A stretch of 62,693 nucleotides of DNA from Candidatus Poribacteria bacterium (GTDB taxonomy: Bacteria; Poribacteria; WGA-4E; WGA-3G), in NCBI GenBank assembly GCA_022824265.1, contig JAJEAG010000094.1:1-62693 (forward strand), in the 5' to 3' direction. The translations under genes and the position numbers were made by a program. Shown here one piece after another: positions 1 to 62,693 of this stretch; positions within the stretch are counted from its first letter, which is position 1; the number at the start of each line of letters is the position of its first letter. The notes below the pieces were generated by a model. The model searched no databases and was not told where the DNA came from. It saw only the letters and a list, made by a program, of their open reading frames with translations.

Positions 1-870
1 CTACAGCACAGAGGGAATCAATACCCCCTACACTTAGTACCCATCGTTTACAGTAAGGACTAGCGGGGTATCTAATCCCGGTTGCTCCCCAAACTTTCGC
101 GCATGAGCGTCAGTCTTAGACCAGAAAGCCGCCTTCGCCACGGGTGTTCTATACGATATCTGAGCATTTCACCGCTACACCGTACATTCCACTTTCCTCT
201 TCCAGACTCAAGTAGTGCAGTATCAAACGCAATGGCTCGGTTGAGCCGAACCCTTTCACGTCTGACTTACGCTACCGCCTGCGCGCGCTTTACGCCCAGT
301 GATTCCGGACAACGCTTGCCCCCTACGTCTTACCGCAGCTGCTGGCACGTAGTTAGCTGGGGCTTTCTACTACGGTAACGTCAAACCTGTTGCGTTATCA
401 GCAACAAGCAATTCATCCCGTAACACAGAGGTTTACGACTCGAAAGCCTTCATCCCCCACGCGGTGTCGCATCGTCAGGGTTTCCCCCATTGCGAAATAT
501 TCTCGACTGCAGCCTCCCGTAGGAGTTTGGGCAGTGTCTCAGTCCCAATGTGGCTGACCATCCTCTCAGACCAGCTACCCATCGTAGCCTTGGTGAGCCG
601 TTACCTCACCAACAAGCTAATAGGACGCGGGCTTATCTCCGAGCGGCAGCCGAAGCCACCTTTCATTCGGCTGACCGAAGTCAACCGGATCGTATTTGGT
701 ATTAGCAACCCTTTCGAGTTGTTGTCCCCATCTCAGAGGCAAATTACCCACGCGTTACTCACCCTTTCGCCACTTTCCACCGTACCGAAGTACGGCTTCT
801 CGTTCGGCTTGCATGCCTAATCCACACCGCCAGCGTTCGTCCTGAGCCGGTATCATACTCTCCACAAAAG
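1..870 (-). rRNA. rrs: 16S ribosomal RNA, 5' part (truncated by window start)
   Basis: The plus strand reads as the reverse complement of 16S rRNA. Universal primer sites appear in the right order: the 805R-type site near 58-78, the 515-530 loop site near 332-351, and the 338R-type site near 510-530. The gene therefore runs on the minus strand from about 870 (5' end) to beyond base 1, covering roughly E. coli positions 1-865. The 27F region (842-861) is divergent, as described in the findings. The exact 5' end is estimated from the distance to the 27F site. Open reading frames inside this stretch are not genes. Confidence 0.97.
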
Positions 871-940
871 TAATGAAGTACAACATCAAATAATTGAAGC
901 GTACTCACAAGCTATATAATAGGCACGTCACGTTCACTAT

Positions 941-960
941 TTAACTTTCAAAGAACAACT
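941..960 (-). promoter_or_regulatory. boxA-like antitermination site in rRNA leader
   Basis: On the minus strand this reads TGTTCTTTGAAAGTTAA, matching the boxA-type sequence (TGTTCTTTGAAAACT) found upstream of 16S genes in many bacteria, where Nus factors bind to keep transcription going. It sits about 75 nt before the 16S 5' end. The function is inferred from the motif and its position. Confidence 0.65.
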
Positions 961-990
961 TTACCTTCCTATAATTGAAAGGTAATCTTA

Positions 991-1019
991 ATTATACTCT
1001 TTACCAAATCGTTTGTCAA
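991..1019 (-). promoter_or_regulatory. sigma-70-type rRNA promoter
   Basis: On the minus strand a perfect -35 (TTGACA, 1014-1019) and a perfect -10 (TATAAT, 991-996) are separated by exactly 17 bp. The start of transcription would fall near 985, immediately before a 7-bp inverted repeat (TTACCTT/AAGGTAA, 961-984) and the boxA site. The bases from 1020 to 1299 show nothing else that I can support. Confidence 0.85.
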
Positions 1020-1299
1020 ATAAATTTACGAAAAAAAGCATATATTTTGTAATATTTATGCTTTTTATTCAATTAATTCGTATTTAATTTGAATTTGAAT
1101 GATGTTTATTTATGTAAAATCTCTTGTTTGTGGTTTCTATCGTATGTCTTTAATCGTCTTTAGTTGCTGTAACAGTAGTATTGGCGATAACATGACTGAC
1201 TTTATCTCTTTCAAGTAAAGACGGGTCTGACTCTGTCCTAACAAAAACGTGAACTGGTCCACTATCTCTTTGAGTTTTCTTGTTGAAGCGATGTCAGTA

Positions 1300-1701
1300 C
1301 TACCATCTGCGATGTCCTGTTGAAATTAGAAGAGAGATATTGCTCGTTTCATCAAGCCATTGGTAGCGCGTATATCTGTCGTCGTGATAATCTTGAATAG
1401 TAAAAGGGTATAAGTAATCCAACACTTCTTTCCAAGTTTCACGTGTAAGTTCCCAGTTGAAATGGTTTTCGGAGTTTATATTTAAAACTGCGCCTATATT
1501 TTGTTCTCCAACCTGTGCAGTGAGTTGACAACCATCAACCGGTGAGATAAATGATAAGGTGTGGATATCTACCGTGGTTCCAGAAACCGAAACGATGTCG
1601 TGCAATGCACGGTATAACTGTAGTGCCTCCACTGGAACGGATGGTGAAAATAATAAAATGGGACAATCTGGGTTCCTGTCTGGTAAATATTCAAGTTCCA
1701 T
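1300..1701 (-). CDS. hypothetical protein, 133 aa
   Basis: An open frame of 133 codons beginning with ATG, with no family I recognise. The product has mixed polarity, no signal peptide and no membrane segment. Residues about 80-115 are rich in aromatic and acidic residues (TRETWKEVLDYLYPF). No strong ribosome-binding site precedes the ATG. It lies alone between the rRNA promoter and the deacetylase cluster, on the same strand as both. It may be a real small gene or a fragment of one; the amino-acid composition looks protein-like, which is the main reason to list it. Confidence 0.45.
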   Translation of the reverse strand: MELEYLPDRNPDCPILLFSPSVPVEALQLYRALHDIVSVSGTTVDIHTLSFISPVDGCQLTAQVGEQNIGAVLNINSENHFNWELTRETWKEVLDYLYPFTIQDYHDDRYTRYQWLDETSNISLLISTGHRRW

Positions 1702-1883
1702 CTATTTTTACTATAGTTTGGACAGTTTTGAAATTACTCCTATTGGATGTTGTGGAAAACGTTTAACCTTCAAACAAGTCATAATTATATACATTTCGCC
1801 CTCTGGGGCTGCGCTCAATTATAACGTGAGTTAGATAAAATGAAGCTTAAGAAATAAATTCGGTAATTTATTATTGAAATCCA

Positions 1884-1902
1884 GCGCGCTTACAAAGCGC
1901 GC
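1884..1902. repeat. short GC-rich palindrome in intergenic DNA
   Basis: A perfect 8-bp stem, GCGCGCTT/AAGCGCGC, with a 3-nt loop, followed by CCTAC. It lies in the 276-bp gap between the hypothetical gene and the deacetylase and belongs to the set of dispersed palindromes described in the findings. I see nothing else in 1702-1977. Confidence 0.7.
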
Positions 1903-1977
1903 CTACAGGTATTGGAAAATTAATATTACCGAAAGAATAAATTAATCTTCATATTATTAAACTATGGAGGATATCAT

Positions 1978-2766
1978 TTATGGCCAATAGGTGATGTCTC
2001 TACCCGTTGATTTTGTTGGATCAACATAATTTGCTAAATCACGCAACGCAACAACGGTACAGTTTTTGTCACGCAGATAATCCATGTATGTTTCAAAGAG
2101 TTCGGGTGGGGTGTCAACCCACGGATGTTCAAGGGCAGGTACGCCGTGAAATGTCAACACTGCGATTTTCCCGTCCTTCGCTTGTTCAACCGCCCAGACC
2201 AAATCCTCAAATTTATAGTTTGGACCGGGAACACCTGTTGACGGGATAACCAACGGATGTTGAACATTAGGATCGTAAGCCGGTCCACGTCCACCCTCTG
2301 GATGAAATGGAAAATCTGGTCCAATGCCACGCCGTGCGAAACGATATCCTTTTTCTGTCAACGCTTCTATCGCTTCCGGTCCACGACAATCCGCCGGATA
2401 GCCAAAGGTCTCAGGAACAGGAATACCGTGTTCTTTGCACCGTTCATCGATGTGTATCAAGTCTGCCAGTAATTCCTCTTTCGATTGTGTATTGGCATGC
2501 TTATGATAACGGGTGTGGTTACCAATTTCAAAACCTTCATCGTGTAACTCACGGATTTCTTCCCATGTAACATAGTGGTCTTTGTTGTCCAGAAAACCGA
2601 GACCTTCTGTAATGAAAAAAGTCGCTCCAAATCCATAATACTTCAGCAATGGTCCAACATAAGTATAGTCTGACTTATTACCATCATCAAAGGTAAGGAC
2701 AACCAACCCGTCAGGGATGGGTTGCAGTTCCTCATCTTGAGATAATGTATGATTCTCTTTTTGCAT
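1978..2766 (-). CDS. polysaccharide deacetylase family protein (NodB-like)
   Basis: A carbohydrate esterase 4 type protein that would remove N-acetyl (or O-acetyl) groups from a polysaccharide in a metal-dependent reaction. Motif 1 is TFDDG (Asp27-Asp28 of the 262-residue product) and motif 2 is HTRYH (His84 and His88), which supply the usual Asp-His-His metal site. There is no signal peptide, so it looks cytoplasmic or acts on a small substrate. The frame is open further upstream, but the ATG at 2766 is preceded by TTAGGAGC at good distance and gives the same N-terminus as its paralog at 5010-5780, so it is chosen. The two paralogs are very similar, indicating a local duplication around the PhyH and LamG-like genes. 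The true substrate is unknown. Confidence 0.85.
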   Translation of the reverse strand: MQKENHTLSQDEELQPIPDGLVVLTFDDGNKSDYTYVGPLLKYYGFGATFFITEGLGFLDNKDHYVTWEEIRELHDEGFEIGNHTRYHKHANTQSKEELLADLIHIDERCKEHGIPVPETFGYPADCRGPEAIEALTEKGYRFARRGIGPDFPFHPEGGRGPAYDPNVQHPLVIPSTGVPGPNYKFEDLVWAVEQAKDGKIAVLTFHGVPALEHPWVDTPPELFETYMDYLRDKNCTVVALRDLANYVDPTKSTGRDITYWP

Positions 2767-2888
2767 TCTTGCTCCTAACGTTTTAACTTGAAACCCAATT
2801 TGCTTAAGATCTTGTTGCTTGTTGCTTTTTGATATTATTACGCGAAGGTCAGTATTGTCCATATTGGCATCTACCCGTTAGCAGATTA

Positions 2889-3761
2889 TCACCTGCGGCG
2901 ATGGTAAGCCGGTTGGACATCCATGTCAATAGCGTTCCAATAATATTTTAGCGAATCGTCCGTTTCCCACTCTGAATAGACTTCCTCCCATTTCGCACAG
3001 CCCAGATGGACGGTGAGGGCATCCTCATCAACGGGTTCATTGACCGACTGATAGCGGGCACTTGTTGCGAGTCGTATGCGATCCTCGGTAACGTTGTCAC
3101 GACCTCGGTGAATCGTTAGGCTGTGAAACATAAGCACATCACCACATTTGAAGGGATTCCATACCCACTCCGTACTGTTGTCAATCAACTGTCCTGAACG
3201 AACCTCGCCGTTATTTAGGAGTCCGCGAAGGTTCGATCCACGGGCAATCGCCAAGCCACCTAACTCGGCATCAATGTCTCCCAATGGAGTCCACACAGTC
3301 CATGTATCCTGTGCACCGCGAACAGGATGGAAGTCCTGATGCGGAGGTGTAGTATACTGATGTTCGCCTGGAAAGATGACGTGACAGATGTGGCGCGGAT
3401 GAATAAATACAGATGTCCCGAACAAGACTTCTAAAATATGTAAGATACGCTCGTGATGGGGAAGGACATGGAAAAGTCGGAGTTTCTGGACATCAATGTA
3501 GAAACGGATGTAGGTCTCAGATCTATCCTGTTCGCAGACAAAAACACCTTCTCGACGGATACCTGCATCGGGATCGGTGTCTGGGGCAAGAAGGTCGTGC
3601 TGTTCTGCTACGCGGAACACCTGTCGGCGCAACTCAAGCACTGGCTCCACAGGAAGCAGCCCAGGAAAGAAGAGATACCCGTTCTTGCGGCTATGTTCAA
3701 GAAGTCCATCACGATTATCGACTAAGTCTGTGCAGTCCACAAATGGAAATTCGGTGTGCAT
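2889..3761 (-). CDS. phytanoyl-CoA dioxygenase (PhyH) family protein
   Basis: An Fe(II)/2-oxoglutarate-dependent oxygenase of the PhyH superfamily, 291 aa. The iron-binding triad is visible as HQD (His141, Asp143) and a distal His218 in IHRG, with arginines at 228-230 suited to bind 2-oxoglutarate. Members hydroxylate varied small molecules, and the substrate here cannot be named. The frame extends to 3809, but the ATG at 3761 has an upstream AACAGGAAC and avoids overlapping the preceding gene, so it is preferred. It lies 20 bp downstream of the LamG-like gene, on the same strand, and is probably co-transcribed with it. Confidence 0.85.
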   Translation of the reverse strand: MHTEFPFVDCTDLVDNRDGLLEHSRKNGYLFFPGLLPVEPVLELRRQVFRVAEQHDLLAPDTDPDAGIRREGVFVCEQDRSETYIRFYIDVQKLRLFHVLPHHERILHILEVLFGTSVFIHPRHICHVIFPGEHQYTTPPHQDFHPVRGAQDTWTVWTPLGDIDAELGGLAIARGSNLRGLLNNGEVRSGQLIDNSTEWVWNPFKCGDVLMFHSLTIHRGRDNVTEDRIRLATSARYQSVNEPVDEDALTVHLGCAKWEEVYSEWETDDSLKYYWNAIDMDVQPAYHRRR

Positions 3762-3781
3762 TGGAAATGTTCCTGTTAACT

Positions 3782-4474
3782 TTATCGGACAGCCTTGAGT
3801 TTTCCCCATGTTACAGGTAACGCATCAGTAGGATCTACCGAAGCAACGTACCCCACGGATGTGACTAACACATTGTCATAAACAGTATGTTCACCTGTCC
3901 AAGCTCTGAAACCTACACTACCCTTGTCATGAGTATTATCTTTCCAAGTACAGCACAACTTTAGATCCTTACCTCGTTCAGCCAAGTAGATCTCGTAACT
4001 TCCATCTTCTACAACAATCTTTATTGTATACCATTCGCCAAGTTTTGGATGCAAACCTGATTTATTCGCTAACTTACCATGGTCAGGAACGTTATACTCA
4101 CCGTTTACTCGTGTAAACCACCAAAATTGATTACGATTATCAGCTACTATTTGAACCAGTGTGCAATTATTTTGGTCTTCGGCATGCACAACCCAATTTG
4201 CTGACCATAACGGGTCTACCATTTTAAAGTCCACATTGAACTCAAAGTCAGTTAAGTCAGTCACTTTAGATAACCCCACTCCTCCACCGTTAACGTCAAG
4301 TGTTCCTCCATCCAAGGACCAACCATCTGTAGGAATCCATTTATTGTTGTCAATAGCATTCTTCTCAAAATCATCCTCAAGCAGCACTTCGGCAACACAA
4401 TTGGGTGTATATATTGAGATGAGAATGATTATTAAGAGTGAATAGACACTGCATCTCATTTCTCTTGATTTCAT
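3782..4474 (-). CDS. secreted LamG/DUF1080-like domain protein
   Basis: A 230-aa protein with a clear N-terminal signal peptide (hydrophobic core about residues 11-25, cleavage near CVAE). The rest is a single beta-sandwich of the concanavalin/LamG type resembling DUF1080 (3-keto-glycoside hydrolase-like): DDFEK near the start, a GEWYTIKI strand, and a terminal VYDNVLV strand. The ATG at 4474 follows TAGGAGAAG at 7 nt. The C-terminus ends in a short tail (TWGKLKAVR) after the domain, a pattern I associate with poribacterial secreted proteins. It probably binds or cleaves carbohydrate at the cell surface; no catalytic residues can be assigned with confidence. Confidence 0.7.
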   Translation of the reverse strand: MKSREMRCSVYSLLIIILISIYTPNCVAEVLLEDDFEKNAIDNNKWIPTDGWSLDGGTLDVNGGGVGLSKVTDLTDFEFNVDFKMVDPLWSANWVVHAEDQNNCTLVQIVADNRNQFWWFTRVNGEYNVPDHGKLANKSGLHPKLGEWYTIKIVVEDGSYEIYLAERGKDLKLCCTWKDNTHDKGSVGFRAWTGEHTVYDNVLVTSVGYVASVDPTDALPVTWGKLKAVR

Positions 4475-4612
4475 GATAACTTCTCCTATAAGGTTTTGTA
4501 TTGAATAGTGAAGTATATTCGATGACAGTTTTCCTAACTACACCACATCAGAATCAATTGTGAAAAAAATAACACATCTGCAATAAACTGTCAATCAAAA
4601 CTATTCCAGAAT

Positions 4613-4950
4613 AGGGTTGTTTAGTTTTAGGAATTCTTTGCTTATCAGGTTAACTAAAAGTTTAGGTCTTAATGCAGATTGGACAGATGTTTCAGTTAAA
4701 TCATTTTTTATTGTCTGAACAAGGATTTGCAGGAATGTTCAAATCAAGGTATATTGCCAAAAACGAGCATCAATGCGCAATGCAGCATCATTCTGTAAAA
4801 TACAATTTCATTTACAATACAACTCAGTCAAAAAGAAACCTATCCTGCAAATCCTGTCCATCCTGCAAATCCTGGCTCAGATAATAAGTAGATAATAATA
4901 TTGTCTCTTGGGATATATCCAGCACCAAAATCCTAAAACTAAATAACCCT
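4613..4950. repeat. MITE-like element with 20-bp terminal inverted repeats
   Basis: The left end (4613-4632, beginning AGGGTTGTTTAG) and right end (4931-4950) are inverted copies matching at 19 of 20 positions. The 338-bp interior has no convincing gene. It contains two direct copies of ATCCTGCAAATCCTG 18 bp apart (4842-4856 and 4860-4874). The same terminus (CAGGGTTATTTAG) bounds a second region at 44096-44746. It fills most of the gap between 4475 and 5009. The interpretation as a non-autonomous mobile element is inference. Confidence 0.55.
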
Positions 4951-5009
4951 GATGTATAGACTTCATTATATGAAAATCTTTCAATTAACAGTCAGTACCA
5001 TGGAGGATT

Positions 5010-5780
5010 TTATGGAAAATAGGTTATGATTTTATCTGTTGTTTTGGAAGGATCAACGTATTTTGCTAAATCACGCAACGCAATAACGGTGCAGTTTTTG
5101 TCATGAAGATAATCCATGTAGGACTCAAACAGTTCGGGTGAGGTGTCAACCCAGGGATGTTCAAGGGCAGGTACACCGTGGAATGTTAGCACGACGATTT
5201 TCCCGTCCTTCGCTTGTTCAACCGCCCAGACCAAATCTTCAAATTTATAGTTTGGACCAGGGACACCTGTTGACGGGATAACCAATGGATGATGGACATC
5301 TGGATCATATAAAGGTCCACGACCACCTTCCAACACATAAGGAAAATCTGGTCCGACACCACGACGTGCAAAAGGATAACCTTTTTGTTTCAATACTTCT
5401 ATCGATTCTGGTCCACGACTATCTCCGGGATAAGCAAAGGTCTTAGGAATAGGAATTTCATATTCCTCACACCGATTGTCAATGTGTATCAATTCTGCCA
5501 AAAACGCTTCTTGTGATATTGTGTTAATGTTATTATGGTGACGGGTGTGGTTTCCGATTTCAAAACCATCCTCGTGTAATTCACGGATTTCTTCCCAGGT
5601 AACATAGTGATCTTTGTTATTGAGAAATCCGAGACCTTCTGTAATGAAAAAAGTTGCTCCAAATCCGTAACGCTTCAACAATGGTCCAACATAAGTATAG
5701 TCTGACTTATTACCATCATCAAAGGTAAGGACGACTAATCTACTGGGGATGGGTTGCAGAACTTCAATTTCTGGCAACAC
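5010..5780 (-). CDS. polysaccharide deacetylase family protein, second paralog
   Basis: A 256-aa NodB-type deacetylase, paralogous along its whole length to the product of 1978-2766. It keeps TFDDG (metal-binding and catalytic Asp) and the HTRHH metal-site motif. The start codon is GTG at 5780 behind AAGGAAAA; no ATG fits the paralog alignment. It has no signal peptide. The sulfur-carrier gene ends 37 bp upstream, so the two are likely in one transcript, though no functional link between them is known to me. Duplicated deacetylases around a dioxygenase suggest modification of a surface or dietary glycan, but that is inference. Confidence 0.85.
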   Translation of the reverse strand: MLPEIEVLQPIPSRLVVLTFDDGNKSDYTYVGPLLKRYGFGATFFITEGLGFLNNKDHYVTWEEIRELHEDGFEIGNHTRHHNNINTISQEAFLAELIHIDNRCEEYEIPIPKTFAYPGDSRGPESIEVLKQKGYPFARRGVGPDFPYVLEGGRGPLYDPDVHHPLVIPSTGVPGPNYKFEDLVWAVEQAKDGKIVVLTFHGVPALEHPWVDTSPELFESYMDYLHDKNCTVIALRDLAKYVDPSKTTDKIITYFP

Positions 5781-5817
5781 TTGTTTTTCCTTATACTTCT
5801 ATGGTCAAGTAGAACAG

Positions 5818-6096
5818 TTAGGAAGATTCTGCTATTCCTCCACTGATAGCAGGGAGAAAGTGGAGTTCTGTGTTTTCCTCAACACGTTCGTGCATACCTA
5901 CTTTGGTAAGAACACCGTCGATATATACACCGATCCCAGGACGAATTCTGTCGCCTTCACAGAGTTTCGCTTTTGTTCCCGGATAACGGTTATCAAGGTT
6001 ATTGATTACCTCGCGAATGTTAGCACCTTCAACTGTGACGCTTTCTTCGCCGTCAGTTAGGTTACGTATGAGGGCGGGAATAGCGACAACTGGCAT
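5818..6096 (-). CDS. MoaD/ThiS family sulfur carrier protein
   Basis: A 92-aa ubiquitin-fold protein of the MoaD/ThiS type, which carries sulfur as a C-terminal Gly-Gly thiocarboxylate after adenylation by a MoeB/ThiF-like enzyme. The end of the domain reads LPAISGG, the expected site, but five more residues (IAESS) follow before the stop, so the Gly-Gly is not terminal. The start at 6096 follows GGAGTTACTTC. Three molybdoenzyme systems in the window make a role in molybdopterin synthesis plausible, but MoaD-like carriers also serve other pathways. A 42-bp copy of its 5' end is found at 9057-9098. Confidence 0.8.
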   Translation of the reverse strand: MPVVAIPALIRNLTDGEESVTVEGANIREVINNLDNRYPGTKAKLCEGDRIRPGIGVYIDGVLTKVGMHERVEENTELHFLPAISGGIAESS

Positions 6097-6331
6097 TGAA
6101 GTAACTCCTGATTATACTAAATTGGAGGGTTAGTCTTACCTATGTATAGATAGCACACTTAGAAGTTGCAACAAGTTAATGACAAACATTTAAGGATCTT
6201 TCTTAATTCATATGTACAGAAACTGTGCTTATGTTAGAATCTACGGAGGAGATTCTAATCCTGATTGTCCAGGCATTTTCTGGCTGATGAATGCAATCCC
6301 AAAAACTCAAATTCACTCACAGAAACAATCT

Positions 6332-6609
6332 CTATTTTAAAATAAAATTTCCTTCTTCGTCAAAATCTGGAATCCATTCTGCGTCTAATCCAAAAGATTT
6401 GTATAACTCTTTCACTAAAACGTAAGCCAAGTGATCTGGAACAAAATTTGATGCAACAGTTCTCTCTGAAATAATAGGTTGTGAACTTTTATATACTTTT
6501 ATTCTACCTGGAGATATGCTGAAAAGAGGATTAGATGGATTCCCTCCTATCAAGACATAATTTTCAATATTATGGTATTCTTGTTGGACAATAACTCTCG
6601 AATTAATCC
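6332..6609 (-). pseudogene. 3' part of AlbA_2-domain gene, separated by IS insertion
   Basis: This is the C-terminal part of the gene whose 5' part lies at 7822-8892. The frame is open from the IS junction (TA at 6610-6611) to the stop at 6332 and codes for 92 residues beginning RINSRVIVQQEYHN. Removing the IS and one TA joins it in frame to the other part, giving a 441-aa protein. A TTG at 6553 opens a 73-codon frame behind GATAG, but it lies inside the broken gene and is unlikely to be a real start. It holds no recognised domain alone. Confidence 0.8.
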
Positions 6610-6619
6610 TAGTGCTTAG

Positions 6620-7246
6620 TCAAGTGGCAATTGACGGATATAGTCGTTTTAGTTTTATACGCGCATCATCTGTAGTAAACCGCCAACTTGTTTTCGTCTG
6701 TTGTTCATTTCTTTTATTTTGCCATGCTTGGATTTCTTGCTTTAGTGTCTGTTGGTCAGCAATACGTCTTGAAAGACATTCTCGTGTTAGCACTGAAAGT
6801 TCAATCTCAGCCATGTTTAGCCAACTGCCATGCTTGGGTGTATAATGAAACTCAAGTTTTTTGGCAATGCGTCTGGCTTCTTTCGGTTCAAAAGTTTTAT
6901 ACAACGAAGCCGTTTTATGAGTATTGAGATTATCACAAACAAGAATAATCTTTTGAGCATTGGGAAAATGAACATCAACCAAATCACGACAGATATGTGC
7001 GAAGTCAACACTTGTGCGTCTGTCTGTCACTTCAACTTGTCTAAACCCTTGTAGGGGTGCGAAAATCATGAACAGATTACTAACCCCATTGCGTTGGTAT
7101 TCATAATCATATCGTTGTGGCGAACCTTCAACGATAGGTAAAGGTTGTCGAGTTTCTTTGATGTGTTGTTTACTTGTTTCATCAACACAAACTATAGGAT
7201 TACAAGCATTTTCGGGTTGCTGATAGGTGTCTAAGACATCTTCCAT
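6620..7246 (-). CDS. IS630 transposase, catalytic part (frame B)
   Basis: This frame holds the DDE catalytic core of the transposase. The three acidic residues appear in CVDETS, in VCDNLNTH and in WLNMAEIEL, the standard DDE_3 pattern of IS630. The listed ATG at 7246 is probably not the true start, because the frame remains open upstream to the A8 run at 7317-7324 and carries conserved-looking sequence there (KKNELKPWLKKQW). It is best read as the second half of a protein of about 383 residues made by a -1 ribosomal frameshift from frame A. Confidence 0.88.
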   Translation of the reverse strand: MEDVLDTYQQPENACNPIVCVDETSKQHIKETRQPLPIVEGSPQRYDYEYQRNGVSNLFMIFAPLQGFRQVEVTDRRTSVDFAHICRDLVDVHFPNAQKIILVCDNLNTHKTASLYKTFEPKEARRIAKKLEFHYTPKHGSWLNMAEIELSVLTRECLSRRIADQQTLKQEIQAWQNKRNEQQTKTSWRFTTDDARIKLKRLYPSIAT

Positions 7247-7296
7247 CGCAGCGACAAACTCAGCAGATGCTTTTGGTGGAATACACCATTGCTTTT

Positions 7297-7770
7297 TTAG
7301 CCAAGGTTTGAGTTCGTTTTTTTTAGCACTTGTCGTATCGCTTCATGAGAAATACTGGTAAAATGTTTCAACTCTACCATTTTATCAGCTAACAACCGAA
7401 GCGTCCATCTCGCGAACCCTTGAGGAGGGTCTGAACAAACTAAAGCAATGAGATGTGCTTCCTTTTCTCCATCAAACTTTGGATTTGGTAGTTTAGAAGG
7501 CTTCTTAGGTGTTAGTGCGGCAGTGAGACCTTCAAGCACGAATGTCTTTCGGGTTCTCTCAATGGTAGGAATTGAAACTTCAACCGCTTCTCTTATTTCT
7601 TCATCAGCATACGCGGGACCAAACTCGCTTTCGTCTGCTTTCAATAAGATCCTGGCACGCGTAAGTTTTCGTGCTGAGTTCGTGCCAGAAGAGATCAAAT
7701 CAATGAGATAGCCCCGTTGAGACTCATCAAGTATGACTTTGAAGTGTTTAGCAGGCATAATAGACTCCAA
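7297..7770 (-). CDS. IS630 transposase, DNA-binding part (frame A)
   Basis: A 157-aa product with an N-terminal helix-turn-helix region (EEIREAVEVSIPTIERTRKTF) followed by a linker and second helical region, as expected for IS630 transposase N-termini that bind the terminal repeats. Frame A ends at 7297 just after an A8 run, so alone it lacks the catalytic residues. A second ATG four codons in (MPAKHFKV) is an alternative start. It would be made both alone and as the first part of the fused transposase. Confidence 0.87.
   Translation of the reverse strand: MESIMPAKHFKVILDESQRGYLIDLISSGTNSARKLTRARILLKADESEFGPAYADEEIREAVEVSIPTIERTRKTFVLEGLTAALTPKKPSKLPNPKFDGEKEAHLIALVCSDPPQGFARWTLRLLADKMVELKHFTSISHEAIRQVLKKTNSNLG
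7317..7324 (-). other. predicted -1 ribosomal frameshift site in IS630 transposase
   Basis: On the minus strand the codons read CTA AAA AAA ACG. The run of eight A residues contains the heptamer A AAA AAA, on which both tRNAs can slip back one base and stay paired. Slipping joins frame A to frame B exactly (next codon AAC). Such slippery runs are used in many insertion sequences. That it is used here is inferred. Confidence 0.7.
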
Positions 7771-7821
7771 TGTAAATGAATAATTATCTTGAGTCTAAGT
7801 ATACTATTATTCGAATAACTA

Positions 7822-8892
7822 TCAAACTAAGATTGACTTTACACTAGATACTTCATAGAGTCCTTTGAGTAATTTCAGGAAACTCACGGGAAACTCACAT
7901 ACAACATGCGGATATAACCAAGGCAAGGTAAGACCCGACTGATCATGCATCCATTGAAAGTAACTGTTAGAAAGTGGACATTGGACTTCAAGAAATCCAT
8001 TCTTAAGTAAGGTAATTTCTCCACTTCCCATATTAGTGCCTTTGATTCCTTCGGTAGAAGTTAATATATCCCTTGCCAACATGCCTGTAACACCGAATCC
8101 TGTCCTCCGAATATTCGGTGGCTTTTGCAGGATGCTGCGAATGTTTTCATTACTCGTATCAATTGCATTTCTATCAAGTTCTACGGGTACAGCAAATATT
8201 CGAAAATAAGGTTCACCTGATATATTTTCCTCAAATCGTAATTTCATTAGGTGCAGTAAATTTCTGACATATACCTGCTCTAGAGGATCATCTTCAGTTG
8301 ATATTGAATTCCTTCTATCCGCTTGTGCATTTGCTAAAACCGCATCCAATTTGCGATCGATTGAACCAAGAATTGGTGGATAATGGCGTAATGAAAAAGC
8401 CTCACCCAATTCGGACATAGGATATTCTCTTGTGTCATCCCCGTAACGTTTAACAAAATTTGTAGAACCCCTTGATTTAAAACTATGAGGCCGCATTCCA
8501 CTGGGTGGAATGCGAATAATTACTAATTCCATGACTTTGTTTTGCCAACTCAGAGAATATGGTTCTATTTCAAGATCGGAGATCCGCGGGTCAATGTGCT
8601 GCAAGCAAATACCCTTAATACTTTGAGCAAGCTTTGCAGCGTCATTTATAGGGAAAAAACCTTGTGCAAACTTATTGTTTTCCGATACGCCAATGATGAT
8701 ATATCCTCCCTCTGCATTAGCCATTGCCGTAACATCCTTACAAATCTCACGTTGATGCTTTTCCTTATCACTTGGATCTTTGTGATAGTCTTGCTGTTTG
8801 AAATCAATCCATAAGTTTTCTTCTTGATTACCAATGAGACCTATCAAATCTTGAGGTGTAATCTGTGAGATGTTTCGATTGTCAAATATCAT
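7822..8892 (-). pseudogene. AlbA_2 (Schlafen-type) ATP-binding domain gene, 5' part, interrupted by IS630
   Basis: The N-terminal about 160 residues form an AlbA_2 domain (NLWIDFKQQ; MANAEGGYIIIGVSE; a putative nucleic-acid or ATP-binding module of Schlafen-related bacterial proteins). The middle and C-terminal region is of unknown type. The native protein is broken at residue 349: after YEVSS the frame runs into the IS and ends within it (VKSILV). Excising the IS and one TA restores an uninterrupted frame to 6332, 441 aa in total. AlbA_2 proteins are found as regulators and in some defence loci, but the role of this one is unknown. The truncated product might still be made. Confidence 0.85.
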
Positions 8893-8923
8893 TTAACTTA
8901 TGAACCTGCATTTAAATAATAAG

Positions 8924-9085
8924 TTAGAATTCATGTAACGCATCAATCTGGACCATAACCCGTAACGTTTCCGCGAGTGCAACCAAAATCGCGCGATACT
9001 TACTCATCTCCGCAGGACTCAACAATTTTCTCTTCCTATTATTCGTGAAATTTTGTATAAGGGCGGGGATAGCAACAACTGGCAT
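8924..9085 (-). pseudogene. partial moaD-like copy fused to unrelated sequence
   Basis: The first 15 codons (MPVVAIPALIQNFTN) and the upstream ribosome-binding site repeat the start of the sulfur-carrier gene at 6096: 42 bp (9057-9098) match 6068-6109 with three differences. After that the frame continues for 38 codons without further likeness and without the ubiquitin-fold Gly-Gly end. The result is a 53-codon chimera. It may be a remnant of a duplicated moaD that once sat behind the molybdenum hydroxylase operon, or a new small gene using a copied start region. Confidence 0.55.
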
Positions 9086-9161
9086 TGAAGTAACTCCTAA
9101 GTAGTAGGCGCGATATGAAACCACGCCTACAGATATATAGCACAACGAATTCTACGAAAGT

Positions 9162-11417
9162 TTATATCTTACCCATCGCTTTCAAGAGACGGTCAGGAGA
9201 CATCGGGAGTTCGGTCATGCGGATACCGACTGCATCATAGATTGCGTTGGCAATTGCTGCAGGTGGTGGTACAATTGGCACCTCACCGACACCACGCACA
9301 CCATACGGATGTCCGGGATTCGGAACTTCTACGATGATAGCATCAATCATCGGCAGGTCTAAGCAGGTTGGCATACGGTAATCAAGGAAACTGGCATTTG
9401 TCATTTCCCCTTCGTCATTATAGATGTATTCCTCGTTTAATGCCCAACCGATGCCTTGAACAACACCACCTTGGATTTGTCCTTCAACGTAACTTGGATG
9501 TATGGCTTTACCTGCATCTTGTGTTGCGGTGTAGCGTAGGATTTCAACTTTACCGGTATCTACGTCTACTTCCACATCAACTACATGAGTTGCGAATGCT
9601 CCACCAGCACCTGCGGGGTTCATCGTGGCTCTACCGATAACGGGACCACCAGTTTCTCCGAGGCGTGCGGATAGGTCTCTGAAACTAATCTGTTCCTCTT
9701 TACCGTTGATACTGGAGAATTCACCATCAGCGAACTGCACATTGTCTTCTTCAACATCCCAGAGTTTTGCAGCACGCGCTTTCATTTGCTGAACGACATC
9801 TTGTGCAGCTTCGTAGGCAGCGTATCCTGTAGCGTAAGTTGTTCGGCTGCCACCTGTCACGGCAGTATAACCGATAGAATTCGTATCAACAACAGTTGGG
9901 TTCACTGATTCTGCGGGTATACCGAGAACTTCTGCTGCCTGCATAGCAATTGATGCACGTGTTCCACCAATATCTGTAGACCCTTCAACAAGGTTAACAG
10001 TGCCATCGGGGTTAACATTAATAGTAACGCTGGATTCCAGACCAATATTAAACCAGAAACCGGAAGCAATCCCTCGTCCATGGTATTTTTTACCATTTGG
10101 TGATGCGTAGTGGGGATGTTCCTTTGCTGCTTCAAGGGTTTCAATAAAACCGATGCGCGGATAGACGGGTCCGTCTGCGCGACGGTCCCCTTCTTTTGCA
10201 CCGTTCATAAGGCGGATCTCAAGCGGATCTATGTTTAATTTCTCAGCGAGTTCGTCAACGACGGTCTCAGTCCCGAACGCTGCATTGGTGGCACCTGGCG
10301 CACGGTAAGGTGCGGTTTTGGGTTTATTGACAACAACGTCGTAGCCATCAATTACTACATTTTCAATGTTGTAAGGAGCAAAGACACACATTGCACCTGC
10401 ACCGACAGGTGAGCCGGGATATGCACCTGCTTCAAAGACAAGAGATGTTTGTGCGGCAGTAATTTTACCATCATTTGTAGCACCCATTTTAATTGTGATG
10501 AAAGATGCTGGGGTTGGTCCTGTGCCTTCAAATACATCAGCGCGGTTCATGAGGACTTTAACAGGTTTGCCTGTTTTCTTTGCAAGAAGTGCAGCGAGGG
10601 GTTTAACATAGACGTTAATCTTTCCACCAAATCCGCCACCAATTTCTAATGGGACAACTTTAATTTTTGAAATCGGATATTGGAGTATTTCAGCAAGTTG
10701 TTCACGAACGGTAAATGCACCTTGTGTGCTACACCAAACCGTCAACTGACCATCAGGATTGTAAAGTGCTGTAGCATTGTGTGGCTCAATATATCCTTGA
10801 TGAACGGTACCGGTAACGAATTCACGGTCAATTATGATATCCGCTTCGTCAAATCCTTTATCAATGTCACCTTTTTTGTGTTGGAAGTGGCTTGCAACGT
10901 TGCTAGGTTTGTCACCTGTTTCTCCAAGTGAGGAGGTTCTTAAATTCTCGTGAAGAATTGGGGCATCCGGTTCCATTGCTTGCCGCACTTCTAAAACAGG
11001 AGGTAGCACCTCATATTCAACATCAATGAGTTCACATGCTTCTTCAGCAATATGAGGACTTGTTGCAGCAACAGCTGCTATGGCGTGTCCTTTATAGAGT
11101 GCTTTATCGCTTGCTAAAATGTTGTCACAAAGGTATTTAAGACTTACTGCGCCTTCACCAAGGTCTGCCATTTTGTCTTCAGCTGCAGGCAGGTCTTCTG
11201 CGGTAACGATACCTTTCACACCAGGGTGTGCTTCGGCGCGACTTGTGTCTATTGAAACGATACGTGCATGGGCATGTGGACTTCGCAACACTCTACCGTG
11301 CAGGAGTCCTGTGATCTGAAAATCTGCCCCATATATTGCTCTACCTGTGACTTTATCAACGCCATCATGTCGGATGGGGCGAGTTCCGATAACTTTATAT
11401 TCTTTCTTTTCGGACAT
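9162..11417 (-). CDS. xanthine/aldehyde oxidase-type molybdenum subunit
   Basis: The 751-aa large subunit of a molybdenum hydroxylase. It carries the molybdopterin-binding GGGFGGK motif, a second Mo-binding segment with YRAPG, and the C-terminal GVGE with the catalytic glutamate. The active-site loop reads YRAPG rather than the AYRCSF of form I CO dehydrogenase, so CO oxidation is unlikely and an aldehyde, purine or other N-heterocycle is a better guess. The start at 11417 is preceded by AAAGGAGCG; the frame is open to 11462 but that would overlap the previous gene. It is the third gene of the FAD, Fe-S, Mo subunit operon, only 13 bp after the Fe-S gene. Confidence 0.93.
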   Translation of the reverse strand: MSEKKEYKVIGTRPIRHDGVDKVTGRAIYGADFQITGLLHGRVLRSPHAHARIVSIDTSRAEAHPGVKGIVTAEDLPAAEDKMADLGEGAVSLKYLCDNILASDKALYKGHAIAAVAATSPHIAEEACELIDVEYEVLPPVLEVRQAMEPDAPILHENLRTSSLGETGDKPSNVASHFQHKKGDIDKGFDEADIIIDREFVTGTVHQGYIEPHNATALYNPDGQLTVWCSTQGAFTVREQLAEILQYPISKIKVVPLEIGGGFGGKINVYVKPLAALLAKKTGKPVKVLMNRADVFEGTGPTPASFITIKMGATNDGKITAAQTSLVFEAGAYPGSPVGAGAMCVFAPYNIENVVIDGYDVVVNKPKTAPYRAPGATNAAFGTETVVDELAEKLNIDPLEIRLMNGAKEGDRRADGPVYPRIGFIETLEAAKEHPHYASPNGKKYHGRGIASGFWFNIGLESSVTINVNPDGTVNLVEGSTDIGGTRASIAMQAAEVLGIPAESVNPTVVDTNSIGYTAVTGGSRTTYATGYAAYEAAQDVVQQMKARAAKLWDVEEDNVQFADGEFSSINGKEEQISFRDLSARLGETGGPVIGRATMNPAGAGGAFATHVVDVEVDVDTGKVEILRYTATQDAGKAIHPSYVEGQIQGGVVQGIGWALNEEYIYNDEGEMTNASFLDYRMPTCLDLPMIDAIIVEVPNPGHPYGVRGVGEVPIVPPPAAIANAIYDAVGIRMTELPMSPDRLLKAMGKI

Positions 11418-11430
11418 AAAGACGCTCCTT

Positions 11431-11901
11431 TTATGTAGCTGCGGCTGCATCAAGTACAGCACGCACGATTTTATCGTAACCAGTACAACGACACAAATTT
11501 CCTGCTAACCAGTATCGGACTTCGTGTTCCGTTGGATTTGGGTTTTTATCTAAAAGTGCTTTTGCACTCATGATAAAACCGGGAGTGCAAATACCACACT
11601 GAAGCGCGGCGTTTTCAAGGAAGGCATCTTGAATCGGATGCAATTTGTCTGGTTCAGCAAGTCCTTCAATAGTTTCCACAGACTTTCCATCAATCTCTGC
11701 GCCTAAAACAAGGCATGAATTGACAAGTCTGCCATCAAGGATGACACTGCATGCACCACAATTTCCGTTATTGCATCCCTCTTTTGCGCCAGTGAGGTGG
11801 AGTTCGTCTCTGAGAACTTCCAAAAGGCTTTGTCTTGGTTCGCAGAGAAATTCAACTGTTTCGCCATTTATTGTGGTTTGAACGTGTGATTTTCTCGCCA
11901 T
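11431..11901 (-). CDS. molybdenum hydroxylase [2Fe-2S] subunit
   Basis: The 156-aa small subunit with two [2Fe-2S] clusters. The N-terminal plant-ferredoxin-type cluster has CNNGNCGAC plus a later Cys (LVNSC). The C-terminal helical cluster has CGICTPGF and LCRCTGY. It passes electrons from the Mo centre to FAD. It is a typical CoxS/XdhC-like subunit in length and motif order. It lies between the FAD and Mo subunit genes on the same strand and is expected to be co-transcribed with both. Confidence 0.95.
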   Translation of the reverse strand: MARKSHVQTTINGETVEFLCEPRQSLLEVLRDELHLTGAKEGCNNGNCGACSVILDGRLVNSCLVLGAEIDGKSVETIEGLAEPDKLHPIQDAFLENAALQCGICTPGFIMSAKALLDKNPNPTEHEVRYWLAGNLCRCTGYDKIVRAVLDAAAAT

Positions 11902-11993
11902 AATTTCGGTTTCCTTTTACATTTCAAAAAACAAACTATTCATTCCATATCAATCATTTAACAAAATGATTGATCAATGGATAATTGTGTTAA

Positions 11994-12872
11994 TTACGCT
12001 GTGTCTTTGACTCTTTGGATAGCACCGTTAAGTGCGCGTCGCGTCAGGACTCCAACAAGGTGTGTTCGTTGTTCGGAAGTGCCACGCATATCACTAATTG
12101 GACGTGCGATTGCTTGTGCTGCCTGTGCTGCTTCGTCAATTGCATCATCGGAAATTTCTCTATCTGAAAGAAGTGCGCTTGCTTCTTCAGCGAAAAGAGG
12201 TGTGGGAGCAACAGCACCGAGTGCGATCCGTGCAGAGACGATACGTTCTTTTGCTTCATCTAAGGTAACAGAAGCACCTGCACCGACGACGGCAATATCC
12301 ATTTCATTGCGAGGTATAAATCTAAGATAATAAGAACTTGAATTTTGCTGAGGTGCTGGTAATTTTAAAGAGACAAGCATCTCGCCTTTTGCAAGTGCTG
12401 TTTGTCCGGGACCTGTACAAAATTCTTCAACAGATATTTCGCTCAAACCGTTTGGTCCAGCGATAACACAAATAGCGTTTAGTACAATTAGTGGTGGGAT
12501 ACAATCTGCTGCGGGTGAGGCATTACATAAGTTGCCGCCAACTCCAGCGCGTCCCTGTATTGCGGTACCACCGATGATTTTGGTTGCATCTACCAAACCC
12601 GGATAGGCGTTGCAAATTGCGTCGTCATCATAAATTCTATAACAAGGTACTGCTGCACCGAGGGTCAATCCGGTTTCTGAATCATAGTCTAATGCGTTTA
12701 CTTCGGGAATGGATTTGATGTCTATCATCCAATCAAGTGTTCTTCTCCCCTCTCTTGCTTGAACGATTAGGTCAGTGCCACCAGCGAGGATTCTTGCTTT
12801 TTCACCTTTATCATCAAGCAGTGCCACGGCTTCAGATACCGTTTTAGCATCAATATACTCAAATGCTTGCAT
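11994..12872 (-). CDS. molybdenum hydroxylase FAD-binding subunit
   Basis: A 292-aa CoxM-type subunit. The FAD-binding motif AGGTDL (ILAGGTDLIVQ) and the second motif with GGNLCNASPAAD are both present. The C-terminal CO_deh_flav_C domain follows (residues about 180-285). The ATG at 12872 is used because it starts the conserved MQAFEYIDAKT; two TTG codons just upstream are less likely. AAAGGAG lies about 10 nt before it. It is the first gene of the operon and therefore probably transcribed from the region near 12900-12980. Confidence 0.94.
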   Translation of the reverse strand: MQAFEYIDAKTVSEAVALLDDKGEKARILAGGTDLIVQAREGRRTLDWMIDIKSIPEVNALDYDSETGLTLGAAVPCYRIYDDDAICNAYPGLVDATKIIGGTAIQGRAGVGGNLCNASPAADCIPPLIVLNAICVIAGPNGLSEISVEEFCTGPGQTALAKGEMLVSLKLPAPQQNSSSYYLRFIPRNEMDIAVVGAGASVTLDEAKERIVSARIALGAVAPTPLFAEEASALLSDREISDDAIDEAAQAAQAIARPISDMRGTSEQRTHLVGVLTRRALNGAIQRVKDTA

Positions 12873-13010
12873 GGGCAACAATCTCCTTTCAGTTGATATG
12901 GTTAATCTGGGATTTGAATTAGATTATACCATATACGCGAAAAGATGCAAGTATTTTCGTTTATGGAGCAGGTTATAATACTATAGTGGTAATTATTGGA
13001 AAGTAAAACC

Positions 13011-13040
13011 TTGACGGACTGCCAAATAATTTGATACAAT
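13011..13040 (+). promoter_or_regulatory. sigma-70-type promoter upstream of DUF6883 gene
   Basis: TTGACG (13011-13016) and TACAAT (13035-13040) are separated by 18 bp on the plus strand. The predicted transcript start lies near 13047, about 107 nt before the ATG of the DUF6883 gene. It is a good match, but no other evidence is available. Confidence 0.55.
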
Positions 13041-13153
13041 AATTAATATAGAGACATAATCACCTTGTTGTTTATCTTTTAGTTGATGAAGCAGAACTCA
13101 TCCGAAAAAATATAATGTCCATGTGAATTGGAGGTTATGGCACTACAGAATTA

Positions 13154-13486
13154 ATGAAAATACCAAATGCAGAAAATGCTATTGTGGACATTCGCAAACT
13201 ACGAGATTATTGTCTCAATTCAGTTCATGAAGATGGAAAACATAAAGCACGTCTATTCTTTGGTGCACTTGGTATAACTGACGACAATGCAGAAGAGTTA
13301 CTTGATGCCTTGTTAGAAGCAGTTAAGACACATGACGCACAAGTAGGACAACGAGATATTTATGGACAACGTTACATCGTTGATTTTTTGTTTGCTTGGC
13401 GGAACAAACAAGCTTTAATCCGGAGCGTGTGGATTATTGATCCAGGCTCAGATGCGCCAAGACTGATAACTACCTATCCATTATAA
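13154..13486 (+). CDS. DUF6883 domain protein
   Basis: A 110-aa protein whose opening (MKIPNAENAIVDIRKLRDYC) and HKARLFFGALGI segment match what I recall of DUF6883. This is a small domain found in standalone proteins and at the C-terminus of polymorphic toxins. It has no signal peptide. The next gene, DUF4926, follows after only 15 bp, so the two form a tight pair. Such conserved pairs of very small genes often behave as toxin-antitoxin systems; for this pair that is an inference, and I cannot say which partner would be the toxin with certainty. Confidence 0.7.
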   Translation: MKIPNAENAIVDIRKLRDYCLNSVHEDGKHKARLFFGALGITDDNAEELLDALLEAVKTHDAQVGQRDIYGQRYIVDFLFAWRNKQALIRSVWIIDPGSDAPRLITTYPL

Positions 13487-13501
13487 ATTTAGGAGAACAC
13501 T

Positions 13502-13807
13502 GTGAAATCAAACTTTTTTCATACTGCAAATATAGGGAACTTACCTGATTATATTCTCAAGCAAGAGTATATTAAGAAAATTGAACTTTTTGATGTTGTC
13601 GCTCTCACACATGATCTTCCTGAACATAATCTGTGGAGAGGTCAGGTCGGCACGGTAGTTGAGATACTTTCAAATGGTGATGCATTTGAAGTTGAATTCA
13701 GTGACCAAGATGGACGTACATACCAATCCCTTGGGTTTCGAGCACCACAATTAATCGTCCTTCGCCACCAACCAATGCGCAAACTCCCAAGAACTACTCG
13801 GGAATAA
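13502..13807 (+). CDS. DUF4926 domain protein
   Basis: A 101-aa protein. Residues about 27-85 are a DUF4926 domain: LFDVVALTHDLPEHNLWRGQ, then GTVVEIL and DAFEVEF, a small SH3-like beta fold. The start is GTG at 13502 behind TAGGAGAAC. The first 25 residues (MKSNFFHTANIGNLPDYIL) precede the usual domain start; an internal start nearer the domain is possible but lacks a clear binding site. It is coupled to the DUF6883 gene and is its likely partner. Confidence 0.75.
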   Translation: MKSNFFHTANIGNLPDYILKQEYIKKIELFDVVALTHDLPEHNLWRGQVGTVVEILSNGDAFEVEFSDQDGRTYQSLGFRAPQLIVLRHQPMRKLPRTTRE

Positions 13808-13957
13808 CTGCGCTAAAAATTATGTTTACGTTTTCATATTTCCTCAATAATGCTATGGACCAAACTAGATATAACTGTAAATTAGTTGCTAATCTATTGA
13901 TAAAATAGAGAAAATACATTACCAACGAATCTACTTGGAGAATGGATTATAAGTAAT

Positions 13958-14857
13958 ATGAACGATATTATTCAAAATCTAAATTCAATTGAAAAATGGG
14001 TTGATTTCAATTCGCCACCACCCTCTAATTTCAAAACAAACACAGAATTTATGAAGTTTTCTGTTGAAATAATGAATCGGTGCTTATACCTGCTCAAAAC
14101 AGGAGCTGTTTCAGCACCGAATATAGAAACCGCTAGCAAAGGATATACTAAGCATAAAGCTATAATCGTGGGACACATGGTGCGACTCACCAAACTATAT
14201 GAAGGGGTTCTAATTCATATTTGTAGTAATCATCAAGAATTAGCTCACATCTTTTTTCGATTAATATTTGAAACCGCAACAAGGATGCAATATCTCATCA
14301 CATCAAAACCTCAGAAAAAATCCTGTAGAAGTTTCATTTTAGCTTCCTACAAACCTGAAAAAGAGATGCTTCAGGATTTGAAAAACAAAGCGAAACAAAA
14401 ACCATTAATTTCGATTGAGAAAAGGATGAGAAGGAGTATTATATCATGGCTTAAAAGGGATGGAATCACTCAGAAAGAATTGTTCAATAATACAATTTGG
14501 AATGTTGACGGGAAAAATTTCCGAGACATTATGAAAATGTTCAACCTAGATTCAATGTATTCCTATGGTTTCGGAAACACTAGTCATCATGTTCACGGTG
14601 ATTGGAAAGATATTAGATATTATCATCTGAAACAAGACGGACGATACTATCAACCTAACTTGTTTTTTACCGAACCCGATCCGAGGTTAACATGTCCACT
14701 TACCAGTATTTGCCTTGACGCGCTTTTGGCCTACCTTAAATGGAACAAATCCGATTCGGATAACTTCATAACTGCCGTAGTTTTGAAGTTAGGGGAACTT
14801 AACCATGCTCTTGATAATGCACACGAAAACACGCTTAGCGAGCAATATGAGGTATAA
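13958..14857 (+). CDS. DUF5677-like protein, 299 aa
   Basis: A soluble, mostly helical protein. The segment VRLTKLYEGVLIHICSN followed by FFRLIFETATRMQYL and the later STSHHVHGDW-like motif (NTSHHVHGDWKD, residues about 206-217) resemble DUF5677, a family of unknown function that contains a conserved His near its C-terminal helices. The base composition is more AT-rich than the neighbours and the codon use looks different, compatible with transfer. Its stop overlaps the start of the DUF3179 gene (TAATG), so translation of the two may be coupled. Confidence 0.55.
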   Translation: MNDIIQNLNSIEKWVDFNSPPPSNFKTNTEFMKFSVEIMNRCLYLLKTGAVSAPNIETASKGYTKHKAIIVGHMVRLTKLYEGVLIHICSNHQELAHIFFRLIFETATRMQYLITSKPQKKSCRSFILASYKPEKEMLQDLKNKAKQKPLISIEKRMRRSIISWLKRDGITQKELFNNTIWNVDGKNFRDIMKMFNLDSMYSYGFGNTSHHVHGDWKDIRYYHLKQDGRYYQPNLFFTEPDPRLTCPLTSICLDALLAYLKWNKSDSDNFITAVVLKLGELNHALDNAHENTLSEQYEV

Positions 14858-16083
14858 TGATACACCAAAAATTTCAAAATACTAACACGACATTACTTAA
14901 AAACATGTTACACTATCTAACAAACTATTTTATTCTCTTTGCCCTACTATTTGTCACTACACGCTACGCGACTGCAGCAGAATACGATAACGACCCTATC
15001 AGAACACTGTTACCCTTTGACGCAATACCTGCTATCACAGAACCGCAGTTTGTGCCTGCCAACCAAGCAAAATTAGACGCGGATGCACCCGTCATCGGGG
15101 TAACTTTTAACGATGAAAGCCATGCTTATTCTGTATATCTACTGAACGGACATGAGATCGTCAACGATGTTGTCGGTGGAGAGAAAATCGCTACCACCTG
15201 GTGACCACTCTGCAAAACGGCTATCGTGTATAGCCGGGAACTTGACGGTAAAACATATACTTTTGGTGTCAGTGGCAAATTATGGCGAGATGCACTGTTA
15301 ATGTACGACCATCAGACGCGTTCCCTCTGGTCACATATCACAGGGGAAGCAATTCAGGGACCGCTGAAAGGCAAAAAGTTGAAACCACTTACCTCTATAC
15401 CACAAATTGAGTGGCAAACATGGATGAAAAATTATCCTAATACTAAAGTGCTTTCAGTTTTTGTCAGAGGGAGTATGCGTGAAAGCATCAGTCGTGACTC
15501 GTATGAAAGGTATCATGCAAGCAAAGACACAGGTGTGAGTGGTACGAGTTACACCGATAAAAGATTACCCAATAAATCTCTTGTAATCGGAGTCCAAGTA
15601 CAAGTAAAAGATGGTGCCGATGGTATAGATGGTCACGCAGGTGCTGATGGACAACTTGGTGCTGACGGACAGGACGGTGCTGATGGTGGTGTTGTAGAAC
15701 TGCGTAGTTCACAACGCAATCCGACATATAAGCAGCCCAAAGATTCTGGTAACACGTACTACCGCGCCTATCCACTTATACAATTTACGAAAAAAGCTAT
15801 TATCAACGATTCAATTAATGGTGTGCCTTTGTTAATTTTTCACGACAAAGAGTCGTTTGCAACCGCTGTCTTTAAACGTATAGTAGACAATAAAGCGGTT
15901 GTTTTTACATCCGTGGTTGGTTATATCGCTCAAGATAATACTGGCACAGAATGGAATCTCATTACAGGTAAAGCGACATCGGGTAAATATAAGGGGCAAC
16001 GTTTAGAAAGACTATCCGCTGTCAATATCTATTGGTTTGCTTGGGCAAGATTCTATCCAGAAACAACAATTTACAAACCTTAA
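14857..16083 (+). CDS. DUF3179 family protein, predicted selenoprotein (UGA codon 116)
   Basis: Read through one in-frame TGA at 15202-15204, this is a single 408-aa DUF3179 protein. Before the TGA: a signal-peptide-like N-terminus (hydrophobic core about residues 22-37, end ATAAEY) and DAIPAITEPQFV...HEIVNDVVGG. After it: PLCKTAIVYSRELDGKTYTF and FGVSGKLW. In relatives I recall the joining motif is TYCPLCGTA; here it is TTW-UGA-PLC, so the UGA replaces the first Cys of a CxxC motif (Sec116-P-L-Cys119). A perfect hairpin follows at 15218-15236. Residues 253-277 are an inserted collagen-like Gly-X-Y stretch, after which the second half of the domain resumes. The function of DUF3179 is unknown; an exported redox role is plausible. 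A plain nonsense mutation is the alternative. Confidence 0.82.
15202..15236 (+). promoter_or_regulatory. predicted SECIS element in DUF3179 gene
   Basis: The UGA (15202-15204) is followed by 13 nt, then a 7-bp perfect stem CGGCTAT (15218-15224) / ATAGCCG (15230-15236) around the loop CGTGT. Bacterial SECIS elements are short hairpins just after the UGA, about 11 nt away in E. coli fdhF, with a G among the first loop bases. Here G is the second loop base. The geometry nearly equals that of the element at 57794-57826. Confidence 0.72.
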
Positions 16084-16094
16084 TTTTTGATATA

Positions 16095-16856
16095 TCAATC
16101 CTCTAATTCAACGACTTCACCTGTCATATCGCGATGCATTGTCGGACGGATAACCAATTCCGGTATGTTGCTCCGTGGTGGTAATGTGGCAATGAGAAGA
16201 ATTGCTTCTGAAGTCTCAGCAACATCTACCATCATTGTGCGAGCATCTGCATCGGGTGGAATAGGACGGTTATCCAGAATAGGTGTTGCTACCTCACCCG
16301 GTATTATCACACTTGCCCTAATCCCAGTGTTCTTTAAGTCGTTATTCAAAAATTCGGTGAAGTTGATTACTCCTGCCTTTGCTGCTCCATAAGCAAATCC
16401 ACTAAATGGACCAGGTGTCACCGCAGCAAGTGAGGAAATATTGATAATCGTTCCCGACTTTGCTTTTAGCATTGCAGGAACAATCGCCTGTGTGCAGAAA
16501 AATGTACCAATCAAATTGGAATCAACAACTGAACGCGTTTCTTCAGGTGTCGTGTTGAGAAGTCTTCGATTGTGTGAACTATGTCCAGCATTGTTCACAA
16601 GTATGTCTATCTTACCAAATTTCTCAAGCACATCGCTAACCGTCTGCTGAACAGCATCGTAGTCGGACACATCAAGCGAAAAACTTACTACAGTTCCACC
16701 TGCTGCCTCAATTTCAGATTTTACAGACTCTAACTTCGATTCTGTTCTACCGACAATCACTACGTTAGCACCCTGTTGCGCCATTTTGAGAGCAGCATCC
16801 TTTCCAATTCCACTTCCGCCACCTGTGATAATACACACCTGATCTTTTAATTTCAT
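16095..16856 (-). CDS. SDR family oxidoreductase
   Basis: A 253-aa classical short-chain dehydrogenase/reductase. The cofactor motif is TGGGSGIG near the N-terminus (residues 11-18), with an Arg after beta-2 (VVIVGRTES) suggesting NADP(H). The NNAGHS motif follows, then the catalytic Ser (INISSLAA) and YGAAK (Tyr and Lys). The substrate is unknown. Its ATG overlaps the TGA stop of the upstream PhyH gene by 4 bp (ATGA), so the two are translationally coupled and likely act in one pathway. It converges with the DUF3179 gene with 11 bp between the stops. Confidence 0.92.
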   Translation of the reverse strand: MKLKDQVCIITGGGSGIGKDAALKMAQQGANVVIVGRTESKLESVKSEIEAAGGTVVSFSLDVSDYDAVQQTVSDVLEKFGKIDILVNNAGHSSHNRRLLNTTPEETRSVVDSNLIGTFFCTQAIVPAMLKAKSGTIINISSLAAVTPGPFSGFAYGAAKAGVINFTEFLNNDLKNTGIRASVIIPGEVATPILDNRPIPPDADARTMMVDVAETSEAILLIATLPPRSNIPELVIRPTMHRDMTGEVVELED

Positions 16857-17689
16857 TCTACACCTCCATTTGGTAAAATACGTTTGACTGCTGATTTGAT
16901 TTCTTTTGAAAACGATTCCAGTTCATACTGATCTTCCGATATTTTATCACGATGTTCTTCAAACGGATACCCTCCCTTTCCTCCTTCATTGAAATAGACA
17001 CTTAGTTGGTATCGTTGGAATATGTTCATGCGAGGGTAATCTTCTGTCCATGGACTTGCATCGTGAAGTAGATTCGTTGAGAATACTGCGACATCACCAG
17101 CTTGCATAGGAAGCGTAATTGAGGTAGGCGGATCGTGCTGTACGGGTAATTCTACTGGTGTATGAAATAGAGATTTATGACTGCCTGGGACAAGACAAAA
17201 CCCAGTTCCTGGTGGCACATCTACTAATGCAACCCATGTCGCAATATGGTTACAATAGATATGTCCAGAAGCAGCTTGATAATCGTTGTGCGGGTTACGA
17301 AACCCTTGTGGAAACTTGAACCCGCTATCATCTCTATGAAAACGTTGGGGATAGTCGTGTTTTGTCATTAAAGTGAAGTTGTTATGAAAAAGACGTGGTG
17401 CATTCATCATCAATCCCGCTATAACCCTCATAATGTCAGGGTTCATTGCAAGGTCTTGAAATAGTTGGTGTCCGTATTGAATATGTGCAATATGTGTTTT
17501 ACACGGTTCCTGTCTTCCACGGTGTAAAGGTGGTGGGATGTCTGATTCATCAATTGTAAGCCAATGCTGAAGCACACTCACCATCTCCTCTATCTCATCT
17601 TTTGTGATCACATTCCGCAAGACAAGGAAACCGTGTAAATCAAAATACCACTTTTCCTCCTCGGTTAAAGTGGATTGAATTGTATACAT
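16853..17689 (-). CDS. phytanoyl-CoA dioxygenase (PhyH) family protein
   Basis: A 278-aa Fe(II)/2-oxoglutarate oxygenase. The metal site is His118-x-Asp120 (RFHRDDSG) and distal His209 (LLHDASPW); arginines near 220-226 can bind the co-substrate. It is only distantly similar to the PhyH protein at 2889-3761. Coupled expression with an SDR suggests a hydroxylation-then-oxidation route, but the substrate is unknown. It ends with TGA, which shows that UGA acts as a normal stop in this organism. Confidence 0.9.
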   Translation of the reverse strand: MYTIQSTLTEEEKWYFDLHGFLVLRNVITKDEIEEMVSVLQHWLTIDESDIPPPLHRGRQEPCKTHIAHIQYGHQLFQDLAMNPDIMRVIAGLMMNAPRLFHNNFTLMTKHDYPQRFHRDDSGFKFPQGFRNPHNDYQAASGHIYCNHIATWVALVDVPPGTGFCLVPGSHKSLFHTPVELPVQHDPPTSITLPMQAGDVAVFSTNLLHDASPWTEDYPRMNIFQRYQLSVYFNEGGKGGYPFEEHRDKISEDQYELESFSKEIKSAVKRILPNGGVE

Positions 17690-17782
17690 TAATTATCTCC
17701 AAAGTACTGTTTATGTTGAACAATAGATTATCAGAATTATTCAATATTTACAAGAGACGACAGTTAAGATTTAACTTTCCAC

Positions 17783-17810
17783 TTGACAAATATCTAAAAA
17801 CACCTATAAT
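17783..17810 (+). promoter_or_regulatory. sigma-70-type promoter for Gfo/Idh gene
   Basis: Perfect TTGACA (17783-17788) and TATAAT (17805-17810) with a 16-bp spacer, about 100 bp before the ATG at 17909. The divergent PhyH gene starts at 17689, so this lies in a shared 219-bp control region. Confidence 0.7.
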
Positions 17811-17908
17811 TGCAATATCTTCACATTCTGAATGATTCCAGACAAATAGATTGCTGACCTTACACAACAAGATTATCATTACAAATTATTCCTGCTAAGG
17901 AGCATTAA

Positions 17909-19162
17909 ATGTCAAAACGGATTAAGATTGGACTTATCGGATGCGGCATGATATCCGGTTCACATGTCAATGGTTATTTAGCACACCCGCAGCATGCTGA
18001 AATCGTCGCAGTTTGCGATACAGTTGATGCAAACGCTCAGCGCAGAGCAGCAGAAGTGCTTTCTGGTGCGGAAGCACGCGCTAAGACTGCATCGGAGGAA
18101 GCAAAAAAAGCAGATTCAGCAGAAGCACGCGAAACTTTAACAGAAAACGCTGCACGTTGGGCAGAATATAAAGATAACGGTGTTGAAATATTCAGTGATT
18201 TCAATAAAATGTTGAAATCGGTTGAATTAGATGCCGTTAGTCTTGCAACACCTCCCTTTTTCCATGAAGAACCTACAGTTGCAGCTGCAAAGGCTGGAAA
18301 GCATGTTTTCTGTGAAAAACCGATGGCGCGTACAGCGACTGAAGCAAGAAACATGCGCGAAGCATGTGATAAAGCGGGAGTGAAACTTGCTTATCAGAGT
18401 GGAGGTACTTGTCTCAATAAAACGAGTTACGCTATTCGAGAGGCAGTTACTTCTGGATTAATAGGAGACGTACACTATGGTCGGTTGACAAGTTACCGTC
18501 TACGTGGAAGACCTAATGTTGACATGTTTGGATTCGGTAAATGGTTCCTCAATTCTGCATACAGTGGTGGTGGTACGACCTATGACACAGGTGTCTACGA
18601 TATAAACCGTTCTATCTATCTACTCGGCTCCCCGCAACCCACTACAATCAGCGGAATAGCATATCGTGGCATGCCTCCAGAATACACTGGTGAAGAAATT
18701 AACGATGTTGAAGAATTCGTTTCCGTGTTTGTTCGTTTTACAAATGGTATGTCCTTTACTTATGAACATGGATGGTCAAGTAATATGGCAGGACAACCAC
18801 AAGGCATCTTTATTTTCGGTTCTAAAGGATCATTCAGTGGTGATAAACTTTTCCTTGAAAAAGGGAAATGGGATACCGATGACAAAGGTAACCGTAGACG
18901 TTATCAAGGCAACCTTGAAGAAACACCGTTAGAGCTGCCTGATAAATCCTTCCCTGATAAGTTCCGTGATTTTCTTGACGCATGCAATAGTGATGCACAG
19001 CCTGCAAGCAATGGTGATATTGGTCAGAAGGTTACTGAAATAATGAGCGGCGCGCTTTTATCTGCCAAACTCCGTCGTGAAATCAGTGTAGAAGAACTTT
19101 ATGAAATAGAAGCACTCCGCACTGAACCGACACCAGGATGGCCTATCAAAGCGGGAATATAA
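17909..19162 (+). CDS. Gfo/Idh/MocA family oxidoreductase
   Basis: A 417-aa NAD(P)-dependent oxidoreductase. The Rossmann motif is GLIGCGMISGSH (residues about 8-19), and the EKP motif with its catalytic-region Lys is CEKPMARTA. The C-terminal alpha/beta domain spans about 160-390. A helical insertion rich in Ala and Glu (about residues 47-87) separates the early strands of the nucleotide domain and is longer than usual. Members oxidise or reduce sugars and inositols. The ATG follows CTAAGGAGC. It is followed by apt 27 bp later on the same strand. Confidence 0.9.
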   Translation: MSKRIKIGLIGCGMISGSHVNGYLAHPQHAEIVAVCDTVDANAQRRAAEVLSGAEARAKTASEEAKKADSAEARETLTENAARWAEYKDNGVEIFSDFNKMLKSVELDAVSLATPPFFHEEPTVAAAKAGKHVFCEKPMARTATEARNMREACDKAGVKLAYQSGGTCLNKTSYAIREAVTSGLIGDVHYGRLTSYRLRGRPNVDMFGFGKWFLNSAYSGGGTTYDTGVYDINRSIYLLGSPQPTTISGIAYRGMPPEYTGEEINDVEEFVSVFVRFTNGMSFTYEHGWSSNMAGQPQGIFIFGSKGSFSGDKLFLEKGKWDTDDKGNRRRYQGNLEETPLELPDKSFPDKFRDFLDACNSDAQPASNGDIGQKVTEIMSGALLSAKLRREISVEELYEIEALRTEPTPGWPIKAGI

Positions 19163-19189
19163 GTACACATTTAGGAGTAACCTTATACA

Positions 19190-19714
19190 ATGGATAATTT
19201 GTCAAAATTTGTCCGAAATATACCTGACTATCCGATACCTGGTATTATTTTTAAAGACATCACACCACTTTTAGGGAATGCCCCTGTTTTTAACGCTGTA
19301 ATTGAGGTATATGCAAACCATTACAAAAATGAAGCAATTGACGTTATTGTAGGTCCTGAAGCAAGGGGGTTTATTTTTGCTTCAGCACTTGCTTATCGGA
19401 TGGGAACTGGCTTTGCACCTGTTCGTAAAGAGGGAAAGTTACCGTACGATACATATCAAGTGACCTATGACCTTGAATATGGAACTGATACATTAACTAT
19501 ACATCAAGACGCTTTTCCAAAAGGGAGTCGCATACTTATATGTGACGATCTCTTAGCTACGGGTGGAACACTCGCAGCAACAATTGAACTTGTTGAAAAA
19601 CTTGGTGGAGACATTGTAGGTATCGCCCTTTTAATAGAACTACCGGAACTTAATGGACGAGAAAAAATTGGGAATATTCCTATTTTTTCTATCTTTGAAT
19701 TTGGCGATCCGTAA
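19190..19714 (+). CDS. apt: adenine phosphoribosyltransferase
   Basis: A 174-aa purine-salvage enzyme that makes AMP from adenine and PRPP. The N-terminus reads IPDYPIPGIIFKDITPLL, typical of Apt, and the PRPP-binding loop is ILICDDLLATGGT (residues about 121-133). The GPEARGFIF motif also matches. The length fits the family (about 170). It follows the Gfo/Idh gene with a short gap behind TTTAGGAGTAA; co-transcription is likely although no metabolic link is apparent. The 260-bp stretch after it (19715-19974) shows no gene that I can support. Confidence 0.96.
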   Translation: MDNLSKFVRNIPDYPIPGIIFKDITPLLGNAPVFNAVIEVYANHYKNEAIDVIVGPEARGFIFASALAYRMGTGFAPVRKEGKLPYDTYQVTYDLEYGTDTLTIHQDAFPKGSRILICDDLLATGGTLAATIELVEKLGGDIVGIALLIELPELNGREKIGNIPIFSIFEFGDP

Positions 19715-19974
19715 GCGAATTGAAGTGCTCCTTAATGTACCGACACAGGTTAGTTTATTACATAAGGATAATTGGTTTCCCGGAAGGGATTCAATTATTC
19801 CTATACTTTTTTATTGTTTTATGGTAGGTACTATATCTACTACATAGAAAAACTAATTAATTACAGAAAAATCTGCAATATGCTATTAACTTTATCAATT
19901 TAAGGTTTATATTTTTGTTTTATTAAAAGTTGTCGCAAATGACAGATGCCTTGAAAAGGGAGAGGGGCTTCTTC

Positions 19975-20637
19975 ATGAAATTGAAATGTCTATTGACAGG
20001 AGCAAAATGTCCACCTTACTCACATGATGGCGTATTCCAGCCAGATAACGCAACAATTACAGGTCTTTTACCTGATTTGCGTCGGTGCGCGAACTGTATA
20101 GCTTATGAATCACCAACGCTCCCTGCATTCCGAGACGATTTATTACAAATCGCTTCAATTACACTCATACAAAAAGGACCCGAGTACAATCCTACACATA
20201 AAAGCGGGGCAAGTTTTGGAACTTTCATCCGTCCTCGAATATGTGGAAGTTTGATGTATGCAAAACGCAGAGAACTCAAATACTTAACACGGGAAACCCC
20301 TGAATCCTATATGATATCAGATGACAATGGATTACTAAATATAGAGGACAAGAAAGAGAAAGATCTTATTGAGAATTATCCTGATACCAATGCAGAATAT
20401 TTTGTAGATGAACTCGTTTGGAAGGTCTCTGTAACCAATTTTGAGAAAGCCCTACCCCAACTCCTCAAATCATTGACGCACCGTGAACAACAGGTTTTCT
20501 CCTACATTCGCGAGGACATGCCGAAGTGTGAAATTGCTAAGATAATGAAACTTAGTCCCCCGCGAATCAGTCAGTTGGCACGAAATGTAGAACAGAAATT
20601 GCGTGATGCATGCCAAAGGTTCGGGTTAATTGAATAG
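19975..20637 (+). CDS. sigma-70 family RNA polymerase sigma factor with N-terminal Cys motifs
   Basis: The C-terminal region 4 is clear: LTHREQQVFSYI, then CEIAKIMKLSPPRISQLARN, a helix-turn-helix for -35 recognition. The middle (FGTFIRPRICGSLMYAKRR) resembles region 2 of FliA/SigB-like factors. The N-terminal 45 residues carry Cys5-x6-Cys12 and Cys38-x2-Cys41, which could bind a metal or sense redox state; this is unusual for the family. The ATG at 19975 follows GGGAGAGGGG; ATG at 19939 or TTG at 19930 would add 12 to 15 residues but have no binding site. A STAS-domain gene lies downstream, suggesting partner-switch control, although no anti-sigma kinase gene is seen here. Confidence 0.8.
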   Translation: MKLKCLLTGAKCPPYSHDGVFQPDNATITGLLPDLRRCANCIAYESPTLPAFRDDLLQIASITLIQKGPEYNPTHKSGASFGTFIRPRICGSLMYAKRRELKYLTRETPESYMISDDNGLLNIEDKKEKDLIENYPDTNAEYFVDELVWKVSVTNFEKALPQLLKSLTHREQQVFSYIREDMPKCEIAKIMKLSPPRISQLARNVEQKLRDACQRFGLIE

Positions 20638-21102
20638 TCCCAAAAACGAGTAACTACAACCCACTATAACAGGGTATATGTGTTCATTCTATTTTTAGAA
20701 TTATCAAGATTCATCTTTAGAGTCGATTGACCTGCCAGCACAACAACTGGCACGTAATCATCTCTTCTTGTTTGATCGCACAATACGTTCCAATAAATAC
20801 CCATATTGTATTCTCCGTATTCTCCAGGAATGCTATACGTGCATTCATTGTTTTGCTTCATAAATCAATCATACCAAAGCAAGATTAACCCACCGATCCC
20901 GCTTTTTTCTCACATTTCACAAGATCTCTTAGAGAATTTTCAGGAATAATCCACAATTCGCTATTAACTTTTCCGAATTAAGACATATATATAATATATG
21001 ACCTTGAATTTATATAAATGTCTTTATATTACTTTTTTATTGCAGAGAGGTGTCCATAAACCAATATAACTGTAATAAAGCCTACGTGAGAAGGAGTATT
21101 CT
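20638..21102. other. intergenic region between sigma factor and STAS genes
   Basis: This 465-bp stretch is AT-rich. A 65-codon minus-strand frame (20664-20861) has no good ribosome-binding site and no recognised family, so I do not call it a gene. The region around 20985-21000 has a TATAAT-rich stretch that could hold the promoter of the STAS gene. Confidence 0.5.
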
Positions 21103-21453
21103 ATGTCCACCACGTTCCATCAGAAAGATGGAATTCTAATTCTTGAACCGAGTAGCAAAATTATAGGGGACGCTATACCAGAATTACAAGAAATCTTAAT
21201 AACCCATATAGATAAAACTGAAACACCTTATATCCTTATTAACCTTAAACGTGTTCATAAAATGGATAGTGCGGGACTTGGGGCATTCATCTCAATCTAT
21301 AAGATGGTAAGGGCAAAAGGAGGACGCATCGCAATTATCAATGTAGATAAAAATATCAAAAATTTGATTGTCAAAAGTCGACTTATCAACATATTCGAGC
21401 ATTTCAGCACAGAGGATTCAGCGGTCAAGGCATTTTCAAATCACTACTATTAG
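21103..21453 (+). CDS. STAS-domain anti-sigma factor antagonist
   Basis: A 116-aa SpoIIAA/RsbV-like protein. The conserved phosphorylation loop is present as MDSAGLGAF, with Ser at about residue 66. Such proteins, when not phosphorylated, bind an anti-sigma kinase and free the sigma factor. The ATG follows GAGAAGGAGT. The nearest candidate target is the sigma factor 465 bp upstream on the same strand. No RsbW-type kinase is in the window, so the partner must be coded elsewhere or the protein works in another switch. Confidence 0.92.
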   Translation: MSTTFHQKDGILILEPSSKIIGDAIPELQEILITHIDKTETPYILINLKRVHKMDSAGLGAFISIYKMVRAKGGRIAIINVDKNIKNLIVKSRLINIFEHFSTEDSAVKAFSNHYY

Positions 21454-21464
21454 GATTATATATA

Positions 21465-21530
21465 ATGTTGTTAGGTATTATTGTTATTGGATTGCTGGTG
21501 TTACTCGGTATTTTTATACGAAGTTTTTAA
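21465..21530 (+). CDS. possible 21-aa hydrophobic membrane peptide
   Basis: ATG at 21465 opens a 21-codon frame whose product is MLLGIIVIGLLVLLGIFIRS plus F, a single membrane-spanning segment ending in a positively charged tail. TAGGA lies 9 nt before the ATG, and the frame starts only 11 bp after the STAS stop. Small membrane peptides of this form exist, but a frame this short can arise by chance, so this is tentative. Confidence 0.35.
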   Translation: MLLGIIVIGLLVLLGIFIRSF

Positions 21531-21646
21531 TCTATCAAGTACTCTGGCATGTCCTCAACTAATTCAAATATGCTGCTTCTACCGAGAATAACACAAGGAG
21601 AAGGTTAAAGCAGGCAATCTTAAATTATACGGATGTTTATATTCAG

Positions 21647-21686
21647 ACAGGTAGGTAACCGTTTAGTTATCCACCTGTACTTTTTT
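21647..21686 (+). terminator. rho-independent terminator
   Basis: An inverted repeat (ACAGGT at 21647-21652 pairing with ACCTGT at 21673-21678, extended by further partly matched pairs including GTAAC/GTTAT) followed by a run of six T at 21681-21686. It would end the STAS transcript. The rest of 21531-21967 shows nothing that I recognise. Confidence 0.65.
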
Positions 21687-21967
21687 GTTAGGGACAATGA
21701 CCAAAACAGTACTTGATAAAGTATGATTCCTATAACGCTTTTAAGATATTGCCATATCTACCCATCACTGATTAATATACAACGCGACATTCAAATTACT
21801 TCACCTAATAACTCAGTTTAGGTGATTATCACAATGAATTTAAGGTTGACAATTACACCTTAATTCTGTATCCTTTTATAATAGTATATATACAGATGTT
21901 CACGGAAATAGAAGATAAAATGGGGTTGTAATACCTTGAAAAAACAGAATGATATGGAGGAACAGAT

Positions 21968-22816
21968 GTGAAAAGTTTTGAGTTTTTTGAACCAACCACC
22001 CTTGCCGAAGCGTCCAACTTGTTTGCCCAAGAACACGCGCAGCTCCTTGCAGGTGGAACAGACCTTGTTATCGGAATGAAGGCATACACCGAAACACCAG
22101 AAACCGTAATAAGTCTACAGAAAATACCGGGATTGGATGGAATTACTACTGATAACGATAAAAGCATTTCTATTGGAGCGATGACGAAAGTAAGACAAGT
22201 AGAGTTATCTGAGGATATACAGCAATACCACACAGCATTAGCGGAAGGTGCGTCAGAAATAGGCTCAATACAAATACGCAACCTCGCGACTATCGGTGGT
22301 AACATTGCCCATGCCTCGCCTGCTGCAGACACAGTCGCAGGTTTGCTTGTTGCTGACGCACAGGTCGATATCGCAAGTGCTGATGGTGAACGATCTGTAC
22401 CGATTAATGAACTTTTCACAGGACCGGGGCAAACAGTCCTAAAACCAGGTGAGATAATAACACAATTCCGACTTCCGAATCCGGTATCTGGTTCTCACTA
22501 TATTAAGCATAAAATACGCGAAGTCATGGATTTAGCATTTATCGGTGTTGCTTCAGCTGTCAATGTGCAAAACGGTGTAATTAAAGAAGCACGGATTGGA
22601 CTCGCTGCTGTTGCACCAACGCCAATTCGAGCAACAGAAGCAGAGAATCTTCTAAGCGGAAAAATACCCACACCAGAACTATTGGCACAAGCAGGTGAAG
22701 CCGCAGCAGCAGCAACCAGTCCGATATCAGACTTAAGATGTTCTGCTGAACACCGCAAAGAAATGGTTGATGTCCTAACAAGACGAACACTTCAAAATGC
22801 CTTGGACAGAGTATAA
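21968..22816 (+). CDS. molybdenum hydroxylase FAD-binding subunit (second operon)
   Basis: A 282-aa CoxM-type subunit. FAD motifs are LAGGTDLVIG (residues about 30-39) and IGGNIAHASPAADT. The start is GTG at 21968, 7 nt after GGAGG; the overlapping ATG two bases earlier meets a stop at once. It begins the second operon (FAD, Fe-S, zinc ribbon, Mo subunits). It is clearly related to the subunit at 11994-12872 but not a recent copy. Confidence 0.94.
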   Translation: MKSFEFFEPTTLAEASNLFAQEHAQLLAGGTDLVIGMKAYTETPETVISLQKIPGLDGITTDNDKSISIGAMTKVRQVELSEDIQQYHTALAEGASEIGSIQIRNLATIGGNIAHASPAADTVAGLLVADAQVDIASADGERSVPINELFTGPGQTVLKPGEIITQFRLPNPVSGSHYIKHKIREVMDLAFIGVASAVNVQNGVIKEARIGLAAVAPTPIRATEAENLLSGKIPTPELLAQAGEAAAAATSPISDLRCSAEHRKEMVDVLTRRTLQNALDRV

Positions 22817-22886
22817 AGGCAATATCATTCATATTTTAAAGTGAATACTGAGTCTCGTACTTCACATGTATGTTAAGGAGAAAAAT

Positions 22887-23366
22887 ATGGCAAAACACCC
22901 TGTCAGTCTAAAAGTTAATGGCGATGAACACGATTTACTCATTGAACCACGCAAAACATTACTCGCGGTACTTCGTGATACAATCGGTTTGACAGGAACG
23001 AAAGAAGGATGTAGCACAGGAGATTGTGGTGCATGTACTGTTATCGTTGATGGAAAAGCTGTCACGTCTTGTATGGTACTTGGAGTCACCGCATCTGGAA
23101 AAGAGATTACGACAATTGAAGGTTTAGCAAGCGACGGTGAACTTCACCCTATACAACAAGCATTTATTGATACAGGCGGTTATCAGTGCGGTTTTTGTAC
23201 CCCAGGCTTTATTATGGCATCAAAAGCACTTGTAGATGAAAATCCTGACCGAACGGAAGAGGAATTTAGATTCGCGCTTGGTGGCAATATTTGCCGTTGT
23301 ACAGGGTACACAAAAATACTTGAGGCAGTACTACAAGCCGCTGAAGAGATACGAACCGATTCATAG
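22887..23366 (+). CDS. molybdenum hydroxylase [2Fe-2S] subunit (second operon)
   Basis: A 159-aa CoxS-type subunit with CSTGDCGAC and a later Cys (VTSC) for the first cluster and CGFCTPGF with ICRCTGY for the second. The frame is open from 22866, but the ATG at 22887 follows TAAGGAGAAAAAT and matches the length of its homolog at 11431-11901. It carries electrons between the Mo and FAD subunits. Confidence 0.95.
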   Translation: MAKHPVSLKVNGDEHDLLIEPRKTLLAVLRDTIGLTGTKEGCSTGDCGACTVIVDGKAVTSCMVLGVTASGKEITTIEGLASDGELHPIQQAFIDTGGYQCGFCTPGFIMASKALVDENPDRTEEEFRFALGGNICRCTGYTKILEAVLQAAEEIRTDS

Positions 23367-23409
23367 ACAATAAGCAGAAGAACTCTGCACTAAGGAATAA
23401 GGAGAAAAC

Positions 23410-23649
23410 ATGGCTAAAACACATCGAGGATCAGGCATCAGACACCTTTATATTGATCCGAATGGAACTGTCCATGAAGGATTATATAACAACGGACGTG
23501 GGACATGTCCCGCTTGTGGACGGACAGGTGTCAAGGTGCTATATGCACGAGAAGTTGATGAAACTTCAGTAAATGTATGCAAAAGATGTAACACTGCTAT
23601 TGGGCGCGGGAAAATAGAAATTCCCACAGCCACCGCAGCTGCAGGATAG
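23410..23649 (+). CDS. small zinc-ribbon protein within Mo-hydroxylase operon
   Basis: A 79-aa protein with four cysteines in two CxxC pairs: Cys33-Pro-Ala-Cys36 and Cys57-Lys-Arg-Cys60, as in a zinc ribbon. The N-terminal half (YIDPNGTVHEGLYNNG) has beta character; the tail is rich in Thr and Ala. AAGGAGAAAAC precedes the ATG. It lies between the Fe-S and Mo subunit genes with gaps of 43 and 49 bp, which strongly suggests that it is part of the operon and may be a subunit or maturation factor. I know of no such component in characterised enzymes of this family, and the first operon lacks it. Confidence 0.8.
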   Translation: MAKTHRGSGIRHLYIDPNGTVHEGLYNNGRGTCPACGRTGVKVLYAREVDETSVNVCKRCNTAIGRGKIEIPTATAAAG

Positions 23650-23698
23650 TAACCACATACCATCTTAATACAAGACATTATATAGAAAGGAGAATTGC

Positions 23699-26002
23699 AT
23701 GTCAGATTATTCTGTCGTTGGTAAAAAATTACCGCGTGTAGACGCTGTTGAAAAAGTAACCGGTGCCGCACAATATGGTGCAGATGTGCATCCTGCTGGC
23801 ATGCTCTACGGTAAAATCGTACGTAGTAAGCATGCACACGCAAAAATCCTCAGTATTGATACAAGTGAAGCAGAAAAACTACCCGGTGTCAGAGCAATTG
23901 TTACGCAGGACGATGTCCCAAGTGGACGACGGGTATTTGCCACTGATAAAGTACTTTATTTGGGTGAACCGCTTGCAGCAGTCGCGGCTACCGATGCAGA
24001 CGTTGCTGAAGAAGCCGCTGAACTGATTAAGATTGAATATGAAGTGTTACCTGTTGTGCAAGACGTAATGGAATCCATTAAGTCATCTGCACCTCGCTTA
24101 CACGGGGACGAAACAAAAGATGGTCCAAACCGACGAGACATCAGTGCCAAAATAAAGGAACTGTCAAGCGATCAAGAAGATGACAATAGCGACGAAATTC
24201 GTAAACTTAAAGCCGAATTAGAAAAATATTCCGATGAAGTCTACTATAATATCTCCGCGGAAACACATAATGAAGCGGGAGATGTTGAAAAAGGATTCGC
24301 TGAGTCTGATGTGATCGTTGAAGATACTTATGTAATTCCCCGTGTCCATCAAACTTATATGGAACCACACGTCTCAGTCGCAAGTGCGGATTCATCAGGA
24401 AAAATTACGGTGTGGGCATCAACTCAAGGTCCCTTTGCTATCCGATCCGGCATTGCTGGCACACTCGGTATTCCTCTGACACAAATTAACGTCATCGGAA
24501 CAACTATGGGTGGCGGTTTTGGTGGACGATTTGGTGTAATCATAACACATGTTCCTGCGGTATTGCTCTCGCAAAAATCTGGTCGTCCAGTTCGTGTGCA
24601 AATGACTCGAGAAGAGGAATTCCTTGATGGCAGACCTGCTCCAGGTTGTGTAATCAAAATAAAGACCGGTGCGACCAATGATGGACATATTCTCGCACGG
24701 CAAGCACTGGCATTTTGGGATTCAGGTTCAGTCTCTGGTGCCTCCATCGGTAGTACAATCCGAGTGCGTGGTGTTTATAAGATACCAAACATTAAAATAG
24801 ATGCCTACGGCGTACATACTAACAAATCTGGTACTGCTGCCTATAGAGCACCGGGTGCACCACAGGCGATTTTCGCAGGGGAATCACAACTTGATGACAT
24901 TGCTGAACAGATTGGTATGGATCCTGTCAAATTCCGTCTGATGAATATGCGTGAAGAAGGTGATTCCGTACCCGCAGGTGGAAGCGAACCGAAAGTTGGC
25001 TATAAAGAAACCTTAGAAGCAGTTGCCGATGCCGCTGGATGGTGGGATCGCGAATCAGATGACAACCAAGGTTGGGGAGTTGCTGTTGGTGATTGGACAA
25101 ACGGATGTGGTCCTGGTGGTGTTTATGTCTCTGTCCACGAAGATGGAAGTGCACGTATATTCCACGGTTCTATGGACATCACAGGAACGGATACTGCAAT
25201 CACACAGATTATAGCAGAGATCTTGACCGTGCCTTATGAAAACGTAACAATACGTCGGGGTGACACTGATTCTGCTCCATATTCTACTGGTTCAGGTGGT
25301 AGCGTTGTAACTTTCACAATGGGTAACACAGCAAAACTGGCAGCTGAAGATGCACGTAGACGTATTCTTGAGTTGGCAGCTGAAAGACTCAATACTAATG
25401 AGGATAACCTTGAACTGAAAGACGGTGCTGTTCATATAGTTACTGCGGATCCGCCAAAGTCTATTTCATTGGGTGAACTCGCTGCATATAGTCTTTCAAC
25501 AACTGGTGGACCGATCGTCGGAAAAGGAGCCTTTGCACGGCAACCGAGTACACCTGCCCTTGCAGCACAGATAGCAAAAGTTGAAGTTGACCCTGATACC
25601 GGTAGAACAAGAGTCCTGAAACTTGTTGCCTCACAAGATGTCGGATTCGCAATTAATCCAATGGCGGTTGAAGGACAGATTGAAGGTGGTGTGGTGCAAG
25701 GTTACGCATGGGCAATGATGGAAGAAATGCAATACGGTGATAACGGTAACATTAATCCTGGCTTCGTTGATTACCGTGTACCTACTTCTGCTGACCTGCC
25801 TACCGTTGAATCTGTTATCGTTGAGGTTCCTGCACCGAACGGTCCTTATGGAGCAAAGGGTGTAGGTGAACCGCCTATCACACCCACATTGGCAACTATG
25901 GCAAATGCCGTCAAAGATGCTGTCGGTATACGGGTCACTGAATTGCCGATCAAACCCGAAAAGGTTGTTGAAGCATTGAAGAACAATGGACATGGCGCGT
26001 AG
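23699..26002 (+). CDS. xanthine/aldehyde oxidase-type molybdenum subunit (second operon)
   Basis: A 767-aa catalytic subunit. Molybdopterin motifs include MGGGFGGRFG and AAYRAPGAP, with the catalytic Glu in GAKGVGEPP near the C-terminus. As in the first operon, the active-site loop lacks the Cys of form I CO dehydrogenase. Between residues about 141 and 185 there is a charged, coiled-coil-like insertion (KIKELSSDQEDDNSDEIRKL) that the paralog at 9162-11417 lacks. The ATG follows AAAGGAGAA. The operon ends with a terminator at 26008-26055. The substrate is unknown. Confidence 0.93.
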   Translation: MSDYSVVGKKLPRVDAVEKVTGAAQYGADVHPAGMLYGKIVRSKHAHAKILSIDTSEAEKLPGVRAIVTQDDVPSGRRVFATDKVLYLGEPLAAVAATDADVAEEAAELIKIEYEVLPVVQDVMESIKSSAPRLHGDETKDGPNRRDISAKIKELSSDQEDDNSDEIRKLKAELEKYSDEVYYNISAETHNEAGDVEKGFAESDVIVEDTYVIPRVHQTYMEPHVSVASADSSGKITVWASTQGPFAIRSGIAGTLGIPLTQINVIGTTMGGGFGGRFGVIITHVPAVLLSQKSGRPVRVQMTREEEFLDGRPAPGCVIKIKTGATNDGHILARQALAFWDSGSVSGASIGSTIRVRGVYKIPNIKIDAYGVHTNKSGTAAYRAPGAPQAIFAGESQLDDIAEQIGMDPVKFRLMNMREEGDSVPAGGSEPKVGYKETLEAVADAAGWWDRESDDNQGWGVAVGDWTNGCGPGGVYVSVHEDGSARIFHGSMDITGTDTAITQIIAEILTVPYENVTIRRGDTDSAPYSTGSGGSVVTFTMGNTAKLAAEDARRRILELAAERLNTNEDNLELKDGAVHIVTADPPKSISLGELAAYSLSTTGGPIVGKGAFARQPSTPALAAQIAKVEVDPDTGRTRVLKLVASQDVGFAINPMAVEGQIEGGVVQGYAWAMMEEMQYGDNGNINPGFVDYRVPTSADLPTVESVIVEVPAPNGPYGAKGVGEPPITPTLATMANAVKDAVGIRVTELPIKPEKVVEALKNNGHGA

Positions 26003-26007
26003 TTTCT

Positions 26008-26055
26008 AATAACGGTTCTTGCAATGTATTCAAACCTTGCAGGACCGTTATTTTA
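26008..26055 (+). terminator. rho-independent terminator of second Mo-hydroxylase operon
   Basis: AATAACGGT at 26008-26016 pairs with ACCGTTATT at 26044-26052, extended inward by TTGCAA/TTGCAG-type pairs, and T-rich sequence follows. It begins 6 bp after the Mo subunit stop. Confidence 0.7.
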
Positions 26056-26174
26056 TTCAAGTTTCGGTTATGATAGAATTATAGGTGTCATGAATTGCGT
26101 TGTATGAACGTATTTCTTCCTGATCAATCGTTGTAAATCCGATACTTATATATCTATAGGAATTCAGAGAAATT

Positions 26175-26891
26175 ATGTTTGGTGAAATTAGAAACGAACA
26201 AGGTGAACTCCTTGATTATACATACCACGAAGGTAAAGACGACAGAATTGTAGTAATTGGACACGGTGTCACTGGTAATAAAGATAGACCTGCCCTAATC
26301 GCTTTAGCAGACGGTCTTGCCGATGCTGGAATATCTGCACTACGCTTTTCATTTTCCGGTAATGGCGAATCAGAAGGTGCATTTACAGATTCCACGATTA
26401 CAAAAGAGGTGGCAGACCTCGGCAGTGTCATTGATGTTCTTAGCGAATATAAGATCTGCTATGTTGGACATAGTATGGGTGGTGCAGTCGGTGTATTGCG
26501 TGCTGCTTCTGATGAACGTATTGAAGTCCTCGTCTCACTCGCTGGTATGGTCCATACAAAAGCATTCGCTGACCATGAATTTGGTGATGTAATACCCGAC
26601 AAAGGTTTTATGTGGGATGAACAGGATTGTCCGCTTTCTCAAGTATATATGGACGATATGGCAACGATTGATAGTGTCACAAAACATGCAAGTAAATTTG
26701 CTGTTCCTTGGCTTTTAGTTCACGGTTCAGAAGACGATATTGTTCCAATTCAAGATAGCATTGATATATTAAATTTCGCAAACGAACCAACAGAACTCCT
26801 TAAACTTCCCGGCGTAGACCATGTTTTTTCCGACGATGGCACTCCCATTATGGTTGAAAAAGTTGTCGCGTGGATTAGCCAAAAATTGTAA
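26175..26891 (+). CDS. alpha/beta hydrolase
   Basis: A 238-aa serine hydrolase. The nucleophile elbow is GHSMGG (Ser about residue 98), with a probable acid in HGSEDDIVP and His in GVDHVFSD near the C-terminus. An oxyanion HGxTG-like motif (GHGVTGNKDRP) lies at 30-40. The length is that of small esterases and acyl hydrolases without a large cap. It is followed by two carbohydrate-related genes with short gaps, so an ester-removing role on a sugar substrate is possible. There is no signal peptide. Confidence 0.88.
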   Translation: MFGEIRNEQGELLDYTYHEGKDDRIVVIGHGVTGNKDRPALIALADGLADAGISALRFSFSGNGESEGAFTDSTITKEVADLGSVIDVLSEYKICYVGHSMGGAVGVLRAASDERIEVLVSLAGMVHTKAFADHEFGDVIPDKGFMWDEQDCPLSQVYMDDMATIDSVTKHASKFAVPWLLVHGSEDDIVPIQDSIDILNFANEPTELLKLPGVDHVFSDDGTPIMVEKVVAWISQKL

Positions 26892-26931
26892 ATACAATTT
26901 CTTAAAACGAATATTACGGAGAAGTCAAATT

Positions 26932-27756
26932 ATGCCATTACCTCGACTATCAGTTTCAACGTGGAGTTTGCATCGTCAACTCGGAAAACCGGGATTTACG
27001 GGACCCGCACACGACATGCAAATACCCACTGAAACCCATAACAATGGTCCTATTTCGCTTTTGGATTTACCACCTCGTATTGCAGAATTCGGTATAAATA
27101 CAGTTGAACTCTGTCATTTCCATCTTCCTTCAGTTGAAAAAACATATCTATATGAACTCCGCGCATCACTCCAAGATGCTGATCTTGAACTTTTCTCCTT
27201 ACTAATAGACGATGGTGACATTACACACCCGGATAATGCAGAACGTGACATCGCATGGATTGAAAAGTGGATTGACATTGCTGGTGAACTTGGTGCGGAA
27301 TGTGCACGTGTCATTGGTGGTAAAGCAGAACCGTCCGAAGAAACCTTAGCACAAAGTCAAAACGCACTCTCCCGACTAACCGAACGTGCTGATGCTGCCG
27401 GTATCCGTCTAATGACTGAAAACTGGTTTTCTATTTTTTCAACACCAGAAAATGTCAACACCATTTTGGATAATTTGGATGGTAAAGTTGGGTTATGCCT
27501 CGACTTTGGCAACTGGCGGGGTGAGACGAAATATACAGACCTCGCAGCAATTGCACCGCGGGCAGAATCGTGTCATACCAAAGCACATTTTGCTGTCCCA
27601 CGTGAAATTGACAAAGACGATTACATCCAATGCCTTGAACTTACACAGGAAGCAGGTTTTGCTGGTCCGCATACCCTCATCTACGACGGACCCAGTGATG
27701 ACGAATGGGAAGGTTTGACTATTGAACGCGAAGTCGTGAACCCTTATCTTAACTAA
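26932..27756 (+). CDS. sugar phosphate isomerase/epimerase family TIM-barrel protein
   Basis: A 274-aa xylose-isomerase-like TIM barrel. It opens with LSVSTWSLHR, and metal-site residues typical of the family appear late: glutamate in LMTENW, aspartate in GLCLDFGNWR, histidine in SCHTKAHF and glutamate/aspartate near IYDGPSDD. The ATG at 26932 follows ACGGAGAAG; the longer frame would run into the preceding gene. It is the middle gene of a likely three-gene operon with the hydrolase and DUF6807 genes. The sugar substrate is unknown. Confidence 0.88.
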   Translation: MPLPRLSVSTWSLHRQLGKPGFTGPAHDMQIPTETHNNGPISLLDLPPRIAEFGINTVELCHFHLPSVEKTYLYELRASLQDADLELFSLLIDDGDITHPDNAERDIAWIEKWIDIAGELGAECARVIGGKAEPSEETLAQSQNALSRLTERADAAGIRLMTENWFSIFSTPENVNTILDNLDGKVGLCLDFGNWRGETKYTDLAAIAPRAESCHTKAHFAVPREIDKDDYIQCLELTQEAGFAGPHTLIYDGPSDDEWEGLTIEREVVNPYLN

Positions 27757-27769
27757 TGTTAGATATAAT

Positions 27770-28612
27770 ATGTTTTCACTATCAAAAACACAACACAGTC
27801 TCACTATTGCTTGGAACGACGAACAGGTTTTAGGATACCATTTTCCAGAAGATGGTAACCGTCCCTTTTGCCATCCATTGAATCTACCCGGCGCACCTTC
27901 GCTTACCATGAACGAACCCGGTGATCATGTCCACCATCAAGGATTATGGGTTGCGTGGAAAAAAGTCAACGATGTCAATTTCTGGGAACAACCCGCAAAG
28001 GATGCTGATCCTACTGGCTTTGGCAAGATTGTTCATCAACGGATTGTTTCACTTAATACCACTACCAACAGCGCGAGTTTACTAACAGAAAACGTCTGGA
28101 TTGATTGGCAAGGTAAAACACATCTAAATGAGACACGAAAAATAACCGTCCATGCACCATCTGATGATTCTATGCAAATTTCTGTAGGATTGACACTTCG
28201 TCCAAACCAACGTGAGGTAGTGCTTGACCTACGCCGCGGTGAACCTGGTGCAGATGGCAGATTTTACAGCGGCATGGCAATCCGATTTGACAACATCATC
28301 ACACCGGGTAAGCTATTAGATGCTGATGGACGTACCGAACCAATGGACATCTTCGGTAAACAGAGCAAGTGGTGCAGTTTCACTTCACAACACCCAACTG
28401 ACAACGAAACCTACGGAGTTGCAATCATTGACCATCCCGATAATCCTCGTCATCCAACAACGTGGTGGGTACGCAACCGACAAAACTACTGCTTAATCCA
28501 TCCCTCCCCTGTCTATTATGAACCTTTCCATCTTGCTCCCGACGAATCCTTGACATTGCGGTATAGCGTTGTTCTTTACCGTGGGCAGCCTAACTCAACT
28601 AATTTTGAGTAG
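27770..28612 (+). CDS. DUF6807 (PmoA-like) family protein
   Basis: A 280-aa protein of the DUF6807 family, annotated in many genomes as PmoA family though unrelated in demonstrated function to methane monooxygenase. The signature is DHVHHQGLWVAWKKVNDVNFW (residues about 51-70), a conserved His-rich stretch. The C-terminus has CLIHPSPVYYEPF and ends in beta strands. It starts 13 bp after the isomerase gene. Family members sit near sugar-catabolism genes in Planctomycetes and similar bacteria, which fits here. Confidence 0.82.
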   Translation: MFSLSKTQHSLTIAWNDEQVLGYHFPEDGNRPFCHPLNLPGAPSLTMNEPGDHVHHQGLWVAWKKVNDVNFWEQPAKDADPTGFGKIVHQRIVSLNTTTNSASLLTENVWIDWQGKTHLNETRKITVHAPSDDSMQISVGLTLRPNQREVVLDLRRGEPGADGRFYSGMAIRFDNIITPGKLLDADGRTEPMDIFGKQSKWCSFTSQHPTDNETYGVAIIDHPDNPRHPTTWWVRNRQNYCLIHPSPVYYEPFHLAPDESLTLRYSVVLYRGQPNSTNFE

Positions 28613-28832
28613 ATTAATACTCTTCCCAATATATTCAGAAGGATAACCTAAGTAGTATTCTAAGAGTTTGGATTACGATATTTCACGAATAATAAACTAT
28701 TCTTGATTAACGTGAGTCCGATGTAAAATAATGGTGTTGTTTTAGCTTAAAATATAACACTAAAAACACGGTAGGTGCGGTTTCCTAACCGCAGGCTGTC
28801 TGAATCTCGGATTACACTGATAGGGTGGATTA

Positions 28833-28960
28833 CGCGGATTTTGTGTTGTCTGAATCACAGAATTCACAGAGACCACAGAAAAGAGGTTTATCCCACAGAA
28901 ACTCTTTCAGTGTCCTTAGTGTTCTCAGTGCGTTCTGTGATTCAGACAAAAAAATCCGCG
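28833..28960. repeat. large imperfect inverted repeat with GTCTGAATC arms
   Basis: TGTCTGAATCACAGAA (28847-28862) is repeated inverted and exact at 28933-28948, and the arms extend outward through CGCGGATTTT (28833 onward) to AAAATCCGCG (28951-28960). Further GTCTGAATC and GATTCAGAC words flank it at 28798 and 28970. A second short palindrome, GCGGTT/AACCGC, lies near 28778. The gap 28613-29025 holds only these repeats. A folded non-autonomous element is likely; there is no coding evidence. Confidence 0.6.
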
Positions 28961-29025
28961 TCCCTCCACGATTCAGACACTCTTCTCAGTGCGTTCAGTG
29001 TTTCAGATAATGCTGAGATTCAATA

Positions 29026-32000
29026 TTATTGTGAAAGAACATAATGCAGCATATCACGTTTTACTGTACCAACATATAAAGTATCCCCATCAACAGCAAG
29101 AGAAGTTATATTTTCAGGAGTCTCAGATACAATTTGTTCCCATCTGTCATTTACTAACAGATAAACACCAGTTTTCTCAGTAATACCACAAACCATTGCC
29201 CCATCAACAGCCAAGTATTCCATAACAAGATTTTCTCCTGCTGCATCAGAGATAGATTGCCAATGTGTTCCATTACTTGACATAGTTACACCAGCATCCG
29301 TTGCCACATACACTTTGGATCCCGATGTTTTGATATCTTTGAAGGCAACGAAAGTAAGAGATAATCTTGTTGTAATATCAATCCAGCTATTTCCTCTATC
29401 ATCAGATACAACAAGGTGTCCGTCCCGTTTTCCAACATAAACAGTATCATCTGAAACCGCAAGCATTAAACTCTGCAAAACCCTGAACACTTTGAGTGCT
29501 TCTGGCGGTGCTCCTTTTAGCACAATAGGGTGAGACAAGCCAGCGGGTAAATAAGTGCCATTTGGTGCCTTAAGAGTTAAACCAATTGTCTCTTCCACAC
29601 CGGTATCATACCATTCCTTTTCACCTCTCGTCCATCGGAGTAACTTAAAGTTATATTCTAAGAAGATAGTATCTCCACTTACTGTAAACGCACCGTTTAA
29701 GCCTCTATCTATAAGGTTTTGTTGTATTTGCAAATATTGTGCTTGAAACCCTCCTTGTGATAATTCTACTAATTCTTTGAAAAATTGTTCTGCACCAACA
29801 TAATCTTTTTGAAGTTCTTCTGCCAATGCCTTATCTGACAATCCGTTAGCGTTCCGTCTAATACTTCTCGACTCACTCATTAACATTCCAGAAGACAGGG
29901 TTGGAATACCTTCTAAAGGTTTTAACGTATTACCATCTTCAGAGATTTGATAGATATTTACTTCCTCGTTACCCCTCTCACCTTTTGCATAGAGTCCATC
30001 ATCTGATGCTATTATTCTAAGAATCTCCGGTTGATCTTCTCTGTTCGGTATTGTCATCGGCACATCCATCTTTACGGGATTCCAAGATTTACCGTTGTCG
30101 GTAGTCTTGACAATTGATCTCCAAGATTTTGCATAGACTGCTGGACGATTTATTTGCGAATCATTGCTTCCCTCAAACACAATTACATCATCAAGTATAT
30201 TACGAGAAAACGTCTTACGCGCGGGAATCTCAATACTGTCCCAAGATTTCCCGCCATCACTTGAACGTTTGAATCCATCTCCGCTACTAACATAAATGAT
30301 ACTGTCATTTAACACAACTGCGGGGTCATAATAATCCATTTCAGGAGAAACATTAGGTTTCAACGGAGGCAGCCATGTATCTCCTGCATCAGTTGACGAG
30401 ACCATACCCTTCTCCATTATCAATAGGTTGTCACCAGCAGCGATTAGCGTGCCACACGGAGGAATGCCTTTTATTGGCCAAGCGTTTGTCGGTGTTATAT
30501 CCTTCCATGTATTCCCTGAGTCGGTTGAACGCAGAATCCACCATGTGCGTTTATATTCCCCCGATGCTGTCTGATAATCATCATATAGCAAGTCTAAAAT
30601 CACCAATGCATACAGGTAATTCTTCGAACCAGCAACCGAAAATACATCAACTCTTTCAGGTATCGGAAATTCCAATATTTGCCAACTTTCATCGTCTCTG
30701 CGATAGAGTCTTTTACTTGATGCAGCAAATACTGTATTCTGTAATTCTATGAAAGTGTTGGGAGTATCTTGGATTTCGTCCCTCATATCCTTCCATGTTT
30801 TGCCTTGATCTTCAGAATGAAAGGCTTTATTTGAGAAAACAACATAGAACCCTTTTTCTGTTACCACGAATTCCGTAGGATTCCAGTCTCTTGGACCGTC
30901 ATCAGCATGCACTTCCCAATCATACACCAAATCCCACGTATTTCCGCCATCTTCAGAAGCATAGAATTCATGATGTCGCACAATATATAGTATACCGTCC
31001 CACTTCGCTATATATGTATCCGCATCCATAAAATTCTCTTTTAATGAACTCATATCAATGATATGTTTCCAACTTTCGCCATCGTTATTCAGTTTGTAGA
31101 AGTGTCCACCAGCAGATAAAGAATAAAGTTCACCTTCGGGTGTCGCAAATATATTTCTGGGATGCGTGAAAAATTGACGTTCATGCTCAATCCATTGCTG
31201 TTTAAGCACAGAATCGTCTTCACCGTTATCCTGAGCAGCTGCCAATGATACCTCATCCGGATTCTGTCCGCTGTTATTAGTATTACCAGATGCGTTTGAA
31301 CTACCAAGTTGACGACGATCATCAGGTTTTGTATCAATATTTTGTAAAAATGGAGCATCAATGAGTTCAACCGTCGTTTCAGTCTGTGCATCCAAACTAT
31401 AAGGTCGCTGAAAACGGGCTGAGAATTGGCTGCTTATGCCAAACATTATTACAATCAATGCAACACCCGATGCAGCAACTACCCAAGGGATTATAGGTTT
31501 GTTGACAGTAGGTGCAGCAGGTTTTAATCCAGCAACTTTTTCTAAAATATTGTCAGTCAGATTAGGTGATAATTGAAAATGTTCAAGTGCTTCTCTAATC
31601 ATGGTTTCCTCCTTTTGTAAACGGTTCCTCGCACGTTGAAGACGACTTTTGATTGTTCCCGCAGAAACTCCTATAAACTTGCTTATCTCTTCTACTGTCA
31701 TCTCACCGAGATAGTGTAGAGTCATTACTGTGCGTTCACTCTCTTTCAGTTTGGCAAGTAGTTTTTTGACAACTTCACGCTGAGACTCAACTGTCGTTTT
31801 TGTCCGTTCCTCAACGACATGTTGGGAATAGAAATCTTTATCAGAAATCATAATTTCTTCATCTTCCAATGATTGCGTTGGTAACCTTTTTTTACGATGC
31901 CATGTGTAACACAAATTTGCTGTGATTACGTAGAGCCAACCTGGAAATAGATTCGGATCCCGCAGCGTGTGTAGTTCTTGGAAGACTTTTAGGAAGACTT

Positions 32001-32151
32001 CTTGCGTAATATCTTCGGCGATTTGGAAGTCTTCTACCTTTCGCCATGCAAGCGCGTGAACCTGTTTTTTGTATTCATTCACAAGTTCTGTAAATGCTGC
32101 TTCATCGTCAGAGAGAATTCGTTGAATTAGTTCAACAACATTATTTTTCAT
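29026..32151 (-). CDS. ECF sigma factor fused to membrane segment and beta-propeller
   Basis: A 1041-aa protein. Residues about 10-80 are sigma region 2 (ALAWRKVEDFQIAEDITQEV), and 125-180 are region 4 (MTVEEISKFIGVSAGTIKSR). A single membrane segment lies at about 219-240 (IIPWVVAASGVALIVIMFGI). The remaining 800 residues form a propeller with many Asp-box (BNR) motifs such as EDGGNTW, EDQGKTW, TDSGNTW, SDGGKSW and TDNGKSW. The order places sigma in the cytoplasm and the propeller outside. The frame opens further upstream; ATG at 32151 is chosen because it starts the sigma domain. Release by proteolysis would be needed to bind DNA freely. Its target genes are unknown. Confidence 0.88.
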   Translation of the reverse strand: MKNNVVELIQRILSDDEAAFTELVNEYKKQVHALAWRKVEDFQIAEDITQEVFLKVFQELHTLRDPNLFPGWLYVITANLCYTWHRKKRLPTQSLEDEEIMISDKDFYSQHVVEERTKTTVESQREVVKKLLAKLKESERTVMTLHYLGEMTVEEISKFIGVSAGTIKSRLQRARNRLQKEETMIREALEHFQLSPNLTDNILEKVAGLKPAAPTVNKPIIPWVVAASGVALIVIMFGISSQFSARFQRPYSLDAQTETTVELIDAPFLQNIDTKPDDRRQLGSSNASGNTNNSGQNPDEVSLAAAQDNGEDDSVLKQQWIEHERQFFTHPRNIFATPEGELYSLSAGGHFYKLNNDGESWKHIIDMSSLKENFMDADTYIAKWDGILYIVRHHEFYASEDGGNTWDLVYDWEVHADDGPRDWNPTEFVVTEKGFYVVFSNKAFHSEDQGKTWKDMRDEIQDTPNTFIELQNTVFAASSKRLYRRDDESWQILEFPIPERVDVFSVAGSKNYLYALVILDLLYDDYQTASGEYKRTWWILRSTDSGNTWKDITPTNAWPIKGIPPCGTLIAAGDNLLIMEKGMVSSTDAGDTWLPPLKPNVSPEMDYYDPAVVLNDSIIYVSSGDGFKRSSDGGKSWDSIEIPARKTFSRNILDDVIVFEGSNDSQINRPAVYAKSWRSIVKTTDNGKSWNPVKMDVPMTIPNREDQPEILRIIASDDGLYAKGERGNEEVNIYQISEDGNTLKPLEGIPTLSSGMLMSESRSIRRNANGLSDKALAEELQKDYVGAEQFFKELVELSQGGFQAQYLQIQQNLIDRGLNGAFTVSGDTIFLEYNFKLLRWTRGEKEWYDTGVEETIGLTLKAPNGTYLPAGLSHPIVLKGAPPEALKVFRVLQSLMLAVSDDTVYVGKRDGHLVVSDDRGNSWIDITTRLSLTFVAFKDIKTSGSKVYVATDAGVTMSSNGTHWQSISDAAGENLVMEYLAVDGAMVCGITEKTGVYLLVNDRWEQIVSETPENITSLAVDGDTLYVGTVKRDMLHYVLSQ

Positions 32152-32463
32152 AGTATGATTCTTGAAAACGATAACTTGATTTATCACATATTGTAATATA
32201 CTGACGCATTTAGAATGCAAAACGGTTGCATAATTGTGTCTATTATAGTGAATTATAGAATTAAGTGAACATTTGCTTAGGACTTGCTACGTTTAATGTG
32301 AATGTCAAACGCACATTCACCAAGCGCAATTCATTACGCTCTTACATTTTTCATCTAAAATGGAATTTCAAACACTTGTACTGGGAGTTTATTTATTTGA
32401 ATTGGTATAATAACGTCCAATAAGATACTAATATATTTCTAATAAACGATTCTATTAATTTAT

Positions 32464-32492
32464 TTCACATATACAAAAAGGTGCTATATAAT
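32464..32492 (+). promoter_or_regulatory. possible sigma-70-type promoter upstream of repeat A
   Basis: TTCACA (32464-32469) and TATAAT (32487-32492) are separated by 17 bp on the plus strand. It lies about 160 bp before the repeated element at 32651 and 437 bp before the Rieske gene. Confidence 0.4.
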
Positions 32493-32650
32493 TAACATGT
32501 GTATATAATATGAAACCAGAACGACTACACAAGCTGAGATATAATAAGTATAAGTGAGGAACAATGATGAAACGACATTGCAGAAAAATACAATTAAAAC
32601 TCTTGCTGCCATTTACAACAAATTGTGTCCGTAGGTTAGAAAGAAACAAC

Positions 32651-32748
32651 AGAAAGAAGCAAATAAAAAAAATGTAAAATTCGCGTCACTTTCCTTGTCC
32701 TGACTGAATTCTTAACGTCACATGTGACGTGCAAAACATCACAATTTA
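32651..32748 (+). repeat. intergenic element, copy A (shared with 43991-44094)
   Basis: About 97 bp that match copy B at roughly four of five positions, with a long identical core TCCTTGTCCTGACTGAATTC. Next to the core is a perfect 16-bp palindrome ACGTCACATGTGACGT (32713-32728). The spacing and the palindromic ends are preserved in the other copy. It lies in the divergent gap between the ECF fusion gene and the Rieske gene. It could be a regulatory site, a small RNA or a mobile repeat. The rest of 32152-32928 shows no gene. Confidence 0.6.
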
Positions 32749-32928
32749 AGACACATATTGATAAACAACGTAACGCAATAATTGTTAGAATTTACCATAA
32801 ATTGATCCGCAAATTCCCTCTTTTTCCTTTACTTTTTTAAGTAGGTTGAATATACTCTGACGTAATAATACACGCGACCTATTTGTTATACAACAATGAG
32901 AATCAATGTCGTCAATAGGAGGCACATT

Positions 32929-34770
32929 ATGCAAGATACAACTTCTGCTCTTGAGGAAACCGGTATCGGTACCATCCACGTTGAACCGATACCCCCAATT
33001 GAAATAGACGAAACCGAGCTTGTCTACCACCAACTCTGCCCCGCTGAGGATTTTGAAGATCTTGAAGGCAAACCCTTTCATGTCAACGGAACGCATTTGG
33101 CAGTTTTCAAGAACAACGGTAGTTATTACGCAGTTGACAATCGTTGTCCACACATGGGGTATCCAATGTCAAAGGGGAGTATCCGTGACGGTGTTCTGAT
33201 ATGTCATTGGCACCACTGGGAATTTGATCTGAAATCAGGGGCGTGCTTCCTTGCATCTGGTGATGACTTAAAGGCATTTCCCGTTGAAACCAGAGAAGAC
33301 GGATATCTATATGTCGGGTTAGCGAAAGGTGAGCGAGAGGCAGCAAAACAACGTGTCATTGCAAACGGTAAACGCGCTCTTGAACGCGGACTCAAAGACC
33401 GAAGCACTTTTTTCATTGCAAAAGCCGTTACCGCACTCCGTGACGCAGGCGCACCCCCAGAGGTTATCATCCAGCAAGGACTCCACTACGGCGCACATAA
33501 AAGTAGTGACGGATGGTCATCAGGTGTAGCAATCCTCACACTGGCAGCCAACCTGTGGGATGATGTTGACCCAAATGATCACAACCTATTTCTCGTACAC
33601 GGATTAAGTCAGATTAGTCGCAGAACCACAGGAAGTGCACGTCCGTATCGCGCACCTTTCCCGCGAGTAAAGGATGATCACGACTTGGAAACACTCAAGC
33701 GATGGTTCCGCTATTTTGTGGATAAACGCCACAGAGGTGCAGCCGAACGCATCTTGTTAACGCTTAATGACAGAGACTATGATAAATCAGTTATCGCAGA
33801 CTTTGTCTACACAGCAGCAACAGACTATTACTTCACTGGCGATGGACACGCACTTGATTTTGCGAATAAAATGTTTGAAGCGTTGGATTATGTCAAATGG
33901 GAAGGTTCACACGAGATTTTGCGTCCAATAGTCGTTGACCTTGTTAGCAGAACACGACATGAGGAAACTTCCCGATGGGCAGACGCAATTCCTGTCTTAC
34001 GACCCATTTTTAAGAATCTTGATAGTATGTGGGAGGACAATCAAAATAACAGTGCAGAGTTGGATATATCTGCGTTTGCACAGACGCTACTTGCTGATGA
34101 TTTCGAACCCACTGTCGTTGAGGTAGAGAAGCAACTTCGCAAAGGTGTTGATCCAACTGACATCTGCCGTGCGATGACCTATGCATCCGCAATTCGCACT
34201 GCAAGGTTCCATCTCAAAAATGAAGGAGATTGGCACGATGTAGCGAATATTTATTCATACGCTCATGCTCTCTATCACGCTTTTCAATATGCACCAAGTG
34301 CGAACCTGTTACGTGGTATCTTTCATGGTGTGGTCTACTTGGCATACTTACGTTGGTTGAACATGCCTGCCGCACGTATTCCCAAGCCCGGACAGCGACT
34401 TGATGAAACTTATGCATCATCTGAAAAGATGTTGGAACGTCTCCAGGAATTCGCCGACTTCCAAAAAGTCTATGAAGCGGAAATTCTCGTCAATCAGTAT
34501 CTGGAAGAAGGGCATGATGTTGAACCGCTAAAACGGACGCTGGCACACATTCTGCTCCGCGAAGATGCTGAACTTCACATGTTCCAAGTACTTGAAGTCG
34601 CATTTCGCCATTATGACTTGTCAGACGACACGGAAGAAAAACGGATGCATCTGTTGGCTGCAACACGTTACATTACTGCTCAAAAACTCATGAAGAACAT
34701 TTTGTGGTCAACCGAGAACGCTGAACGTCTTGCACGTGGTGAGTTGCTCAGTGAACGCGACGATGATTAA
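32929..34770 (+). CDS. Rieske [2Fe-2S] protein with long helical C-terminal region
   Basis: A 613-aa protein. Residues about 25-125 form a Rieske domain: cluster ligands in CPHMGYP and CHWHHW (Cys-x-His, then Cys-x-x-His after 17 residues). The remaining 480 residues are almost entirely helical with several conserved-looking His/Tyr segments (YSYAHALYHAFQYAP) and no domain I can name; a questin-oxidase-like fold is one guess. The ATG at 32929 follows a perfect AGGAGG; the longer frame from 32896 is less likely. A sulfite-oxidase-like gene follows on the same strand, so the Rieske centre might pass electrons to or from it. Confidence 0.8.
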   Translation: MQDTTSALEETGIGTIHVEPIPPIEIDETELVYHQLCPAEDFEDLEGKPFHVNGTHLAVFKNNGSYYAVDNRCPHMGYPMSKGSIRDGVLICHWHHWEFDLKSGACFLASGDDLKAFPVETREDGYLYVGLAKGEREAAKQRVIANGKRALERGLKDRSTFFIAKAVTALRDAGAPPEVIIQQGLHYGAHKSSDGWSSGVAILTLAANLWDDVDPNDHNLFLVHGLSQISRRTTGSARPYRAPFPRVKDDHDLETLKRWFRYFVDKRHRGAAERILLTLNDRDYDKSVIADFVYTAATDYYFTGDGHALDFANKMFEALDYVKWEGSHEILRPIVVDLVSRTRHEETSRWADAIPVLRPIFKNLDSMWEDNQNNSAELDISAFAQTLLADDFEPTVVEVEKQLRKGVDPTDICRAMTYASAIRTARFHLKNEGDWHDVANIYSYAHALYHAFQYAPSANLLRGIFHGVVYLAYLRWLNMPAARIPKPGQRLDETYASSEKMLERLQEFADFQKVYEAEILVNQYLEEGHDVEPLKRTLAHILLREDAELHMFQVLEVAFRHYDLSDDTEEKRMHLLAATRYITAQKLMKNILWSTENAERLARGELLSERDDD

Positions 34771-34805
34771 TATCAAAACAGATTAACGCGTCTTAGACAT
34801 TATCG

Positions 34806-34827
34806 GTCGGGGTCTCTGTGCCCCGAC
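34806..34827. repeat. short palindrome between Rieske and oxidoreductase genes
   Basis: A 7-bp perfect stem GTCGGGG/CCCCGAC with an 8-nt loop. It belongs to the dispersed GC-rich palindromes of this window. Confidence 0.65.
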
Positions 34828-34869
34828 ACGACACGTGTCCAACAACGCTTTGAAACAGAAACGCTTACC

Positions 34870-36147
34870 ATGCAACATCCATCACACGAATCCAATAACA
34901 AGAATTTCTTAGATACCATACCGACTACAAGACGTAATTTTCTTATCAACATAGGTAAAGCCGGATTACTTGCAAGTATTGGAACTTTTGGGGCAGGCTG
35001 TGAAGCCGTCAATCAAGGTTTGTTGGATAGAGGATTCATGCCTGTTATCCTTGATGATCTGCCAGCAGCAGGACTCCCAAAGGCAGACATGCTTGTTCAC
35101 ACTGAAAGTCCGTTTAATGGTGAGTTTGCCCCGCACCACCTTAACGACGATGTTACACCAACAGAAAGGCATTTCGTACGTAATAACAGTGGAATACCTG
35201 AACGAGCGATAAAATATGATCTCAACGGATGGAAATTGGTTATAGATGGCGAAGTTCATAAGAAACTTGAACTGTCAATGGATGACTTATTGCATTTTCC
35301 ACAGGTCACGATGGAAGTCGTGTTGGAATGTGCAGGGAATGGAAGAAGTCTGTTTGTACCAGAGGTAAGCGGCACGCCGTGGCAACGCGGTGCCGTTGCT
35401 TGTAGTGAATGGACAGGTGTGCGGTTGCGTGATGTCCTACAAGAAGCAGGTTTGAAGCCAACTGCTGTCTATACTGGTAACTACGGTGAAGATATTTCCA
35501 ATGACAGCAGTGAACAGTTTTCACGTGGGATTCCAATTGAAAAGGCAATGGATGAAAACACACTCATTGCATTAAAGATGAATGGAGGAGTGCTGCCAGC
35601 TGCACATGGGTTTCCGGCAAGGTTGATCGTACCGGGATGGATTGGAAGTGCAATGCAGAAGTGGCTCAACCACATTTGGATAAGAGACCGAGTTCACGAC
35701 TCCGAAAAGATGAGCGGTTATTCCTACCGTATTCCTAAGTATCCGATAGAACCGGGAAATAAACCACCGATAGAAGACATGCAAATTGCAACTGCATGGC
35801 GGGTTAAATCTCTAATTACACAACCACAAGCATCCTTGGAATTCAGCACAGGGCATCCTATCAACATAAGAGGACATGCTTGGGCAGGAGAAAATCATAT
35901 TGAAAAGGTTCTTGTCTCTACTGATTTTGGCGTTCAATGGCAAGAAACGCAGTTAATTTCACCGTCAAATAGATATGCTTGGTATCATTGGGAAACCGAA
36001 CTGACCTTAACAAACAAAGGCTATTACGAAATATGGGCTCGCGCTTATGACGACATAGGTAACGCACAACCTTTTACTCAACCGTGGAACCCGAAAGGTT
36101 ATCTCGGCAATGTCATTCATAGGTTACCCATTTTTATAATCGCATAA
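34870..36147 (+). CDS. sulfite oxidase-like molybdopterin oxidoreductase (exported)
   Basis: A 425-aa protein with a twin-arginine signal (TRRNFLINIGKAGLLASIGT) and possibly a lipobox (FGAGC) at about residue 41. The oxidoreductase molybdopterin domain has the Mo-ligand Cys in VLECAGNGR. GVRLRDVL and HGFPARLIVPGWIGSA are typical of the family, and a C-terminal Mo-co dimerisation domain (about 310-420) follows. It resembles SoxC/sulfite dehydrogenase more than YedY because the dimerisation domain is present. It is probably periplasmic, oxidising sulfite or a related compound. The Rieske gene lies directly upstream and the phosphoesterase gene follows 17 bp later. Confidence 0.9.
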   Translation: MQHPSHESNNKNFLDTIPTTRRNFLINIGKAGLLASIGTFGAGCEAVNQGLLDRGFMPVILDDLPAAGLPKADMLVHTESPFNGEFAPHHLNDDVTPTERHFVRNNSGIPERAIKYDLNGWKLVIDGEVHKKLELSMDDLLHFPQVTMEVVLECAGNGRSLFVPEVSGTPWQRGAVACSEWTGVRLRDVLQEAGLKPTAVYTGNYGEDISNDSSEQFSRGIPIEKAMDENTLIALKMNGGVLPAAHGFPARLIVPGWIGSAMQKWLNHIWIRDRVHDSEKMSGYSYRIPKYPIEPGNKPPIEDMQIATAWRVKSLITQPQASLEFSTGHPINIRGHAWAGENHIEKVLVSTDFGVQWQETQLISPSNRYAWYHWETELTLTNKGYYEIWARAYDDIGNAQPFTQPWNPKGYLGNVIHRLPIFIIA

Positions 36148-36164
36148 ATTGAAAGGAATTTGAA

Positions 36165-36647
36165 ATGCAACTTGGTGTAATGTCAGACAGTCACGACAAC
36201 GTTCCGAACATAATACGCGCTGTTGAGGTATTCAACGATATTGGTGTAGATTTGGTAGTGCATGCGGGAGATTTCATCGCTCCGTTCACCATTGACCCGT
36301 TAGCAGATTTGAACTGCCGTGTCGTTGGTGTTTTTGGTAACAATGATGGGGAACGGGTTGTCCTTGCGAAAAAGTTTGAGCAAATAGGAGAGGTACATCC
36401 GAATCTTGCAAGCACATCACTCGGTGACACAACCATTGCCGTAATGCACTATCCTGAACTCGCTATCCCTATTGCAAAGAGCGGGGAATACGATATTGTC
36501 GTCTATGGACACACGCACAAGATTGACATTCAAAAGGACAAATCTTTACTGCTCAATCCAGGGGAAACAGGTGGATGGACAACGGGGAAGGCGACGATCG
36601 CTGTTGTGGATTTGGATACATTGGATGTCAAAATACATGAACTGTAG
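36165..36647 (+). CDS. metallophosphoesterase, YfcE/MJ0936-like
   Basis: A 160-aa calcineurin-type phosphodiesterase. The di-metal motifs are all present: SDSHDN (Asp and His), GDFI, GNNDG, and GHTHK near the C-terminus. The length and motif spacing fit the small YfcE/MJ0936 group of cyclic or model-substrate phosphodiesterases. The natural substrate is unknown. AAAGGAATTTG lies before the ATG. It is the last gene of the plus-strand run and converges with the sulfatase-like gene. Confidence 0.92.
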   Translation: MQLGVMSDSHDNVPNIIRAVEVFNDIGVDLVVHAGDFIAPFTIDPLADLNCRVVGVFGNNDGERVVLAKKFEQIGEVHPNLASTSLGDTTIAVMHYPELAIPIAKSGEYDIVVYGHTHKIDIQKDKSLLLNPGETGGWTTGKATIAVVDLDTLDVKIHEL

Positions 36648-36668
36648 CGTTATTGGTTATTATTAAAC

Positions 36669-37934
36669 CTATTCAATATATCCTAAATTCCGCAACCTAC
36701 CCTCCAAAATCTTCTTCTCCTCAGGTGTAGAGGCTTGTGCTTGTAGGTGCTGATAATTGGAGTTCATCAAAATATCGTCGTAAGCATCGCGGAACATGTC
36801 AGGGTCGTTGCAAGTGTTATCCTCACCACTCAGGATGTGTCGGAACACGAACTCACCAGTCTGTTCATCTTCACGATACATATACTCACCATCTGTCAGC
36901 GACCAGAGGCGAATTCCTTCAGAATACTTGCTAATTTCTTTGTTGTCAACTGTCGTGCGAGAAGTCACGCGATGATGCTCCATTTCCAAGTTTTTCCGAC
37001 TGAGAAAACCAATGCCATACAAACTGTCCAACTCCGACAATACTAAACGATCATCTTCAATCTCCGAAGGCGTAAGTAAATCTTGCCCATAACCTTTATA
37101 GTCTGTGTCAATTCCAGCGAGTTTTGTAATTGTTGGAAACAGGTCAATCGCTGAGATCGGCGCGGATGGAAAGTCCAATTCATCTACATTAGGAATATGT
37201 GCTAAAAGGGGTACGTGTAGGACATTCTGATTAAGCGTATGTCCATGATCAATAATTTCCTCGCAAATCCCCTCTCCGTGGTCACCAAAGATAAACACTG
37301 CCCATTCAGGAAGGTCAAGCTGCTTTAGGATTTCAACGAGTTTAAACTCAAGTATATGTGTTGCTGCAGCATAGTAATACCGAAGTGCCTCATCGGTTCT
37401 ACCCTTGTTGACAAGCGATCCAAGACTTGGCGCACCCGGTATACCACTCATCCCATATCCACCATGTGTATACCAAAAGTGCAGAAAGCAAAATTGCGGG
37501 GTATCCGATGGTTGTTTGAGATGCTGTATAAGGTCTTCAAGCGAACCAAGCTGCTGTGCTTTCGCTGTCGGGTCAATTGGAGTAATAAACGACTCGTAGT
37601 CAAGGAAGCGAAACACCTCAGCGCGTTCTGAACGTCCCGTAATGTGATAACCCGCATCAGCAAATAACTGAAATAGATTTGGTATTCCCTCAAACATTTT
37701 GAGATAGGTTTGTCCATAAACTCCGTGCTCAAAAGGATACAAACCCGTAAAATAGGAGGTGTGAGAAGGACGTGTTGCAGGTGCTGCCACAAAAAACTTC
37801 TCTGCAAGCGAGAAATCTTTGGTCAGTAGATCAAACTTCGGTGTATTGAAGAATGGATTGGTTCGGCTAAGTGCGTCATATCGCCAACAATCAATTGAAA
37901 TGAGGAGAAATTTATTAATAGGTTTAGTTTCCAT
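36669..37934 (-). CDS. sulfatase-like hydrolase without canonical formylglycine motif
   Basis: A member of the alkaline-phosphatase superfamily, 421 aa. SIDCWRYDAL gives the first metal Asp, and later FGDHGEGICEE and NQNVLHVPLLAH complete the metal site. The expected nucleophile motif of sulfatases is CxPxR; here the region reads APATRPSHTSYFTGLYP, with Ala and Thr instead of Cys. It therefore cannot be matured to formylglycine at the usual position, and Thr may be the nucleophile, as in phosphodiesterase-like members. The ATG at 37934 is used; a TTG four codons earlier overlaps the upstream gene. It is the last gene of a five-gene minus-strand operon. Confidence 0.85.
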   Translation of the reverse strand: METKPINKFLLISIDCWRYDALSRTNPFFNTPKFDLLTKDFSLAEKFFVAAPATRPSHTSYFTGLYPFEHGVYGQTYLKMFEGIPNLFQLFADAGYHITGRSERAEVFRFLDYESFITPIDPTAKAQQLGSLEDLIQHLKQPSDTPQFCFLHFWYTHGGYGMSGIPGAPSLGSLVNKGRTDEALRYYYAAATHILEFKLVEILKQLDLPEWAVFIFGDHGEGICEEIIDHGHTLNQNVLHVPLLAHIPNVDELDFPSAPISAIDLFPTITKLAGIDTDYKGYGQDLLTPSEIEDDRLVLSELDSLYGIGFLSRKNLEMEHHRVTSRTTVDNKEISKYSEGIRLWSLTDGEYMYREDEQTGEFVFRHILSGEDNTCNDPDMFRDAYDDILMNSNYQHLQAQASTPEEKKILEGRLRNLGYIE

Positions 37935-37938
37935 ATTG

Positions 37939-39297
37939 TTAGTCAATTAACCTTGCATTGTACTGTCGTGCTGTATGTTGATAACCTTCATATTGGTCAG
38001 GATTAAAAGGATGAGGTGTGTAGATATAAACAGCATCACTATAAGGATCATAAAGGACAATCTCTTCGCGCGCATCTCCACAGACATCAGCAGGAAAACA
38101 GTGATACCACCCCATTTTACCACCAGTAGGAGGTGGAAGGTCAGGGAAAGTTACCACTTTGTTCCCTTCTCCATCATAGAGTGCAGCGGGACTATAAATC
38201 AATTCAGGATTGTCATGACCATTCCAACGGATGATCTCTAATCCTGTGTTGTTAGGGGTTTCATCAACCTTAAAACGACTACGAATTTTACCAGAACTAT
38301 CTACAACTATCAAGTTCGGATGGTGTCCATTATAACGAATAACTAAGTTCGGTGTTGAATCTGACAGCACGTTTCCGTGTCTTATCTCTTGTCCATGTGG
38401 CACTATGTCAAATCCAAGTGAAAACACGGGATTACCTTCTGAGTCGACTACTTGTCCACCCCCTGAAAGGATTGCACGTTTCTTACCATCCCACTCCTCA
38501 ACCAGAACTGAGTCTATGTTATCACCGAGAAATTTATCCCACAACACCGCTCCATCAGCAGCAAGTCCAAAATTACCGCCGTTCACTTCATCAAGACCAT
38601 CGTCATTGAAATCACCAACTGCAGGAATATATGCCGAATGCTTTGGATACCGAAACCATTTATCTGTATGTTGCCAAAGCAGTTCAAGTTTGTGGTTAAA
38701 CGCGAGGATATTGACACCAACCTTGACAACAAAATCTTGTGGTTGTTCATTACCACTTAGGTTGGCAATCATTAACCGTTGATGTACATAATTTGGGATA
38801 TGTAGTTCACCATCTACATAAGCATTGCACTGTTGTAGTTCATCAGACACAACAGAATGTTTCACAGCACCCGTTGCACCGTCTAAAATCATCAAGCGAA
38901 CTGTAGACAAATCCCATTTACTCGCTTCTGAAATCTCCGAGTCTATCCAAAAACAGATTACCTCTGATTGTCCATCAGCATCAATATCGTAAATAGCAAC
39001 GGGTCCGGGTCTATCTGGTGAGAGTGTTCTTAGGGGAGTGTCTTTGGAATCTATATCTCTAATTTCAAGGTGTTTATCACCGAGAGACCAAAGTGGTTCA
39101 CCATCAAGTGAAAATGCACCAAGAAAACATGGATGTATGCCACCGAGTGCCTTATAAACTAAAAAATCAACAGTGCCATCTCCTGTCAGGTCACCGATAC
39201 GTATATCACCACCCCACGAACGTCCTGCTGTGTTATTCAGAAATGCGTCTGGAATTGTAACCCGTTTGAAGAGATGTACTTCTTGTGACATATCCAC
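37939..39297 (-). CDS. FG-GAP/VCBS-like beta-propeller protein
   Basis: A 452-aa protein made of repeated DxDxDG-type blocks, for example IRIGDLTGDGTVDFL, IYDIDADGQSEVI, VGDFNDDGLDEVN and the final CGDAREEIVL, as in FG-GAP and rhamnogalacturonan-lyase-like propellers that bind calcium. It has no signal peptide, so it is likely cytoplasmic unless the start is wrong. GTG at 39297 overlaps the stop of the upstream gene (TAGTG); ATG at 39291 is an alternative. It may process or bind oligosaccharides together with the isomerase and sulfatase-like neighbours. Confidence 0.8.
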   Translation of the reverse strand: MDMSQEVHLFKRVTIPDAFLNNTAGRSWGGDIRIGDLTGDGTVDFLVYKALGGIHPCFLGAFSLDGEPLWSLGDKHLEIRDIDSKDTPLRTLSPDRPGPVAIYDIDADGQSEVICFWIDSEISEASKWDLSTVRLMILDGATGAVKHSVVSDELQQCNAYVDGELHIPNYVHQRLMIANLSGNEQPQDFVVKVGVNILAFNHKLELLWQHTDKWFRYPKHSAYIPAVGDFNDDGLDEVNGGNFGLAADGAVLWDKFLGDNIDSVLVEEWDGKKRAILSGGGQVVDSEGNPVFSLGFDIVPHGQEIRHGNVLSDSTPNLVIRYNGHHPNLIVVDSSGKIRSRFKVDETPNNTGLEIIRWNGHDNPELIYSPAALYDGEGNKVVTFPDLPPPTGGKMGWYHCFPADVCGDAREEIVLYDPYSDAVYIYTPHPFNPDQYEGYQHTARQYNARLID

Positions 39298-40061
39298 TAC
39301 ACAAAAGCCTTGAAAAGTCCAACGTAGAGTGCCAATACTTTCTCTGGATCAGGTCCTGTATATGCACATTCGTTGGAAATATAACCAGAAAATCCAATGC
39401 GATTAAGCCATTCAAACATTTGTCGATAGAGTTCAAAAGTTTCTGGTGTTTCCACCTTGTGCGTATGTACCGAAGTAATATGGGGTGCAACGCGTGAAAA
39501 GAGAGGATCAATACTTCCACCTTCGCAACCGATGAATTGTGAATTGAAGACAAAACCGACATTAGGTAAATTAACTCCTTCAATCACTTCCATCGCAGAA
39601 TCCGGGTCGGTGAAAGAACCGTGCATCTCTATAGAGACAGTAATGTCCTTCTCACCAGCATAAGTCCCAAGTGCCTTCAATCCATCAGTTACGTAACCTA
39701 CCACCGCATCGCGGTTTTCATCGGAATACCGATCACCGAGTACACGAACATGATCGCATTCCATATACTCCGCCATGTCAATTACGCGTGTAACACGTCG
39801 GACGGTCTCCTCGCGGTCAGAAGCATTTTCTGAGTGAAAATTCTGACAACTCGTTAGTGATGATATAACCACATCACTTGCATCTACCTGTGATTTCAAT
39901 CCATCCCATGCTTCTTCGGGTGTATCCCACTCAAATCCGTGTTTCTGATTGTAGTCCATTAGCAGTTCAACGCCGTGATAGCCAGTAGCTTCTGCGACAT
40001 CAAGTATTCGTTTGAGTTCCCAATCTTGACACGTCTGATATGTATTTAATGACCACTTCAT
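39297..40061 (-). CDS. sugar phosphate isomerase/epimerase family protein
   Basis: A 254-aa xylose-isomerase-like TIM barrel. It begins MKWSLNTYQT, and late metal ligands are seen as glutamate in VSIEMHG, aspartate/asparagine near GFVFNSQFIG, histidine in SVHTHKVE and glutamate in SNECAYTG. The usual Asp on strand 6 is replaced by Asn in FNSQF. The ATG follows AGGAGTAG. It shares its last base with the next gene and is 8 bp after the VWA gene, so it is well inside the operon. Confidence 0.85.
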   Translation of the reverse strand: MKWSLNTYQTCQDWELKRILDVAEATGYHGVELLMDYNQKHGFEWDTPEEAWDGLKSQVDASDVVISSLTSCQNFHSENASDREETVRRVTRVIDMAEYMECDHVRVLGDRYSDENRDAVVGYVTDGLKALGTYAGEKDITVSIEMHGSFTDPDSAMEVIEGVNLPNVGFVFNSQFIGCEGGSIDPLFSRVAPHITSVHTHKVETPETFELYRQMFEWLNRIGFSGYISNECAYTGPDPEKVLALYVGLFKAFV

Positions 40062-40069
40062 ATATTATT

Positions 40070-41140
40070 CTACTCCTGAATTGGAATCGGGTACCAAAGT
40101 CCACCTGTCTTAGATGTAAGTGCCCGATGTGTAGTATGATTAATCCCAATCACATCTACGATAATCCCGTTCTGTTGACATTGACGTATAATGTCTAATA
40201 GTTTGTAAGACCCTTTACTTGCCTCATCGGTTACGAGGACAAAACGTCTTTTTGCTTCATCTCTGAATTTGACTCTACGAATTGCTTTTATGATTGCATT
40301 GTGCGCACGTTCATCGCCTGCTGCTGCGACAACATGTGTCGTTAAAAGTCTCGTATATCTTTCAACATCCCAAGTCGGTTGATGGATAATGGTATCACCT
40401 TCAAGATACCTGAAGATGACAACCCCAAGTCTGAAATCTATTGCTTTCTCTTCGAATACCGTTACCATCTGACTAAGTTGTCTCCCAACAGCGCGGATAT
40501 TATCTATCATACTCCCGCTGATGTCAAGTAGAAATACGATGTCAACAGTGCTATCATTTTCTGTGTCAGCAACACTTTCAGCGATACCTTCTAACGCTTC
40601 TCCCATCATTCCATCACGATCAACAGGTAGTGGTGCATCTTCAGCACCTGCCTGAATTATTCCCGATTGTTCGTGCAATTTTTCAGCAATAGGGACGATT
40701 GTCGGAGACTGTGCATTCGTTACCGCAATGGACTTCCATTCAGGTGAATCAGTTGCCTTTGCACTCAGAGAAGTCTCTTCTATTGGTAGCCCTGCATCTG
40801 TTCCGAATTCTGACATGGATGTGCCGGTTGAAATAGGACGGGCTGAATTTATCGGTTGGGCAGCACTCTGTTTGCTAACATTCACAGCGTTTGAAGAGGT
40901 AGGACGACGTTTTGGCATTGAACGTTTGCGTTTACTACTCATGTGTAGACGTTTAGGTGTGGACAAAATAATGGCATCCGATACCAACGTTTCTGGAGAT
41001 AGCATAGGACGATACCATTTGACATAGCTTATACTCACAAGTGCTATTCCAATGGCATGCAACACCAACGACATTAGAAACGCACGTTGCATTTTTTCAC
41101 GTTTTCTCCGACGTTGTTCAGTATAGATATCAAACAACAT
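40070..41140 (-). CDS. membrane-anchored VWA-domain protein
   Basis: A 356-aa protein. One membrane segment near the N-terminus (AFLMSLVLHAIGIALVSISY, residues about 20-40) is followed by a basic, Ser-rich linker and then a von Willebrand A domain. The MIDAS motif is DISGS (Asp-x-Ser-x-Ser). The remaining domain (FRLGVVIFRY, then DEASKG) is outside the membrane if the N-terminus is in the cytoplasm. RBS AGGGAG is present. The N-terminal layout resembles TonB-like anchors and that of the DUF4159 protein at 46280-47761. Its partner is unknown; it follows the RPH-like gene by 11 bp. Confidence 0.85.
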   Translation of the reverse strand: MLFDIYTEQRRRKREKMQRAFLMSLVLHAIGIALVSISYVKWYRPMLSPETLVSDAIILSTPKRLHMSSKRKRSMPKRRPTSSNAVNVSKQSAAQPINSARPISTGTSMSEFGTDAGLPIEETSLSAKATDSPEWKSIAVTNAQSPTIVPIAEKLHEQSGIIQAGAEDAPLPVDRDGMMGEALEGIAESVADTENDSTVDIVFLLDISGSMIDNIRAVGRQLSQMVTVFEEKAIDFRLGVVIFRYLEGDTIIHQPTWDVERYTRLLTTHVVAAAGDERAHNAIIKAIRRVKFRDEAKRRFVLVTDEASKGSYKLLDIIRQCQQNGIIVDVIGINHTTHRALTSKTGGLWYPIPIQE

Positions 41141-41151
41141 TGCCTATCTCC

Positions 41152-43701
41152 CTACAAAGTATCCGATATAATTGATACTTTCCCTTGGTTCCCATCAACT
41201 TGAAGCATTTGTCCGTCAGTAATATTTTGTGTGGCATTTGGGATGTTCGCCACTGCAGGAACACCGTACTCCCTTGCAACAACCGCGCCATGCGACAGTA
41301 AACCACCACGTTCCATCACCAATCCAGCTGCATGTAAAAACAGAGGTGTCCATGCTGGGTCTGTGGATGGACAAACAAGAATATAATCACGTTCATTAGG
41401 TTGGATATCGGATGGATCTAATAAAACACGCGCTTGTCCTTTTGCTACACCGGTGGAAACACCTACACCTGAGTATGTATCCGAACTATCCAACGTTAAT
41501 GTTGTGCCTATGCAATCCAACGAATCGCTAAAGATGACATCTGGCACATCAATCTGTAGTAAAAGATCGCGCTGTGTCTTTCGTTCCGCAATTACATCCC
41601 CATATTCTTCACCGTCAATTAGTTGATTCAATTCATCCGGTAAAAGATAGAAAATTCCACCATTTAAGTTATAACGATCATCCAATTCAACTAAGGAACG
41701 TCGAATCTGCTCATATCCGAGCATCAGGTAAAATTTAGCTGTTTCCCGAAAAGGCATATAACGCCTTGTAAAATCCAATTCACCCTCAATCTGTTTTCGT
41801 AATCCTGTCTTTTTTTCAGTTATCTGAGCAAGTTCCTTTTCTGCTGCTTCACGTTGTTCAATTTGGCGTGCCACCTGTTCTTGTGTTTCTTCATTGTTCT
41901 CCACAGTATCATGACGAAAGGATGCGATAATCTGTTTAAGGTAATCTGTATTTTCCCGCCACCTCGGTTGTGCTAATTCAAACTCTCCTACTGCACGATG
42001 TCCATATTCTTTTATGAAATCTTCAAGTGTCATTTCGTCGTTTGCTACTTGCTGTAGCTTCTCATTCGTCTCTACGGTGAGATTCCCGGATATCCCACTT
42101 ATCAATTTGCTTGCAAGGTTCGTTGCGTTTGTTTCATCAATACATTTCTTAAGTGCGATTTCCAACCGTTGCAGTGAAAATGCTGCGAGCACTGTAGCGG
42201 TAAGCACCTTCGGGGCAAATTCATCCAATGTTTTTAAACACCATACTCGAAACTTGTTGACCAACTCCACATCTGAAAGCTTTGAATATGATGATTTTTG
42301 TTCATTCTCAACATCTTCACGAAACTGCGGAAATATTTGTGTTGTCAACTCCTGATCGAAACCGGTGCGAAACTTTCGTAATTGCATTTCTGCTTTTGTC
42401 ATACGGACTATGTAAAGTGGAAGTTTGAACCAAAATGAGGGTGTACTATGCTTAATATCTAATGCTGCTTGAGCATACATCGCTTTCTGTGGTTGCTGTT
42501 TCAGTTCAGCAAAATTATGCACTAACGGGTATCCATCAAAAAACAGTTCTGCTTCACGGTTCAAGTTGACATATATTCTTCCGCAGATGAGGTCCAAAAT
42601 ACCGTTTTTATCTACTTTTTTACTTGGATAAAAACCTAAACTACGATATGCCTTACCTAATCCACCTTCACCTGACATAAATTGCTTCATAATCATCCAT
42701 GTCATTGGCAACGGAGCAGGTAAAACTTCTGCGAGGTTATGATGACTCCAGATTGTGCCACGTGTGTCTGAAAGTGTATTCAGTATCTGAATTTCTGATT
42801 CGCGTAACTTTGCAATTTCACCGTCAATGCCATCAACAGATATTTGCTTCTGTGCGTGAGTTGTAATTGACCTTGCCTGTAACAAGACAAACTTATTATC
42901 TGCAAGTGCCCACTCAATATCCATCGGTTGACCATAGAGAGTTTCTACCTGAATTCCGAGTTGTCCAAGTTGTTTTAATTGTTCATCTGTGAGACTCGCG
43001 ATATTCTGCTGTGAAGATGAAACTTCACTCACACCAGATTCTGTAATCATCTCACGTTTTGATGCAACGGTTTTATCTAATACTTCACCTGTTGTACGTG
43101 AGATTTGGAAACTATCAGGTGTAATATCACCAGATACAACCGATTCTCCTAACCCCCAATTTGACTCAATTATACTTACGTTTTCGTCAAAAGGACTGAC
43201 AGTAAAAAGAACACCTGAAACATCCGCTTGACACATCTCTTGAACAACCACTGCCATTGCTAACCCTTCATTTGCAATACCTTGTGTTTGTCTATATGCA
43301 ATTGCACGTTCAGACCAGAGCGATGCCCAACACGCTTTCAGGGCATCTAAAAGTCCATCGGTTTTTACATTCAAAAAGGTGTCCTGTTGTCCTGCAAAGC
43401 TTGCGGTTTCTAAATCTTCTGCTGTTGCACTGGAACGAACAGCGACAGTGTCTGTCTGCAATTCTTCGCACGCTTTTAAAACCGTTTCAATTAATTCTGG
43501 TGCTAACTCAACAGATTTTACGTTATCCGCATTCTGTTCAGATAAATGATCTACAGAAAAACGGTAGGCATCTGTGGTAACGCAGAATCCTAGTGGCACG
43601 GTAAATCCTGCCTTTGTCAATTTCCCAAGATTCAGACCTTTTCCACCGACATGTGGAATATCATCATCGTCAATTTCTGAGAAACGTTTGATATATGACA
43701 T
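41152..43701 (-). CDS. PEP synthase-like / rifampicin phosphotransferase-like protein
   Basis: An 849-aa protein with an N-terminal PPDK ATP-binding domain (VGGKGLNLGKLTKAGF; SSATAEDLETASFAGQ; DIEWAL; LLQARSIT), a long helical middle and a C-terminal swivelling phosphohistidine domain (GGLLSHGAVVAREYG). The PEP-binding barrel of true PEP synthase is absent. This order and length match rifampicin phosphotransferase (RPH) and related phosphotransferases, which make a phosphohistidine from ATP and pass the phosphate on. The substrate cannot be told from sequence. The start is uncertain: ATG at 43701 begins the conserved domain, but neither it nor ATG at 43758 has a strong binding site. First gene of the five-gene operon. 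Confidence 0.85.
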   Translation of the reverse strand: MSYIKRFSEIDDDDIPHVGGKGLNLGKLTKAGFTVPLGFCVTTDAYRFSVDHLSEQNADNVKSVELAPELIETVLKACEELQTDTVAVRSSATAEDLETASFAGQQDTFLNVKTDGLLDALKACWASLWSERAIAYRQTQGIANEGLAMAVVVQEMCQADVSGVLFTVSPFDENVSIIESNWGLGESVVSGDITPDSFQISRTTGEVLDKTVASKREMITESGVSEVSSSQQNIASLTDEQLKQLGQLGIQVETLYGQPMDIEWALADNKFVLLQARSITTHAQKQISVDGIDGEIAKLRESEIQILNTLSDTRGTIWSHHNLAEVLPAPLPMTWMIMKQFMSGEGGLGKAYRSLGFYPSKKVDKNGILDLICGRIYVNLNREAELFFDGYPLVHNFAELKQQPQKAMYAQAALDIKHSTPSFWFKLPLYIVRMTKAEMQLRKFRTGFDQELTTQIFPQFREDVENEQKSSYSKLSDVELVNKFRVWCLKTLDEFAPKVLTATVLAAFSLQRLEIALKKCIDETNATNLASKLISGISGNLTVETNEKLQQVANDEMTLEDFIKEYGHRAVGEFELAQPRWRENTDYLKQIIASFRHDTVENNEETQEQVARQIEQREAAEKELAQITEKKTGLRKQIEGELDFTRRYMPFRETAKFYLMLGYEQIRRSLVELDDRYNLNGGIFYLLPDELNQLIDGEEYGDVIAERKTQRDLLLQIDVPDVIFSDSLDCIGTTLTLDSSDTYSGVGVSTGVAKGQARVLLDPSDIQPNERDYILVCPSTDPAWTPLFLHAAGLVMERGGLLSHGAVVAREYGVPAVANIPNATQNITDGQMLQVDGNQGKVSIISDTL

Positions 43702-43852
43702 AAGTATAGATTTGGCTGCAAAGGTTGGTACAAGTGGAATTAGTATAGCAGCATCCATGGGGTGTGTAAAGTTTTTCGCACCAAAAATATTACCTAATAA
43801 TATACGAATTTTGAAATAATACAAAAAAATAACATAAAAGCAAAATTTTAAT

Positions 43853-43882
43853 TTGACATTCACTATTTCCTTATGTTATAAT
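43853..43882 (+). promoter_or_regulatory. consensus sigma-70-type promoter with no downstream gene nearby
   Basis: Perfect TTGACA (43853-43858) and TATAAT (43877-43882) with an 18-bp spacer on the plus strand. No coding sequence lies within 900 bp downstream, but copy B of the repeated element begins about 100 bp later, so this promoter may drive a non-coding RNA. Confidence 0.6.
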
Positions 43883-43990
43883 TAGTATAATATATCGTTT
43901 TCAGATTGGACATGAGACAATTATGTTTAAGTGCGTTGATCCTACGGAAACAGGTGTGTTTTTAAATTTTCACTTATATGTTAAATAAAA

Positions 43991-44094
43991 CAGAACCAAA
44001 AAGAAACAAAAATAAAAAAACGAAAATCGCGTCACATTCCTTGTCCTGACTGAATTCATCACGTCATTGTGACGTAACAAAAGGTCACAATTTA
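43991..44094 (+). repeat. intergenic element, copy B (shared with 32651-32748)
   Basis: About 104 bp aligned to copy A, with the same core TCCTTGTCCTGACTGAATTC and a near-palindrome ACGTCATTGTGACGT (44061-44075) in place of the perfect one of copy A. It lies 100 bp downstream of a strong plus-strand promoter, in a 1.1-kb gap with no gene. Confidence 0.6.
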
Positions 44095-44095
44095 C

Positions 44096-44746
44096 CAGGA
44101 TTATTTAGTTTTCGGTTTTTCTGATGCATTTCATCACAAACGTTAATGTAATGTAGGTAAGGTAACGTGAGTTCGGTATTAGTAACGAGTTTAAATATAT
44201 AACCTGAAATCGTAATATGTAACTGTTGAAATTGGTTGAATCCACATCCTAAATTCCGTTGTCATTGTTTTGGTAGAATAATCCGAATTTTCAGAGTCAT
44301 TCTTGACCAAATAGGTCATAATAGCCCTGTAAAACCAGACAGCATATAGGTTCACGACACATGAATAAATTGTTCATTTTTCTGCTTGACTCTGAAAACT
44401 CTGAATCTTTAGAATGAAAGTAGTGTAAATATCATCATATAAAAAGGATCGACTTCTGGCACACAACACTATTCATTAATCGAACTCACGTTAAGGTAAT
44501 ACTTAGGAACTCAACATGGTAGTAGGCACCGATGCAATTCAAACCTAACTATTAGTCCAACTCGTCAACTATAAATTGATAAAACTACAGTATATCTCAT
44601 AAATCGTTTATCCGATCTCTTACAGAAAATCATATCTTCATCGTAGGGGCGAGGTTGCCTCGCCCCAGAAAGAAAGGGAGCCTCTAATCGGGCGGGGAGA
44701 CCTCGCCCCTACAAGTGATTTATGAGATACGTTCTAAATAACCCTG
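44096..44746. repeat. region bounded by CAGGGTTATTTAG-type ends, with nested MITE-like unit
   Basis: The left end CAGGATTATTTAG (44096) and right end (reverse complement of CTAAATAACCCTG, 44734-44746) resemble the termini of the element at 4613-4950. Nested within, 44592-44729, is a 138-bp unit with perfect 13-bp inverted ends (TATCTCATAAATC/GATTTATGAGATA) holding two GC-rich palindromes of the GGGGCGAGG...CCTCGCCCC type. I see no gene. Identification as mobile elements is inference. Confidence 0.45.
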
Positions 44747-44763
44747 ACAATTTACCAACCCAC

Positions 44764-44792
44764 TTGACAGTTCTGAGTGATTTCCGTAAACT
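44764..44792 (+). promoter_or_regulatory. promoter placing the transcript start at the glycosyltransferase ATG
   Basis: TTGACA (44764-44769) and TAAACT (44787-44792) with a 17-bp spacer. Transcription would begin around 44799, which is the A of the start codon, and there is no ribosome-binding site upstream. Confidence 0.5.
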
Positions 44793-44798
44793 GAATAG

Positions 44799-45941
44799 AT
44801 GTTACAAAATGCAACCGAAATACTAACAATTATTTTCTCTGCATTGATTCAGCGGTTGTTTTATACAAAACCTCTGCCCAAAGAATTCACACCTAAACGC
44901 ATTCTTGTAGTCAAACTTGACCATATTGGGGATGTTTTGTTAGCGACACCTGTGTTTTCAAATCTACGCAAGGCTTATCCAAACACAGAACTGCACGCAC
45001 TCACTGGCACTTGGAGTCGTATCATTCTTGAAAACCATCCGGATGTAGATAAGGTTTTAACATACAATTCACCTGCATTTTGTCGATCTGGACAACCAAC
45101 AACAATAAAGGAAACATACCAACTTTATCGACAATTACGTAGTCATAAATACGATCTGTTGATAGAACTACGAGGTGATTTTCGGATTGCCTGTTTTTCG
45201 CTTCTGGATGTCACACCAAAACGCATCAATCGTGCTTCCTTGCAGATAGCAAACAGGTTAGGTTCTCGACAATTTAGTGGCACACATGAAACAATCCGAA
45301 ATCTTGATGTTTTAATGCAAGCAGGTATTCCAACACCGATACAAGAGACTTCATTTGATGTCTCAAGAGAAGATGAAATGTGGGTATCAGATTTCATACT
45401 GACGCAAGATTTTAATATTCAGTGTCCTCTCATTGCTATTCATCCAGGGTCACCGATTCCATTAAAACGATGGAAACCTGAACGATTTGCTGAATTGGTG
45501 GATTGGTTGATAAAACAGAAAAACGCACAAATTATATTTGTTGGTGTAAATGATGAAATTCCAATTATTGAGGAAATCCAGAATTTGATGATAGGAGAAT
45601 CTACTAACATTGCAGGTAAAACTACCATCCCACAGTTAGCATCCATATTAAAGAAATGTAAGCTATTTATAGGGAATGATAGCGGTCCGATGCATCTTGC
45701 TGCAGCAGTAGGTACACAGACAATTGGACTTTACGGTCCTGGCGACCCAACACGATTTGGTCCTGTTGGAGACAAGTGCCAAACTATCCAGAAGAAACTT
45801 GATTGTCCACAGTGCTCAGGTAATACTTGTCGATTTGGGGAAGATGGGTGTATGTCTATTATTCAGGTTGCAGATGTGATTCAATTAATAGAAGATTCTG
45901 GATACCTCACATTGAAATCGGGTGATGTTGAAAAGATCTAA
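44799..45941 (+). CDS. glycosyltransferase family 9 (heptosyltransferase-like)
   Basis: A 380-aa GT-B type enzyme. The N-terminal domain begins ILVVKLDHIGDVLLATPVF, the family signature. The C-terminal domain has LIAIHPGSPIPLKRW and the sugar-nucleotide-binding stretch FIGNDSGPMHLAAAVG, followed by GLYGPGDPTRFGP. A C-terminal cluster of cysteines (CPQCSGNTCRFGEDGC) is seen in many GT9 members. It probably adds heptose or another sugar to a lipopolysaccharide-like glycan. It is preceded by the 1.1-kb gene-free region and followed by 338 bp without genes. Confidence 0.92.
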   Translation: MLQNATEILTIIFSALIQRLFYTKPLPKEFTPKRILVVKLDHIGDVLLATPVFSNLRKAYPNTELHALTGTWSRIILENHPDVDKVLTYNSPAFCRSGQPTTIKETYQLYRQLRSHKYDLLIELRGDFRIACFSLLDVTPKRINRASLQIANRLGSRQFSGTHETIRNLDVLMQAGIPTPIQETSFDVSREDEMWVSDFILTQDFNIQCPLIAIHPGSPIPLKRWKPERFAELVDWLIKQKNAQIIFVGVNDEIPIIEEIQNLMIGESTNIAGKTTIPQLASILKKCKLFIGNDSGPMHLAAAVGTQTIGLYGPGDPTRFGPVGDKCQTIQKKLDCPQCSGNTCRFGEDGCMSIIQVADVIQLIEDSGYLTLKSGDVEKI

Positions 45942-46078
45942 ACCAAGCAATTTCCTAATACAATTGAAGTGAGTATTTTTTATTTACTTTTTAATGTGAA
46001 TTTGGTATATTGATGGCAAGTAACGAATTGTGTGTGAGAGGAAATCAATTTTTAGTGTAAATTATTATCGGATACTAT

Positions 46079-46131
46079 ATTAAGCTGCCCCATTTTGTGC
46101 AGCTTAATCTTCTGGATGCACTATTTTGTGC
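46079..46131. repeat. pair of hairpins sharing ATTTTGTGCAGC
   Basis: A perfect 10-bp stem ATTAAGCTGC (46079-46088) / GCAGCTTAAT (46099-46108) and a second hairpin TGCAC/GTGCA (near 46117-46131). The 12-base word ATTTTGTGCAGC occurs in both. They lie in the 338-bp gap between the glycosyltransferase and DUF4159 genes. They might form a terminator, an attenuator or a small RNA. Confidence 0.5.
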
Positions 46132-46279
46132 AGCAAACATATCACAAATTGGAGATAATCTACATATAACGCCTATTTGTTAATGGCACATAAATTGCAT
46201 AAAGAAGTGTAGGTTTAGTATTATCATATAAAAATTTTGTATCAAAACCGATTACGTATAAATATTATGAGGTGAAATA

Positions 46280-47761
46280 ATGAGTGTAAAAAGAACGTCA
46301 GGTGCCTTAATGACTTCGCTCGTGCTTCACTTAGTTTTAGCTCTTATTGCGGGACTCTATTTTGTAACGCAAACACAAACATTTAAAGATTTAGTTGGAG
46401 TTGAAACACTTGAACCACCAGATCCACCGAAGCCAAAGGTACGAAAACCGATCGTAAAGAAGATTCTTAAACCGATCGTTCCTGTTGAAAGCACGGTTGT
46501 TGTTGAGCAGGTACAAGTTCAACCACGTTTAACAACTGCGTTTGCGCCAAAGGTAACTGAAAATATCCAACAGACGACGTTAGAATTTTCTAACCAAGCT
46601 ATTAAAGTAGATGCGCCGATTAATCCGAACGTGCCAAAAGTTGTTAGACCAAACGCACCAGTTCCGGAGGTAGTAACCCATACAGACTTACCTGTGTCTA
46701 ATGCCCCAAGTGCATTAGCTTTTGCCGGTCCTGCAGCAAGCGCACCTTCTGCTGGTCCAAAAAACATTGCACGTGGTATTGCAGGTAGTCCTGTTCAGGT
46801 AAAAGTTCAAATCCAACGTCCGCCAGGTCTTGCCATGGTAGAAAACGTTGGTGTTGCGCGTGACGCACTTGGTGAAGTTGCTGATAGCATTACGCTTGGT
46901 AACGTTGAAGTTCCACCATTGCCCAAAGGTGAACCGGGTGGACGCGTCATAGGAAAAGGTCGTGACATTCGCGGTGTGCTGCGTTTCACACGAATTCGTC
47001 ATACCCTTTCTGACTGGTGGGCAGACTCATCCTCGTTGAACGCCCTTACCAAATGGCTCAACGAAAAAACCAAGATCAAAACGGACATGAACGTTGAAGG
47101 TGGTTCGCTCAAACTTACCGATGCTAATCTCTATAAAACACCGCTTGCCTTTATGACAGGACACGATCCGGCACTCGTCCGATCACGGAACTTGCTCGGC
47201 AAACAGTACGGTGGTGGTAAAATGGATAGCCGGTTGACTGAATCCGAAGCTGCTGGACTCCGTAAATACCTTGTCGAAAAAGGTGGATTCCTCGTCTTTG
47301 ATGACTGCGGTGTAAATGCACCCGCACAAGCAATGGTCCGTTTGTTCATTGCACAAATGCGCTATGTCATGCCCGAATATCAAATTGAAAGAATTGATAA
47401 CGGACACGAGATTTACGACAATTTCTACGAAATGGGTGGTCCACCCGTCGGATTTGACATTTTCTGGTGGGGTACAAGACCGCCGAGACGGAACTATCTT
47501 GAAGGATTTTCTGTCGGTGAAAAATTATCTGTATTAGTTGTCCGGCGTGACTACATGTGCGCAATGGAAGCTGTCAGTCTGCCAACACGTAGTGTTCACT
47601 ATTCGCCTGGTGTCTATCGCTTTATGACAAACGTAGTCGTTTATGCATTGACACACGGTGCCATTTCCGACTATTCCGGTTATGTCCCCGAAGACACCTT
47701 AGCACAGAAAGAACTTCCAACTCGTGCACCTGAAGCAGCCAAAATTGGCGCAACTGAATAA
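46280..47761 (+). CDS. membrane-anchored DUF4159 protein with TonB-like N-terminus
   Basis: A 493-aa protein. A membrane segment at about residues 10-30 is followed by a Pro/Lys-rich stretch (EPPDPPKPKVRKPIVKKI), as in TonB-type proteins, then a linker rich in Pro and Ala. The C-terminal DUF4159 domain (about 265-475) has YKTPLAFMTGHDP, GGFLVFDDCG and FDIFWWGTRPPRR. DUF4159 proteins are common in gene clusters with VWA proteins and MoxR ATPases in several phyla. The ATG follows GAGGTGAAATA. A strong terminator follows at 47804. Its role is unknown, probably in the envelope. Confidence 0.88.
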   Translation: MSVKRTSGALMTSLVLHLVLALIAGLYFVTQTQTFKDLVGVETLEPPDPPKPKVRKPIVKKILKPIVPVESTVVVEQVQVQPRLTTAFAPKVTENIQQTTLEFSNQAIKVDAPINPNVPKVVRPNAPVPEVVTHTDLPVSNAPSALAFAGPAASAPSAGPKNIARGIAGSPVQVKVQIQRPPGLAMVENVGVARDALGEVADSITLGNVEVPPLPKGEPGGRVIGKGRDIRGVLRFTRIRHTLSDWWADSSSLNALTKWLNEKTKIKTDMNVEGGSLKLTDANLYKTPLAFMTGHDPALVRSRNLLGKQYGGGKMDSRLTESEAAGLRKYLVEKGGFLVFDDCGVNAPAQAMVRLFIAQMRYVMPEYQIERIDNGHEIYDNFYEMGGPPVGFDIFWWGTRPPRRNYLEGFSVGEKLSVLVVRRDYMCAMEAVSLPTRSVHYSPGVYRFMTNVVVYALTHGAISDYSGYVPEDTLAQKELPTRAPEAAKIGATE

Positions 47762-47803
47762 CTATCTATTTTAGTTTTATTCAGTTCTATCTAAATTATT
47801 CAT

Positions 47804-47848
47804 AATCTCCTGATGTTGGTTCATTTGACCATCATCAGGAGATTTTTT
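47804..47848 (+). terminator. rho-independent terminator after DUF4159 gene
   Basis: A perfect 12-bp stem, AATCTCCTGATG (47804-47815) and CATCAGGAGATT (47833-47844), followed by T residues to 47848. This is the clearest terminator in the window. Confidence 0.9.
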
Positions 47849-47945
47849 ATGCCTATGATGAATAACAAAAATACATAGATATTGAACAGAAACCGTGCTA
47901 TCATGCAATCATGAATATAACAACCAATTAGAGGTGATAAATAAA

Positions 47946-48770
47946 TTGAAACTTGGCGTATCCACTTATTCCTATTGGCACTTCACACCTGAACGAGTAC
48001 CCATTGAACATGTCATAGAAGAAGCGGCAAAACTTGAACTTGACGGTATTGAAATCTTGCATCAACAAATGGCATCCGAAGCCACACCATATCTACAGGA
48101 ACTAAAGCGACTTGCCTTTATTCATGGACTTGATCTCTACGCGCTTTCCATCCATCAAGGCTTCGTTTCTCCAGAGGCACACACACGACAAAGAAATATC
48201 AACCACACGATACATTGCATACGACTGGCTCATGAACTCGGTATACCATCAATTCGACTTAATTCCGGACGATGGGGGACCGTTGAATCATTCAACGAGT
48301 TAATGAAAACAGAGGGACAAGAACCGGCACTTCCAGACCACACAGAAAATGACGCGTTTGATTGGGTAATTGCATCAATCGAAAAATGTCTACCAGATGC
48401 TGAGAGATACGGTGTTGTCCTTGGACTTGAAAACCATTGGGGATTGACCTGTACACCTGAGGGAGTTAATCGTATCGTTTCGGCATTCGAGTCAGACTGG
48501 TTGAAGGTTACAATGGATTGTGGCAATTTCCTTTCTGACCCGTACGACAAACTGGAACAGATTGCGCCAGAGGCAGTACTTGTACATGCCAAAACTTATT
48601 ACGGTGGTGGAGAATGGTATTCTCTTGATCTGGACTATGCAAAGATCGGTGAGATACTAAATAGTGTGGATTTTCAAGGGTATGTTTCCATTGAGTTTGA
48701 AGGAAAAGAGGACGCACACACCGGTGTGCCAAAAAGTGTAGAGATGCTGCGTAATAGTCTCAATCTATAA
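47946..48770 (+). CDS. sugar phosphate isomerase/epimerase family protein
   Basis: A 274-aa TIM barrel. It begins KLGVSTYSYWHF; late ligands are glutamate in LGLENHWG, aspartate in VTMDCGNF, histidine in VHAKTYYG and glutamate in SIEFEGKED. The start is taken as TTG at 47946 behind AGAGGTGAT; the frame opens earlier at 47895, but that would add 17 residues without homology value. It is the third family member in the window, in a convergent arrangement with a Gfo/Idh gene. It may act in breakdown of an inositol- or sugar-type compound. Confidence 0.85.
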   Translation: MKLGVSTYSYWHFTPERVPIEHVIEEAAKLELDGIEILHQQMASEATPYLQELKRLAFIHGLDLYALSIHQGFVSPEAHTRQRNINHTIHCIRLAHELGIPSIRLNSGRWGTVESFNELMKTEGQEPALPDHTENDAFDWVIASIEKCLPDAERYGVVLGLENHWGLTCTPEGVNRIVSAFESDWLKVTMDCGNFLSDPYDKLEQIAPEAVLVHAKTYYGGGEWYSLDLDYAKIGEILNSVDFQGYVSIEFEGKEDAHTGVPKSVEMLRNSLNL

Positions 48771-48782
48771 GGTAAACAAAAA

Positions 48783-48800
48783 GGCGGGTTCGGACCCGCC
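48783..48800. repeat. palindrome between convergent genes, possible bidirectional terminator
   Basis: GGCGGGT/ACCCGCC, a 7-bp perfect stem with a TCGG loop, followed by CTAC and a T run on the plus strand. It lies between the stops of the isomerase and Gfo/Idh genes. Confidence 0.6.
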
Positions 48801-48818
48801 TACTACGGTTTTTCATGC

Positions 48819-49931
48819 CTAATCTGATTCCCAAGGGGCAACTTCACCTACAGCGGGTGGTGCTGGAAAGCGACTAACCACATCCACCGGTCGACCCAAA
48901 TCTGATGATTCAAGTACCCTTTCACATACTTCTAACACATGCCGAGCCTGTGCACCATTGCAACGTGGATTACGGTCATTTCTGATTGCATCAGCAAAAT
49001 CAACGACACCTTTACCCCAATCCAGACCGGTATGGGATTTTGGCGGGGAGGGCTCATCTTGCCAACCAGATTGCGGTGTGAATTTCTTAATACCTCGACC
49101 ATCGTCATGCGCTTGAAGTGAGAATCCACCTTTTGTACCATGAATCTCATAAGGTGGAAGCTGAGAGGTTACGGTAAAACTGTGATATATAAAACCGTGT
49201 GATCCATCATCTTGTGGCACATCAAACTCAAGCACTGCGAACCCATGATCCTTCTCTGTTACTTCAAACTCAGTACCTTGCCGTGGTCCTGTTGTTAAAA
49301 TTCGTTTAGGTACAGCAACTCTGGCAAATCCGTGAACTGTTTTAACAGGTCCAATCATTGTTGTCATAGCAGTCAATGGATAGGGTGCGACATCTCGGAA
49401 GGGACCCGCATGCATTAAAAACGCATCCGCACTTGGATGCCAATGTTCCAAAGGTCCACCGAAATTACCAAGCGTAGATATAACATCTCCAATTTCACCG
49501 TCACGAATCCGCTGCCAGACGTTTTGTTGAACATAACCGAGTATTGCAGATGGCGCACATGCCAATTTTAAGCCGTTAGTTTCTGCTGTTTCTACAAGTT
49601 CGTTTGCTTCATCGGTCTTAATAGAAATCGGCTTTTCAGAATAAACATGTTTACCGGCTTTCAAAGCAGCAAGTGAAACTGGATAGTGAGAGATATGTAA
49701 AGTTAGGTTAACAATCGCTTCCACATTTGGGTCGTTGAACACTGCCTCAAGCGATGGATATACCTTACCGCCGCCTCTCTCTGCAAGTGCCTTTGCGCGT
49801 GCTTCTTCTTGGTCATAATAGCCTATCAATTCAATATGATTGGGATATGCTTGACACCGTGGTTGATAGCCTCCTGCTGCAATCATACCACAGCCAACAA
49901 TAACTGTTCGTAATGGGGTAACGTTAGACAT
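48819..49931 (-). CDS. Gfo/Idh/MocA family oxidoreductase
   Basis: A 370-aa NAD(P)-binding oxidoreductase. The Rossmann motif is VIVGCGMIAAGGY, and the EKP motif with Lys is YSEKPISIKTDEANE. The C-terminal beta-sheet domain spans about residues 130-345. Its N-terminal domain has no long helical insertion, unlike the relative at 17909. It converges with the isomerase gene, with which it may share a pathway. TTAGGAGAAAAT precedes the ATG. Substrate unknown. Confidence 0.9.
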   Translation of the reverse strand: MSNVTPLRTVIVGCGMIAAGGYQPRCQAYPNHIELIGYYDQEEARAKALAERGGGKVYPSLEAVFNDPNVEAIVNLTLHISHYPVSLAALKAGKHVYSEKPISIKTDEANELVETAETNGLKLACAPSAILGYVQQNVWQRIRDGEIGDVISTLGNFGGPLEHWHPSADAFLMHAGPFRDVAPYPLTAMTTMIGPVKTVHGFARVAVPKRILTTGPRQGTEFEVTEKDHGFAVLEFDVPQDDGSHGFIYHSFTVTSQLPPYEIHGTKGGFSLQAHDDGRGIKKFTPQSGWQDEPSPPKSHTGLDWGKGVVDFADAIRNDRNPRCNGAQARHVLEVCERVLESSDLGRPVDVVSRFPAPPAVGEVAPWESD

Positions 49932-50046
49932 ATTTTCTCCTAACTTATAATGTTTCTATCTTGGATTCTCATGCTACAATCCTTTAAGCATATCAAATTA
50001 TTCGTATATTGCCAATTTAAAACTATTCCTGCACCTTGATTTTTCC

Positions 50047-50076
50047 TTGACATCTCAAGAAAGGTCGTTGTAAAAT
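50047..50076 (+). promoter_or_regulatory. sigma-70-type promoter for the lipoprotein operon
   Basis: TTGACA (50047-50052) and TAAAAT (50071-50076) with an 18-bp spacer, about 20 bp before the first start codon of the plus-strand run. Confidence 0.55.
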
Positions 50077-50100
50077 AGTGATTATAGGATGGATAACATT

Positions 50101-50526
50101 ATGCAAAAAACATGCACAACAATTCAGATTACCATAGTATTCGTACTCATTACTTTAACGGGATGTGCCTCATACAAAACTGCCAGAGTACAAGATTATA
50201 ATCAGTTCGCTGTAAAGACTGCACAAGCAGGACTCTGGAATGAAGCAATATTTCGTTGGAATCAGATTATTTCTATCGACCCAGACAACGCTGCTGCACA
50301 TAACAACTTGGGAGTTGGTTACGAGGCACTCGGAAGGATAGAGGAAGCGAAATCAGCATATCAACGCGCTACCGAACTTAACCCCGACAGTAAATACTAC
50401 CGTATTAATTACCGTAGATGCAGGCTACATATTCGTCGCAGTGGTACCGAAACTAATGAAACAGAACCTGAATCCACCGATCAACCAATAGAAAACACAT
50501 CTGGGAATCATTCTGATGAACAATAA
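50101..50526 (+). CDS. TPR-containing lipoprotein
   Basis: A 141-aa product counted from ATG 50101 (ATG 50089 is also possible). The signal peptide ends in a lipobox, LTLTGC, so it is probably lipid-anchored. Residues about 45-110 hold tetratricopeptide repeats (AHNNLGVGYEALGRIEEAKS; YQRATELNPDSKYYRINY). The tail is acidic and Thr-rich. AGGATGGATAAC precedes the ATG. Its last 11 bases overlap the next lipoprotein gene; with the OM barrel protein that follows they may form an envelope-associated unit. Confidence 0.8.
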   Translation: MQKTCTTIQITIVFVLITLTGCASYKTARVQDYNQFAVKTAQAGLWNEAIFRWNQIISIDPDNAAAHNNLGVGYEALGRIEEAKSAYQRATELNPDSKYYRINYRRCRLHIRRSGTETNETEPESTDQPIENTSGNHSDEQ

Positions 50527-51289
50527 ATTAAAACCACTCATTCAACAGTTTCCACAACAAAGGATACGTCTAAATCAACACATAATTACATGTGTTATGC
50601 TTATTATGGCATTGACAATATCTGCTTGTGGTAATAAGGTGGCACGCGTTCCTATTCCGATTAAAGTGCAATCCGAGATTGACATTGGCACTTATTCAAA
50701 CTTTGCTGTGTTGCCGTTTGTAATTGAGAAAAGTAGCACCAAGTTAGATAAAATTCCTGTTGAAATTGGTCCCGAAATTGCCCAAATATTAAGGAGCAAT
50801 TTAACGCGTCAGAAACATTTTAAAGTCGTCAATAAGCAAGAAACTGAACGGTTGATGACTGGAGAACAAGTTGAAGAAGAATTGCTTGCAGACACAAAAC
50901 GTTTGAGCGAATTAGGTCAGTATTTTGAGGTGAAGGGTATTATAGTCGGAAGTTACCGGTTTTATACTGATACCCGTCCCCGACGTTATTATGGGGAACG
51001 ATATTCATATAATCAACAAAGGTATGTGATGGACTATCAGGATTATATGCAGAAAACCTATCTACTGTCACTTCGGGTAATGATAATTGATGTTGATACT
51101 GGAAATATTATCTGGGATGAGGATTATATTCAACAGGCAGCAGAGGCACACAGTCTCGGTTCATTCGTTTTCGCGCAAATAGCACCAAAAGAAACAACAT
51201 TAAGAGAACTGAGCAGACGCGCTGTGTCCGATTTTACACGGGAAATATCACCGCATTATGAAGAAGAAGACCGATTTCTTATGCGATAG
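50516..51289 (+). CDS. lipoprotein with CsgG-like fold
   Basis: A 257-aa protein. The signal peptide (hydrophobic stretch about residues 20-36) ends in ISACG, a lipobox. The rest resembles CsgG/FlgT-like or DUF4136-type secretion or assembly lipoproteins: SNFAVLPFVIE, ILRSNLTRQKHFKVVNKQET, VKGIIVGSYRFYTDTR and VMIIDVDTGNIIWDEDY. It probably sits in the outer membrane or periplasm. The start overlaps the TPR gene by 11 bp, so translation may be coupled. Specific function unknown. Confidence 0.75.
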   Translation: MNNKLKPLIQQFPQQRIRLNQHIITCVMLIMALTISACGNKVARVPIPIKVQSEIDIGTYSNFAVLPFVIEKSSTKLDKIPVEIGPEIAQILRSNLTRQKHFKVVNKQETERLMTGEQVEEELLADTKRLSELGQYFEVKGIIVGSYRFYTDTRPRRYYGERYSYNQQRYVMDYQDYMQKTYLLSLRVMIIDVDTGNIIWDEDYIQQAAEAHSLGSFVFAQIAPKETTLRELSRRAVSDFTREISPHYEEEDRFLMR

Positions 51290-51392
51290 ATCTATCCGTA
51301 TGAAAGTCTACATGATATTTACGTTGTCTTAATAATGAAATACCGAATTTAGAATTCTATTCGTGATGACAACAAACACAAAGGGTAAACAG

Positions 51393-54305
51393 ATGCGTAA
51401 ACAAAAAAACACCCTCCATAAAAATACTATAGGTCATAACAACATCGCGCGATTTTTTCTTTGCTTTTGTTTGATAATATTTATTTCATCAAACGTATTT
51501 GCACAAGGGTTTGGTAAAAACAAGATTACTACCAAACGTTTTGATTGGCACGTACACCGCACCGAACACTTTGATATTCACTATTATCCAAGTGAAGCGA
51601 AACTTGTACCAGTCATGGCTGCAATCGCTGAAGAAGCGTATGAAAAGCATAGCGAAGACTTTGAACATGAACTTGAAGATAGAACACCTCTTATACTATA
51701 CAAATCACACAGAGATTTTCAGGAAACGAACGTCATTCTTCAAGAGTTACATGAAGGCATTGGAGGATTTGCGGAACTTTTTAAACACCGCATTGTTATA
51801 CCTTTTACTGGCTCACTTGAAGCTTTCCGTGAAGTAATTTATCATGAGCTCATCCATATCTTTCAATATGATATACTTTATCAGAAACCGCATGCAAGTA
51901 TCTATAGTGGAGAGTTTCTCTATTCTCCACCTATCTGGTTTATGGAAGGAATGGCGGATTATTTTGCTGAAGATAATGATGCTATCGGTGAAATGGTGTT
52001 ACGGGATGCAAGTTTCAACAACAATATTGTTCCACTGACACAATTACAGAATTTTAATCGGCTTAGTTCACCTTACCTTGGTTATAAGATGGGACAGTTA
52101 GCCGTTGGATATCTTGTCCAGACTTACGGACGTGAAAAAATCGCTGAAATTCTGCGAGGATTACGGCAGAGTCGAACCAAGGATATAGACCATGTATTCA
52201 AAAATGTCTTGAGTGTAAGTCTTAAAGAGTTTGATAAAGGATATCGTCAGATGGTACGTAAACGATATTGGCCCCTGATAGAGGATAAGGAGTTGCCAAG
52301 CATCGTTGCACGGAAACTAACCGAACAATCACGATTTTCTCACAATATAAAACCTGTTTGGTCTCCGAGTGGTGATCTCATTGCTTATATCACCGCAAAT
52401 GATGGTTTTTTAGAAATCGTCCTGATGTCAGCAAAAACCGGAGAAAAACTGAATCGTATTACCAAACGTTTCTTCCGCAATAAATATGAGGAAATTAGAA
52501 CCGACTCCAGCGGTTCTGATCAAAGTCTGGCATGGTCACCTGATGGTGATCACATTGCCTTTATCGGTAAACATAGAGATGCAAATTATCTTGTAGAAGT
52601 CAATATCCTTACACATAAGCTGACACATTATGTTAAGCTTGATTTTGATACTGCAAACTCACCAAATTACGATAGCATAGGTAAACGTGTTGTTTTCTCC
52701 GCACTTAAAGAAGGTCAAACAGACCTATATATTATTGAACTGGAAAATGAAGCAATCAAACGATTAACTCAAGATCCCTACAATGACACACATCCATCTT
52801 GGCATCCAACTAAAAATGCAATCATCTACGCTTCAGAACGCGAACATAAAAACCGACTTGTCTTAATTGATATTGATCAACAAACAGAACAGATACTCAC
52901 AGATAGTACATTAAACGCAATTAGTCCTGTTTGGACATCCAACGGTGAATCTGTGTTGTTTTGTGCTGACCTGCACGGTGTGTATGACGCATACACACTC
53001 AACCTTAATGACCGACAGATGACACGTCTCACGAATCTGATAACGGGTTGTTTCAACCCCACTTTTTCACCCGATGAGAATCGACTGCTGTTTAGTGCGT
53101 ATGATAATGGGAAATATGATATTTGTGTCATGGAATCCGATAACATTCTTGAGGAGAAAGTTGAGATCGCTCCGGTAGAAACCCAACCTGTTGCAATTCT
53201 TTTAGATTCTGATATTGCTGAACCAAACTATAGAATAGCGAAACGAAAGTACAGCACAAGATCCTCTTTCCAATTGGACGCAATATTCCCTGAATTTAGT
53301 TATGGTGCAGATGGACTACTTCGAAGCCAAATCCAATTAAGTGCAAGCGATATGTTGGGTAATCACCGTGTCGGACTAAGTGTGATTAATCAAACAGGTG
53401 GGTACCTTATTCCCGACTTTATCGCGCAATACGGGTTTTTGACGCATCGTGCTGATGTTGGCGCGGTTATTTTTAATTATCATCAATACCATTTACTTGG
53501 TTCAATACGCAATCAACGTGGTATTTTACAACGTGTCACAGGTGCTGGTGGGTATATGAGCTATCCATTCGACAGATATCATCGGTTAGATCTACAGTAT
53601 TCAATGTATACGACACCATTTTCCTATAATTTTCAAACGCGCGATCCTTTTAATTATTATGACCGTGGACTTCTTTCTATTGGATCCATGGCTTTTGTTG
53701 GAGATGATACGATGTGGCGAGAATGGGCACCCTACAGTGGCACGCGTTACCGTTTTGAAATTGAACGGTCGTTCCCAACGTTTGGAAGCCAATTAACACT
53801 TACGAATGTCGTATTTGATTTCCGAAACTATTTCGGTTTAGGGAGACGTACAACTATTGCTACCCGATTCTTACTTGGTGGAAGTTTCGGTACAGATAAA
53901 TCCCTATTTTATCTCGGTGGAATTGATACGCTTCGCGGGTATAACTACGAAGACTTGGTCGGATCCCGTATCGGACTGTTCAACGTAGAGTTTCGCATTC
54001 CGTTCATAGATGTCCTATATTTCGGTTGGCCCATTCGTTGGTCAATCGGAGGTATCGGTGGTATTCTTTTTGCTGATTTTGGCGGAACATGGTCTGATTT
54101 ACAATACGGTCCCGATAATCCATACAATATGTTTGACCGTGAAGGTCTTCGTATTCGGCTTGATGATCTAAAAGGTTCTGTAGGTGTCGGACTAAGACTA
54201 CGGCTTGGTCTGTTATCCTTAGATTTCGCCGCAGCACGGCACACCGATTTAAGAAGCGTCAAACCCGGTTTCAAATACCATTTCGGTTTAGGACAAGCAT
54301 TTTAG
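51393..54305 (+). CDS. peptidase MA-like, TolB-propeller and BamA-like barrel fusion
   Basis: A 970-aa exported protein. After a signal peptide (residues about 19-37, ending NVFAQG), a peptidase MA-like domain shows HELIH (HExxH) at about residue 153. A beta-propeller of WD40/TolB type repeats (WSPSGDLIAY, AWSPDGDHIAF, FSPDENRLLFSA) follows at about 310-580. The last 330 residues resemble a BamA/TamA-like outer membrane barrel (GSFGTDKSLFYLGGIDTLRGY is the conserved L6-type region with RGY). The frame opens at 51363; ATG at 51393 behind AAGGGTAAAC gives a proper signal peptide. It may take part in outer-membrane assembly or proteolysis. Confidence 0.85.
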   Translation: MRKQKNTLHKNTIGHNNIARFFLCFCLIIFISSNVFAQGFGKNKITTKRFDWHVHRTEHFDIHYYPSEAKLVPVMAAIAEEAYEKHSEDFEHELEDRTPLILYKSHRDFQETNVILQELHEGIGGFAELFKHRIVIPFTGSLEAFREVIYHELIHIFQYDILYQKPHASIYSGEFLYSPPIWFMEGMADYFAEDNDAIGEMVLRDASFNNNIVPLTQLQNFNRLSSPYLGYKMGQLAVGYLVQTYGREKIAEILRGLRQSRTKDIDHVFKNVLSVSLKEFDKGYRQMVRKRYWPLIEDKELPSIVARKLTEQSRFSHNIKPVWSPSGDLIAYITANDGFLEIVLMSAKTGEKLNRITKRFFRNKYEEIRTDSSGSDQSLAWSPDGDHIAFIGKHRDANYLVEVNILTHKLTHYVKLDFDTANSPNYDSIGKRVVFSALKEGQTDLYIIELENEAIKRLTQDPYNDTHPSWHPTKNAIIYASEREHKNRLVLIDIDQQTEQILTDSTLNAISPVWTSNGESVLFCADLHGVYDAYTLNLNDRQMTRLTNLITGCFNPTFSPDENRLLFSAYDNGKYDICVMESDNILEEKVEIAPVETQPVAILLDSDIAEPNYRIAKRKYSTRSSFQLDAIFPEFSYGADGLLRSQIQLSASDMLGNHRVGLSVINQTGGYLIPDFIAQYGFLTHRADVGAVIFNYHQYHLLGSIRNQRGILQRVTGAGGYMSYPFDRYHRLDLQYSMYTTPFSYNFQTRDPFNYYDRGLLSIGSMAFVGDDTMWREWAPYSGTRYRFEIERSFPTFGSQLTLTNVVFDFRNYFGLGRRTTIATRFLLGGSFGTDKSLFYLGGIDTLRGYNYEDLVGSRIGLFNVEFRIPFIDVLYFGWPIRWSIGGIGGILFADFGGTWSDLQYGPDNPYNMFDREGLRIRLDDLKGSVGVGLRLRLGLLSLDFAAARHTDLRSVKPGFKYHFGLGQAF

Positions 54306-54387
54306 ATATAGCTGCGGCATATAAGGTCTCACATACAAAATAATGAAGAAGTCGGACTAAATCATATATTCCAGACAAGGAGTAACA

Positions 54388-57300
54388 ATGGAATCAAGAA
54401 TGAAACGTTTTGTCATCTCTATAGGGGTATTAGCAGTCCTCGGTGGAGCATTTGCAGCTTGGATCAATATATTCCCAGATTTATTATGGTTCAAGATGGT
54501 GCAATATCCCAACATTTACACCAAAATCCTTACAACAAAAATCTTAGTTGGTGTTATCGTTGGCGTGGCATACCTAATAATCCTTTTGGTTAATCTGTTT
54601 ATAGTTTATAAACTAACACCCGCCCAACTCAGTCCAGCTTTCCTCGGTGGAACTGAATTCACTGGTGGAGAAACCAATACCCGTAAGATGATATATGGAG
54701 GACTCACGCTCATTGCAATCCTGTTTAGTATATTGATGGGGTATACCGCAATTGATCGTTGGGAAGTCTTTTTACGGTATACGCACGCAGAAGATCTGAA
54801 TTTCCAGTCTGCTACACCAATAGTAGTTGAAGATAATATTGCTTCAAACGAAGTCACTGTTTCAACTTTAGAACTTCAAGCAAAAAAGATTAAGGTTGGT
54901 GATCAGGTAAGAGTTCATGTTGATGGGAATGACCCAATAACTGTCCAAGTCGAAGAGGTAATCACAAGAAGTCTTGAACAGGAGGGAAAACAGATAACGA
55001 TACCGGTTGGTCTACGTTTTGATTCTGAGGTTCAGATTGAAAGTGGACAAACAGCTTATTTTACATCTGCGGCACGCGACCCAATTTTTGATCAAGAAGT
55101 ATCTTATTATGTTTTCAAAATGCCTTTAGAACGATATATCATCGGCACATTCTTCGGTATCTTTTTCTTAGTAACGATTTTTGCAATAATCATCTATTTT
55201 TTCCACGGTTTGATCACAGGTGAAACAAACCAACTAAGGTTTCAACCCCCAGCGAGTGTGAAAGCACATCTGTTCACTTTAGCAGCGTTGACGCTGCTAT
55301 TCCGTGCATGGAACTACCGTTTTGTTATGTTTGATCTGTTATATACATCAAATGATGTAGTGCGTGGAGGTGGTGGATATGCTGCAATAAACGCCCGACT
55401 ACCAATCCTATGGATTATGTTAGTAATCACCATTTTGTGTGCCATTGTTTTTATAATAGGCATTTTCCTACGACGCAATACTATTGTTTTCACAGGATTT
55501 ATTGTATTCATAGTTGCTGGTTTCCTTGGACAGTTATATCCAAGACTTGTTCAGACCTACCGTGTTGAACCTAACAAACAGGTATTAGAACAAAGTTACA
55601 TTAACTATAACATCAAGGCAACACTCAATGCATATGGATTAGAAATCAACACTGTGACCGAAGAAGAATACCCGCTAACAAAGCAACTCTCCTATGCTGA
55701 CATAACGAGTCCTGAGAATGAACCAGTTCTCAATAGTATCCGTCTTTGGGATTGGCGTCCCTTGCGCAGAACATTCCGCCAACTGCAAGAACTACGATCA
55801 CAATACGATTTCTTTGATGTTGATATTGATAGGTACAAGGTCAATGACGATATTCAACAAGTGATGCTATCCGCACGTGAACTAAACATCAATGAACTCC
55901 CACCAGCCGTCAGAAATGATTGGTATAAACAAACCTATACATATACGCACGGCTATGGAGCAGTTGTCAGTCCTGTAAACGAAATAGTGAACGGTAATCC
56001 AAATATGTTCATTAGAGGATTACCCCCAATTGAGTATGAAGACCGATGGCCTCATAGGTTTAACGCAGACCCGGGGCCACGCATTTACTACGGTGAGCGG
56101 ACCGACAGATACGTCATTGTTCACCCACAACGCACAGAATTAAAACTTGAATTTGACTATCCACAAGAAGGTCAACAGTATGTTGACTACGCTTACCAAG
56201 GTAATGGAGGTGTTCAACTTTCTTCTTTCTGGCGTAAACTGGTCTACATGCTCAAGTTTAATAATGAGATTAAATTTATCTTACCTGGTGAAATTAAATC
56301 TACAAGTAAAGTGCTCTATGATCGAAATATCAAAAGGCGGATTCACAAAATTGCTCCTTTCTTACGTTATGACGGAGATCCTTATGCTGTTATTCATAAT
56401 GGAAGACTTGTTTGGATGATTGATGCGTATACTATCACTCATCGATATCCATATTCCGTTTCAATGAAAGAGTTTATTCAGCAAAGAAGACAACAGGGTC
56501 CCATGAACCAACGGGATGGTCAACCGTGGGGAAACTACATCCGAAATTCAGTTAAGGTAGTCGTTGATGCTTATGATGGGGCAGTTGATTTTTACCTCAT
56601 TGAACAGGTACAAGATCCGATTGTTGAATGTTACCGTAAGATATTCCCGTCCCTTTTTAAACCATTTAATGATATGCCTGCTGACTTAAAAGCGCATATC
56701 CGTTACCCAACTACGATGTTTCTCATCCAATCACGAGTCTATCAAGATTACCACATGAAAGATCCGATAACATTTTATGCTGGTGAAGACCAATGGGAAA
56801 TCGGTACAGAACTTTACGACAATACAGACGCACAAAGCAGACAAGTCACTACGCCGACACAGCAAGTCAGTCCTCTTACACCCCAAAGTATAGTAGAGAA
56901 GAACTTACCGAGTAATGTACAACCAGTTGAACCGTACTATGTTATCTTACGTCTGCCAGGGGAAGAAAAACCTGAATTCATGCTGATGTTGCCGTATACA
57001 CCTCGGAACAAACCAAATCTTATCGCATGGCTTTCCGCGCGATGTGATTTACCGCAGTACGGTCAGCTTCTCGTCTACCGATTTCCTAAGAGGGAATTGG
57101 TCTCCGGTCCAATGCAGGTTGAAAACTTTATTAGTCAGAAACCAGAGATTTCACAGCAAATCAGTCTATGGAACACGCAAGGCACACGTGTTCTACGCGG
57201 CAACCTACTAATTATGCCGATGAACAGTGCGCTTCTATATATTGAACCCATTTATATCCAGTCTGAAGATGAGAAAACAGCTATCCCTGAACTAAGACGT

Positions 57301-57612
57301 GTCGTTGTCGGTTATGAAGAAGAAGATAACCTTCATGTCGTGTGGGGAGAAAGTCTTGATGATGCACTCAGAGAGATGTTCGTAAATACTTTGGGTTCAC
57401 AAAGCGATCTCTCTGCTACAATAGACGGTACTGTTGAAATAACTGAACAACCGCAAGTTGCGGCATCGGTGCGCGGGTTAATAGAACAGGCGGTCGGTTA
57501 CATCAATAGCGCAAAAAATGCACAACGTAACGGTAATTGGGCAGAGTACGGACGGAATCTTCAACTCTTAGAGAATACATTGAAACAACTTGAAGAAAAT
57601 GTACAAGAGTAA
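54388..57612 (+). CDS. UPF0182 family membrane protein
   Basis: A 1074-aa protein of the UPF0182 (COG1615) family. The N-terminal third has about seven membrane segments (for example VISIGVLAVLGGAFAAWINI near residue 8, GVIVGVAYLIILLVNLFIVY, and TFFGIFFLVTIFAIIIYFFH near 255), followed by a large extramembrane region with SIRLWDWRPLRRTFRQLQEL, YAVIHNGRLVWMIDAYT and IKRRIH-type segments. Function unknown in the family. A region of about 85 residues between the fourth and fifth membrane segments (about 155-235) forms an insert with beta strands. CAAGGAG precedes the ATG. It is the last large gene before the small UGA-containing gene. Confidence 0.9.
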   Translation: MESRMKRFVISIGVLAVLGGAFAAWINIFPDLLWFKMVQYPNIYTKILTTKILVGVIVGVAYLIILLVNLFIVYKLTPAQLSPAFLGGTEFTGGETNTRKMIYGGLTLIAILFSILMGYTAIDRWEVFLRYTHAEDLNFQSATPIVVEDNIASNEVTVSTLELQAKKIKVGDQVRVHVDGNDPITVQVEEVITRSLEQEGKQITIPVGLRFDSEVQIESGQTAYFTSAARDPIFDQEVSYYVFKMPLERYIIGTFFGIFFLVTIFAIIIYFFHGLITGETNQLRFQPPASVKAHLFTLAALTLLFRAWNYRFVMFDLLYTSNDVVRGGGGYAAINARLPILWIMLVITILCAIVFIIGIFLRRNTIVFTGFIVFIVAGFLGQLYPRLVQTYRVEPNKQVLEQSYINYNIKATLNAYGLEINTVTEEEYPLTKQLSYADITSPENEPVLNSIRLWDWRPLRRTFRQLQELRSQYDFFDVDIDRYKVNDDIQQVMLSARELNINELPPAVRNDWYKQTYTYTHGYGAVVSPVNEIVNGNPNMFIRGLPPIEYEDRWPHRFNADPGPRIYYGERTDRYVIVHPQRTELKLEFDYPQEGQQYVDYAYQGNGGVQLSSFWRKLVYMLKFNNEIKFILPGEIKSTSKVLYDRNIKRRIHKIAPFLRYDGDPYAVIHNGRLVWMIDAYTITHRYPYSVSMKEFIQQRRQQGPMNQRDGQPWGNYIRNSVKVVVDAYDGAVDFYLIEQVQDPIVECYRKIFPSLFKPFNDMPADLKAHIRYPTTMFLIQSRVYQDYHMKDPITFYAGEDQWEIGTELYDNTDAQSRQVTTPTQQVSPLTPQSIVEKNLPSNVQPVEPYYVILRLPGEEKPEFMLMLPYTPRNKPNLIAWLSARCDLPQYGQLLVYRFPKRELVSGPMQVENFISQKPEISQQISLWNTQGTRVLRGNLLIMPMNSALLYIEPIYIQSEDEKTAIPELRRVVVGYEEEDNLHVVWGESLDDALREMFVNTLGSQSDLSATIDGTVEITEQPQVAASVRGLIEQAVGYINSAKNAQRNGNWAEYGRNLQLLENTLKQLEENVQE

Positions 57613-57635
57613 TATAATATCTAAAGATATTATAT
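57612..57635. repeat. perfect AT-rich palindrome behind UPF0182 gene
   Basis: ATATAATATCT (57612-57622), AA, AGATATTATAT (57625-57635): an 11-bp perfect stem starting at the last base of the UPF0182 stop codon. It may terminate that transcript or serve as an operator for the small gene starting at 57671. Confidence 0.5.
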
Positions 57636-57670
57636 AGTCAATAATGATTTATACGAAGGAGGTGAATCAG

Positions 57671-57916
57671 ATGTCTCTTGATTGGAAACCACGTCACAGG
57701 GATATGATTATAGGTGGAATTCCTTGGCTTGCAAGAATTACCGATAAAGCGAATGCAAAACTACAAGGAATAATCGGTGAATACATATACCCGTGACCGC
57801 AGGACAAAATGTTCCTGGAGGAACATAACATTTCTGCTGACGAATTTGTTGAAATGGTAGAGAACAATCCATCAGATGATGAGATGATTGCTGCCATGAA
57901 GAAATTGAATAGTTAA
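57671..57916 (+). CDS. DUF5069 family protein, predicted selenoprotein (UGA codon 42)
   Basis: Read through the in-frame TGA at 57794-57796, this is an 81-aa DUF5069 protein. Before the TGA: WKPRHRDMIIGGIPWLARIT then GIIGEYIYP. After it: PQDKMFLEEHNISADEFVEM. In relatives I recall, the motif reads GEYIYPCP with a Cys; here that Cys is replaced by the UGA (YIYP-Sec-PQD). AAGGAGGTGA, a near-perfect Shine-Dalgarno sequence, lies 5 nt before the ATG. A perfect 7-bp hairpin follows the UGA at 57809-57826. Family function is unknown. The coding parts on both sides remain intact, which argues against a decayed gene. A sequencing error or recent nonsense mutation is the alternative. Confidence 0.85.
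57794..57826 (+). promoter_or_regulatory. predicted SECIS element in DUF5069 gene
   Basis: UGA (57794-57796), 12 nt, then a 7-bp perfect stem ATGTTCC (57809-57815) / GGAACAT (57820-57826) with loop TGGA, G at the second position. The distance and stem length nearly equal those of the element at 15202-15236. Confidence 0.74.
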
Positions 57917-58055
57917 TATTAACTATATTATCTAAGGTGTAGAATTAATAGTTTTCGGTGGGCAGCCAGTCAACCGAAAACATATTGTAATAGTTTCAAC
58001 AGTGTGTTTATGTGCGCGTATTCAAACATATATCGCGCATTGGAGATAGTTTTCA

Positions 58056-59120
58056 TTGAAACTAAAAGAATTACGCGATGAAATAAATAGTATAGATGAT
58101 CAACTCCTAAACCTTCTTCAGAAACGTGCGGAGATTTCCAAGAAGGTAGGTTCATTAAAGGCGGATTCAGGTGCGGAAGTACATGTTCCACATCGTGAGC
58201 ACCAAATACTTAATCGTCTCAAAAAACAGAACCACGGTATATATCCTGAAAATTCGATTGAGAAGATTTGGACTGAGATTTTCAATGCTTCACGAGGTGT
58301 GCAAACTCCAAATAGAGTTGCTTTTCTTGGACCACAAGGCAGTTTCGGACACACAGCAAGTCTATCGTTTTTCGGTGTTCATGCTGAAATGATTCCAATA
58401 ACACCACAGGTTGATATCTTTACAGAAGTAGAAACAGAACGTGCCGATTTTGGTGTTGTTGCAATACAAAATTCAGTTTTCGGGACCGTTCGAGATGTTT
58501 TAGAACGATTCCAACATACATCTCTGAATATCTGCGCGGAGATATTCCAACCTATACAACACAATCTAATCTCAAAATCCCAAATCCCTGAGGTTCAACG
58601 TATCTATTCGCACAGTCAATCCTTTGCACAATGTAGATTGTGGTTGACTAAGTTTATGAAATCCGTTGAACAGGTAGAAGTGGTGAGTACGTCTGAGGCG
58701 GCACAACGTGCAGCAAATGAGCCAAATTCCGCAGCTATCGCAAGTAAACTTGCAAGTGAGATCTACGAAGTTCCTGTGTTAGTTGCCTCTATCATGGATG
58801 AACCTAATAATACAACACGTTTCCTTGTTATAGGGGAACAAATTGTTGGAAAAAGTGGTTATGATTGCACCTCTATCTTCTTCGCAGTTGAAGACAAGGT
58901 TGGCGCATTGTACGAAGTATTAGAAGTCTTAGAAAAGCATGATTTGAGCCTAAGTTATATAGAATCACTCCCTTCCAAAACCAAATCTTGGGAATATATC
59001 TTTTTTGCGGATATTGAAGGTCATATTGATGATGACAACGTAAATTCTGTTATTGAACATCTTGAGAAGATATGCCGTGATGTCAGGATTCTCGGTTCTT
59101 ATCCTCGCGGCACAAAATAA
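58056..59120 (+). CDS. pheA: bifunctional chorismate mutase/prephenate dehydratase
   Basis: A 354-aa P-protein of phenylalanine synthesis. Residues 1-85 are an AroQ-type chorismate mutase (LKELRDEINSIDDQLLNLLQ; KRAEISKKVG). The prephenate dehydratase domain covers about 90-265 (VAFLGPQGSFGHTASLSFF; the conserved TTRFLVIG in NNTTRFLVIGEQ). A C-terminal ACT domain, about 270-350 (SYIESLPSKTKSWEYIFFAD), binds phenylalanine for feedback inhibition. The start is TTG at 58056, with GGAG about 10 nt before it; no ATG fits. The order of domains is standard. Confidence 0.95.
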   Translation: MKLKELRDEINSIDDQLLNLLQKRAEISKKVGSLKADSGAEVHVPHREHQILNRLKKQNHGIYPENSIEKIWTEIFNASRGVQTPNRVAFLGPQGSFGHTASLSFFGVHAEMIPITPQVDIFTEVETERADFGVVAIQNSVFGTVRDVLERFQHTSLNICAEIFQPIQHNLISKSQIPEVQRIYSHSQSFAQCRLWLTKFMKSVEQVEVVSTSEAAQRAANEPNSAAIASKLASEIYEVPVLVASIMDEPNNTTRFLVIGEQIVGKSGYDCTSIFFAVEDKVGALYEVLEVLEKHDLSLSYIESLPSKTKSWEYIFFADIEGHIDDDNVNSVIEHLEKICRDVRILGSYPRGTK

Positions 59121-59195
59121 CATTACCAGTACACCGTAAAATGCCTTTCAGTATTCTCTATTATACAATTCTTCATAATTCCTAAATAGAGAACA

Positions 59196-60329
59196 ATGTT
59201 AAACACATTAACCCAACAAATTCAGTCTCGTGCCCACGAACTCGGATTCAAACTTGTCGGGGTTACCCCTGCCGAAGAGAGTCAGACCATTCAACGTTAT
59301 CGTGAATGGATTGCCAACGGTTATGCTGGCAAGATGGGGTATCTTGAAAGACACCTACCGCTTAAGGAAGATACCAGAAAACTTCTACAGGAAACTAAAT
59401 CTGTTATCAGTCTTGCCATGAACTATTATACCCTGGATCCTCCAAAAGAACTCGCTGAGGATCCATCACGTGGTCAAATATCTCGGTATGCGTGGGGTGA
59501 TGACTACCATGATGTTATTCGAGAACGACTGTTATTGCTTGTAGAGTTCATAAAAGATGCTGCTGAAACTGAACTCAAAAGTCGCGTCTTCGTTGATTCA
59601 GGCCCCATTTTGGAAAGGGAATACGCTCAAAAAGCCAAACTTGGTTGGATAGGAAAAAACACCAATTTGATTAACTGGCGTTCAGGATCATGGTACTTTC
59701 TTGCAGAGGTGCTTGTCAGTGTTGATTTAGAATCAGAATCAGAAACTCTCCGTGGCAGCTGCGGGACATGTACAAAGTGTATTGAGGCGTGTCCAACAGA
59801 TGCATTTGTAGAACCGAATATGCTTGATTCAAGGTTATGTATTTCCTACTTAACGATTGAATTAAAGGACAGTATTCCAAAGGAACTCCGACCCAAGATG
59901 GGGAACTTAATTTTTGGGTGTGATATTTGTCAAGAAGTATGTCCATGGAATAGCAAGGCAATGCCTACCACTGAACCTGCCTTTCATCCACGTGAAGGAA
60001 ACCTTGTCCCTGAGTTGCTAACGCTTATCAGTATGACACAAAGCGAGTTCAGTGAAAAGTTCAAAGGAAGTCCGATTAAACGTGCAAAGCGAAGAGGTTT
60101 CTTACGAAATGTGATCGTTGCTATTGGTAATTGGGGAGCACGTGCTGCTGTTCCCGCTTTGAAGAAAGCCTTAGTTGACGAGGACCCCTTAGTTCGTAGC
60201 CATGCTGCGTGGGCATTGGGACAAATCGGTGGAAAGACTGCTAAACAAGCGTTGGAAACTCAAATAACATGCGAAGATGATATAGAGGTAATCTCGGAAA
60301 TTCAGGATGCTCTCACATTCATAAACTAA
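59196..60329 (+). CDS. queG: epoxyqueuosine reductase
   Basis: A 377-aa cobalamin and [4Fe-4S] enzyme that carries out the last step of queuosine synthesis in tRNA. The DUF1730 N-terminal domain includes SVISLAMNYYT and RYAWGDDYHDVI. The ligands of two [4Fe-4S] clusters are CGTCTKCIEACP and CDICQEVCPWN. A HEAT-like repeat domain lies at the C-terminus (VPALKKALVDEDPLVRSHAA), as in many QueG proteins. It follows pheA with a 75-bp gap, on the same strand. Confidence 0.96.
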   Translation: MLNTLTQQIQSRAHELGFKLVGVTPAEESQTIQRYREWIANGYAGKMGYLERHLPLKEDTRKLLQETKSVISLAMNYYTLDPPKELAEDPSRGQISRYAWGDDYHDVIRERLLLLVEFIKDAAETELKSRVFVDSGPILEREYAQKAKLGWIGKNTNLINWRSGSWYFLAEVLVSVDLESESETLRGSCGTCTKCIEACPTDAFVEPNMLDSRLCISYLTIELKDSIPKELRPKMGNLIFGCDICQEVCPWNSKAMPTTEPAFHPREGNLVPELLTLISMTQSEFSEKFKGSPIKRAKRRGFLRNVIVAIGNWGARAAVPALKKALVDEDPLVRSHAAWALGQIGGKTAKQALETQITCEDDIEVISEIQDALTFIN

Positions 60330-60571
60330 ATCTATAGGGCAATTGGGTCTTCTGAAATCTCTCCATTATCTGTCCCCTTTCCTGTCTGCTCATAATATAA
60401 GTGTGTTGTCAAAATTGCCCTATAGGTGTTAATTTAGTGCATCTGATACACCTTTCGTCCCTCTGGGACTTGTATTAGCTGGATAAACGTTTACTATACA
60501 TCTGTCGCCTCTCCGAGGCTTTAGTGTCCATATCGTAGGTTGCTTTGCTCGCTCCGACCTACAGGACTGTA

Positions 60572-60706
60572 TGTGAGAATACGGGCGAGGAAACCTCGCC
60601 CCTACGGAATGTAAGAAGCGTTGTGAGAATGTGAGCGGGGAGACCCCCGCCCCTACGGAATGTAAGAGGCGTTGTGAGAATACGGGCGGGAAGACCCGCC
60701 CCTACG
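60572..60706. repeat. three tandem GC-rich palindrome units, about 50-bp period
   Basis: Three units begin TGTGAGAAT at 60572, 60622 and 60673. Each contains a palindrome (GGGCGAGG/CCTCGCCC, GCGGGG/CCCCGC, GGGCGGG/CCCGCCC) followed by CTACG. The stems differ but each pairs internally. The last unit overlaps the end of the RDD gene. They lie in the 372-bp stretch after queG, which holds no gene. Confidence 0.75.
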
Positions 60707-61475
60707 AGTAAGGTTGATCTGAAATCTTTAGTGTATAAACTTCTTCCAGAAATCTATCGTAACGGATAGTACCCTCACCACCCATCTTATCAGCAATAGG
60801 CTTGCCAATTGTTCGTGATAGTTCAAATTTGCGTGTAGTAGATAGGTTTTCACGACGACTAAGAAATTCACGTATCATATCAAATTCGGTGTCACTCACT
60901 AACTCAGGTTTGATCCAATCACTGTAAAGGTTTTCTTGCGGAGTAATGTTGATAGGTGAGGAAGATACATTTAGGTTTGCACTGGTAAGTTTTATGTTTG
61001 ACCGAGAAGTTTTAACAACAAGTGTACCTGCTGCCAAGTCCCCTAAACGTTGCCAATCCTTGTTAATCAACATAACGAACAGACCAGTACCATAACAAAT
61101 TGGGAGAAAATCAACCACTCGCACGATATTACGGATTGCTGAATCTGCGAAACTAATCGGGTAACCCCCTTCTTTGATGACACGTATTCCAAGTGCACGT
61201 TTTCCGGGAGATTGTCCATTTGTCGTTATCTCAAATACCATGTAATATCCCCAAAATATGGCAAAGACGATTATTCCGCCAAGTGCTCCAAGCCATCTGC
61301 CGAATACTTCACCAAGTTCCACAATAAAACTGAAATTCACATAGGCACCGACAATAAAGATAAGTGCCAGTAATATCGTGTCCAGCAGTGCTGCATAGAA
61401 ACGTGAACCGATACCTGCTTTCTGATAATTGATGTCAATCTGTTCAGGTGTTTCTACTGAAAGTTGTTCATTCAT
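60702..61475 (-). CDS. RDD family membrane protein
   Basis: A 257-aa protein. The N-terminal part is an RDD domain with three membrane segments: AALLDTILLALIFIVGAYVN, then LGALGGIIVFAIFWGYYMVF, and after the SPGKRALGIRVI motif a third near IVRVVDFLPICYGTGLFVML. The C-terminal about 100 residues are soluble and may be a regulatory domain. RDD proteins are found as transporters or membrane modifiers, and this one cannot be assigned further. Its 3' end overlaps the tandem palindromes at 60572-60706, suggesting that a repeat has been inserted into or has extended the gene end. AAAGGGATAT lies before the start. The next 292 bp (61476-61767) show nothing that I can support. Confidence 0.88.
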   Translation of the reverse strand: MNEQLSVETPEQIDINYQKAGIGSRFYAALLDTILLALIFIVGAYVNFSFIVELGEVFGRWLGALGGIIVFAIFWGYYMVFEITTNGQSPGKRALGIRVIKEGGYPISFADSAIRNIVRVVDFLPICYGTGLFVMLINKDWQRLGDLAAGTLVVKTSRSNIKLTSANLNVSSSPINITPQENLYSDWIKPELVSDTEFDMIREFLSRRENLSTTRKFELSRTIGKPIADKMGGEGTIRYDRFLEEVYTLKISDQPYS

Positions 61476-61767
61476 ATATCCCTTTATGTGTGCGGCATAC
61501 GGAGCGTGCTTACTACCATACGGGTAATAGCCCTCTATTTTTTTATCTATATTATATTAGGTTCGTTGAAATAATTGACTAATTCTTAACTACTATCAAG
61601 TGTTGGAACTTGTGATTTCACTTAGGTAATGGGTTGGTCTAAGTTCTGCTCATCTGCGGTTTAATGAGGTGTACGGAGAAATAATAATTGTTGAATGGGA
61701 GATTAAAGCAGTAGGAATGCATCGTCTACTTACTATACTGATATTGTTTTGTGAAATAGTATCCTTA

Positions 61768-62307
61768 CTACATAGTAAACCACAATCCAAGTTCAGCAGT
61801 AGTAATTCCGAGAACTGCACCCGCTAAAACGTCTGTAGGGTAATGTACCCCCAGATAAACACGTGAAACTCCAACCAGTGCTGCCCACGAAAACATTCCT
61901 ATTTGTATAACTGGAACATGGAAAATATTAGATACTAATGTCATTACAAGAAATGCAGATGTAGTATGTCCGGAAGGAAAACTGAATTGATCTGGTGGAC
62001 GTACTCTAAAGTGAACATCATCAATCTTGTTATAAGGTCGGTCACGTTTCATTGACTGTTTTAGAAGATGATATAGACACCTTTCAATGGGAAATGCAAC
62101 AAGGGCAGAAAATAAAAAGGTCTTACCCAACGTGCTACCAAATGATATATGTATATAGATTGCTACAATAGGATAAAGGTAACCGTTTGCGCTCCATGAA
62201 ATTAATCTAAAAGAACGATTGAGTAAACGCCTATCACCCCAACCAAAGATACGGTGGAATAACAACGTATCCCAACGTGTTAAATTATTTGTAAATTCTC
62301 TTAACAT
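61768..62307 (-). CDS. PAP2 superfamily membrane phosphatase
   Basis: A 179-aa membrane enzyme of the type-2 phosphatidic acid phosphatase family, probably removing phosphate from a lipid such as undecaprenyl diphosphate or phosphatidate. The three motifs are KRDRPY (within [10 protein letters not shown]), PSGHT (catalytic His region) and [12 protein letters not shown] (second catalytic His). Several membrane segments are visible around them. The ATG at 62307 starts MLREFTNNL; a longer frame begins at 62343 without a better binding site. Specific substrate unknown. Confidence 0.9.
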
Positions 62308-62552
62308 CGCTAATTGATTACTGTATGTGTATATCAGACACATACTACATTAGAAATCCATAAACTAAAATGTTGAGTTTAGGATGTTAATGTTGATCTT
62401 TCCTCCTGTGTGTTCATTAACACATCTAAATAATCATAACTCTTTGTTTATCCTTTAATTCTCCAGAAAAACCCGAGTTTGATTATATGAAAAAATGCCT
62501 TATAAGTATACTCCATACACTTTGATATTTCAAGTACATTATTTTCAGGTAT

Positions 62553-62693
62553 CTGACGGCTCCCAAACCTAAAGGATTGGGGTTCCTTAGGTCATCTTCT
62601 CACGCCTTGCGTATTTTGAAGATGTGGGCATCTTTTATCTCCTTATAGGAGACTCACTTGGGTTTAAGCCAAGTTTACCTTGCAGCAACTGCA
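62553..62693 (-). ncRNA. putative TnpB omega-RNA/right end of IS200/IS605-like element (partial)
   Basis: On the minus strand the sequence ends in AACCCCAATCC, a TTTA loop, GGTTTGGG, then AGCCGTCAG. This closely follows the right ends of TnpB elements, where a hairpin of the form AATCCCC...GGGGA plus a short TCA-containing word ends the omega-RNA. A further hairpin (GATGTGGGCATCTT-type, near 62625) and the AAGGAGATAAAAGATGCC region precede it. The tnpB gene would lie beyond 62693 on the minus strand. Nothing else is seen in 62344-62552. Confidence 0.5.

What the first reader, a model, noticed from the sequence alone, without database searches (positions are those of the whole stretch)
57671..57916. 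DUF5069 gene with in-frame UGA at its conserved Cys: second likely selenoprotein
Codon 42 is TGA, in the family motif GEYIYP-Cys-P. The rest of the 81-codon gene is intact, it has a near-perfect Shine-Dalgarno sequence, and a perfect 7-bp hairpin (ATGTTCC, TGGA loop, GGAACAT) begins 12 nt after the UGA. I know of no report of selenocysteine in DUF5069. Standard gene callers would miss this gene or split it.
Basis: partly seen in the sequence, partly recalled or inferred. Interest (0 to 1): 0.93.

Follow-up and report, generated by a model that had tools for sequence, protein, structure and literature searches.

The report
DUF5069 selenoprotein in sponge bacteria
A tiny gene in a sponge-symbiont bacterium carries an internal "stop" codon that is almost certainly read as selenocysteine, making the uncharacterised DUF5069 protein family a previously unlisted selenoprotein family found in at least three bacterial phyla; gene finders that treat UGA only as a stop will truncate or miss it.

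Summary
Window 57671-57916 (a Candidatus Poribacteria genome) encodes an 81-aa DUF5069 protein (PF16798, E=1e-13) with UGA at codon 42 (57794-57796). A perfect 7-bp UGGA-loop hairpin (57809-57826) follows. The UGA is at the same codon in 72 of 85 genomes of the phylum; six class-level relatives have Cys codons there and lack the hairpin. The same UGA/Cys pattern occurs in a second phylum, Latescibacterota (36 UGA, 7 Cys), with a hairpin that covaries, and in four Chloroflexota genomes, where the hairpin is weaker. The window's genome has tRNA-Sec (anticodon UCA), SelA, SelB and a UGA-containing SelD. All 40 UGA-form genomes tested in the two other phyla have SelA. Purifying selection continues past the UGA, and synonymous change is suppressed in the hairpin codons. 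UGA is a normal stop elsewhere. A May 2026 inventory of 119 prokaryotic selenoprotein families does not list DUF5069, and no paper in the held library mentions DUF5069. Sec insertion is therefore well supported, though not shown by mass spectrometry. Biochemical function remains inferred: a lone reactive selenol at a helix N-terminus of a small helical protein, most likely redox or nucleophilic.

The parts
57671..57916 (+). DUF5069 selenoprotein gene, 81 codons plus TAA
   Evidence: Translation with TGA=U; Pfam PF16798 E=1e-13; near full-length orthologues with one in-frame UGA in 72 of 85 genomes of the phylum
57656..57664 (+). Shine-Dalgarno sequence AAGGAGGTG
   Evidence: Sequence; AGGAGGTG kept in most UGA orthologues
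57794..57796 (+). UGA codon 42, read as selenocysteine
   Evidence: Aligned with TGC/TGT in Cys orthologues of the same phylum and in Latescibacterota, Chloroflexota and Bacillota
57809..57826 (+). SECIS hairpin ATGTTCC-TGGA-GGAACAT; apical loop 57816-57819
   Evidence: Fold; loop invariant and stem covarying in 89 distinct UGA copies; synonymously frozen codons; absent from the 19 Cys copies checked
58056..59120 (+). Downstream neighbour: chorismate mutase/prephenate dehydratase (pheA), syntenic with both Sec and Cys forms in Poribacteria
   Evidence: Pfam CM_2, PDT, ACT; synteny in 57 loci
54388..57612 (+). Upstream neighbour: UPF0182 membrane protein, syntenic with most Sec forms in Poribacteria
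   Evidence: Pfam UPF0182; synteny in 56 loci

Best explanation
The gene encodes an 81-residue selenoprotein of the DUF5069 family. SelB carrying Sec-tRNA-Sec (made by SelA with selenophosphate from SelD) binds the hairpin that begins 12 nt after the UGA, so that the ribosome inserts selenocysteine at codon 42 instead of terminating. This step is strongly supported by comparative evidence but not shown biochemically. Sec42 replaces the conserved Cys of the motif G[ED]Y[IV][YF]P-C-P, at the N-terminus of a short helix in a small, mostly helical domain. As the only Cys/Sec residue of the window protein, it most likely acts as a low-pKa selenol nucleophile in a one-Sec redox reaction, resolved by a small thiol or a partner protein. 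This functional step is inference, probability about 0.4; the confidence given below is for the selenoprotein claim.
For: One in-frame UGA in near full-length copies of 72 of 85 Poribacteria genomes, at the same codon in every copy examined; six class-level relatives have TGC/TGT there. Further UGA/Cys pairs in Latescibacterota (36 UGA, 7 Cys) and Chloroflexota (4 UGA). Downstream protein under purifying selection, pN/pS 0.16 (0.10 upstream), while the hairpin codons have pS 0.11 against 0.63 for the rest of the downstream part; codons TTC CTG GAG GAA identical in 43 of 43 distinct genes. Hairpin: UGGA loop in 89 of 89, third stem pair G-C swapped to C-G in 12, G-C to A-U in L053/L133; covariation score 0.261 against 0.079 +/- 0.020 shuffled, 0 of 500. 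Hairpin sequence in 60 of 61 UGA copies (the other has the compensated form) and 0 of 19 Cys copies. It meets the bacterial SECIS model (G in the first two loop positions; loop 16-37 nt after the UGA, here 19) given in PMC13188914. Own genome: tRNA-Sec 78 bits with anticodon UCA directly behind SelB, SelA 609 bits, SelD with a UGA of its own. SelA in 40 of 40 UGA-form genomes of the two other phyla; the 3 genomes without SelA are Cys forms. Some orthologues (L049, L050) appear to use UGA again as the true stop, without the hairpin. Sec at the N-cap of helix 43-51 in an AlphaFold model (pLDDT 85.5) that matches 3OMD (TMq 0.84, rmsd 1.1), whose Cys aligns.
Against: No protein-level data. Three UGA-form Poribacteria MAGs (G030, G033, and G061 at 96% completeness) have neither a tRNA-Sec above cut-off nor a SelA match; probably assembly gaps, but unproven. 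The three full-length Chloroflexota UGA copies have only a short GCUC-GGU-GAGC hairpin, which is not in their minimum-energy folds. Function rests on position and fold only; no enzyme assay, ligand or pathway is known.
Confidence: 0.95

Rival explanations
1. The UGA is a true stop: the gene is a pseudogene, a truncated 41-residue protein, or a sequencing or assembly error.
For: UGA is a stop in 4 of 39 genes of the window.
Against: The same UGA occurs in more than 110 genomes of three phyla, including single-contig chromosomes (such as G046, G080, G082-G084, G023). Protein selection continues past it. No start codon for the second half is conserved (codon 47 is ATG in 27 of 43).
Confidence: 0.02
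2. UGA is read as another amino acid (Cys or Trp) by a changed genetic code or an unusual tRNA.
For: The column aligns with Cys.
Against: Only two genes of the window carry a plausible in-frame TGA, both followed by a SECIS-like hairpin; TGA ends other genes. A canonical tRNA-Sec with anticodon UCA and a full SelA/SelB/SelD set is present. The hairpin is absent where the codon is Cys, which SelB-type decoding explains and a changed code does not.
Confidence: 0.02
3. It is a selenoprotein, but Sec42 is a ligand (metal, selenium carrier or sensor) or a regulatory switch instead of a redox catalyst; under low selenium a 41-residue product is made.
For: No second Cys in the window protein to resolve an oxidised selenol; Cys-less DUF5069 paralogues exist, so the fold works without it; conserved position next to pheA in Poribacteria and next to a kinase-like gene in other phyla.
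Against: Helix-N-cap position and Sec/Cys exchange are typical of reactive thiols; no other conserved Cys or His that could complete a metal site in the invariant set P7 R8 W19 R22 D25 K26 A29 Y38 P41 C42 D45 L49 F59 D69.
Confidence: 0.35

Closest known systems
DUF5069 (PF16798), Cys-containing members, including PDB 3OMD (Leptospirillum rubarum, function unknown)
   Same: Same domain, Cys at the same position, same predicted fold
   Different: Sec instead of Cys; only positions 4-75 of the 133-position profile are covered; no function known for either form
Known bacterial selenoprotein families (119 families/subfamilies in PMC13188914, Table 1)
   Same: UGA plus SECIS directly downstream; Cys homologues; Sec machinery in the genome
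   Different: DUF5069 is not in the list; motif P-U-P with no second Cys/Sec; small helical fold, not thioredoxin-like
DUF3179 selenoproteins (PF11376), a known family, also present in this window
   Same: Sec-UGA and hairpin in the same genome
   Different: Unrelated protein family, already listed as a selenoprotein (PMC9312934, PMC13188914)

Membership tests
DUF5069 (PF16798) | Profile score above the gathering cut-off | tested here: met
   52 bits against 27 for the window protein; 49 of 49 rows of A6 match at E <= 0.001
DUF5069 (PF16798) | Fold like the solved member 3OMD | tested here: met
   Foldseek E=3.8e-4, TMq 0.84, rmsd 1.1
Bacterial selenoproteins | In-frame UGA aligned with Cys in homologues | tested here: met
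   141 UGA and 39 TGC/TGT in 180 aligned locus rows (some genomes represented twice), no other codon
Bacterial selenoproteins | SECIS hairpin just downstream with G in the first two loop positions, loop 16-37 nt from the UGA | tested here: met
   UGGA loop at 19 nt; covariation above all shuffles
Bacterial selenoproteins | tRNA-Sec, SelA, SelB, SelD in the genome | tested here: met
Bacterial selenoproteins | Selenium found in the protein | not testable with these tools
   Needs 75Se labelling or mass spectrometry
Thioredoxin-like selenoproteins | Thioredoxin fold with UxxC or CxxU motif | tested here: not met
   Mostly helical model, no second Cys; only 3OMD matches significantly

The most novel reading that the evidence does not exclude
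A new selenoprotein family with a non-thioredoxin helical fold and a solitary Sec in a P-U-P motif, spread over Poribacteria, Latescibacterota and Chloroflexota with several Sec/Cys exchanges, and functionally tied to an uncharacterised kinase-like protein that lies next to it in two phyla and occurs once per genome in most Poribacteria.
Probability: 0.3. Interest if true: 0.75.

Novelty: new member of a known kind. Interest (0 to 1): 0.62.

Why it matters
It adds a family to the prokaryotic selenoproteome, in lineages (sponge symbionts and other uncultured phyla) for which the literature searched reports almost nothing about selenoproteins, and it marks one residue of a domain of unknown function as probably chemically reactive. 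The gene will be truncated or missed by gene callers that treat UGA only as a stop; no NCBIfam model matches it. The UGA/Cys pairs, with the hairpin present in one and absent in the other, are a clean natural experiment on how Sec is exchanged for Cys.

Tried and rejected
Changed code or pseudogene: rejected. A SECIS covariance model (R1) trained on this family finds only this site in the window (72.9 bits) and does not find the DUF3179 gene or SelD; its weaker hits in some Cys copies (for example L137, 24 bits) reflect shared coding sequence. Tree of 116 rows (quick method, 83 columns): the Sec/Cys label needs 5 changes, at least 2 forced by well-supported branches; too few columns to say whether Sec or Cys is ancestral. 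Foldseek gave no functional analogue beyond 3OMD. Paper searches for Poribacteria plus selenocysteine found only a note that SelA and SelB co-occur in sponge symbiont bins (PMC5649159).

Full report
Observation. The gene at 57671-57916 is as described: ATG 57671, TGA at codon 42 (57794-57796), TAA 57914-57916. Shine-Dalgarno AAGGAGGTG at 57656-57664. The hairpin ATGTTCC-TGGA-GGAACAT occupies 57809-57826, 12 nt after the UGA, and the region folds well below shuffles (z -2.9). Read with TGA as a residue, the protein matches Pfam DUF5069 at E=1e-13 and no NCBIfam model (none of 49 relatives either). Only 1.3% of TGA triplets in the window have a perfect stem of 7 bp or more at such a distance.

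Host. Matching contigs in the named collection are Candidatus Poribacteria MAGs, the closest 99% identical in protein; the window is contig C80 of a 4.45-Mb, 97%-complete genome.

Conservation of the UGA. Of 85 genomes of the phylum, 72 hold a near full-length copy with exactly one stop, a UGA (my count), at the same codon wherever examined. Six class-level relatives have Cys; two genomes of the same family and five more distant ones showed no full-length copy. Among loci fetched from named genomes, 61 of 80 have TGA and 19 TGC/TGT. The orthology of the Sec and Cys forms is backed by synteny: pheA (chorismate mutase/prephenate dehydratase) lies directly downstream of both in Poribacteria.

Second and third phylum. 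A search of 64 genomes of the phylum of locus L142 (titled Candidatus Latescibacterota) found 43 full-length copies, 36 with one in-frame TGA and 7 with none; the copies fetched have UGA at the same codon with the same hairpin position. In 400 genomes of the phylum of L141 (titled Chloroflexi), 4 of about 35 close copies have a UGA. Three of those four are full length and have only a short GCUC-GGU-GAGC hairpin, so that phylum is less certain. In all 180 aligned locus rows (some genomes are represented twice) the codon is TGA (141), TGC (32) or TGT (7) and never anything else.

SECIS. In 43 distinct UGA genes of Poribacteria the codons TTC CTG GAG GAA (48-51) never vary, although most of the gene has heavy synonymous change (pS 0.11 in the hairpin codons, 0.63 in the rest of the downstream part). 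Codons 4 and 6, near the start, are also frozen. Across 89 distinct UGA copies of two phyla the loop is always UGGA; the third pair from the base is G-C in 77 and C-G in 12, the second U-A, A-U, G-U or G-C in most, and the outermost is often unpaired. On a chosen set of 30 from both phyla, 89.5% of cells pair against 77.6 +/- 1.7 in shuffles and the covariation score is 0.261 against 0.079 +/- 0.020; sequence relatedness can inflate such scores, but slid pairings score far lower except for one at 0.109. L053, with a 3-nt insertion, has the compensated stem GTATTCC-TGGA-GGAATAC. Cys copies lack the hairpin. The element fits the published bacterial SECIS model (PMC13188914).

Machinery. Own genome: tRNA-Sec with anticodon UCA 60 bp behind SelB, SelA, and SelD with its own in-frame UGA. 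Of 58 genomes tested in the other two phyla, all 40 UGA forms have SelA (one as a fragment below the cut-off); three Cys forms have none. Cys-form Poribacteria mostly also have SelA, so the machinery alone does not decide the form. Three Poribacteria MAGs with the UGA form show neither tRNA-Sec above cut-off nor SelA; I take this for assembly gaps.

Alternatives. The UGA ends other genes in the window (4 of 39), and in some orthologues (L049, L050) UGA appears to be both the Sec codon and, without hairpin, the terminator. A changed code, a pseudogene and a sequencing error are therefore very unlikely on the sequence evidence. Whether the ribosome inserts Sec, and how efficiently, is not shown.

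Function. The AlphaFold model from 49 sequences (pLDDT 85.5) has four helices; Sec42 sits just before helix 43-51. The only solved relative found is 3OMD, of unknown function (TMq 0.84), with Cys at the aligned position. The 81-residue protein has no other Cys. I infer a low-pKa selenol used as a nucleophile in a one-Sec redox reaction; a ligand or sensor role is the main rival. A kinase-like gene (judged by eye from its sequence; no Pfam match above cut-off; 28% identity between the two phyla) lies 12-63 nt upstream in several Latescibacterota and Chloroflexota, with Sec and with Cys forms, and one homologue per genome occurs in 77 of 83 Poribacteria genomes, though not next to the gene there. 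This is a lead, not a demonstration.

Novelty. The May 2026 inventory of 119 prokaryotic selenoprotein families (PMC13188914, Table 1) lists DUF3179 but not DUF5069 or PF16798; no paper in the held library mentions DUF5069. The library omits most subscription journals and all bioRxiv preprints, so an unseen report is possible. I rate it a new family within a known kind of thing.

Noticed in passing
14857-16083 (UGA 15202-15204): DUF3179 gene (Pfam E=2.5e-75 when TGA is read through) with in-frame UGA in TTW-U-PLC and a perfect hairpin CGGCTAT-CGTGT-ATAGCCG at 15218-15236. DUF3179 is an already known selenoprotein family.
   Followed up: partly
L073 1501-2427 (G000:C8:37723-38649): SelD of the same genome has one in-frame UGA, in KCAG-U-ASK, the usual Sec region of SelD.
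   Followed up: partly
L003 (G000:C79) and L005 (G000:C1): Paralogues in the same genome: a 447-aa protein with three DUF5069-like repeats and a 148-aa one, both without Cys at the Sec position, so DUF5069 has a Cys/Sec branch and a Cys-less branch.
   Followed up: partly
L142 846-1856, L167 3-989, L192 2-943, L193 1-939, L141 3883-4938: Uncharacterised kinase-like family directly upstream of DUF5069 in Latescibacterota and Chloroflexota (Sec and Cys forms); one homologue per genome in most Poribacteria, not adjacent there.
   Followed up: partly
L049, L050, L051: Orthologues that appear to use UGA twice in one reading frame: codon 42 with SECIS as Sec, and a later one without SECIS as the stop.
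   Followed up: no
1-868, - strand: Partial bacterial 16S rRNA gene, cut by the window's end.
   Followed up: no
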